From: Bacillota bacterium
GTDB lineage: Bacteria; Bacillota; Sulfobacillia; DUSP01; JBFMCS01
Direction: 5' to 3'
DNA: 43,147 nt
NCBI GenBank assembly: GCA_040754315.1
Contig: JBFMCS010000011.1
Location: 1 to 43,147, forward strand
Shown here: positions 1-43,147 of the stretch, in pieces
Layout: every line of letters begins with the position of its first letter
Position numbering within the stretch: position 1 is the first letter of the stretch
The notes under the pieces: model-generated
What the model saw: the letters and a program-made list of their open reading frames with translations, nothing else
Databases searched by the model: none
Told to the model about the DNA's origin: nothing
Program-made: the position numbers and the translations under genes

Positions 1-74
1 ATACGGTACTACCAGGAACCGAAAGCGCTGCCAGCACGATAGGTCTCATAACCCTTGGTGTGAAGTTAGCAGGA

Positions 75-110
75 AAGCCCGGTGCGGGAAATCCGCATGC
101 CGGGGTTTGA
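75..110 (+). ncRNA. Group II intron domain V-like hairpin (probable intron relic)
   Basis: The segment folds as a long hairpin with features of group II intron domain V: an AGC triad at 76-78, a lower stem CCCGG/CCGGG, a two-base bulge (TG, 98-99) on the 3' side, an upper stem TGCGG/CCGCA and a GAAA-type loop. A TTTGA tail follows. There is one extra G in the 3' lower stem, so the element may be degenerate. No intron-encoded reverse transcriptase is visible because the window starts only 74 bases upstream. Seen: the hairpin and bulge. Inferred: the intron identity. Confidence 0.45.
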
Positions 111-120
111 CGCGGCGGGT

Positions 121-332
121 GCTGGAACCGTGACCATGAGAGCCGGACTGAGGCCCATGGCGAAAGCTCTGGATATTATGCCACCGGACTCTAAAGTATA
201 CGCGCCAGCGCTCGACCCTACTGACGAGGCGGGGGCTGGAACCGTGACCATGAGAGCCGGACTGAGGCCCATGGCGAAAGCTCTGGATATGCCACCGGAC
301 TCTAAAGTATACGCGCCAGCGCTCGACCCTAC
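121..332. repeat. Imperfect tandem duplication of a ~100-bp unit
   Basis: Two copies, 121-221 and 235-332, are almost identical. They differ by a 3-base insertion in the first copy (GGATATTATGCC against GGATATGCC) and are joined by a 13-base spacer. Each copy starts GCTGGAACCGTGACC and ends CTCGACCCTAC. Each contains a GGCGAAAGCTC hairpin-like element. They lie directly 3' of the domain V-like hairpin, so they probably belong to the same intron-derived RNA. No protein reading is credible. Confidence 0.93.
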
Positions 333-758
333 CCTGTCCGGGTCATCCGGCGGGGCTGCTGGGCCGCTGTAGGGGGGCCTGATCCCTGCCCTCGCCGGGA
401 CGGACCCAAGACTGGTGTTGAGCCGGACACTTATCCCCAGATCGCCAGCGCCCCACACGCGTAGATCGACCAGGTTAGGGGTCCTAGGCTTCACGGTAGA
501 CTGGGGAGGGAGATAATATGACTCCCGGGAGTTCGATTGAAAGGAGAATCGATCAAACCATAGAAATACACGGGCAAGTCAGAGTATTTGGGACAATGCT
601 AGTCTGTGTTGCTCTCCTGCCCTGGGTCCCTTCAGGTAAGGGGGGAGGGCACACCGGAGGGGGGGGATGCGTTTGATGTAATGAGGTGAAGGAAGAACCT
701 GGAGCAGGAATCGAGGAATCTAGCGAACTAGGTGACAACTCTAGGAGGTGATCGTGCA
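333..758. other. Non-coding leader between the repeat and the symporter operon
   Basis: I see no gene here. The stretch contains a possible promoter (490-517), a perfect 12-bp palindrome (521-532), a hairpin TCGATT/AATCGA (533-552) with AAAGGAG in its loop, and several purine-rich SD-like tracts without a convincing start codon. Confidence 0.5.
490..532 (+). promoter_or_regulatory. Possible promoter with adjoining palindromic operator
   Basis: TTCACG (490-495) and GATAAT (512-517) are separated by 16 bp, a moderate sigma-A match. The perfect palindrome ACTCCCGGGAGT (521-532) lies just downstream, near the expected transcription start, where an operator would sit. The string AGATAATATGA at 511-521 recurs at 3020-3030 before the DUF342 gene. 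The target would be the symporter operon after a ~240-base leader. Confidence 0.3.
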
Positions 759-1028
759 GTGGCCGGCAAGTGGGAACAGGATCATGAACTCATCACCTTT
801 AGCCTCACCAGGTTAGACAGGTTCTTCGTCTGGTTTTCCGTCATAGGCACGCTGGTTTTGATCGCCTTCTTCGCAGCTATGACTACATTCGAGGGAGTCT
901 GGATCGGGGGAATGCCCAAGAGTGCCTTCTACATCCTAGTCATAGGTATCATCGATGCAGTAGTGGGCGTGGGCGGGTACTTCGCCTACAAGGCGTACTA
1001 CGACAGGCTCCTAGAACAAGGAAAGTGA
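759..1028 (+). CDS. Small membrane protein paired with SSS symporter
   Basis: The product is 89 residues with a soluble N-terminus of about 20 residues and two hydrophobic segments (about residues 22-42 and 57-78). The frame is open from GTG at 732, but a strong SD (AGGAGGTG, 743-750) lies inside that longer version. It sits eight bases before GTG 759, so I choose 759. The symporter gene starts 10 bases after the stop, so the two are surely co-transcribed. Small two-helix proteins encoded just ahead of sodium:solute symporters are often accessory subunits; that role is inferred from position. I recognise no named family with certainty. Confidence 0.8.
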   Translation: MAGKWEQDHELITFSLTRLDRFFVWFSVIGTLVLIAFFAAMTTFEGVWIGGMPKSAFYILVIGIIDAVVGVGGYFAYKAYYDRLLEQGK

Positions 1029-1038
1029 GGGGTAGACG

Positions 1039-2529
1039 ATGTCTGTTGCCACGATCGTGATTCTAGTGTTAATGATAGCCTACGCTGTGATCGTTCTTGG
1101 CATTGGCCAGTATGCCTACAGGCAGACAGGTAGCGGCAGGAGAGACTACTACGTGGCATCCGGGACGTTGAGCCCGTTCGTCATCTTCTTCACTTACCTT
1201 GCTACATACATAAGCACCTATGGGTTTGTAGGCCTGTCAGCGGTGTTCTACAGCTGGGGCATTGAGTGGGCCTGGTTCGAGGCCATGTACTACCCCACAC
1301 TCATCATCCCCCTTACCACACTCATAGGCCTGAGACTCTACAAGCTAGGGAAGATGCACAACTACGTAACCAACGCCGATCTTGTCGCGCACAGGCTCGG
1401 CTCCGAGGGCCCGGTCCGGGTGTTTTTCGGGTTGATCATGATCCTGTTCCCGTCCATCTTCTACGTGGGGATCCAGTTTGTTGCCATGTCGGCAATCCTC
1501 AGTGGTTTGACTGGCGGCCAGCTGTCCTACGGTTTCATGTTGCTGTTCTTTGCCTCTACCATGGCTCTATATGTCATCCTCGGTGGGATGCGCTCGGTTG
1601 CCTACACTGATGTGGTCCAGGGAATAACCGTCCTGCTCGCGCTTGGGCTGTCGGCCTTGCTGGTGTACACCCACTGGGGCGGGTTCGAGGAAATGTTTGT
1701 GGCGGCTGCTACCGGACCGCGAGCGTGGGCATTTGAGAGGACACTGCCCCCACACTACTTCTACCCGGCCATCCTGTTCATCGGCCCGGCCTGGGCAGGG
1801 CTGGTTCCCCACCTGTGGGTCAGGTTCTACGCGGCCAAGGATATCCGGGCTGTCCTCATGGCGGGACTGGGTGTTGGCGTAGGGGGCGCCCTGATGTATG
1901 CGCTTCTTCCCGTCTTGGTCGGAACAGCGCTCCTGGCGTTCTACCCCGAAGCACCTGAGGTGGCCGTGACGGAGCAGTATGTCTCCATGATGTTCAGCAG
2001 CTGGTTCGGGGCTGTACCTGCCGCCCTGCTGATGTTTGGCCTGGTGGCAGCAGGCAAGTCAACGGCCGACTCCATACTGCTGAACCTCTCCTCCATACTC
2101 CAGGTAGACATCCTGGAGAAGACCTTCAAGGTAAAGTGGCCGGAGCGTACCCTGGACCTTGTGGCTCGGCTGATGTGCATAGTGGTGGTAGGGATCGCGG
2201 CCATCGCCGCCGTCTCCCCCAAGCTGCCCATCGTCTCCATAGCCATCACCCTGATCTGGCCGGGCATCTCAGTGCTGGCGCTGCCTGTCCTGATAATGCT
2301 CTTCTGGCGGAGGGTTAACAGGCAGGGGGCCTTGGCTGGCCTGGTTTCCGGGTTTGTCTCCATGCTCCTCTGCATCTACGTGCTGTGGCCTGAGTGGCCC
2401 CACAACCCGTTCTACCTGTGGGAGGGCACCCTGCCCTGTGTCATGGGCATCGTGACCCTGGTGGTCGTAACCCTGCTTACGCCTCCTCCTCCCAAGGAGC
2501 TCATCGAGAGCTTCTACGGTAAGGGGTAA
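1039..2529 (+). CDS. Sodium:solute symporter (SSS family)
   Basis: The product is 496 residues, the usual length for the SSS/SLC5 family, with about 13 hydrophobic segments spread along the whole chain. The N-terminus carries the typical YYVASGTLSPF pattern after the first helix, and the middle has the GGMRSVAYTDVVQG signature that marks SSS transporters. These proteins couple inward sodium movement to uptake of an organic solute across the cytoplasmic membrane. The substrate cannot be read from sequence. The position two genes upstream of a dimethylamine methyltransferase suggests a methylated amine or amino acid, but this is inference. ATG start with a GAGGGG-type SD; a strong terminator follows at 2562. 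Confidence 0.92.
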   Translation: MSVATIVILVLMIAYAVIVLGIGQYAYRQTGSGRRDYYVASGTLSPFVIFFTYLATYISTYGFVGLSAVFYSWGIEWAWFEAMYYPTLIIPLTTLIGLRLYKLGKMHNYVTNADLVAHRLGSEGPVRVFFGLIMILFPSIFYVGIQFVAMSAILSGLTGGQLSYGFMLLFFASTMALYVILGGMRSVAYTDVVQGITVLLALGLSALLVYTHWGGFEEMFVAAATGPRAWAFERTLPPHYFYPAILFIGPAWAGLVPHLWVRFYAAKDIRAVLMAGLGVGVGGALMYALLPVLVGTALLAFYPEAPEVAVTEQYVSMMFSSWFGAVPAALLMFGLVAAGKSTADSILLNLSSILQVDILEKTFKVKWPERTLDLVARLMCIVVVGIAAIAAVSPKLPIVSIAITLIWPGISVLALPVLIMLFWRRVNRQGALAGLVSGFVSMLLCIYVLWPEWPHNPFYLWEGTLPCVMGIVTLVVVTLLTPPPPKELIESFYGKG

Positions 2530-2561
2530 GACACCCAGGCATGAAGATGCGTTTTTCGGTG

Positions 2562-2594
2562 AGACTGAGGGGGCGGAGTGCCCCCTCAGTCTTT
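2562..2594 (+). terminator. Rho-independent-type terminator after symporter
   Basis: A perfect 12-bp stem GACTGAGGGGGC (2563-2574) pairs with 2580-2591 around a GGAGT loop, followed by TTT. It closes the symporter operon. Confidence 0.85.
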
Positions 2595-3081
2595 GGCAAG
2601 GAGGCGGCGCCCTGCAATGGCTACATGTAAAGGCCAAGATGGCCACAGTCACCAGGGGCTACGACTGGGATCCGGGAGGGGGGAAGGTGCCGCCAAATGG
2701 TGGCCTCAGAAGATGCCCCTTCCTTGACCAGGCTGGGCGGAAGTCCGAAGCGTGCAGGGAAGATCGCAACCCTCCTGAGATGAGCGTTCAAGGGCTGTGC
2801 TGCAATAGGTGTCTTCCCGGGAATGCAGGAAGGCCGGACGGCTCAAGAGCTGACTGGCTGGGTAGCAGCCTGGCATCGGGAAGGGAGAGAGTATTGCGCC
2901 CCTAGCAGCCCGGATCTTGCCTGCCCGTAAGCGAGGGATACGTGGGCACATCTTGTCCTTCTTGTGCTAGTGTACCCTGGGGACAGGTCAAGCTCAAAAC
3001 ACCAGCGGATCCCTTCGATAGATAATATGAACACCCCCCTCGGGCGGGGGACCGACTTCCAAGAAGGGGGGGGTGAACCCT
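2595..3081. other. Intergenic region before the DUF342 gene
   Basis: About 490 bases without a recognisable gene. The longest open frames show no family features. The distal end has the string AGATAATATGA (3020-3030), a GC-rich hairpin CCCCC/GGGGG (3035-3050) and the SD of the next gene. I checked for cobalamin, c-di-GMP and T-box signatures and saw none. Confidence 0.5.
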
Positions 3082-4959
3082 ATGCCCAACGGAAGGCTGC
3101 TAGCGCTCTCATCAACCGGGACCCCTGAAGACCCTCAGGGCCTAATTGCCGGTGCTTTACCGGTTCTCTCCCGAGAACCTGCGACAGACATGGACGGAAC
3201 CGTTGAGGTCCGTGACGGGCGCCTCTACGTCGTGAACCCCTTAGGACAGGGCTCCCCCGCCAGGCTCCTTCCTGGTGATCACATCTGTGCTGCCATCAAC
3301 GGCATGGAATACACCTATCCCACTGAAATCCTCCACCACGACCACGTTACCCTGGAAACCAAGGCTGAACTCTGGTGTGATCGGCTGGGGATCACCGTGT
3401 CGCCGGATCAAATGACAGCCACACTTCAAGTGGGCCGGGGGCTAATGTTCGAGCCTTACCTTCCTGATTGTCCCCCAGCCCAAGAGTACAAGCCAGAGAT
3501 TCTTGAACACCAGACCGCCACCATCGACGAGGCGGTTGCCGTGGTCCTTACCGCCTTGGCAAAGAACGGTGTGTTATCCGGCATAGATGAGGCAGCCGTC
3601 AGGACCGCGCTAGAGGAGCCCTTTCCCCTGGTGACCGTGGCTCAGGGCCGCCCCCCGGTCGAGCCACAGCACGGCAAGGTGAGGCAGCTGGTATCCGAGG
3701 AGGTCCAGGTAACTGGGCCAAGACAGCGTGAGGATGGTACCGTGGACTACCGGGAGGTGCTGGAGATACCGTCAGTGAACCCCGGGGACGTCGTGGCCGT
3801 GGTAGAGAAAGCGGTGGCGGGCGTCCCTGGGCACACTGTGACAGGTGCGGGACTGGAGGTACCTGCGGCCAAGGATGTCCAACTTGTGCTTGGCCGAGGC
3901 GTGGAGTTTGATGCCGCAACAAGCAGGGTCCTTGCAACAGCGCCGGGGCGCCCACAGGTGAATCACATTTCCCCTCACAGGGTGGCAATCAACGTGGTAT
4001 CGGAGTACGTCCACCAAGGCGACGTGAGCCTTTCCACAGGCAATATAGACTTCAACGGTGACGTGCTGATCACCGGTGATGTCACCGAGACCATGACGGT
4101 AAGGGCGGCACGGAGCGTGAAGATCCTAGGGTCAGCTTCCAAGGCCCAGATCTACGCAGGCCTCAATATTGACCTGAAGGGAGGGGCCATCAACTCCACG
4201 CTGAGGGCAGGGGGCGTCAGGGCTGTCTACGTCCGCATACTGCCAGAACTCCAGAGCCTCCTGGAGGATCTTGGCGGCCTGCATGCCGCCATCATGCAGG
4301 TCGAGAAGCGATTCCGGCAGCTAAAGATGCCCTTTGATGTGAAGCTGAACCAGGCGGCTACGACCCTTAGGGCGAAGTACCTGCCTTACATGTCCCAGAG
4401 GACGTCTAGTATCCGGTCGGCTATCAAAGAGAGTGACCTCCCCGTGGATTCGGACCTCACCGCACTGGCTGATGATCTTGCCGCTGCCTTTTCCGTGCCC
4501 ACCAGGCCAGAGACGTTCAGCGTGTTCGTAGACGAACTTCGCAGGTTAGAGACCCAGGTGGATGCCGCCGTCTCCACAATTTCCGAGATCACGGCCCAGC
4601 CGTGCAGCATAAAGACAGGTTATGCCCACCTGTCTACACTGGAGTCCCCAGGCATCATCTCCCTGGGAGAGCGGGGCGCCTACTGCAGCAAGCTCGTGGC
4701 CCAGGGAGACTGCGACGTCAGGGGCCCAGTAACGGGGGGCCTGACCCTCTCCCTGAGCGGCTTGGTGAGGGCTGTGGCCATGGGATCGCCGGCGGAGGCC
4801 AAGACCGAAGTGAGGGTTTCCGAAAAGGGAGTCATCCGGTGCGACACTTCCTATCCTGGCGTGACCCTGCGGATGGGCCGTGCCACCATCAAGATTGCCA
4901 GCAAGGAACTGCAGGTGCGGGCTCACAAGGGGCCCGACGGTACGTTTGTGCTGCGTTGA
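3082..4959 (+). CDS. DUF342/FapA family protein
   Basis: The product is 625 residues and matches the DUF342 (flagellar assembly protein A) architecture: an N-terminal FapA-like region, then a beta-helical core around residues 310-390 with short repeats such as GDVLITGDVTE and VKILGSASKAQIYAG. A coiled-coil insertion follows at about 400-510, and a C-terminal beta-helical return contains GDCDVRGPVTGG. The frame is open from GTG 3073, but GGGGGTGA sits five bases before ATG 3082, so I favour 3082. FapA-type proteins are implicated in surface polymer or flagellar assembly and often contain degenerate polymer-binding domains. No flagellar genes are nearby, so the role here is unknown. A terminator follows. 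Confidence 0.85.
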   Translation: MPNGRLLALSSTGTPEDPQGLIAGALPVLSREPATDMDGTVEVRDGRLYVVNPLGQGSPARLLPGDHICAAINGMEYTYPTEILHHDHVTLETKAELWCDRLGITVSPDQMTATLQVGRGLMFEPYLPDCPPAQEYKPEILEHQTATIDEAVAVVLTALAKNGVLSGIDEAAVRTALEEPFPLVTVAQGRPPVEPQHGKVRQLVSEEVQVTGPRQREDGTVDYREVLEIPSVNPGDVVAVVEKAVAGVPGHTVTGAGLEVPAAKDVQLVLGRGVEFDAATSRVLATAPGRPQVNHISPHRVAINVVSEYVHQGDVSLSTGNIDFNGDVLITGDVTETMTVRAARSVKILGSASKAQIYAGLNIDLKGGAINSTLRAGGVRAVYVRILPELQSLLEDLGGLHAAIMQVEKRFRQLKMPFDVKLNQAATTLRAKYLPYMSQRTSSIRSAIKESDLPVDSDLTALADDLAAAFSVPTRPETFSVFVDELRRLETQVDAAVSTISEITAQPCSIKTGYAHLSTLESPGIISLGERGAYCSKLVAQGDCDVRGPVTGGLTLSLSGLVRAVAMGSPAEAKTEVRVSEKGVIRCDTSYPGVTLRMGRATIKIASKELQVRAHKGPDGTFVLR

Positions 4960-4986
4960 AGGGCTGTCCCAATTCCAGCGTACCCA

Positions 4987-5014
4987 GGAGCCCCCCGGCG
5001 GGTGGGCTCCTTCT
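4987..5014 (+). terminator. Terminator after DUF342 gene
   Basis: The stem GGAGCCC (4987-4993) pairs with GGGCTCC (5004-5010), followed by TTCT. It lies 28 bases after the DUF342 stop codon. Confidence 0.7.
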
Positions 5015-5497
5015 GCTACGCTCCACTGGGGAGCTCGTGCAGGCCAAATCGCGGATCATTGATTCGACTTCAGGACAACTCACTTATGCCTGAGTCCGGC
5101 GACATCAGTCTTCCCCCCTTGTGGAGCCTGGACACACCCAGAGGCCTGCCGTTATTCACCAGCCTGTCTTGCTGGCGCAAGGCTCGGGCCTGATCTCATT
5201 TGGAGTTTGCTTTTCGAGTTGACTTGCGGCCATGGCTGCAGGCATGCCGCTAGGTTGGTTTTTCTCTCTGGGGGAGGACTGTTTATCTTCTCAAAGGCCC
5301 CAGGCACACCGTATCACCTCCCTGCTCCACACGCTGCCATGCATGCTGCCTTGGGCCATAGGATGGCTGGGAGGAGGAGTGATAGGGAAACTGGGATGGA
5401 CACCGAAACATGATAGGTATCCCATAATGGAGTCGAGGCAGGCAACAGGACACTACACCCGAAAGAGCCACACCAACTCGAAGAGGGAGGTAGATGT
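5015..5497. other. Long leader/intergenic region before mtbB
   Basis: About 480 bases with no credible gene. A stretch near 5145-5160 (CAGAGGCCTGCC) loosely resembles a B12 box, but the other conserved cobalamin-riboswitch elements are missing. CATAAT at 5424-5429 could be a -10 element, but no -35 stands at the right spacing. The SD GAGGGAGG (5483-5490) serves mtbB. Confidence 0.45.
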
Positions 5498-6889
5498 GTG
5501 GACAAGATCTTCTCGAGGCTGGGGGACGGCAGCGTTCTCTGGCTGAGCGAGGGCGAACTCAGGGCCGAGTTGGAGGACGGCACCAGTGATGCGGCAAGGA
5601 GGGGAAGGATCCCTCCCCTCACACAAGGGGAACTCGACAGCCTGTTCGAAATCTGCGCCTCTCCCCAGAAGGTGGTCACCATTGAATGGGGAAGGGAGGT
5701 GGTGCACTCTTTCGATGCAGGTACGCTGAAGTTTCCCCTCAGGGGTGGCGTGCCGGTGGACAGGCTGGGAACGATCCTTGCCCATGAGCGCGCGTTTTGC
5801 TCCGATACTATGGAGCTGGCCCATACGGACTATAGTTTCAAGCCCGTAAAGCAGATAATTCACGAAGAGCGCCAAGTCATGGAGCAGGTACAGCTGAATG
5901 CTACCATTCCCGTACTGTACGGTGCCATGCCTAACCTGGGCCTGTACACCAAGCCAGATGGACCCATCGACAACTGGACGGAGCTCCTCACCAAGGGCAA
6001 GATGGCCGAGGCCAGGGCCGCCCAGGAAGAGGCCTGCGATGCAGCTGTCAAGGACATCTGCTACGTGGCCAAGACAATGCACGAGGCCGGGGCTGACGGC
6101 ATCAACCTTGACACCGTGGGGTCATCAGGGGACGCTGATTTCCTGGCCAGCCTCAGGGCGATAGAGGAGCTCAAGGCCGAGTTCCCCGACATGGATATCG
6201 AGGTGGGAATGTCCGGGGAGTTCATCCTGGGAATGCACGGAGAGCTTGAATACGACGGCACCCGGCTGGCCGGCCTCTACCCTCACCAGCAGGTCAGGCT
6301 GGTGGAGAAGGCAGGGGCCACGGTATTCGGGCCTGTTGTGAACACTAACAGCAACCGCACCTTTCCCTGGAACCTGGCACGCGCCTGCACGTTTGTGAAG
6401 GCTTGCTCAGAGGTCTCTGGGATACCCATTCACCCCAATGCAGGCATGGGGGTAGGGGGGGTGTCTGTCTCCAGCACCGCCCCGCTGGATGTAATCTCCA
6501 GGGCATCAGTATCCTTGGTGGAGATAGGGAAGGCCGACGGGCTGTAGATTGGCCACGGTGACACCTTTGGGATGGCATTCCTCCATGAGTTGGCCACTGG
6601 CATGGGCGGCCTGCGTACTGCCGGAGATCTGGTAGCCCGCATCGTCATGTCAAAGGCCATGAGGATCAATGAGGCTAAAGCCTATGTAGCGAACAAGCTT
6701 GGGGTTTCCGTACTCGATCTCGCTGATTCCACCGCCATGCGCGAAATAAGGGAAGAACTCGACCTGGGTCACGTGCTGGCCCGGCCGGGCGCAGCCATAG
6801 GCATCGAGGCAAAAGCCCGGATTGCCAGGCTCCTGGACATAAGCATACGTTCGGTCGAGATGTCCAGGAGGAAGGCGGGCTGGGTCTAA
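5498..6889 (+). CDS. mtbB: Dimethylamine:corrinoid methyltransferase MtbB, pyrrolysine-containing
   Basis: Read from GTG 5498 (SD GAGGGAGG) to TAA 6889, this is one 463-residue protein if the in-frame TAG at codon 350 (6545-6547) is decoded. That matches the ~465-residue length of archaeal MtbB. The frame and the family similarity are unbroken across the TAG: HPNAGMGVGG and EIGKADGL precede it, IGHGDTFGMAF and LVARIVMSKAMRINEAK follow. In MtbB the amber codon near position 356 encodes pyrrolysine, the residue that presents the methylammonium to the Co(I) corrinoid protein. The enzyme transfers a methyl group from dimethylamine to its cognate corrinoid protein (MtbC), giving monomethylamine. 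Neither the corrinoid protein nor the pyl genes are in the window. If UAG only terminated, a 349-residue fragment lacking the active-site residue would result. Confidence 0.93.
6545..6547 (+). other. In-frame UAG, predicted pyrrolysine codon
   Basis: TAG at codon 350 of mtbB sits in the context ADGL-UAG-IGHGD. Downstream coding continues in the same frame for 113 residues with conserved MtbB sequence and normal codon use, so this is not a simple stop. Decoding would require tRNA-Pyl (CUA anticodon) and pyrrolysyl-tRNA synthetase encoded elsewhere. Confidence 0.9.
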
Positions 6890-6916
6890 GGCACTAACCA
6901 TGAATCTTTCGCTTCC

Positions 6917-6951
6917 AAGGGGCGAGGCGCCCTAACAGCGCCTGGTCCCTT
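6917..6951 (+). terminator. Hairpin after mtbB, possible terminator
   Basis: AAGGG (6917-6921) and GGCGC (6926-6930) pair with GCGCC (6938-6942) and CCCTT (6947-6951), with a symmetric internal loop and a seven-base apical loop. No strong T run follows, so it could also be a processing or attenuation hairpin. Confidence 0.45.
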
Positions 6952-7339
6952 GCATGTGCGCCCGGCGGGCATGGGCAGCAGCAACTATCCTGGCTTCCCC
7001 CTGCGCCAGCCTTCTGCAGAAAAACGGCAAAACCTGGTTAGCACAGTCATGACCTACCATTTCGCAAGAAGGGGATCCAGGCGGCAGGGTGAATAGAGTT
7101 ATCCCGTAAGGGCTTGTGCCGGTTGACGCTCCCAGGGCACAAACGCAGGCGCTCCATTCGCAGCGGCGAGTACATGACAAGAACCTAACAACCGTGGCAC
7201 AGGCCGTGTTGTCTCTGGAGTGCCCTGCCAGGGGCTTCCACAAAAGGAGGTGACCATCGCGCTAGGCACTTGCCAGATCCCCGGCACCGTCAACCTCTAC
7301 TGGCAGCAGCGATAACACTTGGGAAGGAGGTATACGGAT
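6952..7339. other. Intergenic region before BCCT transporter, with an orphan Shine-Dalgarno
   Basis: No recognised gene. A near-perfect SD (AAAAGGAGGTGA, 7242-7253) is followed by no ATG, GTG or TTG at proper spacing. An ATC five bases on opens a 19-codon frame (7256-7312) that ends with TAA at 7313-7315, just before the transporter's own SD (GGAAGGAGG). The start GTG 7250 within the SD itself gives a 21-codon version. It may be a leader peptide or chance. Confidence 0.35.
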
Positions 7340-8884
7340 ATGGAAAACAGATCTCAGATCGATCCGTACATATTCTGGCCCGCCCTTATCGTTATCGTAG
7401 GGGTCTCCACGGCGCTAGCGCTGGCCCCTGGTCCGGGAGGCCAACTGGTCAACGCAGCCCTAGCCTGGATCACCTATAAGCTCGACTGGCTCTACATGAT
7501 CGGTGCGTTCATGGCCTTCCTGTTCCTCGTGTACGCAGCTGTAGGCCCGTGGGGCAATATCAAGATGGGTGGTCCCGATGACAAACCCGAGTTCTCCACA
7601 CTCAGCTGGATAGCCATGCTCTTCTGCGCCGGCATCGGCTCAAGCCTGATCTACTGGGCCATCGCGGAGCCCTTGTACTACATGCAGTGGCCGCCCTTCG
7701 GGGCAGAGCCCTTCAGCGCTGACGCCGCTGGCTGGGCCGTCACCTACGGCATGTATCACTGGGGGTTTATTGCCTGGGCCCTGTACTGCATACCCGCTCT
7801 CCCCATAGCCTACGCGGTATATGTCCGCAAGGACCCGCACCTCAGGGCGAGCACAGCCTGCCGCGGCATCCTCGGGGATATGGTGGATGGCTGGGTAGGT
7901 AAGGTCATCGACGTATGCGTCATGTTCGGCCTGGTAGGTGGCGTCGGGACATCCTTGGGGTTGAACGTACCCATGATCTCCGCAGCCATGAGCAAGATCT
8001 TCGGGGTGCCGGAGTCCTTCGGGCTCAACGTTATCATCCTGATCATCTGGACCTGCATCTTCGGTGCCAGCGTCTACCTTGGACTCTACAAAGGTATCAA
8101 GGTCCTCAGTGATATCAATGTGTACGTGGCTCTTGTTCTCCTTGCCTTCGTACTCTTTGCGGGGCCCACCTTCTTCATCCTCTCGCATTTCTCTGAGAGC
8201 CTTAGCTACCTGTTCCAGAACTGGTTCAGGATGAGCCTCTGGACAGATCCAGTGGCCAAGGGAGGCTTCCCCCAGGGCTGGACCGTATTCTACTGGGCCT
8301 GGTGGATCGCATACGCCGTGTACATGGGCCTCTTCGTGGCCCGTATCTCCAAAGGGCGCACCATTCGCGAGCTGGTCATGGCTGAATGCTTCTGGGGAAC
8401 CCTGGGGTGCTGGGCCTACTTCGCGGTATTCGGTGGCTACACCGTGCACCTGGAGGTCAACGGCATCATCCCGCTTACCAAGGTCCTGTCGGAAAAGGGA
8501 GGCCCTGCTGCCATTGTGGAGGCGATCTCGGCTCTGCCAGGCAGTGTGATAATCCTGCCTGTCTTCGTCGTTGTGGCCTTTATTTTCCTGGCAACCACGC
8601 TAGACTCGTCCGCGTACACCCTGGCGTCCATCGCCACTAAGACCCTCCGTGGCGATGAGCAGCCAGCACGCTGGGTTCGCGTCGTATGGGCGGCAGCCCT
8701 GGCGGCTGTGGGTGTGGCAGTGCTGGCCATCGGAGGACTCAGTGCCATCCAGACATCCTCGGTAATTGCGTCATTACCCCTGATTATAGTGATCTTCCTC
8801 ATGGTGCTATCCTTCATGAGATGGGTCAAGGAAGACTTCCCTGACCTAGGGGGAAAGCCTCAGAGCGTCGACTACAAGGAATAG
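7340..8884 (+). CDS. BCCT-family betaine/carnitine/choline-type transporter
   Basis: The product is 514 residues with about 12 membrane segments and the BCCT signature around residues 310-345 (FYWAWWIAYAVYMGLFVARIS, with KGRTIREL following). That segment carries the tryptophans of the trimethylammonium-binding box. The family imports quaternary or methylated ammonium compounds, driven by sodium or protons or by exchange. The open frame reaches back to TTG 7319, but the SD GGAAGGAGG lies inside it, so ATG 7340 is the start. It stands 450 bases after mtbB on the same strand; in methylamine-using anaerobes such transporters commonly accompany methyltransferases, so supply of a methylated amine is a reasonable inference. 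The gene ends in TAG, followed by a strong hairpin, so here UAG acts as a stop. Confidence 0.92.
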   Translation: MENRSQIDPYIFWPALIVIVGVSTALALAPGPGGQLVNAALAWITYKLDWLYMIGAFMAFLFLVYAAVGPWGNIKMGGPDDKPEFSTLSWIAMLFCAGIGSSLIYWAIAEPLYYMQWPPFGAEPFSADAAGWAVTYGMYHWGFIAWALYCIPALPIAYAVYVRKDPHLRASTACRGILGDMVDGWVGKVIDVCVMFGLVGGVGTSLGLNVPMISAAMSKIFGVPESFGLNVIILIIWTCIFGASVYLGLYKGIKVLSDINVYVALVLLAFVLFAGPTFFILSHFSESLSYLFQNWFRMSLWTDPVAKGGFPQGWTVFYWAWWIAYAVYMGLFVARISKGRTIRELVMAECFWGTLGCWAYFAVFGGYTVHLEVNGIIPLTKVLSEKGGPAAIVEAISALPGSVIILPVFVVVAFIFLATTLDSSAYTLASIATKTLRGDEQPARWVRVVWAAALAAVGVAVLAIGGLSAIQTSSVIASLPLIIVIFLMVLSFMRWVKEDFPDLGGKPQSVDYKE

Positions 8885-8911
8885 GGTTTGACCAAGACGG
8901 AGGTAGGAAAA

Positions 8912-8955
8912 CGAGAGCCTGGGCCGTGCGATCAAGCAAAGGGCCCAGGCTCTCG
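8912..8955 (+). terminator. Strong hairpin after BCCT gene
   Basis: A perfect 14-bp stem CGAGAGCCTGGGCC (8912-8925) pairs with 8942-8955 around a 16-base loop. No T tract follows, but the position 27 bases after the stop fits a transcription end. The remaining ~215 bases up to 9172 show no gene. Confidence 0.65.
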
Positions 8956-9172
8956 CTGGCGTGGGACTCCTCCCAGTCTCGTGCTGAATCCCCCATCACT
9001 GGAAAAAGAGGATAGCCTGGAATGGCCCCCCACCCGCAAGGCCGCGCACCCCTGCCTCTTACCGCAACAGGGTATGGGGGCCTAGAGGATTCCGCGAGTG
9101 TCATGGAAAACAATGGAGAGTGACTGATGCGCTCCGGACGTGGAACCCACGAGGGGCTGAGGTGACTGCGAA

Positions 9173-10126
9173 GTGGCCAGAATGGTTCCGGACATTGACC
9201 CCGCGACCATCCAGAACACGGGGGAGAGGCTCTTCTACGAGGTGGCGCGCCAGCTATCGTCCCAGTTCACGGTGTTCTACTCCTATGAGTATGTCCTGCC
9301 CAGGGACACAGTGAGGGAGGTTCGCGAAGGTGAGGCCGACTTCATTGTGGTCCATCCCGAACTAGGCTTCGTGGTGGTTGAGGTGAAGCAAGGGGAACTG
9401 GTCTACGAAGACGGCGTGTGGAAACAGGTTAAGGATGAGATTCTCAGGGAGATACGCACAGACCCCGTAAGGCAAGCCAGGAAGTCCATGTACGCGGTGC
9501 TGGCCCGCTACAGGCAAATGGCCAAGAGGCCCTTCCCGCTAGCCTACCGCTTTGCTGTATGCTTCCCCCAGTGTGGCAGGATTTCCGGTGCGCTGCCTGC
9601 CGGAGTTGAAGGCGTGAACGTTCTCCTGTCCCCAGACCTCCTGCACCTTGAGGAGCGTATCCACCGGCTCGCTGGCCCTAGAAAGAGGGGAGAGTCCCAG
9701 GCTGCCAGATTCCTTGTTCAAGACGTGCTGGCCCCCAGGTTCCACGTGTTCTCCAGGCTTGAGGAGCGCATTCAATGGCTGGAAACCACGGCTGAACGGG
9801 TACTCACCGAGGAGCAAGAGCGAATTCTGGATGAGACCGAGCTAGATAACCGCAAGATCTTCTTCGGGGCCGCTGGCACCGGCAAGACATTCTTGGCCAT
9901 GGAGAAGGCCAGGAGGCTCCAGAAAGAGGGCAAGTGTGTGTTCCTGACCTGCTTTAACCGGGCCCTTGCTGACTACCTGAAGCACGCTCTCCCAGGCATC
10001 ACCTGTTCTGCCTTTCTGGACTACCTCGTGCAAGTGTTGCGGGAGGGTGACCCCGGCCTATCCGTACCAACCTCAGAGGAGGCCCAGTCCAGGTTCTTCA
10101 CGGCCCTCCCGGACGCCGCTACCTAA
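9173..10126 (+). CDS. NERD nuclease domain plus helicase N-terminal part (5' half of a split gene)
   Basis: The product is 317 residues. The N-terminal ~120 residues are a NERD (nuclease-related) domain with the metal-site pattern D56, E70, K72 (EADF then VVEVK), a restriction-endonuclease-like fold. After a linker, residues 212-317 begin a superfamily 1 UvrD-like ATPase with Walker A GAAGTGKT at 232-239 and a motif Ia-like FLTCFNRALADYLK. The frame ends at TAA 10124-10126, overlapping the ATG of the next frame, which supplies the rest of the helicase (Walker B and later motifs). NERD-helicase proteins normally are one chain of about 550 residues. The SD GAGGTGA supports GTG 9173. Probable roles are DNA processing or defence; none is proven. 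Confidence 0.75.
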   Translation: MARMVPDIDPATIQNTGERLFYEVARQLSSQFTVFYSYEYVLPRDTVREVREGEADFIVVHPELGFVVVEVKQGELVYEDGVWKQVKDEILREIRTDPVRQARKSMYAVLARYRQMAKRPFPLAYRFAVCFPQCGRISGALPAGVEGVNVLLSPDLLHLEERIHRLAGPRKRGESQAARFLVQDVLAPRFHVFSRLEERIQWLETTAERVLTEEQERILDETELDNRKIFFGAAGTGKTFLAMEKARRLQKEGKCVFLTCFNRALADYLKHALPGITCSAFLDYLVQVLREGDPGLSVPTSEEAQSRFFTALPDAAT

Positions 10127-10815
10127 TGGAGGGAATGCCCGAAGAAAGCAAGTTCGATGCCATCATTGTTGACGAGGGCCAGGACTTCCGGAGCACCTGG
10201 TTCACCTGCCTGGAGGCGGTGCTCAAACCCGGGGGTGACTTCTATATATTCGCCGATCCCAACCAGGACATATTCTCCCCCGACGTAGACGAGCTGCGGT
10301 GCTTTACCATTTCCAAGCACCGCCTCACCCGGAACCTTCGCAACACTGAGGTAATAAGCGAATGGATGTCGCACTTTCTCAAGGAGGGCATTATACGCCC
10401 CGGGTTGAAGGGCGGCCTCCCCATATCACACCTGCCGTGGGATTCTCCGGATGAGGAGAGGCGCCTGGTGGAAAGGGAGGTGGGTCGCCTGCTTAGCCAG
10501 GGCATCCAGCCCGGGCGCATCATGATACTCTCGCCAAACCGCCTGGAGAAGAGTTCACTGGCAGGGACGCCATCGATAAAGGGGTTCCCACTTGAGCCTG
10601 GCTCGCCCGGCACTGCCTCGCTGGGCTTCGCGACCATCCGTTCCTTCAAGGGGCTTGAGGCCGACATCGTGCTGCTTACAGGGCTTAGATCCGGGACGAG
10701 GTCATGCACGGACGCGGACATCTACGTCGGCGGCTCCCGCGCCCGGTTCATGCTGATCGTGTTCTACAGCAGGAAGACCCCTCCTGGAAAGATAGTGCAG
10801 ATGCTAGGGCTGTGA
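10126..10815 (+). CDS. UvrD-like helicase C-terminal part (3' half of a split gene)
   Basis: The product is 229 residues and begins just before Walker B (IIVDEGQDF, residues 13-21). It continues through motif III-like FADPNQDIF and motif IV-type NLRNT to a C-terminal UvrD_C2-like segment (ATIRSFKGLEADIVLLTG, then VGGSRARFMLIV). It starts at the ATG overlapping the upstream stop (TAATG) and lies in a different frame from the upstream half. No independent SD of quality stands before it; the GGAGG immediately after the ATG does not serve. So either translation is coupled through TAATG, or a frameshift has broken one gene. Without the Walker A part it cannot be an ATPase alone. Confidence 0.7.
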   Translation: MEGMPEESKFDAIIVDEGQDFRSTWFTCLEAVLKPGGDFYIFADPNQDIFSPDVDELRCFTISKHRLTRNLRNTEVISEWMSHFLKEGIIRPGLKGGLPISHLPWDSPDEERRLVEREVGRLLSQGIQPGRIMILSPNRLEKSSLAGTPSIKGFPLEPGSPGTASLGFATIRSFKGLEADIVLLTGLRSGTRSCTDADIYVGGSRARFMLIVFYSRKTPPGKIVQMLGL

Positions 10816-10879
10816 GAGGGTGTGTTCCCCCAGGGTCCAGGGTTTAGACGGCAAGGTCGGGGATTTTGCCGGGCGCCGC

Positions 10880-10908
10880 TTGGCAGCGGGATTCCTTCGT
10901 GGCATAAT
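10880..10908 (+). promoter_or_regulatory. Sigma-A-type promoter for the activase gene
   Basis: TTGGCA (10880-10885) and CATAAT (10903-10908) are separated by exactly 17 bp; each differs from consensus at one position. It lies about 125 bases before the favoured activase start (TTG 11035). Confidence 0.7.
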
Positions 10909-11034
10909 TATCCTTGGGTTTTCCTTTTTTCTCCCGCACAGGAGGGGGATCCTGTTCAATGAGAGCCTGTCCTAGCCAGAGTGGCTCCAAGCGTAACAGC
11001 CCGGCCGCTCAAGGCGCCCAAAGAGGTGATACCC

Positions 11035-14000
11035 TTGGAAGAAGTCACACGCAGCGAACTACCGGGCCCTCTCCCGAACCTGGGCCTTGACATCGGGACA
11101 TTTACCGTCAAGGCTGTGCTGGCCCACAATGGGATTGTGGCGAAGGTATCATTGCCCACTGCCGGGCGCCCGCTGCAAAACACCTTAGCCTGCATTGACA
11201 GGTTGAGAGAGGCAGGACACGACTATAAAGAGTTCAGGGTCGGTGTGACGGGCGCCAATGCCCACCTGTTTGCGCAGGAAGCGGGTATAGAGCCCATACT
11301 CGAGATCAAGGCCCTCTGTGACGGCTTGACGTATTCGGGTATCAGGTGTGACGCTGTGTTGTCCCTGGGCCACGAGAACATGTACTACCTGGAAATCGGC
11401 CCTGATGGCGAGGTGGAGTTCTTCAACCGGAACGGGCAGTGCGCGGCGGGAAGCGGTGCCTTCTGGTATCAGCAGGCAACGCGCCTGGGTTATGACGACA
11501 GGGATCTTGCCGAGCTGGCCCTTTCCGATGATTCCCCGGTGAAGATATCCGGGAGGTGCGCTGTCTTTGCCAAGTCTGATATGACTCATGCCATCAATGA
11601 GGGGGCCACGCAGAGCGCGGTGTCCGCAGGACTCGCCAAGACCCTGGCGGACATAGTCATGAGCAACGTGGCCCTGAACCGCGCCGCGAAGCGGGCAAGG
11701 ATTGTTGCCGTGGGCGGGGTCGCTAACAACAAGGCTGTCATGAAGTACCTACTCCAGCACCTCGACGGCTCCGGGTCCACGCTGGATGTCCCCGGCGAAC
11801 ACGAGTTCCTCTTCGCGCTGGGGGCCGCCCAGAGCGGCCAGCCGGTCAACCTCGAGTCGGTCCGGCCTTCCGATGCGCTAAACAGGGCCTACGTGCCCCA
11901 GAGACCCCTGCCAAGACTGCTTAGAGATCGGGTCCACTACATGCCCGAGACCATGTCCCCCGGGAAGAGCCTTGACACCTCCACCGTGTTTCTAGGGGTG
12001 GACTGTGGCTCAGTCTCCACCAAGTGCGTCCTGCTGGATGCCCACGGGCAGGTGATTGGGGGCATCTACCTTCCCACCTCGGGTCGCCCTGCCCTCCAGG
12101 TCCTTGAACTGGTGAAACGGGTCAGGGAGGAATACGCAGGCGCTGTGGCCGCTGCCCGTATTGTTGCCTGCACCACAGGGTCAGGCCGCTTCCTGTCCCA
12201 GCGGATCCTAAACGCCGAGTACGCCGTGGATGAGATAACTTGCCAAGCCGAGGGCGTCAAACGTCTCTGCGGCGACAAGGGTACCTTCTCCATCATCGAG
12301 ATCGGCGGTGAGGACTCCAAGTTCCTCCAGCTCAGGGATGGTGCCCTCTACGACTACAACATGAATCCAGTGTGCGCTGCAGGCACCGGCACATTCCTGG
12401 AAAACCTCACAGCGCTTCTGGGCATAAACATCAAGGGGGAGTTTTCCGAACAGGCGTTCACGGCCGAGTACGCTATAGACCTGGGGGACACCTGCACCCT
12501 CCTGTCCCAGTCTGCCCTAGCCTCCAGCGCCAGCCAGGGACTGCCCCTACAGTCACAGCTGGCAAGCCTAGCCTATTCCTCTGCACGGAACTACATAACC
12601 AAGACTGCGGAGAACCGGGCCATGGACGGTAAGGTGGTGTTCACCGGCGCAACCGCCAAGAACCACGCGCTGGCCGCTGCCTTCGCCGCCGAGATCCAGA
12701 AAGACATAGTGGTTCCACCGCACCCCGAGCTCACCGGGGCGCTGGGCGCGGCCCTGATGGCCAAGGCCTTCGACGAGACTGGAATGGAGACCTCCTACAC
12801 CTTCAAGGATCTAAGGCACCTGAACGAGTTCGCGAAGTCCCGGCGTAAGTGCACAGCCCAGTGCGAGCATGAGCACAACTGCACGCTAGATGTGATTAAG
12901 TTCTCCGACGGAACAACCTTCTTGTACGGTGACCGGTGCGGGAGGTACTCGGGCATCGAGAGCCGGAGGTTTGCCCGGAGGGAGGACCTGCCGGACTACG
13001 TCCAGAGGAGAAACCAGGTGTTCTACCGGGCAGCTGGCGAGCCCCTTGAGGACGGCCCCACAGTGGGCGTGGCCCGGGCGGGGCCATTTTTCGACCTCTA
13101 TCCCTTCTGGGCAGGCTTCTTCCGGGAGCTAGGGGCAAGAGTGGTGTTGTCCCCAGACACCACCGAGGCCATCCTGGAGCAGGGCAAGAGGTACCTGGAT
13201 TCTGAGATGTGCTACCCCGTGGAGGTCCTGGTCGGCCACTATGAGTATCTTCACAGGAGCAATCTGGACTACATTTTCGTCCCTGAGCCGGTGGATATGG
13301 AACCCCTACCCTGGGCTACCCGGTGGCCTAGGAGTTTCACCTGCCCCCTCATGCAGACGATACGCGGCACAGTGACATCCTCGCTGGACTTGCCGGAGAA
13401 CAAGGTGCTCTATGCCCAGCTGAACTACAGGAAGGGCGAGGGGGTCGTGAGGAAGCAGCTCAGGGAGGTGGCGCAGCGTCTACTGGGTTCTGACTTCCGG
13501 GAGGAGAGGCTGAGCCGTGCGGTTAATGCTGCCTACCTCAGGCAAGCCCAGTACAATGAGGCTATGGAAAAAGAGTCGAGGCTGGCCATAGAAGCGCTCC
13601 GGGATGCCCGTCCCGAGGGGTCCATCGTTGCAGTGTTCCTGGGGAGGCCCTATACCGTTTATGATGTCGAGGTGTCCAAGCGCTCCCTCTCCTTTGCCCG
13701 GGACGTAGGGGTCCTGGCTTTGCCCCAGGACTACCTTCTATCATATACTAAGGGCTGGTATGAAGGGCGGGTAGAATCGGACCTCCTGGGATCCCGGGAG
13801 GAATTCGACGGGGAACTCGCCAGCATCATCCAGAAGATGGACAACATATACCCGGGCCAGGTTCAAAAGATGCTCTCCGCGGCGATCATTGCCAGGTATC
13901 TTAACCGGAAGAACCAGGGGAAGCCTATCCCCATTCTCCATACGATCCTCCAGGACCCCTTCATGTGTGGCCCCAACGCCATGCTCCGTCACTACCTGGG

Positions 14001-15384
14001 TATGGTGTCCAACAGCCTCAGGTTGACCATGGACGAGCATACCGCTCCCGCAGGTATGATCACGCGCCTGGAGGCCTTCAAGAACACATCACGGTCCAGG
14101 AAGGCCTACGTCGCACCCACCATACTCACATCTGAAAGCACAACCTTGCTGAACCTGGGTGGTAAGACTATACTCATCCCTGAACCCACCCATCATGCCA
14201 GGGTGTTCGGGGCGATGCTGGAAAGGTTCGGGGTGGACGCAAGGATGCTTCCCCGAAGCCCTGACCGGGACCTTTCCCTGGCCAGGAAGTACGTGAACGG
14301 GGATGAGTGCCTGCCAATGATCCAGAATGTGCAGGACTTCCTGGATTACCTTCAGAACGGGAGGGTGGATCTGGACAGAACCGTGTTCTTGCAGGGCTGG
14401 GCCTGCGGGCCGTGCCGCTACGGGCTCTACGCTCCTGTCCAGTCACTCCTGCTGAACAAGGCGGGCTACGGTGAGAGGATGATATGCTCGGCGAAGCTGG
14501 CTGACGCAGTGAAACGCTTTGGGCTGGTGTTCGCCGTAGGGGCCTATGACGGTACAGTAGCCCTGGACGCCCTCTACAAGATGCTGCACATGACGCGGCC
14601 CTATGAGCTGGAGCCGGGCTCCAGCGAGGCCATCTTCGAGGAGTACTCTCACAGGCTTACCCGGGTGCTGGCGGGTTTCAGGTGTTCCTTGACAAGTCTT
14701 GCTACGGGCAGTTACCTAGAACCCCTTGAAAGCCTTGTAAGGGAGGCCGCTGCCAGGTTCAAGGCTGTCCCGGTATCGGGCCAGCGGCGCCCGAGGATCG
14801 TTGTCGCAGGCGAGTTCTACGTTAGGCTGGACGACCGCTGCAATCAAGATATCATATACAAGATCGAGAGAGCGGGGGGGGAGGTATCGCTCTCGCCAGC
14901 CTCCGAGCTCTTCGCCTACACCGCACACATAAACCACGAGGAAGGGCGGACAATGTACAGGAAGACCGGGGAGTTCTCCGCGCTTGTGCGGCAGATTTCC
15001 TACGGGATGCTTGAGGGTCTGGCACTCCGCGATGAACACCGGATTCACAGGGCGGCAGGGGAGACCCTGGCTCACGACCACGAACCGCCGCCCAAGGAAC
15101 TGCGAGCGCTGTCCCGCCGTTACGTGTCTGACCACTACGGCGGAGAGCCCCCCATGACCATCGGCCGCACCTGCGCCCTAGCGCATAGGGGTACAATCCA
15201 CGGGGCAATCTTCGTGGCGCCCTTTACGTGCCTGCCCGGTTCTGTGGTGGAGGCACAGATGGGTGCTCTGAGAAGGGACCTGGGTATCCCGGTGGTAGCC
15301 ACCTACTATGATGGCAAGGAGAACCCTACGAGGGAGGAGATCATCCGGGGCCTGGTATTCCAGGCACGGCAGAGGCTGGCCTGA
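11035..15384 (+). CDS. Large fused acyl-CoA dehydratase activase-type protein (BadF/BadG/HgdC + DUF2229)
   Basis: About 1,449 residues. Two ASKHA ATPase modules lie in tandem. The first has LGLDIGTFTVKAV near its start and CAAGSGAF; the second has LGVDCGSVSTKCV and CAAGTGTFLE. Each carries the cysteine that helps hold the bridging [4Fe-4S] cluster in 2-hydroxyacyl-CoA dehydratase activators. A cysteine cluster (KCTAQCEHEHNC) and a long C-terminal DUF2229/HgdB-like region (SEMCYPVEVLVGHYEYL, WACGPCRYGLY) follow. Family members use ATP to inject a low-potential electron into a partner dehydratase or reductase; the client of this long fused form is not established, and no dehydratase subunits are adjacent. 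The frame opens from GTG 10981 without an SD, whereas AGAGGTGAT stands just before TTG 11035, so I favour 11035. Confidence 0.88.
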   Translation: MEEVTRSELPGPLPNLGLDIGTFTVKAVLAHNGIVAKVSLPTAGRPLQNTLACIDRLREAGHDYKEFRVGVTGANAHLFAQEAGIEPILEIKALCDGLTYSGIRCDAVLSLGHENMYYLEIGPDGEVEFFNRNGQCAAGSGAFWYQQATRLGYDDRDLAELALSDDSPVKISGRCAVFAKSDMTHAINEGATQSAVSAGLAKTLADIVMSNVALNRAAKRARIVAVGGVANNKAVMKYLLQHLDGSGSTLDVPGEHEFLFALGAAQSGQPVNLESVRPSDALNRAYVPQRPLPRLLRDRVHYMPETMSPGKSLDTSTVFLGVDCGSVSTKCVLLDAHGQVIGGIYLPTSGRPALQVLELVKRVREEYAGAVAAARIVACTTGSGRFLSQRILNAEYAVDEITCQAEGVKRLCGDKGTFSIIEIGGEDSKFLQLRDGALYDYNMNPVCAAGTGTFLENLTALLGINIKGEFSEQAFTAEYAIDLGDTCTLLSQSALASSASQGLPLQSQLASLAYSSARNYITKTAENRAMDGKVVFTGATAKNHALAAAFAAEIQKDIVVPPHPELTGALGAALMAKAFDETGMETSYTFKDLRHLNEFAKSRRKCTAQCEHEHNCTLDVIKFSDGTTFLYGDRCGRYSGIESRRFARREDLPDYVQRRNQVFYRAAGEPLEDGPTVGVARAGPFFDLYPFWAGFFRELGARVVLSPDTTEAILEQGKRYLDSEMCYPVEVLVGHYEYLHRSNLDYIFVPEPVDMEPLPWATRWPRSFTCPLMQTIRGTVTSSLDLPENKVLYAQLNYRKGEGVVRKQLREVAQRLLGSDFREERLSRAVNAAYLRQAQYNEAMEKESRLAIEALRDARPEGSIVAVFLGRPYTVYDVEVSKRSLSFARDVGVLALPQDYLLSYTKGWYEGRVESDLLGSREEFDGELASIIQKMDNIYPGQVQKMLSAAIIARYLNRKNQGKPIPILHTILQDPFMCGPNAMLRHYLGMVSNSLRLTMDEHTAPAGMITRLEAFKNTSRSRKAYVAPTILTSESTTLLNLGGKTILIPEPTHHARVFGAMLERFGVDARMLPRSPDRDLSLARKYVNGDECLPMIQNVQDFLDYLQNGRVDLDRTVFLQGWACGPCRYGLYAPVQSLLLNKAGYGERMICSAKLADAVKRFGLVFAVGAYDGTVALDALYKMLHMTRPYELEPGSSEAIFEEYSHRLTRVLAGFRCSLTSLATGSYLEPLESLVREAAARFKAVPVSGQRRPRIVVAGEFYVRLDDRCNQDIIYKIERAGGEVSLSPASELFAYTAHINHEEGRTMYRKTGEFSALVRQISYGMLEGLALRDEHRIHRAAGETLAHDHEPPPKELRALSRRYVSDHYGGEPPMTIGRTCALAHRGTIHGAIFVAPFTCLPGSVVEAQMGALRRDLGIPVVATYYDGKENPTREEIIRGLVFQARQRLA

Positions 15385-15648
15385 CTAGGCTAGAGCCAGG
15401 CTCGCAAGGGCTTACTTGGCCAAGGGGGCTGGGAGACGCCTCGCACACCCAGCTTGTGCACCGGCGCCGGCATTGCCATTCGGGCGGTTTGCCTGGTGCA
15501 ACAAGTCCGGTGGCCCCTTCAGCTGGATAGGAGGCAGCACCAAGCCCGGAAGGCACTTGCGGCGTGCGCCGCTTTTCTCGGGAGCATGGAGAGAGGGCCT
15601 AACCTGGATATGCATATTCTGAGGCACCTCTTGCTTCCCAAGAGGCTG
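15385..15648. other. Intergenic region between convergent genes
   Basis: About 265 bases between the activase (plus) and the recombinase-like gene (minus). I see no gene, no clear terminator with a T run, and no obvious att-like direct repeats. Confidence 0.5.
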
Positions 15649-16458
15649 CTATCCCTTGGCACTCTTTACTAGGTAGTCCTCAAGATCCTGCTCCTGGACC
15701 CTCCAGAGCCGTCCTACCTTGACTCCGCTAAGCAGACCCCTCCGCAGGTAGTCCATGACGGTGAGGCGGCTAATCTTCAACCTATCCGCCACCTGTTCTG
15801 GGGTCATCAGGGCCCCGCGGTCATGGAGCCCGGCAATTGGGCCTTCCCTCCGGTGGGGCACCGGCAGGTCCATCTCTCCTGCAGTCTTACCTTGTGCCAG
15901 CATACCGGCGCGTTTCCTCTCTCTTGGGATACCGGTGGCGGAAGGCGGTACCGGTTCCTCCGATCCTGCCCGGGCAGGATCGCCCTCATCCGGTGATATC
16001 CATTCCAGTTCAGGACCACCGACCGGTTCAGGGCATTGCTGTGTGCCTGCGCCGGGCGCGACAACAACCTGTTCCCACCGGGAGATCCTCTCCAAGAGGT
16101 CCAGCGTGAGCGCGCCCGCCTCAGTGGTGGAGTCCAGGCGCTCCTCAAGACTCACCAGGGAGACCTTGCTCTCCCTGAAGAGCCAGAGCAGGCGATGCAG
16201 GTCGGATACACACCGGGTGAGACGATCCAGGCCAGAGACGAGGACCACATCTACGGCACCTTCCTTAACCCTTCTCAGGAGCCGGTGCAGGCCAGGGCGT
16301 TCCAGATTACGAGCCCCAAAGCCCTTGTCGGACTCAAAGGCCACCACGTTCCAGCCCCTCCGGCCTGCCACGTCCCTGAGCGCCTCCTCCTGTGCCCTCA
16401 GGTCCAAGGTTTCGGCCTCATCCAGTGCCGCGACCCTGGCGTACACAACGGCCCTCAC
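15649..16458 (-). CDS. Serine recombinase-like protein fused to excisionase-type HTH, nucleophile missing
   Basis: The product is 269 residues. Residues 1-135 are a resolvase/invertase N-terminal domain: VVYARVAALDEAETLDL near the start, then SGLDRLTR, which supplies the two active-site arginines. The position of the catalytic serine (Ser10 of gamma-delta resolvase, YARVS) is alanine here (codon GCG), and the next residue is also alanine, so strand cleavage should be impossible. A proline-rich linker follows, and residues ~217-265 form a MerR/excisionase-type winged helix (MTPEQVADRLKISRLTVMDYLRRG then KVGRLWRV). This is the reverse domain order of IS607-type TnpA. A likely role is sequence-specific DNA binding with dimerisation, perhaps regulation; this is inference. 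GTG start with AAGGAGGG SD; ends in TAG. Confidence 0.8.
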   Translation of the reverse strand: MRAVVYARVAALDEAETLDLRAQEEALRDVAGRRGWNVVAFESDKGFGARNLERPGLHRLLRRVKEGAVDVVLVSGLDRLTRCVSDLHRLLWLFRESKVSLVSLEERLDSTTEAGALTLDLLERISRWEQVVVAPGAGTQQCPEPVGGPELEWISPDEGDPARAGSEEPVPPSATGIPRERKRAGMLAQGKTAGEMDLPVPHRREGPIAGLHDRGALMTPEQVADRLKISRLTVMDYLRRGLLSGVKVGRLWRVQEQDLEDYLVKSAKG

Positions 16459-16479
16459 TGTCTTTCCCTCCTTGTGAGT

Positions 16480-16508
16480 AGTCTACGACACAGTTGGCTA
16501 TATGTAAA
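16480..16508 (-). promoter_or_regulatory. Possible promoter for the recombinase-like gene
   Basis: On the minus strand TTTACA (16508-16503) and TAGACT (16485-16480) are 17 bp apart, about 22 bases before the start codon at 16458. GTAGTCTAC, a small dyad at the -10, could be an autoregulatory site. Confidence 0.4.
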
Positions 16509-16660
16509 GACGGCACTCTTGGGAACCGCAGGCAAAACTCAGGCTGCCACCACGAAAAGCTCCATTTCAGCCAGGAGGAAAACCTTTCTAGGCTGTCGAA
16601 GGTCCTAGGACGCATGGGCTAGAACCGCCAATTGCCGCTTTATTAGAAGGGAGGGGCAAC

Positions 16661-17908
16661 ATGCCGAATCCTGGGGATGAGGTGCTTAGGAAGTTCGAAG
16701 CATACATGAACCCTGGGCTTGCCCGCGTATATAGGTTGATGGGACTTGACACCGCCGAGGTTGAGGCGAACGGTTCGAGGATCCTGGATTCCGCGGGCCA
16801 CGAGTACCTGGACTTCGCTGGTGGCTACGGAGTGTTCAGCCACGGTCACCGCCATCCCAAGGTGGTTGAGGCGGTCCGGGCTCAGCTGGACCGGATGCCG
16901 CTCTCCAGCCGCCTGCTTCCCAGCCAGCCAGCGACTGAGCTGGCTGAAGCCTTGGCCGAGATTACACCTGGGGGATTACGCTACTCCTTCTTCTGCAACT
17001 CCGGTGCCGAGGCTGTGGAGGGGTGCATCAAGACGGCCCGTCTAGCCACTGGCAGGACGGGCCTGGTAGGGGCGATAGGGGGATTTCACGGTAAGACCAT
17101 GGGCAGTCTGAGTGTGAGCGGGAGAGATCTGTATAAGAAGCCTTTCGAACCTCTCGTTCCTGGGGTCACACACGTTTCCTTCGGGGACGCGGAGGCCTTG
17201 GACCGGGCGGTGGGGGAGAACACTGCCGGGGTTATTCTCGAACCCATCCAGGGCGAAGGGGGGGTGCTTGTCCCGCCCGACGACTACCTTCCGCGAGCCC
17301 GGGAGATATGCTCGCGCAAGGGCGCCCTTCTCATCATCGATGAAGTGCAGACGGGCTTGGGCCGGACGGGACGAATGTTCGCTGTTGAGCACTATGGAGT
17401 GGAGCCGGACCTTATGGCGCTCTCCAAGGCCCTGGGGGGCGGTGTTATGCCCCTAGGGGGATTCATGGGTACGCCACAGGCATGGGAGCCGTGGGAATCC
17501 AACCCCCTTCTGCACACCTCAACCTTCGGGGGAAACCCCTTGGCATGCGCTGCTGGCCTTGCTGCCGTCAGGGTGGCCGTGGAGGAGGATCTGCCGGGCC
17601 AGGCCCAGGAGAAAGGGGAATACGCCCTGGGTGTACTCGGGGGATTTGCCGCTGAGTACGAGGAAATCATCGAACAGGTGAGGGGCAAGGGACTCCTCAT
17701 CGGGGTCCAGTTCCGCTCGGAAGGGATCGGCGGGATGGTTATGGCCGAGGTGTTCTCCAGGGGGCTCCTGGCGGTCTACACCCTTAACAACCCCAAGGTC
17801 ATCCGGATCGAACCCCCGTTGACGATACCCCGGCCGGACCTGGACAGGGGGCTTGAGATACTCCAGGAAAGCCTCAAGGTGGTCAAGGAAATGGCAAGGG
17901 AACTCTGA
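16661..17908 (+). CDS. Class III PLP aminotransferase (putrescine/ornithine-type)
   Basis: The product is 415 residues, typical of the class III (omega) family. Visible motifs are NSGAEAVEGCIKTAR (about 113-127) for the cofactor phosphate, GFHGKTMGSLS, DEVQTGLGRTG with the PLP-binding Asp227, and LSKALGGG with the Schiff-base Lys256. The family transfers the amino group from the omega-carbon of diamines or omega-amino acids to a keto acid. The sequence feels closest to putrescine or acetylornithine aminotransferases, but substrate cannot be fixed. An SRPBCC gene starts 15 bases after the stop. ATG start with GGGAGGGG SD. Confidence 0.9.
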   Translation: MPNPGDEVLRKFEAYMNPGLARVYRLMGLDTAEVEANGSRILDSAGHEYLDFAGGYGVFSHGHRHPKVVEAVRAQLDRMPLSSRLLPSQPATELAEALAEITPGGLRYSFFCNSGAEAVEGCIKTARLATGRTGLVGAIGGFHGKTMGSLSVSGRDLYKKPFEPLVPGVTHVSFGDAEALDRAVGENTAGVILEPIQGEGGVLVPPDDYLPRAREICSRKGALLIIDEVQTGLGRTGRMFAVEHYGVEPDLMALSKALGGGVMPLGGFMGTPQAWEPWESNPLLHTSTFGGNPLACAAGLAAVRVAVEEDLPGQAQEKGEYALGVLGGFAAEYEEIIEQVRGKGLLIGVQFRSEGIGGMVMAEVFSRGLLAVYTLNNPKVIRIEPPLTIPRPDLDRGLEILQESLKVVKEMAREL

Positions 17909-17923
17909 AGGGAGTGAGACCAG

Positions 17924-18367
17924 TTGCCCAAGGTGGAGGTCCACGATACCCTCAGTGTTGATGTGCGCCGGGCCTATGAGGTCACTAGGGAGGGATACAG
18001 GTCTGGCAAGTTCGGGGGTACGTCCAATATTCGTTCCGTTACTGTACTGGAGGAGGGAGAGGACTACTCCGTTACTGAATGGGATGTCGTCCTGCAGGGA
18101 AAGGCCATTAAATGGTCCGAGAGGGATACCTATGACGATGAGCGAATGACCATAGAGTTTGATCAGGTAAAGGGCGACCTGGCGAAGATGTCCGGGGCCT
18201 GCGTCTTCACTGAGGTCCCTGAAGGAACCCTAGTGACCCTTTGGGTGGAGTTCGATTTCGGCATCCCGATGCTGTCCACCCTCTTAAACCCCATAGCTGT
18301 GGTGGCCCTGAGGAAGAACCTCACGGAAATGCTGGATAGGATCAAGAGCTGGCTCCGGGAGGGTTGA
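17924..18367 (+). CDS. SRPBCC / polyketide cyclase-like lipid-binding family protein
   Basis: The product is 147 residues, beginning with VEVHDTLSVDVRRAYEVTRE. The mixed beta-strands and final amphipathic helix (ALRKNLTEMLDRIKSWL) are typical of START/SRPBCC proteins, which bind hydrophobic ligands in a central cavity; relatives include COQ10/RatA-like proteins. It starts at TTG with GAAGGGAG upstream, 15 bases after the aminotransferase, so the two probably form an operon. A strong terminator follows. The ligand is unknown. Confidence 0.75.
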   Translation: MPKVEVHDTLSVDVRRAYEVTREGYRSGKFGGTSNIRSVTVLEEGEDYSVTEWDVVLQGKAIKWSERDTYDDERMTIEFDQVKGDLAKMSGACVFTEVPEGTLVTLWVEFDFGIPMLSTLLNPIAVVALRKNLTEMLDRIKSWLREG

Positions 18368-18381
18368 CAGGGTTATCCTGG

Positions 18382-18417
18382 CCCGGCGCCAGCTGGTGCC
18401 GGGTCTTCTTCGTTCTT
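18382..18417 (+). terminator. Terminator after the SRPBCC gene
   Basis: CCCGGCGCC (18382-18390) pairs with GGTGCCGGG (18395-18403) around AGCT, followed by the T-rich TCTTCTTCGTTCTT. Confidence 0.85.
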
Positions 18418-18505
18418 GCGCTCCCTGTGTCGCCGTCCAGGTATGGAAGTCCAAACCAAAGGGGATATTCTTACCTGAGACGGCAAGGGGGGACGTCCGC
18501 TGAGA

Positions 18506-19636
18506 GTGCTTCAGGTGATGCGCCCCGCCGGGGGCGGCATGTTACGACAGGTTTCCGCGCTCTTCGGTTCTCTCACTTATCTTGGAGCCCACATCGAGGT
18601 AGCGGGCCCTCCCATGTGGGAAGGCCCCGCCAGGGACCTCGGTCTAGTCTACCACCCTGTGCCCATAAGTGACGGCTGGAACCCTCGGGATGATGGCCGC
18701 TCTCTGGTGGACCTCGCGAGGATAAGCGGGGGGCGGCGCCCCAACATCATTCATGTTCACGGCGCCAAGGCCGCCCTCTTGTCCCGGCTGGCTGTGGCCC
18801 TCGGGCCGCCGCCCCGGGTTGTCTACACACTCCACGGCTTCCTGGTGAGGCCTGCAATGCCCTCTTGGCAGAGGGTTGCCTATCCAGCTGGTGAAAGACT
18901 CCTGGCCCCACTGACCTCCGCCTACATAGCCGTATCCCAGTCGGTAATGGATGACTTCATAGAGCAGGCAGGAGTTCGGCCAGAGAGGATCCGGGTGGTT
19001 AGAAACGGGATCAGCCAGCTGGTCGTGCCGCAGACTGCGGTGGAGGACCTCCGGAGGCACCTGGGGCTAGGTAACGCCCTAGTCACTGGAGTCGTAGGAA
19101 GGCTCGCGAGGGAAAAGGGGATAGACCTGTTTCTGCGGGCAGCATCCCTGTTAAGGGGCAGACACCCCGACTGGCGCTTCCTGGTAGCCGGCGGTGGCCC
19201 CCTGCGGTGCGAGCTGGAGGGGATAGCGGTCACACTTGGGCTCAGTGACACTGTAATATTCACGGGGGAGGTACGAGATCCGGAAACATTCATCGCCGCC
19301 CTGGACGTTCTGGTGGTGCCCTCAGTGAGTGAAGGGCTATCCATGGTTGCCCTGGAGGCCATGAGTCTAGGGAAGCCGGTGGCTGCGGCACGTGTGGGCG
19401 GGATCCCGGAAGTAGTTGACCACGGGTGCACAGGACTACTCTTCTGCCCCGGTGATCCAGAGGAGATGGCGAGGGCCCTGGATGCCCTAGGCTCGGATGC
19501 GGGCCTGCGGCGTCGCATGGGTGAGGCAGGGCGCCTCAAGGCCCGGGAATTCGACCTTACCCTGGCAGCCAAGGCAACGATGGAAGTCTACCAGCAGGTC
19601 CTGGAAGGCGCGCACCCGGGGAGGGGGCCCAGGTGA
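18506..19636 (+). CDS. Glycosyltransferase family 4 protein
   Basis: The product is 376 residues with a GT-B fold. The N-terminal part has VLQVMRPAGGGMLRQV, and IIHVHGAKAALLSRLA lies near residues 80-95. The C-terminal part has VGRLAREKGIDLFLRAA, the donor-binding PSVSEGLSMVALEAMSLGKPV with the EGxxxxxxE pattern, and GIPEVVDHGCTGLL. GT4 enzymes are retaining transferases using nucleotide-activated sugars, here probably for a cell-envelope polymer or glycolipid. The annotated GTG start has weak spacing to GGGGGGA; CTG at 18500 would give the more usual N-terminus (RVLQVM) with better spacing. The stop overlaps the next start by four bases, so the two are translationally coupled. Confidence 0.88.
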   Translation: MLQVMRPAGGGMLRQVSALFGSLTYLGAHIEVAGPPMWEGPARDLGLVYHPVPISDGWNPRDDGRSLVDLARISGGRRPNIIHVHGAKAALLSRLAVALGPPPRVVYTLHGFLVRPAMPSWQRVAYPAGERLLAPLTSAYIAVSQSVMDDFIEQAGVRPERIRVVRNGISQLVVPQTAVEDLRRHLGLGNALVTGVVGRLAREKGIDLFLRAASLLRGRHPDWRFLVAGGGPLRCELEGIAVTLGLSDTVIFTGEVRDPETFIAALDVLVVPSVSEGLSMVALEAMSLGKPVAAARVGGIPEVVDHGCTGLLFCPGDPEEMARALDALGSDAGLRRRMGEAGRLKAREFDLTLAAKATMEVYQQVLEGAHPGRGPR

Positions 19637-21774
19637 AGTTGCTGCTTCTTCTTGCCCTCATCCTTGTGTCACTCCCGGCCGTGGCCGCCCCGGCCCAGCA
19701 CGGGCGCACCCTCATCTTCCTGCTTGACCATGCCTCCTGGGAGGACCTTGAGGCGTCCCCGGGATTTTTTGAGGCAGGCAGCCTCGGGTCGGTCGGCCTG
19801 CTTCACACCGGTTCGGTCTCGAGGTCCGATGGCTACGCCACGCTGGGGGCTGGGAGGAGGGTGCGGGACGCGAGATCCGGCGAGGCCTACCAGGCAACCG
19901 AGATCGTTGAGGGCACGTCTGTATCTCGGGTGTGGCTGCGAAGGGGAGGGCTCACCAGGGGGCCAGGGGCCATCTACAACCTGGGGCTGTGGGGAATGAG
20001 GCGCCAAAGCGCCCTGGAAGCATCCATCGGGGCTCTGGGGCAGGCTCTCTCCGAGGCAGGTGTCGAGGCAAGGATCGCCACCAACCTCGACATCCCTGGG
20101 AGTCCTTGGCGCCCTGCGGTGTCCGTCATCATGGATTCGGAGGGCGTAGTGACGGAGGGCCTTGTCACCCCAGATCTTCTCCTGGAGGAGGACCCATTGT
20201 CCCCCTACGGCCTTCGGGACCGCCTGGAGTCGTATAAGGAGGTCTGGCAGGCGCTGCCCCCAACTGGCGTGGCGGTGCTGGCTCCCGGAGATACCCACAG
20301 GGCGGAGATGTACAGGAAGAACACCAGTGACAGGCAGGCAGACACTCTGCGCCGCGCAGCGGTCGAGAGGTCGTTAAACCTCTTCTATGCTCTCGTCAAG
20401 GACATGGATGCCACCCGTGACCTGGCAATCCTGGCGGTGCCCACGCCCTCCCATGAGGCCACCCAGGCATCGTCAAGCCTCACACCCATCCTTGTCACCG
20501 GGCGAGGGTTCTCGCCGGGCCTCCTGACCTCTCCTAGCACCAGAAGGCCAGGGGTAGTCCTGTCCACCGACATCGCCCCGACAGTCCTTCGCCTCCACGG
20601 GGTGAGAGTGCCGGGGGAAATGACGGGCTGGCCCATGGGATCGGTGCCCCACGCGGATGCCCTGTTGACTATCAGGGAATTGGAGCTAGGGATACTCAAG
20701 AATCACGGGCAGCGGCTAGCGCTCCTCAGGACGTACATAACCGGGCAGATCATCATCTTAACTGCGGGCGCAGTCTGGCTGTTCCGGCCTTTCGGCCGCC
20801 AGGCAGTGATCCAAACCGGCCTCCTAGCCCTCACCCTGGTTCCCCTGGCATTCCTGGTAATCCCCCCCCTGGGGATCCAGGGCGCCCCCGCCTTTGTGGT
20901 TGGGTTCGGTCTTCCAGTAGTGGCTGCACTGGTCCTGGGATGCCTGGGAATACAACGATACCACCAGTATGGTATCCCCGCCGTCTTCACCGCGGCGCTC
21001 CTGGTGGCTGACCAGCTGGGCGGGTTCTCTTGGACAGTGGACACTCCCTTGGGCCACTCTACAGTGGGGGGAGCTAGGTTCTTCGGTCTGGGCAACGAGT
21101 ATGCCGGGCTTCTGATAGGGGCCACGCTGGTGGGACTCACAGCCCTCCTGGGCCCTGTAAAAACCAAACGGCGCACTCTCTTTCTGTTGTCCGCGTTTAT
21201 CATGGTGGCCCTGGCCATGGGATCGCCCGCCCACGGTGCCAACTTCGGTGGGGCACTCAGCGCGACCTTTGCCTTCTCCATCACCTTCCTCTGGCTTTGG
21301 GGCATACGTGCCCACGGTGGAAGGGCCTACCTTCTTGCCCTGGGGGCCGTGGCTGCGGCCCTGGCCTTCCTGGTGGTGGTCGATCTACTGCCAAGCCCTG
21401 AACAACGCTCCCACATTGGCACGGCCGTGGCGCGGCTGGTAGAAGAGGGACCTGGCTATGCGTGGGAGGTCTACTCTGGCAAGATGAACATGAACCTTCG
21501 ACTCATCAGGTACACGATATGGAGCAGGGTGTTCATCACATCGCTGGTATCTCTTGCCATAGCCCTGAGGGTCCCCAGGGGGGTGTTCGCCAAGCTTGCT
21601 GCCAGGCAACCTTCTCTCATGGTGGGCATAAAGGGAGCGACCCTAGGGAGCCTATTTGCCCTGGCAGCCAACGACTCGGGGGTTGTGGCTGCCGCCACCG
21701 CCATGGTCTTCGCATCCACAACTATCCTAGCCCTGGCCATGGACGAGGCCCATGAGCGTCCCAAGGAGAACTAG
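19633..21774 (+). CDS. Alkaline phosphatase-fold extracellular domain with polytopic membrane domain
   Basis: The product is 713 residues. Residues 1-18 form a signal-like hydrophobic segment ending ...AVAA. Residues ~25-330 resemble the alkaline phosphatase/phosphodiesterase superfamily (TLIFLLDHASWEDL, DGYATLGAGRR, VLSTDIAPTVLRLHGV). From about residue 365 onward there are about ten membrane segments, with the motif HSTVGGARFFGLGNEYAGLL and GSPAHGANFGGALSA between helices. The N-terminal domain should lie outside the membrane. The gene overlaps the GT4 gene by four bases (GTGA), so they probably act in one envelope process such as making or modifying a surface glycan or lipid; the reaction is unknown. 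It ends in TAG. Confidence 0.75.
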   Translation: MKLLLLLALILVSLPAVAAPAQHGRTLIFLLDHASWEDLEASPGFFEAGSLGSVGLLHTGSVSRSDGYATLGAGRRVRDARSGEAYQATEIVEGTSVSRVWLRRGGLTRGPGAIYNLGLWGMRRQSALEASIGALGQALSEAGVEARIATNLDIPGSPWRPAVSVIMDSEGVVTEGLVTPDLLLEEDPLSPYGLRDRLESYKEVWQALPPTGVAVLAPGDTHRAEMYRKNTSDRQADTLRRAAVERSLNLFYALVKDMDATRDLAILAVPTPSHEATQASSSLTPILVTGRGFSPGLLTSPSTRRPGVVLSTDIAPTVLRLHGVRVPGEMTGWPMGSVPHADALLTIRELELGILKNHGQRLALLRTYITGQIIILTAGAVWLFRPFGRQAVIQTGLLALTLVPLAFLVIPPLGIQGAPAFVVGFGLPVVAALVLGCLGIQRYHQYGIPAVFTAALLVADQLGGFSWTVDTPLGHSTVGGARFFGLGNEYAGLLIGATLVGLTALLGPVKTKRRTLFLLSAFIMVALAMGSPAHGANFGGALSATFAFSITFLWLWGIRAHGGRAYLLALGAVAAALAFLVVVDLLPSPEQRSHIGTAVARLVEEGPGYAWEVYSGKMNMNLRLIRYTIWSRVFITSLVSLAIALRVPRGVFAKLAARQPSLMVGIKGATLGSLFALAANDSGVVAAATAMVFASTTILALAMDEAHERPKEN

Positions 21775-21784
21775 CATAGGCTCG

Positions 21785-21810
21785 CTGCCGGGCCCCTCGC
21801 CCCCCGGCAG
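21785..21810 (+). terminator. Hairpin after the membrane protein gene
   Basis: CTGCCGGG (21785-21792) pairs with CCCGGCAG (21803-21810), 11 bases after the stop codon. There is no T run, so termination strength is uncertain. Confidence 0.45.
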
Positions 21811-21887
21811 GTGAAACCTTCTCCCTGGTGTTAGGAATGGTCCTCGGGTTAGATGCATGGCTCATTCCTCCTCGTTATGCTAACCGG

Positions 21888-22530
21888 CTATTTCCCCCGG
21901 TCCCAGAAGATCTTCTTCTCACCGCTGCCCTTCCGGGCTTCAGCCATCCTCTTGGCGATGGCGTCCTCTGTCTCCTGACCGCCCCCGCCTCCAGTGGGCG
22001 CAGTCTCTCCAACAGCACCAGGGCCTTCCTGGGCTGCCTTGAAATGCGGCTTGCGCGCGAGAAAGGCTTCCACCAGGTCGGCCATCGTGTGTTGCTTGCC
22101 GTCCTTATCCGCCTTGGGCGAGCTCCTGGCCCGTCAGGGCAAACGCATCGTCCACGTCTACCACGCACCCCGCCTCCGCGGCCGCGAAGGCGCCCTTCAG
22201 GAGCGCCATCTTAGCCCTGGCAGAGGTCTGTTCGAGGGCTTTCTGTCCCTCGGCCTTCAGGGCCGCCAGCGCCTCGGCCGCGTTCTGGGGCAGCGGCGTG
22301 TCATCTTTGAGCCCTAGAGCCTGCCTGGCAGCCTGCTCGTGGGCCCTCAGCCGAGTGCGGTAGCTCGCCGCTTCCTCCCGCAGCGCCCTCACGTAGTCTT
22401 CGGAAAACACTTGGTTCCCAGGCTGCGGACCCGGAGACGGTTGAGGAACAGGCTGTGGCGCCGGCTGTGGATTGGGTGTAGGACTTGGATTGCTGGCATC
22501 GCCGCCCTCCGCGAACAACTGTAAGTCCAT
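21888..22530 (-). pseudogene. Phage head scaffold-like protein, frameshifted
   Basis: Reading on the minus strand from ATG 22530, the protein begins MDLQLFAEGG, a start typical of phage scaffold proteins (GP20/DUF4355-like). A proline/glutamine-rich linker and an acidic helical region follow, stopping at 22105 (QELAQGG). One frame over, the sequence continues immediately as ADKDGKQHTMADLVEAFLARKP to GEKKIFWDRGK at 21888, the usual C-terminal region of scaffold proteins. A single-base frameshift near 22110 therefore splits the gene. Downstream (below 21875) an SD, GAGGAGGAATG, opens a next gene that is cut off by the host hairpin, so the phage module is truncated there. Confidence 0.65.
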
Positions 22531-22718
22531 GAATCTAAGACGCCATTACCCCCGGAGAATTCTCCCAGGGGTGATAAGATCTCCAAGTTCCTGCAGCCTG
22601 GCTAGCCGGAGCCTCAAAGCCGTCCCGCTGGGGGCTCCACCTTCCTTGAAGAGAGAAAAGGCCGCCGGTGGGTGGTACCAGTCACCGTATAGAGCATGTC
22701 GAGCAGCCGGTCCCAGAC

Positions 22719-23417
22719 CTAGAGCTGTGACGCCAGTTGCGCGTCCAAGGTCAGGTACCCGGGAGGTTTGCCCTCGGGCTCAACCGGGATGAACCGTCCG
22801 TCGGGGCTGGTGCGGTATAGCCACTTTCCCGTCACCGGGTCACGTTCGAGTACGGAAGCCGGACCGTACATGGTCGGCGCGGTGTACCGGTCAAATAGCC
22901 GGCCCCACTGGCTCGCCCGGAGGTCCATCTCCGGGTTTCACTGTCTCGATGGTCCTCTAGTCGTTGTGGCCTGTAGCCTCCCTGGCTGAATCGATGTTCC
23001 GGAACGGCTGGACCAGGAACTCGGTCACTCGGGTCAACACCTGATCGGCCGTTACCCCGGGCGGCAGTTCGTGCTCTAGTTCCCTGGCGATCTGGCTGCT
23101 GTACACTTCATAACTGCCGGTAGCGCACCACGCCGCACTAGTGGACCTCCACGGCCACGGTGGTGACGCCGTTCACTGTCGACTCCCGCAACAACACCTG
23201 CGCAGTGGTGTCGTTCGGGTCGCCCGTGACAGACCACGGGATCCACTGGTCCGCAGGGTAGGCCATTATCTGAGTCCCGCGTTCCTCCCGGTACGTGACC
23301 GCCAGGACGCCGTCCCCGGCCACGGACTGCTCGATGACCGCCTTGTGAACCTCGCCGACCAGGTTGCGGGTGAGCCGCTCCAGGGCACTCCTGGTGAAAC
23401 CTTCTTCCCACGGTCAT
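22719..23417 (-). pseudogene. Phage portal-like protein remnant, multiple frameshifts
   Basis: Minus-strand coding is clear but scattered over frames. One piece (about 23410-23138) reads EGFTRSALERLTRNLVG, then AGDGVLAVTYREERGTQI, WIPWSVTGDPNDTTAQVLL and VNGVTTVAVEVH. A second piece holds pieces of LEHELPPGVTADQVL and PFRNIDSARE in another frame. A third (22928-22719) reads MDLRASQWGRLFDRYT to LTLDAQLASQL. The pattern resembles an SPP1-type portal protein, which would fit its position just before a scaffold gene. The N-terminus is missing. Between 22531 and 22718 I see no readable gene. Confidence 0.5.
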
Positions 23418-23476
23418 CTGCGCCCCTTAACAGGGCAATAGCATCACAGGCCGACTACACACACTCTTCCTTAATC

Positions 23477-23504
23477 TTGACAATGCTACCACATCTGCTA
23501 CAAT
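23477..23504 (+). promoter_or_regulatory. Sigma-A promoter for speD
   Basis: A consensus TTGACA (23477-23482), a 16-bp spacer, and TACAAT (23499-23504) lie about 70 bases before speD. This is the strongest promoter match in the window and marks the host boundary of the prophage relic. Confidence 0.8.
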
Positions 23505-23573
23505 CGGTAGTGACCGTCTCGACCCCTAACGGGGCAGGAAACGGAGGGGAGGGGAAAGGGGGCTGATAATGAA

Positions 23574-23954
23574 ATGAAAAGCGCTTTGGGTCGTCATGTG
23601 CTGGCCGAGGTATACCGCTGTGACCCCGAGGTGCTCAACGACCTAGAAGGCGTGAGGGACATCATGGTCGAAGCAGCACTCGCAGCAGGAGCGGATATCA
23701 GGGAGGTTGCCTTTCACAAGTTTAGCCCTCAAGGAGTAAGCGGTGTCGTGGTGATTTCCGAGTCACACTTGGCCGTGCACACGTGGCCCGAACTGGGGTA
23801 TGCCGCCGTGGACATCTTCACCTGCGGCGACAAGGTGGACCCGTGGCATGCGTGTGATTACATTGTCGGCGCCTTCAAGGCGGGGACCATCACGGCCTCA
23901 GAAATGAAGCGCGGCATGTTCGAAACGGTCGAGGGCCGCGTGGCAGCAGGATGA
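23574..23954 (+). CDS. speD: S-adenosylmethionine decarboxylase proenzyme
   Basis: The product is 126 residues, the length of the small bacterial/archaeal SpeD class. It contains the self-cleavage motif VISESHLAVHTWPE. Processing between Glu63 and Ser64 would convert Ser64 to the pyruvoyl cofactor. The other processing and catalytic residues, His69 and Cys84 (DIFTCG), are present. The enzyme makes decarboxylated AdoMet, the aminopropyl donor for spermidine synthesis. No spermidine synthase gene is adjacent. It has its own promoter; a hairpin follows. Confidence 0.93.
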   Translation: MKSALGRHVLAEVYRCDPEVLNDLEGVRDIMVEAALAAGADIREVAFHKFSPQGVSGVVVISESHLAVHTWPELGYAAVDIFTCGDKVDPWHACDYIVGAFKAGTITASEMKRGMFETVEGRVAAG

Positions 23955-24015
23955 ACTAGGCAGGTGATTTATATTCTTAAGGATAACCTAGAAACGGATA
24001 AGGCTGACCTATGAT

Positions 24016-24054
24016 GCCCTACGGTGATGAGAGGAATACCAAGCACCGTAGGGC
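24016..24054 (+). terminator. Inverted repeat after speD
   Basis: A perfect 11-bp stem GCCCTACGGTG (24016-24026) pairs with 24044-24054 across a 17-base loop, followed by TCATTCTTG. It probably terminates speD, though the weak T run also allows a role in the M42 leader. Confidence 0.55.
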
Positions 24055-24087
24055 TCATTCTTGACACCAATTCGGGGGGGGATGAAC

Positions 24088-25158
24088 ATGGCACCAGACA
24101 CCAGGCTGTTGCGGGAGTTGTCCGAAGCAGACGGGGTGCCAGCCTTCGAACACGAGGTTCGGACGATCCTCAGGGCGCACATGGAGCCCCTGGGTACCAT
24201 AGAGCACGACCGCTTGGGCAGTATCATTGTAAAGAAAAGAGGCAGCGCTGACCGCCCCTCAGTGATGCTAGCAGCTCACATGGACGAGGTAGGCCTCATT
24301 GTTCGCTCTATAACGGACAAGGGTTTTCTCCGCTTCCAACCCTTGGGCGGCTGGTGGGACCCGGTTATCGTGGCCCAGCCCGTGGTGGTGAAGACCAGGG
24401 CCGGGGGCGTGCCTGGAGTCATCGGCTCCAAACCGCCACACATCCTCACAGAGGAGGAACGGAAGAAGTTCCCGGAGAAGAAAGAGATGTTCATTGACGT
24501 GGGAGCCTCCAGCTCGGAGGACGCCAAGGCCATGGGCATCATGCCAGGAGACCCCATAGTCGTGAAGGGCTCCTTCGTCTCGATGGCTGGCGGCAACCTG
24601 CTAATGGGGAAGGCCTGGGATGACCGGGTCGGGTGCGCTGCCATGGTCGAGGCGATTCGAGCACTCAAGGATGTGGATCACCCCAATACGGTCTACGCAG
24701 CAGGCACCGTACAGGAGGAAGTGGGGCTCCGGGGGGCTCGCACCAGTGCCTGGGTGATCAAGCCGGATGTTTGCCTTGCCCTGGAGGTAGCCATCGCTGC
24801 CGATACCCCTGGACTCCGCGACTTCGAAGCAGGCGCTTCCGTCTCTTGCGGCCCTGTCATCTTCACCAGTGATGGCAGCATGATACCGAACCCCCGCTTG
24901 AGAGACCTTGTGGTTAGGGCGGCCGAGGAGGACCGCATACCATACCAATTTGACTCCATGGCAGGGGGAGGAACAGATGCTGGCCAGATCCACATGAGCT
25001 TCACAGGCGTTCCCAGCCTGGTGCTGGGAATACCAACCAGGTACATTCACAGCCCCAACTCCATCTTCAGCCTCCAGGATTACCAGCACATGGTAGACCT
25101 GATTGTCTCTGTCGTGAGGAGACTTGATGAAGGTGCCGTGGCGTCGCTAGTGCCTTGA
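24088..25158 (+). CDS. M42-family (glutamyl) aminopeptidase / cellulase M-like
   Basis: The product is 356 residues, matching M42 dinuclear metallopeptidases. The metal and catalytic pattern is visible: AAHMDEVG (first His and Asp), DDRVGCA (bridging Asp), TVQEEVGLRG (catalytic and metal Glu), LALEVA-AADTP in place of the next Asp region, and RYIHSPNSI with the last His. These enzymes form cytosolic tetrahedral dodecamers that trim peptides from the N-terminus. The frame extends to TTG 24061, but the G-rich SD (24074-24081) lies within it. ATG 24088 has the best spacing; ATG 24082 is possible. ndk starts 20 bases after the stop. Confidence 0.92.
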   Translation: MAPDTRLLRELSEADGVPAFEHEVRTILRAHMEPLGTIEHDRLGSIIVKKRGSADRPSVMLAAHMDEVGLIVRSITDKGFLRFQPLGGWWDPVIVAQPVVVKTRAGGVPGVIGSKPPHILTEEERKKFPEKKEMFIDVGASSSEDAKAMGIMPGDPIVVKGSFVSMAGGNLLMGKAWDDRVGCAAMVEAIRALKDVDHPNTVYAAGTVQEEVGLRGARTSAWVIKPDVCLALEVAIAADTPGLRDFEAGASVSCGPVIFTSDGSMIPNPRLRDLVVRAAEEDRIPYQFDSMAGGGTDAGQIHMSFTGVPSLVLGIPTRYIHSPNSIFSLQDYQHMVDLIVSVVRRLDEGAVASLVP

Positions 25159-25177
25159 CCGGGAAGGAGGACACTCT

Positions 25178-25630
25178 ATGGAAAGAAGCCTGGTATTGAT
25201 CAAACCTGATGGGATACAGCGTCTCCTGGTTGGGGAGGTGATTTCCAGGCTTGAGCGCAAGGGATTAAGGTTGCTGGGTATGAAACTCATGCTTGTACCA
25301 GAGTCCCTGGCCCGCGAGCACTACCGCCAGCACGAGGGCAAGGGCTTCTTTAGAGGGCTCATCTCCTACATTACCTCCTCACCAGTGGTGGCAATGGTGT
25401 GGGAGGGCCCCAGGGCCATTGGTGTAATACGAGACCTCACCGGCGCCACTGACCCTAGCAAGGCACAGCCCGGTACAATACGGGGGGACTATGGGCTAGA
25501 TGTGAGCTTCAATATGGTGCACGCCTCCGATAGCGCCGAGTCTGCCCTCCGCGAGGTAGCCCTGTTCTTTCCCCCAGGGGAAGTCATTGAGTACAGAAGG
25601 TCCGTTGACGAGTGGCTCTGGGTACTTTAG
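25178..25630 (+). CDS. ndk: Nucleoside diphosphate kinase
   Basis: The product is 150 residues, with SLVLIKPDGIQR at the N-terminus and the phosphate-accepting His115 in FNMVHASDSAESA. The enzyme moves the gamma-phosphate from ATP to nucleoside diphosphates. The SD GGAAGGAGG stands before ATG. It ends in TAG. It overlaps no other convincing gene; the DUF72 frame reaches into its 3' end, but a better start for DUF72 lies beyond the stop. Confidence 0.97.
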   Translation: MERSLVLIKPDGIQRLLVGEVISRLERKGLRLLGMKLMLVPESLAREHYRQHEGKGFFRGLISYITSSPVVAMVWEGPRAIGVIRDLTGATDPSKAQPGTIRGDYGLDVSFNMVHASDSAESALREVALFFPPGEVIEYRRSVDEWLWVL

Positions 25631-25700
25631 GCTGACTGAGGCCGCCCTGGAGCCCCGCCTGGCCCTAACCGGCAGCCCTTCGTTAAGCGGGGTGCCCCAA

Positions 25701-26498
25701 ATGCTTCTGGTGGGAACGTCTGGGTTCAAGTACAGGGACTGGAAAGGGGTATTCTACCCTCCCGGCATCTCCGAACGGAACCTCCTGGCCTTCTACAGCC
25801 AGGTGTTCCCAGTGGTAGAACTGGACTTCTCCTACTATCACATGCCTGGCGCCAAGACCATGGGTGCCCTGCAGGGGAAGACGCCTGATGGCTTCGTTTT
25901 CTGCGTTAAGGCTCATAGGAGCATGACCCACGAGACAGGCTCAGCCAGTGCCCAGTGGGAGGCCTTTAGGGCCTTCAACAGCGCTATTGAACCCATGGCT
26001 ATATCAGGGAAACTCGGCTGCGTGCTCCTGCAATTCCCGTGGCGCTTCCGTCCAGGGCACTTAGAGACATCATACCTTGCACGCTGCAGGGACCTCCTGG
26101 GAAACGCCCCCGCTGTGGTGGAGTTCAGGAATAGCCAGTGGCTCACGGAGGACACCTTTCGAGCCCTGAGGGACCTAGGCTTTGGGTTCTGCTGTGTTGA
26201 TGAACCACGGCTGAAGGATCTTGTGCCACCGGTTGTAGCAGCCACAAGCGCTGTCGGCTACGTCAGGTTCCATGGCAGGAATGCTGCTAAGTGGTGGAAG
26301 CACGAGAATGCCTCTGAGCGCTACGACTACCTTTACTGCGATGAGGAGCTCCGCGCCTGGGTCCCTCGCCTGAGAGCCCTGGAGCGCAAGACCGGAACCA
26401 CCTTTGTGTTTTTCAATAACTGCCATGAAGGCAAGGCAAGCGTTAATGCCATTCGCCTGGGAGAGATGCTCAGGGGAAGGGAGGGTGAAATACTGTGA
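25701..26498 (+). CDS. DUF72 family protein
   Basis: From ATG 25701 (SD GGGGTG) the product is 265 residues, the normal DUF72 (YecE) length. It opens with LVGTSGFKYRDWKGVFYPP, the family hallmark, and has WLTEDTFRALRDLGFGFCCVD and YVRFHGRNA, then FFNNCHEGKASVNA near the end. The fold is a TIM-like barrel; the biochemical function of the family is not firmly known. Its stop overlaps the phosphorylase start by four bases. Confidence 0.9.
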   Translation: MLLVGTSGFKYRDWKGVFYPPGISERNLLAFYSQVFPVVELDFSYYHMPGAKTMGALQGKTPDGFVFCVKAHRSMTHETGSASAQWEAFRAFNSAIEPMAISGKLGCVLLQFPWRFRPGHLETSYLARCRDLLGNAPAVVEFRNSQWLTEDTFRALRDLGFGFCCVDEPRLKDLVPPVVAATSAVGYVRFHGRNAAKWWKHENASERYDYLYCDEELRAWVPRLRALERKTGTTFVFFNNCHEGKASVNAIRLGEMLRGREGEIL

Positions 26499-27298
26499 AG
26501 TCTGCCATTATCGGCGGGACGGGCCTGGGGATAGGCGGCTTTTTCGAGGGATACATGGAGGAGATGCTCCAGACCCCCTACGGCCAGGCTTGGGTCCGCC
26601 GGAGGCCTGGCGGGGAGGTCTTCTTCCTTGCACGCCATGGCCTAGGCCATGTCCTGGCTCCCCACCGGGTTAACTACAGGGCGAACCTGTGGGCCCTCAA
26701 GACCCTCGGGGTTCAGAGGGTCATTGCCACCAACGCTGTAGGGGCCATTGACCCCGCCTTGCAGGTGGGAGACCTGTCGGTGGCCGACCAGCTCATCGAC
26801 TTCACACGCAACCGGCCCTCAACATTCTTTGAGGATTCTGGCCTAGTCCGCCATGTAGACTTCACCGACCCGTACTGCCGGGAGGTCCGTGCGGCCCTCC
26901 TAAGAGCCGCCCTGGAACAGGGAGTGCCAGCCAGGGACGGCGTGACCTACGTCGCAGCCGAGGGGCCAAGATACGAGACCGCGGCAGAGGTAAAGGCCTT
27001 TAGGCTCCTGGGCGGCCATGTGGTGGGCATGACAGGAGCGCCCGAGGCGGCCCTAGCCAGGGAGATAGGGTTGTGTTACGGCTGTATATGCCTGGTAACG
27101 AACCAGGCGGCAGGGGTTGCCCCAGGCACCTTGAGCCACCGGGAGGTTGAGGATGCCATGGCAAGGGTAGTGGCCCACATTAGGGAGGTGCTGGAGAGGG
27201 CCCTGCACCACCTCCCCCCACACCCGGCCTGTGACTGCGCCAGGACTAGCCAGAACTACCATGACCTGCTGAGAGAGAGCGAGGGCCGTGATGCCTGA
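26495..27298 (+). CDS. MTA/MTI phosphorylase or purine nucleoside phosphorylase family
   Basis: The product is 267 residues of the trimeric PNP/MTAP family. It shows GGTGLG near the N-terminus, RHGLGHVLAPHRVNYRANLWAL (phosphate and ribose sites), YVAAEGPRYETAAE and GMTGAPEAALARE. The purine-facing position reads LVTNQAAGVAPG with Asn, where true 6-amino MTAP enzymes carry Asp. That favours 6-oxopurine substrates such as methylthioinosine or inosine. Its likely role is recycling the methylthio nucleosides left by polyamine synthesis, which fits speD nearby. GTG start with the stop of DUF72 overlapping. Confidence 0.87.
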   Translation: MKSAIIGGTGLGIGGFFEGYMEEMLQTPYGQAWVRRRPGGEVFFLARHGLGHVLAPHRVNYRANLWALKTLGVQRVIATNAVGAIDPALQVGDLSVADQLIDFTRNRPSTFFEDSGLVRHVDFTDPYCREVRAALLRAALEQGVPARDGVTYVAAEGPRYETAAEVKAFRLLGGHVVGMTGAPEAALAREIGLCYGCICLVTNQAAGVAPGTLSHREVEDAMARVVAHIREVLERALHHLPPHPACDCARTSQNYHDLLRESEGRDA

Positions 27299-27339
27299 CG
27301 GCCCCCTCTTGCTTTCGCGTTGGACCTTGGAGGCCCTCT

Positions 27340-27360
27340 CGGGAAGGGGTTTCCCTCCCG
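27340..27360 (+). terminator. Hairpin between phosphorylase and oxidase genes
   Basis: CGGGA-GGG (27340-27348) pairs with CCC-TCCCG (27353-27360) with one bulged A and a GTTT-type loop. There is no T run. It may separate the upstream genes from the GlcD-like gene. Confidence 0.4.
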
Positions 27361-27428
27361 CCCGGGGTTGAGGGCCCGGCATTCCTCCTTGAGGGATGGT
27401 CACTGCGCGTCGAAAGGTGTGAGAGAGG

Positions 27429-29036
27429 ATGAGAAGGCCCCAGGCGAGCCTGGTGCTGCCGCTGGCCCGCCAAAACTTCCAGCAAGTCAGTGGACCCGAG
27501 GACATTTCCTCCGGATACCTGCAGTATCTCACTGACGAGAGCCGGTTTGGAGAGGGCAGTGCTGACCGGATAGTTTTCCCCGATAGGGAGGAGCACGTGG
27601 TCCAGGTCCTTTTTGATGCCAACAGCACGGGCGAACCCGTGACCGTGTCGGGAGGGAGAACCGGCATCGTCGGCGGGGCGATACCCATGGGCGGTACGCT
27701 GATGAGCCTTGAACGCATGAACCGGATCCTTGGCGTGAGACAAGACGGCAGTGACTGGTTTCTCCGGCTGGAACCCGGGGTAAGCGTAAGAGGGCTCGAT
27801 ACAGCACTCACTGGAGGCCTGGAGGGCTTGGGGGAACCCTTTGATGCCCGGCGGTACTTCTACCCGATTGACCCCACGGAAGACACCGCACACATCGGCG
27901 GCACCGTCGCCACCAACGCCTCGGGCAGCCGTAGCCTGTTCTATGGCGTGACCCGGGAGTACGTGGAGTCTATCAGGGTGGTGCTGCCCACGGGCCATAC
28001 CCTCGCGATCTCCAGGGGTGAATTTCGCGCAGCAAGGGGAGGCGCCTTTGTCCTGGAGCGGGCTGGCCACGAGGTCCAGGTTCCTGTACCGGCCTACAGG
28101 AGGCCTGCCGTCAAGAATGTGGCAGGCTTCTATACCGCCAGCGAGATCGACTTGCTGGACATTTTCATCGGTTCTGAAGGTACTCTGGGTGTCATTACGG
28201 AGGTGGAAATAAGGCTTGTCCCGAGACCTCCTATGCTCTTTACCGGGCTTGCCTTCTTCTCCTCACGGGAGCAGGCCGTGAGTTTCGTTCGGCTTGCCAG
28301 GGGTGATGGGGACAAGAACGTACCCGTGTATCCCCTTTCCCTGGAGTACCTGGACTCCCTTTCCCTCCGCCTCCTTGAGAGGCACGCCCAGGAGGTACCC
28401 CGAGCGGGATACCCGCCATTCCCTCCAGGCTCCGAGGCTGCCATCCTCTTCGAGGAGGCGTGCGATGACACTGTGCTGGAGGCAGTGTACGAGGCCTGGG
28501 AACAGGTGATTGCAGCCGCGGGGTCCAGCATGGATGACACCTGGGGAGGGGTGGATCAAGCCTCAGCGTCCCCCATCAAGAGGCTAAGGCACACACTGCC
28601 AGAGGCGGTGAACGCGACCGTCGCCCGTAACCGCCAGGCCTGCCCCACGGTGTACAAGGTAGGGACGGACATGGCCGTGGAGGACGCATTGCTCGACGAG
28701 TTCGTCTTTACGCATGATGCCATCCTAGGACCTTCAGGCCTTGACTACGTGGTATTCGGCCATATCGGCCAGAACCACCTCCACGCAAACCTCTTCCCCA
28801 AGACGCCTGAGGAGCTCAGGGTATCTCAGGAACTGGTGCGGGAACTAGCCGGGAGGGTAGTGGCCATGGGCGGGAGCCCACTGGTAGAGCACGGCGGAGG
28901 CAGGCTCAAGCATACCTACGTGCGAATGATATACGGCGAAGAAGGCCTTGCCGAGATGGCGGCGCTGAAGAGAGCCCTGGACCCACGGAATGTGCTGAAC
29001 CGTGGCGTTCTGCTTGACCCGGAGGTGTTGAATTGA
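27429..29036 (+). CDS. FAD-linked oxidase, GlcD / D-lactate dehydrogenase-like
   Basis: The product is 535 residues. An FAD-binding PCMH domain occupies about residues 35-270, with TVSGGRTGIVGGAIPMGG, the LEPGVSVRGLD segment, HIGGTVATNASGSRSLFYG and GSEGTLGVITEVEIRLVP. The C-terminal FAD-oxidase domain has VFGHIGQNHLHANLFP and LVEHGGGRLK, the usual metal and substrate histidines (normally GHxGDGNxHxN). Family members oxidise 2-hydroxyacids such as glycolate or D-lactate. The next gene, two bases on, is a phosphoglycolate-phosphatase-like HAD protein, so glycolate is an attractive substrate. ATG start after AAAGGTGTGAGAGAGG. Confidence 0.9.
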   Translation: MRRPQASLVLPLARQNFQQVSGPEDISSGYLQYLTDESRFGEGSADRIVFPDREEHVVQVLFDANSTGEPVTVSGGRTGIVGGAIPMGGTLMSLERMNRILGVRQDGSDWFLRLEPGVSVRGLDTALTGGLEGLGEPFDARRYFYPIDPTEDTAHIGGTVATNASGSRSLFYGVTREYVESIRVVLPTGHTLAISRGEFRAARGGAFVLERAGHEVQVPVPAYRRPAVKNVAGFYTASEIDLLDIFIGSEGTLGVITEVEIRLVPRPPMLFTGLAFFSSREQAVSFVRLARGDGDKNVPVYPLSLEYLDSLSLRLLERHAQEVPRAGYPPFPPGSEAAILFEEACDDTVLEAVYEAWEQVIAAAGSSMDDTWGGVDQASASPIKRLRHTLPEAVNATVARNRQACPTVYKVGTDMAVEDALLDEFVFTHDAILGPSGLDYVVFGHIGQNHLHANLFPKTPEELRVSQELVRELAGRVVAMGGSPLVEHGGGRLKHTYVRMIYGEEGLAEMAALKRALDPRNVLNRGVLLDPEVLN

Positions 29037-29037
29037 G

Positions 29038-29772
29038 GTGAGAGGGAAGACCCAGGGCATTCAAGCGGTGGTATTCGATCTCGATGGCACCCTGGTTGAT
29101 TCCTTTGACACAATAATCCAGGCGTTCAACCATACCATGGATCAGTTCGGCCTTGAGCGATTGCCCAGGGAATGCATCCGGCGAAGCGTGGGGATTAGCC
29201 TGCGACAGATCATGGCGGAGCACGTGGCACCCGGAGAGGTGGATAAGGCCGTAGGGATCTACCGTGCCAGGCAGATGCAGATACTCTTTGAAGGGACACG
29301 TCTTATGCCCGGAGCCAAGGAGACCCTGGAGCTACTCCATGAAGACGGGTACTGCCTGGGGGTTCTCACCAACAAGCCTGGATGGATGGCCAGGACCATC
29401 CTGCAACACTACGGCTTGGCGCCCCTTTTGGGGGTCATCCTGGGCATTGACGAGGTGAACAGGCCCAAACCTGAAGCTGACGGTATCGCGGCGGCAGCCA
29501 GTTGCCTTGGAGCCTCGCTTCTGAGCCTGGTCTATGTGGGAGATTCCCCTGTGGATGTGGAGGCCGCCGCCAAGGCACAGGTTCCCGCCATCATTGTGGA
29601 GGGAGGGGCGGCAAGCCCGGAGGACCTCTCCAGGATGATTGGGATTACGGTGGTCCCAAGCCTCCACCACCTCCCGGACCTCTTGATGAACCTCTCCTGT
29701 AAGGGACGGGCAGGGGACACGGTGCCCCCACCGGAAGTCGCCGGGGCACCTGCGAAAGTATCCCATGGCTGA
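29038..29772 (+). CDS. HAD hydrolase, phosphoglycolate phosphatase/PpaX-like
   Basis: The product is 244 residues. HAD motif I is VFDLDGTLVDS (nucleophile Asp in DxD), motif II LTNKP, motif III Lys in NRPKPEAD, and motif IV VGDSPVDVEAA. A helical C1 cap lies between motifs I and II. Relatives remove phosphate from 2-phosphoglycolate or, in PpaX, from pyrophosphate. It starts at GTG immediately after the oxidase stop (TGAGGTGAGAG supplies the SD) and overlaps the next gene by eight bases. The last ~25 residues extend beyond the usual family end. Confidence 0.88.
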   Translation: MRGKTQGIQAVVFDLDGTLVDSFDTIIQAFNHTMDQFGLERLPRECIRRSVGISLRQIMAEHVAPGEVDKAVGIYRARQMQILFEGTRLMPGAKETLELLHEDGYCLGVLTNKPGWMARTILQHYGLAPLLGVILGIDEVNRPKPEADGIAAAASCLGASLLSLVYVGDSPVDVEAAAKAQVPAIIVEGGAASPEDLSRMIGITVVPSLHHLPDLLMNLSCKGRAGDTVPPPEVAGAPAKVSHG

Positions 29773-30400
29773 GCTCATCCTGGTAAGACATGGCGAGACC
29801 TTGTGGAACAGGGAAGCCAGGTGGCAGGGCCAGGAGAACGTGCCCTTGAGCAAGATGGGGTTGGAGCAGGCCGGGTGCTTGGCACGCCGGTTTGCCCACC
29901 TCGGCAGTGCGCCACTGTGGTCTAGCGACCTGGAGCGGGCCACCCGCACTGCAGAGGGGATAGCCTCGGTGACTGGGAGCAGCACCAGGGTCCACCCGGG
30001 TCTAAGGGAGGTACTCATGGGCTGCTGGCAGGGCCTTACCCACCCTGAAGTCCTCGCCAAGTACCCCAAGAGCTGTGATGAGTACTTCTCGGACTTCGTC
30101 CAGGGGAGGGCCCCAAGGGGCGAATCCTTCGGGGAGATGGCTGGCCGGGTCAGGGCAGCCCTGGACCTAGTCGTCTCGGAGGCGGGGGGCAGGCCATGCG
30201 TTGTTGTAACCCATGGAGGGCCTATCAAGGCCGCAGTCTGTGATGTCCTTGGGATTTCCTACGACAACCGGTGGCGGCTGGCAGTGGATAATGCCAGCGT
30301 CACCCGGGTCTACTGGCACCATGAGCGCGGCGCCCTTCTATCCCTGAATGACACCTGCCATCTGGGCCGGCATACTGGAAGACCGGGCTGGGGAATATGA
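29765..30400 (+). CDS. Histidine phosphatase family protein (CobC/GpmB-like)
   Basis: The product is 211 residues. The catalytic motif LVRHGETLWN is at residues 6-15, with SSDLERATRTAEG, the acid-donor region REVLMGCWQGLT, and the second histidine in VVVTHGGPIKA. The branch includes alpha-ribazole phosphatase (cobalamin synthesis) and phosphoglycerate mutase-like enzymes; which applies cannot be decided from sequence alone. A corrinoid role would be consistent with MtbB use but is speculative. Overlaps the HAD gene by eight bases. Confidence 0.88.
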   Translation: MAELILVRHGETLWNREARWQGQENVPLSKMGLEQAGCLARRFAHLGSAPLWSSDLERATRTAEGIASVTGSSTRVHPGLREVLMGCWQGLTHPEVLAKYPKSCDEYFSDFVQGRAPRGESFGEMAGRVRAALDLVVSEAGGRPCVVVTHGGPIKAAVCDVLGISYDNRWRLAVDNASVTRVYWHHERGALLSLNDTCHLGRHTGRPGWGI

Positions 30401-30409
30401 TGGTCCAGG

Positions 30410-30967
30410 GTGGCAAGGATGTTACAGTCGGCATTGCGGTGGGTGGCTCGCCTTGCCCTGTCGGTGACCTCGGCGGCCCTATGGGGAGGCGGAAGCCTAG
30501 TGCTGGTCATGTGGATAAGAGAGGGATACCGCCCTCCGGGCTACTGGTCTTTCTTGCCCTACGGTGGTGAACCCTGGCGGTCTGCTGTGCTTTTCGGTGC
30601 CGTGGGCGCCTCAGCACTGCTTTGCTGGTCATGCCTGCCCAGGAAACTCGGCCCCATCCAGGGAGGGTTCTTCTCGGGCCTCCTGGCTGGGGGCGTCACA
30701 CTCCTCGGATTGGTCCAAGGTGACAACCGGTGCCAGGCAGCAGCCCGCCTGGTTACCCAACGCCCCTGGGACATCGGCTTCTTCCTGGTGTGCGCCATCC
30801 TGGCCGCCTTGGGAGCCTGCATGGCATGGGAGGTGACAGCGGGAACCTTCCGGAAGGAGCCATTACTCCAGGAGAGAATTCCCCTTGGCAATGGCCACTT
30901 CGCTAGGAGGAGAATCCATGCGACCCGAGTGCTACGTGGTGCTGGACCTGGAAACCACAGGCCTTGA
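30410..30967 (+). CDS. Hypothetical membrane protein
   Basis: The product is up to 185 residues with four hydrophobic segments (about 10-35, 55-75, 82-105, 122-145), then a basic tail. No known family is recognised. It begins ten bases after the histidine phosphatase. The last ~17 codons run into dinG (start 30918), an unusually long overlap of 50 bases, so the 3' end may be elongated by loss of an earlier stop. GTG 30410 or ATG 30419 could be the start. Confidence 0.6.
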   Translation: MARMLQSALRWVARLALSVTSAALWGGGSLVLVMWIREGYRPPGYWSFLPYGGEPWRSAVLFGAVGASALLCWSCLPRKLGPIQGGFFSGLLAGGVTLLGLVQGDNRCQAAARLVTQRPWDIGFFLVCAILAALGACMAWEVTAGTFRKEPLLQERIPLGNGHFARRRIHATRVLRGAGPGNHRP

Positions 30968-33716
30968 CCCCGCCCAGGAGGCCATCATAGAACTGGGCGC
31001 TGTCAAGGTCCGCGATGGAAGGGAAGCCGGCAGGTTCCAGTCCCTGGTCAACCCGGGACGTGACATCCCCTTCCGGGTGCGCCGGTTAACGGGGATAGAC
31101 CAGGACGTTGTGGATTCGGCCCCTGGCATCTTTTCCGTGCTGCCGCATTTCCTCAGTTTCCTGGAGGACCTTCCCCTGGTGACCCACAACGCTTCTTTCG
31201 ACATGTCCTTTCTGGCGGCCACCGGGCTCAGGGCGGGCATCCCTCCCCTGGACAACCCCGTTTGGGACTCCTGGGAGCTCGCCCGGCTCGCACTTCCAGC
31301 AGCAAAGGGGCACTCCTTGGCCTGCTTGGCGCAGTCTTTGGGCGTCAAACCCACCGGCTCCCACCGGGCCCTCCCCGACGCCATCACCCTGTCGGAAGTG
31401 TTTCGCGGCCTGGTAGAGGAGTTGCCCCACATGGGCCGGGAGACAGCCTCCTCCATACTGGAACTGATGGGGAAGGGATGGCCCCTGGGCCCCCTCATCA
31501 AGTTGGGCCTGGACTCCCCGGGGCAAGACAACCAGGTTGTCCACGGCTGGCTCCCCCTGGAGGAACGCCAGGTAACAAGGCTTCTAGACCCTTCAGAGTG
31601 CCGTTCCTTCCTGGAGCCGGGGGGAGCCATGGAACGTGCCCTACCCTCCTACGAGCCCAGGGAAGGCCAGCTCGAGATGCTGGAGGCTGTCATCCAGGCC
31701 TTCAACTTGAATGGGCTCGCCGCCATACAGGCGGGAACGGGCACCGGGAAGTCCATGGCATACCTAATCCCATCTGCCCTGTGGGCGATGGAGAACGAGT
31801 CCAGGGTGGTGGTGAGCACCCATACCATAGCCCTCCAGGAGCAGCTCGCAGGCAAGGACATACCCCTGCTTGAGAGGGTGCTGGGCGCCCGCCTGCGTGT
31901 GTGCGCCTTGAAGGGCAGGGAAAACTACCTGTGCTGGAGGAAGTGGGAGGGTTTTCGCGGCGCCAGGCTCACCATGGGACCCGAGGAGAGAAGGTTCGCA
32001 GCACTCTTGACAGCCTGGCTCTCCAAGACCAGGACTGGGGACAGGGGGGAACTGAACCTGCTGCCCCAGGAGTATGGCCTTTGGCCCATGGTGGGCGGGG
32101 AGGAGGGATGCCCCACCGGAGGCTGCCGGTTCCGCAACAGGTGCTTCACACGCCTGGCTAGGGGTAACGCCAGGGGTGCCCACCTGGTGGTGGTCAATCA
32201 CTCTCTCCTTCTTTCCGATGTGAAGGCCCGAAACGCTGTGATACCCTGCTATGAGCACCTGGTGATTGACGAGGCCCATCACCTGGACGAACAGGCCTCT
32301 CAGCATCTTGGCGTGCACCTGGACCTCTCCTTTGTCCTTAGGTTCCTCCGGGCCTATGCTCATGGCGAGGGTGAAGCAGGCAAGGGCGCATTTACAGCAA
32401 TGGAGCGGCGCATCCTGCGGCTCCTGGGCAGGCAGGAGTGGGTGGTGGAAATGCTGGGGAGGGCCAGGGCCTCACTGTCAGAGGCACTGTCCTCCGCGGA
32501 GTCCGCCGCTGGCTTGGTGGCCTCCTTTGTCCGGGGGATGCAGGTTGAACCCGATGAGCCCTACCCAGTCTTTCGTTTTGGGGCCCGCCACCGGCAGGAC
32601 CAGCCCTTCATGGCCTTGCAGGAAGAGGGAGGGAGACTGGCCGGGCAACTAAAAACCGTCTCAGATGCCCTAGGCAGACTTGCGGACGCGCTAGACGAGG
32701 GACATGAAGACCTGAAGGCAGACCTTGCAGGTAAGGGTGTGCGCCTTGCCCGGTGGGCAGCCGAGGTGGGATGGATCACCGGTGAACATGATGAAGACTG
32801 GGTTTACTGGGCGGAGGCTGGCCGGAAGGAGGAGGTGTCCCTTCACGCGTCCTTGATAGACAGCGGGGACATCTTGAGAGATAGGCTCTTCAGGCCCTTG
32901 AAGAGCTGCGTGATGACCTCCGCAACCCTGGCCATGGGGGAGAGCTTCGACTACTTCCTCCGGCCTCTAGGCCTGCAGGGACTCCCCGTGACTGCCGTGG
33001 ACATACCCTCATCCTTCAGGTACGATTCCCGGGTGTATCTTGCTGTTGCCTCGGACATGCCCCTGCCATCCTCCTCAGAATTCGAGACTGCCTCGGCCGC
33101 CTTCATCAAGGAACTCGCCATGACCCTGGAAGGTAGGACCCTGGCCCTGTTCACTTCCCACTTCATGTTGAGGTCGGTATCCGAGGCCATCCGGGGCCAC
33201 CTTGAGGACCAGGGTATAGGCGTGCTGGCTCAGGGCGTGGATGGTTCCCGGACTGGCATCCTGGAGGAGTTCCGGGCTCAGCCCCGCTCTTTGCTGCTGG
33301 GTTCGTCCAGCTTCTGGGAGGGCGTGGATGTGCCTGGCGAGGGTCTCAGTGCCGTGGTGCTGGTCAGGCTTCCCTTCCGGCCTCCGAGTCGCCCCCTGGC
33401 CGCGGCCAGGCGTGAGAGGCTGCAAGCCCTGGGCAGGCATCCCTTCTACGCCCTGAGCCTTCCCGAAGCCACGCTTAAGCTGAAGCAGGGATTTGGCCGG
33501 CTCATGCGGTCGTCGCAGGACAGGGGAGTAGTCGTCATTCTTGACCCTAGGGCGTCCCCAGGGGGTTCCGCTTACTGGTCTCACCTGATCGGGTCCTTGC
33601 CCAGAGCCCAGTTTTACAGTGGCTCCAGGGCCAACATACTGGAGGCGGCGTGGACCTTTGTGCATAACCGCGGTCCCGTGCCGATTGAGGAGGTCTTAGA
33701 TTGCTGGCACTCCTGA
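30918..33716 (+). CDS. dinG: DinG-type helicase with N-terminal DnaQ-like exonuclease
   Basis: From ATG 30918 (SD AGGAGGAGA) the product is 932 residues. Residues 1-165 are a DEDDh 3'-5' exonuclease (VLDLETTGLDP, THNASFDMSFL, HRALPDA). The rest is an XPD/DinG superfamily 2 helicase: Walker A AGTGTGKSMAYL, DEAH box VIDEAHHLDEQA, motif V/VI SSFWEGVDVPGEGL and LKQGFGRLMRS. Four cysteines (YLCW, EGCP, GGCRF, NRCF) between Walker A and DEAH match the [4Fe-4S] site of iron-sulfur DinG/XPD. It is expected to act in DNA repair on R-loops or unusual structures. Its 3' end overlaps surE by 16 bases. Confidence 0.93.
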   Translation: MRPECYVVLDLETTGLDPAQEAIIELGAVKVRDGREAGRFQSLVNPGRDIPFRVRRLTGIDQDVVDSAPGIFSVLPHFLSFLEDLPLVTHNASFDMSFLAATGLRAGIPPLDNPVWDSWELARLALPAAKGHSLACLAQSLGVKPTGSHRALPDAITLSEVFRGLVEELPHMGRETASSILELMGKGWPLGPLIKLGLDSPGQDNQVVHGWLPLEERQVTRLLDPSECRSFLEPGGAMERALPSYEPREGQLEMLEAVIQAFNLNGLAAIQAGTGTGKSMAYLIPSALWAMENESRVVVSTHTIALQEQLAGKDIPLLERVLGARLRVCALKGRENYLCWRKWEGFRGARLTMGPEERRFAALLTAWLSKTRTGDRGELNLLPQEYGLWPMVGGEEGCPTGGCRFRNRCFTRLARGNARGAHLVVVNHSLLLSDVKARNAVIPCYEHLVIDEAHHLDEQASQHLGVHLDLSFVLRFLRAYAHGEGEAGKGAFTAMERRILRLLGRQEWVVEMLGRARASLSEALSSAESAAGLVASFVRGMQVEPDEPYPVFRFGARHRQDQPFMALQEEGGRLAGQLKTVSDALGRLADALDEGHEDLKADLAGKGVRLARWAAEVGWITGEHDEDWVYWAEAGRKEEVSLHASLIDSGDILRDRLFRPLKSCVMTSATLAMGESFDYFLRPLGLQGLPVTAVDIPSSFRYDSRVYLAVASDMPLPSSSEFETASAAFIKELAMTLEGRTLALFTSHFMLRSVSEAIRGHLEDQGIGVLAQGVDGSRTGILEEFRAQPRSLLLGSSSFWEGVDVPGEGLSAVVLVRLPFRPPSRPLAAARRERLQALGRHPFYALSLPEATLKLKQGFGRLMRSSQDRGVVVILDPRASPGGSAYWSHLIGSLPRAQFYSGSRANILEAAWTFVHNRGPVPIEEVLDCWHS

Positions 33717-34492
33717 CCAATGACGATGGCATATACGCCCCGGGCCTCTCTGCGATGAGGGCTGCTCTGGAGGCTCAGGGGGACCTTGAGGTATTCGTCA
33801 TTGCCCCTGACAGGGAGAGAAGCGCGTGCGGCCACGCCATTACCATGCACAAGCCCCTCATGGTAGAGCAGGTGCCACTACCCGATGGTAAGAGCCCCGG
33901 CTACCTGGTGGCAGGCACACCAGCCGATTGTGTGAAGCTCGGGGTTGAGGCGCTGCTTTCCACGGCCCCGGACCTCGTCATCTCAGGGATTAACCGTGGC
34001 CAGAACCTGGGCACGGACGTGTTCTACTCCGGCACCGTCTCCGCTGCAATCGAAGGTGCCATCCTCGGGATCCCCTCCATAGCCATATCCCTAGCTGGCT
34101 GGGAGGACCCGGACTACTCCCTGGCAGCCTCCTTCGGCAGCCACCTTGCCCGGAGGGTGCTGGAGAGGGGCCTTCCTCCTTCGACCCTTCTCAACGTCAA
34201 CGTTCCTGCCCGGGAGCGGTCTGAGATCACCGGTGTCTGCGTGACCAGGCTGGGAGTGCTCCGCTATGTCAACGTCTTCGACAAGAGGGTCGACCCCAGG
34301 GGGCGGATCTACTACTGGATGGCCGGTCAGGTCGATGAAGGCAGTGAAGAGGGCACGGATGACTGGGCCATTAAGCAGAACATGGTCTCGGTCACCCCGG
34401 TGCAATTGGACCTTACTGCTCACAAGACCATGAAATACCTGGAGGGCTGGGACCTCAGTACCCATGAGGAGAGGGAGGATAGGGGTGTCTGA
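33701..34492 (+). CDS. surE: 5'/3'-nucleotidase SurE
   Basis: The product is 263 residues, beginning LALLTNDDGIYAPG with the metal-binding Asp-Asp pair. It continues with APDRERSACGHAIT, VAGTPADCVKLG and ISGINRGQNLGTDVFYSGTVSAAIEGA, all SurE hallmarks. It is a metal-dependent phosphatase acting on nucleoside monophosphates, related to stress survival. TTG start inside the 3' end of dinG, with GAGGAGG upstream at 33687-33693, indicates translational coupling. Confidence 0.95.
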   Translation: MLALLTNDDGIYAPGLSAMRAALEAQGDLEVFVIAPDRERSACGHAITMHKPLMVEQVPLPDGKSPGYLVAGTPADCVKLGVEALLSTAPDLVISGINRGQNLGTDVFYSGTVSAAIEGAILGIPSIAISLAGWEDPDYSLAASFGSHLARRVLERGLPPSTLLNVNVPARERSEITGVCVTRLGVLRYVNVFDKRVDPRGRIYYWMAGQVDEGSEEGTDDWAIKQNMVSVTPVQLDLTAHKTMKYLEGWDLSTHEEREDRGV

Positions 34493-35540
34493 GGTTTGCC
34501 TCATCTACCACCATGACTACCTGGAACACAGGACCGGGGACGGTCACCTGGAAGCCCCCGGGCGCCTGCGGGCCATCCTCGATCTCCTTGACAGGGAGGG
34601 GGTTCTCTCACGGCTGCACGTGGCTAAGCCAAGGGAGGCCACGCTAGAGGAACTGTGCCTTGCCCATTCCCCGGGATACGTGGAAGTACTCAGGGCATTC
34701 GGGGATTCAGGAGGCGGCTACTTGGACCCTGATACCTTCATGAGCCCAGGGTCCTTCAGGGCTGCCTCCCTTGGGGCAGGGGGTACCATTGAAGCAGTGG
34801 AAGCCTGCCTAGCCGGCCTGTACCCCTCAACCTTCGTCCTAGCTAGACCCCCTGGGCACCACGCCAGCCGGTCCCAGGCCACGGGGTTTTGCCTGTTTAA
34901 CAACGTTGTGGTAGGTGCCCTTCACGCCCTCAGGCACCCCGGGATAAGAAGGGTTCTGGTGATAGACTGGGACCTCCATCACGGGAACGGCACTGAGAGC
35001 CTCCTGTATCAGCGCCAGGATGTCCTCTACTTCTCCGTTCACCAGAGCCCATGCTACCCAGGGACGGGTTCCCTGCAGGACCTGGGAGATGGGGAGGGGC
35101 TGGGATACAATCTCAACGTACCCCTCCCAGGGGGCGTGGGAGATCGCGGCTATGACATGGTGTTCCAGGAGATCTTGATGCCCGTCGCCCTGCGATACCA
35201 ACCTGACCTGGTGATGGTATCCGCCGGCCAGGATTGCCATCACGCAGACCCGCTGGGCGGCATGATGCTGACCACCCACGGATTTCACGGCATGGCCCGC
35301 CAGGCCAGGGAGATAGCCAGGGAGTGTGCCGCGGGGAGGATTGTCCTTTGCCTTGAGGGCGGCTACCATCTTGAGGCGTTGTCCCATAGTGTCCTGGCCA
35401 TCATTGACGCCTTGGGAGACCTCGGCCTTGATGTGACCGATCCCCTGGGCGACCCTGGAGAGACCCCTGTGGAGAGGATCCGGGACAGGCTCGCTCAAGT
35501 CCGTAATGTGATGTCACCCCACTGGCAGTGCCTGGCATGA
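34485..35540 (+). CDS. Histone deacetylase family (AcuC/acetylpolyamine amidohydrolase-like) protein
   Basis: The product is 351 residues from GTG 34485, which has GGGAGGAT upstream; the longer frame from ATG 34464 would include the SD. Motifs: LARPPGHHAS (active-site His pair), VIDWDLHHGNGT (zinc ligands Asp and His), VSAGQDCHHADPLGG (second zinc Asp) and CLEGGYHLEAL. Family members hydrolyse acetyl-lysine or acetylpolyamine amides. The presence of speD and a diamine-type aminotransferase in the window makes acetylpolyamine a candidate substrate, but acetoin-utilisation type deacylases are equally possible. Confidence 0.92.
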   Translation: MSEVCLIYHHDYLEHRTGDGHLEAPGRLRAILDLLDREGVLSRLHVAKPREATLEELCLAHSPGYVEVLRAFGDSGGGYLDPDTFMSPGSFRAASLGAGGTIEAVEACLAGLYPSTFVLARPPGHHASRSQATGFCLFNNVVVGALHALRHPGIRRVLVIDWDLHHGNGTESLLYQRQDVLYFSVHQSPCYPGTGSLQDLGDGEGLGYNLNVPLPGGVGDRGYDMVFQEILMPVALRYQPDLVMVSAGQDCHHADPLGGMMLTTHGFHGMARQAREIARECAAGRIVLCLEGGYHLEALSHSVLAIIDALGDLGLDVTDPLGDPGETPVERIRDRLAQVRNVMSPHWQCLA

Positions 35541-35597
35541 GTGCATCTGGGGCCGCATAGGAATCCACCAGAGAACCTCTGCAGGGAGGTGTGGTGG

Positions 35598-35990
35598 ATG
35601 GCCCGGGTGGAGCGGGTTACGGAGACCAAGGCTACCCGTCTTGATGTCGTCTCGGTACTGTCAGGCGTGCTGGTGGCCTTTGCGGCCAGCTTAGTCCTGG
35701 CGGTGATCCTGGCTCTTGCCGTGCTCTGGGGCGGGTTAGGTGAGACCGCCACCTCCTGGTCCCTGAGGGTAGGCGCCCTCCTAGCGGTGGCATGCGGTGG
35801 TGCCTTCAGCGCTAAGATGGCACAGGGACGAGGGCTTCTTCACGGGGTCTTGGCAGGATTAATCTACAGCATAGCCTGCGTGGTCATCGCATCCCTTGTG
35901 CCGGGCATTCCCCCCTTATCCCTCTTCAGGCACCTGGGGCTCGGGGTACTGGCCGGGGGCATAGGCGGGGTGGTTGGAGTTAATTCTTGA
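35598..35990 (+). CDS. TIGR04086-like membrane protein
   Basis: The product is 130 residues with four membrane helices (about 20-45, 52-72, 80-100, 107-128) and glycine-rich segments. It resembles the TIGR04086 family of small membrane proteins known from spore-forming Clostridia and Bacilli, whose function is undefined. The open frame reaches back to 35541, but GGGAGGTG six bases before ATG 35598 sets the start. Confidence 0.7.
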   Translation: MARVERVTETKATRLDVVSVLSGVLVAFAASLVLAVILALAVLWGGLGETATSWSLRVGALLAVACGGAFSAKMAQGRGLLHGVLAGLIYSIACVVIASLVPGIPPLSLFRHLGLGVLAGGIGGVVGVNS

Positions 35991-36067
35991 TAGGTATCAA
36001 TGGGCTGACCTCCGGGCATAATACCCACCGAATGGTGAGACTGCCAGGAAGCGGGGGTTAGCCCGTC

Positions 36068-37138
36068 ATGATCCAAAGCAGGGTTTTCGTGACCTGTGCC
36101 CTGGTATTGCTCCTCGGCTTAATCGAAGTTGAGGCTACAGCCTCACCCCTGGTGCGCCGGGGAAGCAGGGGAGCGGAGGTTACGGCAATACAGACTACCC
36201 TCAAGGACCTGGGATATCACCCCGGTCCCATTGATGGGGTCTTCGGGCCCCTTACTGAGAGGGCCGTGAAGGCCCTTCAAAAGGATCACGGCCTGCTGGT
36301 AGACGGCTTGGTCGGCAGCAACACCAGGCTGGCCTTGCAGGGATCCCCTAGCGTTACACCCCCGGACATGTACACAGTGCAGGCTGGTGACACCCTGGTC
36401 TCCATAGCCAAGAAGTATGGCCTTAACCCGATCCAGCTGGCCAGGAACAACAGCATCAGAAGCGAGATCCTCTATATTGGGCAGGCCTTGACCCTAAGGC
36501 CTCCACCTGTGAAAGAGGCATTTATGGAGCCTCCGCCTTCAAAAAGGGTCGCCTTGACCTTCAACGATGGACCCTTCCCAGGTTCTACCCCGAGAATCCT
36601 GGACATCCTGAAGGAAAGGGAAATCAAAGCAACCTTCTTCATTGTGGGATCCCTCCTTGAGGCCCAGCCAGGCCTTGGCGCTCGCATTATCAAAGAAGGT
36701 CACGAGATGGGAAATCATTCCTACCGTCACAGATCCTTCAGCGAATTGGATCCTGCTGAGGTGTGGGAAGAGATGCGCCTGGCTCAACGGGTTATTGATA
36801 GCTATCAGTCTGGGCCTCGCTACTTCAGACCCCCCTATGCCCACGTGTCGAATATGGTGAGGAGTGCGGCACGAGAAGTAGGTGTACAAATAGTACTCTG
36901 GACTCACCTGGGCATAAAAGACTACCCTGAGCCAAGAGACCTGGAGAACTGGGTTAATATCCTAATCGCCGATTCCAGGGATGGCTCAGTACTCATGCTC
37001 CACGACGGGCCTACCTTTGCCTACAGGGTACTGCCATTGCTTTTGGATAGACTGGAGGCCCAGGGATTCTCAGTGGTTTCGCTGTCAACATTGCTGGGAT
37101 CTTGGGACCTAACCAGTCCCCCCACTTCAGGCCAGTGA
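36068..37138 (+). CDS. Secreted peptidoglycan-binding/LysM/polysaccharide deacetylase-like protein
   Basis: The product is 356 residues. A signal peptide (~1-26) precedes a PG_binding_1 domain (~30-92; LKDLGYHPGPIDGVFGPLTE), a LysM domain (~101-144; YTVQAGDTLVSIAKKYG) and a carbohydrate esterase 4 (NodB) domain (~160-345). CE4 metal ligands are present: Asp167 in TFNDGP, His217 and His221 in HSYRH, plus RPPY and MLHDG. The catalytic-base aspartate of TFDDGP is Asn166, so activity may be lost or altered. It acts outside the membrane on the wall or spore cortex. ATG start with GGGGG upstream. Confidence 0.9.
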   Translation: MIQSRVFVTCALVLLLGLIEVEATASPLVRRGSRGAEVTAIQTTLKDLGYHPGPIDGVFGPLTERAVKALQKDHGLLVDGLVGSNTRLALQGSPSVTPPDMYTVQAGDTLVSIAKKYGLNPIQLARNNSIRSEILYIGQALTLRPPPVKEAFMEPPPSKRVALTFNDGPFPGSTPRILDILKEREIKATFFIVGSLLEAQPGLGARIIKEGHEMGNHSYRHRSFSELDPAEVWEEMRLAQRVIDSYQSGPRYFRPPYAHVSNMVRSAAREVGVQIVLWTHLGIKDYPEPRDLENWVNILIADSRDGSVLMLHDGPTFAYRVLPLLLDRLEAQGFSVVSLSTLLGSWDLTSPPTSGQ

Positions 37139-37149
37139 TAACCTGGCCG

Positions 37150-37695
37150 TCACTCGACCATCCGGCTGGGGTTCTCCACCCAGGAGAGGACGTCTTGGCA
37201 ACGCTTCACCATTTGTCCGATCTGCGACAGTGCCCGGCTTTGCATCATTGAGCCGTGGGCCTGCGCCATCGAGGAGATTGCCTGCTCAAGGCCAGCACTC
37301 ACCTGTGAATCGGCCTTGGACTGGTGACTTGAAAGACCCTCTGCCAGTTTGGTCAGGACCTGCTTGACCTGGGGCAGGTTGCCCTGGAGCTCCCCTGCAC
37401 CGCCCGCGGCGAAGCGATAGAGCTGGTTTGCCAGGTCGGACAGTTCAACTAGGCGCTGGCTCTCACCCAGGTAGGTAAAGGTTTGGTTTAGCGCCCCGCT
37501 CAATTGCTGCTCAGAGGAGAGCTGCTGTTCCCTGACACTGTTCTGCAGCTGGTAGAGTACCTTGCTCATGTCCTGGACTGGGTTCTTGGTCACCCCCGGC
37601 GTTTGGGTGCCCGGGTCTTGGGGAGCGTCAATGGGCACGTAATTAGCCTCTTGCTTCCTAGACTCATCGGCGGGACCGTCCGTCTTCTTTGACAT
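37150..37695 (-). CDS. Hypothetical helical protein next to SASP gene
   Basis: The product is 181 residues from ATG 37695, which is preceded by the SD GGGAGGTATACGAAG; a longer frame to 37737 would bury that SD. The N-terminal ~45 residues are charged and proline-rich. The rest is strongly helical with many Gln, Ser and Leu, likely coiled coil (residues ~55-100 and 120-165). No known family is recognised. It lies downstream of a spore protein gene on the same strand, separated by a strong hairpin, so a sporulation link is only suggested. It converges on the deacetylase gene with 11 bases between stops. Confidence 0.7.
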   Translation of the reverse strand: MSKKTDGPADESRKQEANYVPIDAPQDPGTQTPGVTKNPVQDMSKVLYQLQNSVREQQLSSEQQLSGALNQTFTYLGESQRLVELSDLANQLYRFAAGGAGELQGNLPQVKQVLTKLAEGLSSHQSKADSQVSAGLEQAISSMAQAHGSMMQSRALSQIGQMVKRCQDVLSWVENPSRMVE

Positions 37696-37744
37696 CTTCG
37701 TATACCTCCCTGAATAAATGGCCCTGGATAGGACCATGATATGG

Positions 37745-37774
37745 CTAGGATGGGCTCGAATGAGCCCATCCTAG
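37745..37774 (-). terminator. Perfect hairpin after the SASP gene
   Basis: A 13-bp perfect stem CTAGGATGGGCTC (37745-37757) pairs with 37762-37774 around a four-base loop, seven bases after the SASP stop. It has no T tract on the minus strand. Confidence 0.65.
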
Positions 37775-37780
37775 GGACAG

Positions 37781-37999
37781 TCAGGCTTCCGGCGTCACCA
37801 GCGATTCTTGGGCGAACCTGATCATGGCCCTCACCATCCGGCCACCTATGCGGCCTCCGACAAGGCCACATTCCCGGGATGCCATAAGAGGCCAGCCTAC
37901 CGCCTCGATCTTAGGCATCAAGCCTAGTTCGGAGGCAACTTCATACTTGAACGTATCCAGCGTACTCTCTGGCAGCAGTTTCGGGGCTAAACGCGCCAA
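37781..37999 (-). CDS. Alpha/beta-type small acid-soluble spore protein
   Basis: The product is 72 residues. The pattern TFKYEVASELGL (with the Glu-Leu germination-protease type site) and GGRIGGRMVRAMIRFAQE marks alpha/beta SASPs, which coat DNA in the forespore and protect it from damage. It is more divergent than Bacillus SspA-type proteins. TTG start with the SD GGAGGTGA. This gene is good evidence that the organism forms endospores. Confidence 0.92.
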   Translation of the reverse strand: MARLAPKLLPESTLDTFKYEVASELGLMPKIEAVGWPLMASRECGLVGGRIGGRMVRAMIRFAQESLVTPEA

Positions 38000-38159
38000 T
38001 TCCGTTCACCTCCTTCAAGTTTAGTCTTCGCATAGCGCCCTTGCCATTATGTTAGAGGCATTCTGGTAAGGCGGTCGCGAAATGAACAAGTGACCTCCCC
38101 TGGAAGGGAATTCATTTCTTGTCGAGAAATAACGAGAAAACGCGAGGGAGTGTACTGGC

Positions 38160-38480
38160 ATGACCCATTTCCTCCGCGTAGGATTTCTCGGGGAGAGGGC
38201 CAGGGAGCTCAGAGGCGATGCTGTCAGGCTGAAGGAGCTCCTCTCTGGGCTCGAGCTGTCTGACCGGGAGCCCTTGGCGGTGCGCGAGATAGAGTCCCTG
38301 CTCAGAAGCATAGGGAAGGCCGCCGGGGAGATCCAGGAGTTCCTGGATGCCTTGCCCTCGGAGCCCTTGGTCTGGACCGGCCAGGGCTCGACGGAGGAAG
38401 TCATGGCAATGCTGGAGGCCCTTGTCCAGGCAAGGGAAGCCCGGGGGTGCCCGGACAATCCCCTATTCCGGGAGGATTAG
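38160..38480 (+). CDS. Hypothetical small helical protein
   Basis: The product is 106 residues, mostly helical and charged, without membrane segments. No family is recognised. ATG start after GAGGGAG. It is divergent from the SASP gene; the shared ~160-base spacer contains a small inverted repeat ATTTCT/AGAAAT (38114-38130). It is followed by the FmdB gene 43 bases on. It ends in TAG. Confidence 0.65.
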   Translation: MTHFLRVGFLGERARELRGDAVRLKELLSGLELSDREPLAVREIESLLRSIGKAAGEIQEFLDALPSEPLVWTGQGSTEEVMAMLEALVQAREARGCPDNPLFRED

Positions 38481-38498
38481 AAACTACCAGGTAGAATT

Positions 38499-38513
38499 CC
38501 CTTCATGGAAGGG
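38499..38513 (+). promoter_or_regulatory. Hairpin covering the fmdB ribosome binding site
   Basis: CCCTTC (38499-38504) pairs with GAAGGG (38508-38513) across ATG. The 3' arm is the SD for the TTG start at 38524, so this hairpin could limit translation. Confidence 0.35.
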
Positions 38514-38523
38514 GGCCTAGGAC

Positions 38524-38724
38524 TTGCCCATATATGAGTTCAAGTGTTCATCCTGTGGTGAGAAGTTCGAGCGCCTGTGCCGGATGGGTGAAGATAGCCC
38601 CGGCCCATGCCCAGGATGCGGTTCAGACGCATCCAAGAAGGTGCTCTCCCTGTTCGCCGGGAAGGGCTCCAAGGGTTCGGCCTGCTCTGGGTGCTCTTCC
38701 TCGAAGTGCTCGTCATGCCATTGA
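38524..38724 (+). CDS. FmdB-family zinc ribbon protein
   Basis: The product is 66 residues. The N-terminus LPIYEFKCSSCGEKFE and the second pair GPCPGCGS give the CxxC-CxxC zinc ribbon of the FmdB/regulatory family. A Ser/Cys-rich tail (CSGCSSSKCSSCH) follows, adding five more cysteines. TTG start with GGAAGGGGG. The sulfur-carrier gene starts 14 bases after the stop, so they are likely co-expressed. The function of FmdB proteins is poorly defined. Confidence 0.88.
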   Translation: MPIYEFKCSSCGEKFERLCRMGEDSPGPCPGCGSDASKKVLSLFAGKGSKGSACSGCSSSKCSSCH

Positions 38725-38738
38725 AAGGGGGGGTACGC

Positions 38739-38966
38739 GTGAATCTGCGCGTTAACGGTCATGTCGCACAGTTCTTTCCTGGAGGAAAGGCAGTGCACGA
38801 AATGACCCTTGAGGAACCCGCCAGCGTCAGGGAGGTCCTTGGGAGGCTCTCAGTCAACCCGCAGCTAGTCATGGCTGTGTACATTAACAACGAGAAACGG
38901 GACCTCGATTGCCTGGTAAATGATGGCGACGAGGTATTGCTGCTCTCGCCTGTTTCCGGAGGCTAG
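38739..38966 (+). CDS. MoaD/ThiS-family sulfur carrier protein
   Basis: The product is 75 residues from GTG 38739 (SD AAAGGGGGG). The beta-grasp pattern includes LRVNGHVAQFF, VREVLGRLSVNPQLVMAVYINN and the final DGDEVLLLSPVSGG. The C-terminal Gly-Gly is the site that is adenylated and thiocarboxylated in MoaD and ThiS. No ThiF/MoeB activator or MoaE/ThiG partner is in the window. The MBL gene starts two bases after the stop (TAG). Confidence 0.88.
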   Translation: MNLRVNGHVAQFFPGGKAVHEMTLEEPASVREVLGRLSVNPQLVMAVYINNEKRDLDCLVNDGDEVLLLSPVSGG

Positions 38967-38968
38967 GG

Positions 38969-39868
38969 TTGGAGCTCCTGCGCATAAACGAGGACGCATG
39001 GCTGCTGCCCGGGCGAACCTGCCTGGGCATCATCCAGTCCCAGGGCCAAGCTCTATTGGTGGACTCAGGCAATGGACCGGATTCGGCAAAGAAGGCGCTC
39101 CGGGCCATTGAGGGCGCAGGTTGGAGACTGGCGGGGATCCTGAATACCCATGCCCATGCGGATCACTACGGCGGCAACGGTGTACTGACCCGGAAAACGC
39201 AGGCGCCAGTGTTTGCCAGTGAGCTGGAGGCGCTTGTGATGAAGTACCCTGTGCTGGAACCCGCCGCCATCTTCGGAGCCTACCCTCCGCCCAACCTCAA
39301 GAACAGTTTTCTAATGGCCGCAGCGTCTCCTGTGGATCGCCTGGTGGCGCCGGGAGAGGCCTTGAGAGTGGGGGAGAGGGTATGCCAAGCTGTGTCCCTG
39401 AGCGGCCATTCCATGGGCCAGGTAGGGCTAGCTTGCGGTGAGATCCTTTTTGCCGGGGACGCCTTTATCGGCCAAGCGACACTGGAGAGAAACCCCATAC
39501 CCTACAACGTGGACACCAAGAGGGCTCTTGAAAGCCTTGATCTGATGGAGACAGCCGGCTACCACCGCATCGTGGCTAGTCACACTCAACCGGAAGAAGA
39601 CCACAGGCGCTCCCTGAGGCTGTACAGGCAACGCATCCTCCAGGTTGCTGATTCGCTGCTTTTTTTCCTAGAGAGTGGACCATCCACCACCGAGAGGCTC
39701 CTGGGAGCCGTATGCGAGAAGTACGGATCCCCGCTGAAGGCCCCAACCCAGTACTATCTCATGCGGTCGGCGATAGCCTCCATTCTTTCCTACCTCAGAG
39801 AGAAGGGTGAAATCGCCATGTCGTGCACGCGAGGGGAGATGTTTTGGCACACTCACGTGCGTATATAG
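38969..39868 (+). CDS. Metallo-beta-lactamase fold hydrolase
   Basis: The product is 299 residues. The HxHxDH motif is THAHADHYGG (about residues 51-60), with further metal ligands in LSGHSMGQ and FAGDAF and a final His in VASHTQPEED. The C-terminal third is helical and may add specificity. The substrate is unknown; being tightly linked to a sulfur carrier gene, a thioester or persulfide substrate is possible. TTG start. The 3' end overlaps the LOG-like gene by 25 bases. It ends in TAG. Confidence 0.88.
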   Translation: MELLRINEDAWLLPGRTCLGIIQSQGQALLVDSGNGPDSAKKALRAIEGAGWRLAGILNTHAHADHYGGNGVLTRKTQAPVFASELEALVMKYPVLEPAAIFGAYPPPNLKNSFLMAAASPVDRLVAPGEALRVGERVCQAVSLSGHSMGQVGLACGEILFAGDAFIGQATLERNPIPYNVDTKRALESLDLMETAGYHRIVASHTQPEEDHRRSLRLYRQRILQVADSLLFFLESGPSTTERLLGAVCEKYGSPLKAPTQYYLMRSAIASILSYLREKGEIAMSCTRGEMFWHTHVRI

Positions 39869-40329
39869 GGGTTATAGGCCCCAGTGAGTGCACTGAGGCT
39901 GAGTACCTTTTGGCCCAGGAAGTGGGGAGCCTCATTGCCCGCAGCGGCGCTGTGCTGGTTACGGGCGGCCGTGGGGGTGTCATGGAGGCGGCTTCACGGG
40001 GTGCCAGGGAGTCCGGCGGGCTGACCATTGGCATCCTCCCAGGGCTTGACAGGGCCTCCGGAAACCGGTACCTTGACGTGGTTATCCCAACAGGGCTCGG
40101 CTCAGCCCGGAACGCCATCGTGGTGTCCGCCTCTGACGCGCTCATAGCCATCTCAGGGGGTTACGGAACCCTCTCAGAAATAGGGCTGGCACTGAAAGCA
40201 GGAAGGGCAGTGGTAGGGCTGAATACTTGGCAGGTTTTGCCACAGGGGAGGGGAGGGGACCCCATAATACGGGCATCCAGCGCAGCCCAGGCCGTGACGC
40301 TTGCGCTGGGGCACACAACCCCTGGATGA
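39844..40329 (+). CDS. LOG/TIGR00725-like nucleotide-binding protein
   Basis: The product is 161 residues from TTG 39844 (SD AGGGGAGA). It has a Rossmann-like fold with IGVIGPSE, VLVTGGRGGVMEAASRGA and ISGGYGTLSEIGLALKAGR. These match the PGGxGTxxE-type phosphoribohydrolase/lysine-decarboxylase-like family; the first Pro is Ser here. TIGR00725 members are of unknown substrate. The gene overlaps the MBL gene. Its 3' part is duplicated as a relic at 40485-40574. Confidence 0.85.
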   Translation: MAHSRAYIGVIGPSECTEAEYLLAQEVGSLIARSGAVLVTGGRGGVMEAASRGARESGGLTIGILPGLDRASGNRYLDVVIPTGLGSARNAIVVSASDALIAISGGYGTLSEIGLALKAGRAVVGLNTWQVLPQGRGGDPIIRASSAAQAVTLALGHTTPG

Positions 40330-40484
40330 GGTCGCATCATACTTTCTTTGGCATACTAGCCCTGAACGAGTAGCGGCGGGAACTGAACCCGGACAGGATA
40401 CGGAGGAAAGACCGCCGGTCTCCCACGAACCTCGACCGGGTTGGGAGGTCCATTTCCCCAACGCGGAGACAGCAACACTGAACC

Positions 40485-40574
40485 TGGCAGGTTTTGCCAC
40501 ACGAAAGGGGAGGGGACCCCATAGTGGGGGCCTCAAGCCCAGCCTATGCCGTGGATCTGGCGCTGAAAAACTAA
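40485..40574 (+). pseudogene. Duplicated C-terminal relic of the LOG-like gene
   Basis: Codons from TGG 40485 read WQVLPHERGGDPIVGASS, then PAYAVDLALKN and a TAA. This parallels the end of the intact gene (WQVLPQGRGGDPIIRASS, then AAQAVTLALGH). DNA identity is clear from TGGCAGGTTTTGCCAC onward. Upstream sequence has no intact remainder, so the copy lacks its N-terminal three quarters. Each copy is followed by TTGGCATACTA (40348-40358 and 40616-40626), showing that the tandem duplication extended past the gene. The 40330-40484 stretch holds no gene that I can see. Confidence 0.8.
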
Positions 40575-40596
40575 AAAATGCAGATAGACTTAGGCG

Positions 40597-40626
40597 TCAT
40601 AGATATCTCCGCTTTTTGGCATACTA
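40597..40626 (+). promoter_or_regulatory. Possible forespore-type promoter before the Cys-rich gene
   Basis: CATACTA (40620-40626) equals the sigma-G/F-type -10 consensus CATNNTA. TCATA (40597-40601) stands 18 bases upstream and differs by one base from GHATR. The element lies 30 bases before the start at 40657. Confidence 0.3.
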
Positions 40627-40656
40627 CCCATGAAACACATAAGAGGAGGTGCACTG

Positions 40657-40944
40657 ATGCCCCACCACATTCAACAGAACATTCAGCAGTGCATTCAGAC
40701 CTGCCACCAGCAGGCGAACGAGCTCAGATCCCTGGCAAACCAGGCCCCTGAGACCTCGCTGAGGAACATGCTTACAGAGGGCGCTCACCACATTGAGATG
40801 TGTATTCGAGAGTGTGAGTTTTGCGTGGAGAGGATCCAGCAGCCTCAGGCTCAGGCTCAAACCCAGGTTACGGGTTACCATCCCGGGCAGTTCCAGGCGC
40901 CGCAGTACCAGCCAGGCCAGTACCAGCCGGGACTCCCCAGGTAG
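40657..40944 (+). CDS. Small Cys-rich helical protein with PQYQPGQ tail
   Basis: The product is 95 residues from ATG 40657 with a perfect SD AGGAGGTG; an upstream ATG at 40630 would contain it. Residues 1-65 are two or three helices with CIQTC and MCIRECEFC, five cysteines spaced for helical metal or disulfide binding. The distant similarity is to four-helix copper-binding (DUF326-like) or spore coat CotF-type proteins. The tail has Gln/Pro/Tyr repeats (QAQAQTQ, YQPGQYQPG). Function unknown; a spore role is suggested only by the CATACTA element. It ends in TAG, followed by a terminator. Confidence 0.75.
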   Translation: MPHHIQQNIQQCIQTCHQQANELRSLANQAPETSLRNMLTEGAHHIEMCIRECEFCVERIQQPQAQAQTQVTGYHPGQFQAPQYQPGQYQPGLPR

Positions 40945-40987
40945 AATTGGAAAGGTTGCCCCTGCGTAACAGTACAGCTAGGAGTAG

Positions 40988-41026
40988 GAGGCCTTCTACC
41001 CGGCACCCCGGGGGGAGGGCCTCTTT
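40988..41026 (+). terminator. Terminator after the Cys-rich gene
   Basis: GAGGCC (40988-40993) pairs with GGCCTC (41018-41023), with an inner CCGG/CCGG stem, followed by TTT. Confidence 0.65.
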
Positions 41027-41122
41027 CACGGGACCTTCATGTGTTACTTCCTATAACATATATTATGTCATCTAATTGCTGCCGGAGGAAGACCACTGGA
41101 AATGGGAGCCCCGGGATAGTGA

Positions 41123-41623
41123 TCAGGCACCCTTACCCGTCATGTGGTCCACTTCAATCACAATCACGCATACACCATCGACTTCCGCAAGGTCTCCCTG
41201 GGCCAGAGGCGGAATGCCGTCAACGGAATAGCGGCAGCACAAGGCATCCAGGAGGTCCCGCTTCTCGCCGGGATCCGTGGAGAGCCTCGCTTGGCCGAAG
41301 CACATAACGCTCTCGTAGTGCGCGCCCCACGTGCAGGCTCGATCTCCCGGCTGGAACCCTAGGAGGGTATCCACCTCGAAGCACACGGCATGCCCTGTGG
41401 AGAGAATATCGATCTTTAGGCCCTCCCGGGCCGAGTGTATGATGATCTTGCCGTCAAGATACGAAAAGAAAACGGGTACGACGTAGGGGAATGTACCATC
41501 AGTGAGACCGAGCCGTCCAACGCGCTCCCGCCGGAGCAATTCAACGCAACGCTCGTGGGAGAGCACCTTGGATGACCTTCGCATAGGCCTCTTCCACGCC
41601 AGTGATCTGTTGTCTCCGTTCAT
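41123..41623 (-). CDS. Pyridoxamine 5'-phosphate oxidase-family (NimA-like) protein
   Basis: The product is up to 166 residues. It has the split-barrel flavin-binding fold of the NimA/PNPOx-like group: RRERVGRLGLTDGTFPYVVPVFFSYLDGKIIIHSA, AVCFEVDTL and YESVMCFGQARL. Such proteins bind FMN or heme and may reduce nitro compounds. ATG 41584 (MRRSSKVL) matches the usual family start and has GGAAGAGG close by; ATG 41623 gives 13 extra residues. Confidence 0.88.
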   Translation of the reverse strand: MNGDNRSLAWKRPMRRSSKVLSHERCVELLRRERVGRLGLTDGTFPYVVPVFFSYLDGKIIIHSAREGLKIDILSTGHAVCFEVDTLLGFQPGDRACTWGAHYESVMCFGQARLSTDPGEKRDLLDALCCRYSVDGIPPLAQGDLAEVDGVCVIVIEVDHMTGKGA

Positions 41624-41684
41624 GCTTTGGAAGGCTCTCCTCGAAGACCTCCCGACTCACCTCTCTTTCGTTCTCTCAACTCTC

Positions 41685-42011
41685 TTAGAGGTCTTTAAAC
41701 TTAACGGCCGTGCCATAGACCAAGACCTCAGCCGCCCCGGACATCACTGCCGAGGTTGAAAACCTTACAGACACCACAGCATCGGCGCCCAAGCCCTCGG
41801 CTTCCTGGACCATCCTGGACAGTGCCTCTTCCCGAGCCTTGCTGAGAAGCTGGGAGTATTCTCTAACCTCTCCTCCGACCAGGTTCCTGAGGCCCGCCAT
41901 GATGTCATTTCCAAGGTGCCTTGCCCTGATCGTGCTTCCCTTGACCATGCCTAAGGCCTTGACGACCTCCCTTCCAGGTACAACGCCTGTCGTGTAGACG
42001 TCCAATTTCAC
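41685..42011 (-). CDS. YbjQ/heavy-metal-binding domain (DUF74) protein
   Basis: From GTG 42011 the product is 108 residues, the exact YbjQ size. It has GSTIRARHLGNDIMAGLRNLVGGEVREY, EALSRMVQEAEGLGADAVVSVRF and the C-terminal EVLVYGTAVKF, all family markers. Family members form pentamers; their function is unclear. The start overlaps the stop of the small membrane protein by four bases, so they are coupled. The longer frame to 42242 has no SD and an unlikely composition. Confidence 0.92.
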   Translation of the reverse strand: MKLDVYTTGVVPGREVVKALGMVKGSTIRARHLGNDIMAGLRNLVGGEVREYSQLLSKAREEALSRMVQEAEGLGADAVVSVRFSTSAVMSGAAEVLVYGTAVKFKDL

Positions 42012-42199
42012 TCCCCCCCACCGGCAATCTTGTCCCTGATGGCCACCACCACGATGATTAGCAGACCCGATGCCGCCAAGAACAGGCCAACCTTGACAGC
42101 CCCCGGGAGTCTCAGCACATCCACGAGCAGGGGCCGCAATGCAAACCCTAGCAGCACCATCACACCTAGGAGCAGGAGCACAAGACCCACGGTCTTCAT
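42008..42199 (-). CDS. Small two-helix membrane protein coupled to YbjQ
   Basis: The product is 63 residues with two hydrophobic helices (about 4-21 and 36-53) and a short charged tail. The SD GGTGGGTGAT precedes ATG 42199. Its stop overlaps the YbjQ start (GTGA). It probably anchors or works with the YbjQ protein, by position only. Confidence 0.75.
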   Translation of the reverse strand: MKTVGLVLLLLGVMVLLGFALRPLLVDVLRLPGAVKVGLFLAASGLLIIVVVAIRDKIAGGGE

Positions 42200-42335
42200 T
42201 TACATCACCCACCGAGTAAGAGGTACTGGAAGCCAATACCAAGAAGATTTGGCACTCCGCTTGATGTGGGGGTTTGAACTCCCTGTGATTTCTGGAGTGG
42301 AAACCGCAAGTCCTGCCAACACCGGCGGGAGGTGT

Positions 42336-42560
42336 TCATTCCTCGCCCAGTATTCCAGTATCGCCGGCTGTTTCGGCGTCGATAGGCCACACCAATGTAT
42401 CCTTCCGCTTTCGCTGACGCGGGCGGTACTCATCCTCCTCCGAAAGGGCTTCCTCTTGGCCGCCCTCCCAAGGGGTTTCGTGGGCAAAATCCTCGAAGGG
42501 ATCCCAAAGGGGCCGCTTGGGCCAAGGTGACTGCATCTGGTCGACTGGCACGGCCAACAC
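42336..42560 (-). CDS. Possible small acidic protein of unknown function
   Basis: The frame gives up to 74 residues, rich in Pro, Trp, Glu and Asp (PLWDPFEDFAHETPWEGGQEE). AAAGGGGGGA stands before the GTG/TTG/GTG start cluster (42560, 42557, 42551). It lies 41 bases downstream of the LysM gene. The SD and codon pattern make it plausible, but no family is recognised and overlapping frames are also open. The stretch 42200-42335 shows no gene. Confidence 0.4.
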   Translation of the reverse strand: MLAVPVDQMQSPWPKRPLWDPFEDFAHETPWEGGQEEALSEEDEYRPRQRKRKDTLVWPIDAETAGDTGILGEE

Positions 42561-42601
42561 TCCCCCCTTTTATGGGGTTAGTGTTTCACCTGGCTGACCT
42601 G

Positions 42602-42937
42602 CTATTCCCCGGCCAAGTCAATGGGAAACCTAAGCACCTGCCCAGGGAAAATGTTCGCGCTTGCCAGCCTGTTTTCCTTCCTTATGCGGTATATCACATA
42701 CCTCGTATCCCGTGACGGAGCCAATTTCTTCGCGATATTCCAGAGGTTGTCCCCGGGTACCACCGTAACCTCCAGGACTCGAGGCCGGAATGACTCGGGT
42801 TCAGGATCCGCTGAACGCGCCACTGACCTCGCTCCCAGCATCACCGCGAGCACTACCGCTCCGACTACCAGGCACCTTCCCCAGGCTGTCCCTCTACTAG
42901 TGCATGAGCGAGGATAGATGGATCCGAAGTACTTCAA
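42602..42937 (-). CDS. LysM-domain protein, YneA-like SOS cell-division suppressor candidate
   Basis: The product is 111 residues: a membrane/signal segment (~22-42), a linker, and one LysM domain (~57-105; EVTVVPGDNLWNIAKKL and NIFPGQVLRFP). This is the architecture of YneA, the short-lived membrane-attached division inhibitor of Bacillus. TTG start with a perfect AAGGAGGTGA SD. The promoter upstream carries a LexA box, which strongly supports the YneA assignment. YneA normally lies divergent from lexA; the lexA gene is not visible before the window ends. It ends in TAG. Confidence 0.85.
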   Translation of the reverse strand: MKYFGSIYPRSCTSRGTAWGRCLVVGAVVLAVMLGARSVARSADPEPESFRPRVLEVTVVPGDNLWNIAKKLAPSRDTRYVIYRIRKENRLASANIFPGQVLRFPIDLAGE

Positions 42938-42960
42938 TGGGACTCACCTCCTTACTTGAA

Positions 42961-42987
42961 GGTATACGAACATGTGTTCGTTGTCAA
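42961..42987 (-). promoter_or_regulatory. SOS-regulated promoter with LexA box
   Basis: On the minus strand, TTGACA (42987-42982) and TATACC (42966-42961) flank CGAACACATGTTCG (42980-42967). This fits the Gram-positive LexA/DinR consensus CGAAC-N4-GTTCG. The box fills the 15-base spacer, so LexA would directly block RNA polymerase. Confidence 0.85.
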
Positions 42988-43147
42988 GGGGCAATATCAA
43001 GAAACCCGTTGCTATGCAAAGGGTGCACGACAATCTTATGAGTAAATAATTGGCAATTCCACTTTAGAGAACCTACCGGAGGCTATTCGGCCGATAGCGA
43101 GCCCAGAATTCGTCAAATCTGCCGCTGAGCAGGCAGCAGCGCAAGGC
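42988..43147. other. Right-end region, no gene assigned
   Basis: Both strands have short open stretches to the window edge (on plus from ~43046, ending in ...SAAEQAAAQG; on minus from the edge, with FDEFWARYRP). Neither has a start and SD that I can support. A divergent lexA would be expected near here, but its N-terminal sequence is not seen. Confidence 0.3.

Follow-up and report, generated by a model that had tools for sequence, protein, structure and literature searches.

An older statement held the dimethylamine methyltransferase gene mtbB to be almost exclusive to Methanosarcinales (PMC3941956). Pyrrolysine (Pyl)-containing MtbB has already been published from the bacterium Candidatus Formimonas warabiya DCMF (PMC6778437) and from sediment Deltaproteobacteria (PMC8318568), and the bacterial decoding genes have a published order, pylTScBCDSn (PMC3941956). 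Bacteria that use Pyl have been proposed to manage UAG stop codons by regulation, not by avoidance; this is said of the group of Acetohalobium arabaticum, another bacterial Pyl user, and substrate-dependent regulation is reported there (PMC3941956). The share of genes ending in UAG is given as under 6% in Pyl-using archaea and as 21% in Sifarchaeia, which are said to resemble Pyl-using bacteria (PMC9723677).

Here, we report a further member of the known bacterial Pyl-MtbB group, encoded in a 43,147-nucleotide stretch of DNA (the window, contig C11 of a Bacillota assembly). We put at about 85% the probability that the gene is a genuine mtbB in which a pyl cassette elsewhere in the genome inserts pyrrolysine at codon 350, yielding a full-length enzyme that acts on dimethylamine. 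With Methanosarcina-type MtbB the window gene shares a full-length family match above cut-offs, a single in-frame UAG and a similar length; it differs in lying in a bacterial host with a split PylSc/PylSn synthetase and in probably feeding the Wood-Ljungdahl pathway instead of methanogenesis. Strain DCMF resembles the host in having several TAG-bearing mtbB genes (L058, L063, L078, L079, and L096), a complete pyl cassette, many MttB-family genes, and a BCCT transporter near L058, while its MtbB proteins are 56-61% identical to the window copy. The Deltaproteobacteria likewise carry an in-frame UAG in a dimethylamine methyltransferase gene (PMC8318568), but belong to a different phylum, and their MtbB sequences lie across the main division of the MtbB tree from the window copy.

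The frame described by the initial annotation, 463 codons with one TAG at codon 350, was borne out by translation and by both family models (Table 1). It opens with GTG, closes with TAA, and contains no other stop and no frameshift. With the TAG read as a residue, PF09505 spans residues 6-458 (profile positions 5-462, 632 bits), and the protein scores 526 bits against the NCBIfam equivalog TIGR02368, for which the cut-off is 369. By sequence, then, this is a genuine bacterial mtbB, of a kind that ordinary annotation would cut into pieces. The Rfam match to PYLIS_2 (mtbB) begins exactly on the TAG and is the lowest-scoring among those of the four genomic mtbB genes; since the PYLIS_2 model itself represents conserved mtbB sequence, the match is no independent proof of recoding.

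Table 1. Features of the window around and upstream of the mtbB gene
Feature	Coordinates	Strand	Basis and remarks
mtbB, [dimethylamine--corrinoid protein] Co-methyltransferase	5498..6889	+	463 aa with UAG as pyrrolysine; PF09505, TIGR02368
In-frame TAG, codon 350, predicted pyrrolysine	6545..6547	+	translation, alignment column, and model
Shine-Dalgarno-like GGGAGG, about 6 nt 5' of GTG	5486..5491	+	sequence inspection
PYLIS_2-like region (Rfam RF02509), 3' of UAG	6545..6644	+	56.8 bits, gathering score 36
BCCT-family transporter, TAG-terminated	7319..8884	+	profile match; BCCT near mtbB in L049, L052, L053, L058, and L088
Sodium:solute symporter	1039..2529	+	profile match; L088 has a homologue (70% identity) next to its mtbB

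Relatives were drawn from bacterial and archaeal genomes, one per species; the best 80 of 268 encoding stretches were retained and aligned with the four copies of the host genome. The residue-level comparison covers bacterial relatives; for archaeal MtbB, the Pfam and NCBIfam family models and a Methanosarcina acetivorans control were used. All 84 bacterial MtbB sequences in this set carry the TAG at one shared alignment position, and the residues neighboring the Pyl site are conserved throughout the family. The window copy forms a fully supported clade (100/100) with L049, L050, and L051, and its identity to relatives is about the same on either side of the TAG: 77% before and 74% after relative to L049, 77% and 76% relative to L050. 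A true nonsense mutation that split mtbB into a two-part pseudogene would agree with the interrupted frame and with the lack of a neighboring mtbC, but neither a pseudogene nor a chance stop would be expected to give an invariant TAG column with equal identity on both sides. Together with the absence of further lesions and the presence of a full pyl cassette, this led us to reject the pseudogene reading as highly improbable. The relatives also bear on the view, taken over by the initial annotation, that bacterial pyrrolysine use is rare and mostly reported for MttB: with 268 stretches encoding relatives, a TAG in all 80 of those retained, and the two publications cited above (PMC6778437, PMC8318568), that view is dated, and the near-exclusivity of mtbB to Methanosarcinales is outdated by the same count. 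Within the host's own class, MtbB occurs in 3 of 154 genomes and PylSn in the same three, which include Clostridia bacterium AS04akNAM_48 (G003, with L067) and Candidatus Acetocimmeria pyornia (G143, with L107), so that predicted Pyl-dependent dimethylamine enzymes appear in an otherwise uncharacterized bacterial lineage.

A search of the assembly (2.92 Mb in 65 contigs, with a stated completeness of 100% and contamination of 3.6%) recovered every component of the decoding machinery. On contig C43 the order is pylT-pylSc-pylB-pylC-pylD-pylSn, in agreement with the published bacterial arrangement, followed by a second TAG-bearing mtbB. The tRNA-Pyl has the anticodon CUA and its sequence folds; both halves of the split synthetase exceed curated cut-offs, as do PylB, PylC, and PylD (TIGR03910, TIGR03909, and TIGR03911, respectively). 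The window and the cassette lie on separate contigs and are thus joined by binning; the GC content is 0.603 both in the window and across the sampled genome. The earlier proposal that this organism reads UAG as pyrrolysine is accordingly strengthened, at the level of sequence, by the complete cassette and the TAG in all 84 MtbB sequences, and residue 350 of the window protein is predicted to be pyrrolysine. The genome holds four mtbB genes with one TAG apiece, the three paralogues being 52-56% identical to the window copy, and two mttB genes that bear a TAG.

UAG also serves as an ordinary stop codon in this genome. It terminates 141 of 368 genes (38%) in a simple codon-score gene call over about 548 kb, a figure subject to home-made gene calls, partial genome coverage (loci L006-L008 and L129-L151 plus the window), and GC effects; a few of the 141 are Pyl genes truncated at their sense UAG. 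Because UAG is so common a stop and release factor 1 (RF1) is encoded, termination must compete with insertion at codon 350. Depletion of UAG stops relative to G004, a member of the same order with neither MtbB nor PylSn, was not seen (38% in the host, 25% in G004), and the share in the Pyl-positive G003 is 26%, although GC content differs between the genomes and the samples are small. Nor did back-up in-frame stops appear as a safeguard: the next TAA or TGA follows UAG at a median of 47 codons and UGA at a median of 19, in a comparison of medians only. It is conceivable, though we think it unlikely, that UAG acts in parallel as a leading stop and as the pyrrolysine codon of six genes, the two roles being told apart by local context and not just by switching off pyl. 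With its high load of UAG stops and full pyl cassette, this group would be useful for studying how termination is separated from pyrrolysine insertion.

In the mtbB on contig C52 (L008:9513-10892), UAG is both the sense (Pyl) codon and the terminator, and reading the latter as Pyl would fuse the protein in frame to the product of the following MttB-like gene. Its four closest relatives (L083, L090, L103, and L109) likewise terminate with UAG, which in three of the four merges into a GGAGG; overlap with a ribosome-binding site may therefore explain the UAG ends of C52-type mtbB.

An AlphaFold2 model of the window MtbB, built on 42 aligned proteins from the window and genome, has a TIM-barrel fold with a pLDDT of 94.7 and places residue 350 on a predicted strand (348-351). 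The closest VIA-align neighbors, all TIM barrels with Z of about 16-18, are cobalamin-dependent methionine synthases (MetH), the methyltransferase 4ay8 from Methanosarcina mazei, and enzymes of the betaine-homocysteine methyltransferase type. The best Foldseek matches are general TIM barrels, MtmB and MttB structures being absent among the matches listed, and a PDB sequence search with MtbB gave no solved relative. The predicted model fits a corrinoid methyltransferase, a fold by which the substrate is not proven. It also bears on the idea that the active form of the protein is the 349-residue product of termination at the UAG, with readthrough as a side effect. The frequency of UAG stops and the presence of RF1 would suit such a product, but the 113 residues beyond the TAG are as conserved as the remainder and share a single, confidently modeled fold with it, and we give this idea next to no credence.

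In the favored interpretation, that of a full-length Pyl-containing dimethylamine methyltransferase, the expressed cassette would convert lysine to pyrrolysine through PylB, PylC, and PylD, and PylSc/PylSn would charge tRNA-Pyl(CUA). Insertion at codon 350 would complete a 463-residue TIM-barrel enzyme in which, by analogy with archaeal MtbB, pyrrolysine binds and activates dimethylamine, and the methyl group would pass to an MtbC-type corrinoid protein encoded elsewhere in the genome and on to the Wood-Ljungdahl pathway. The assembly contains candidates for these later steps. The search for mtbC proposed in the initial annotation gave MtbC-type genes: five of 17 corrinoid-protein matches exceed the TIGR02370 cut-off. 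Two RACo/RamA-type proteins and CdhC/AcsB (acetyl-CoA synthase) are also encoded. For mtbA, the other gene named there, no protein of the genome reached the cut-off of the MtaA/CmuA (MtbA-type) model. These genes suggest that methyl groups of dimethylamine enter the Wood-Ljungdahl pathway through a corrinoid protein, and we infer from sequence that dimethylamine is the probable substrate of the window MtbB and may support growth. The enzyme might instead be a Pyl-containing family member whose main substrate is a different secondary or quaternary amine, as could be suspected from the divergence of the four paralogues and from the position of the window copy, in its own clade with L049-L051 and beside a BCCT transporter. 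The TIGR02368 equivalog score, far above cut-off, and the family-wide conservation of the Pyl-site surroundings make this improbable.

In many relatives mtbC lies immediately 3' of mtbB, and in L049, L052, L053, and L058 it is followed by an MttB-like gene, with a BCCT transporter farther along. The window mtbB differs in having no adjacent mtbC: the BCCT gene comes directly after it, and remnants of mtbC or of an MttB-like gene were not found within the window. The transporter could possibly take up a methylated amine or betaine. The upstream sodium:solute symporter is a possible partner transporter, by a weak link. The spore-forming habit given in the initial annotation found no support among the window proteins scanned, where no sporulation family reached its cut-off. 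The window also encodes a histone deacetylase-like protein (34464-35540, + strand; PF00850, 310 bits) and, at 15649-16458 (- strand), a protein that has both an excisionase-type HTH and the N-terminal domain of a serine recombinase.

About 26 near-full-length MttB-family genes occur among 30 genomic matches, with a TAG in only two, and numerous members are grouped on C52 alongside corrinoid proteins. The MttB that adjoins the pyl cassette on C43 (L006:7346-8926, - strand) scores above the TMA-methyltransferase equivalog cut-off and has valine at the pyrrolysine position (LPSWVGGGVSDSK); L058 of Ca. Formimonas warabiya contains a near-identical motif. An MtmB-family protein without UAG (L048, C23:70475-71830) has methionine aligned to the Pyl of Methanosarcina MtmB. 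A phrase search of the literature for MtmB "lacking pyrrolysine" returned nothing; a non-Pyl MtmB-family protein of DCMF is strongly induced by dichloromethane (PMC9768040). Finally, tandem glycine riboswitch aptamers lie about 2.3 kb 3' of the mtbB on contig C56 (L007:6114-6291, - strand).
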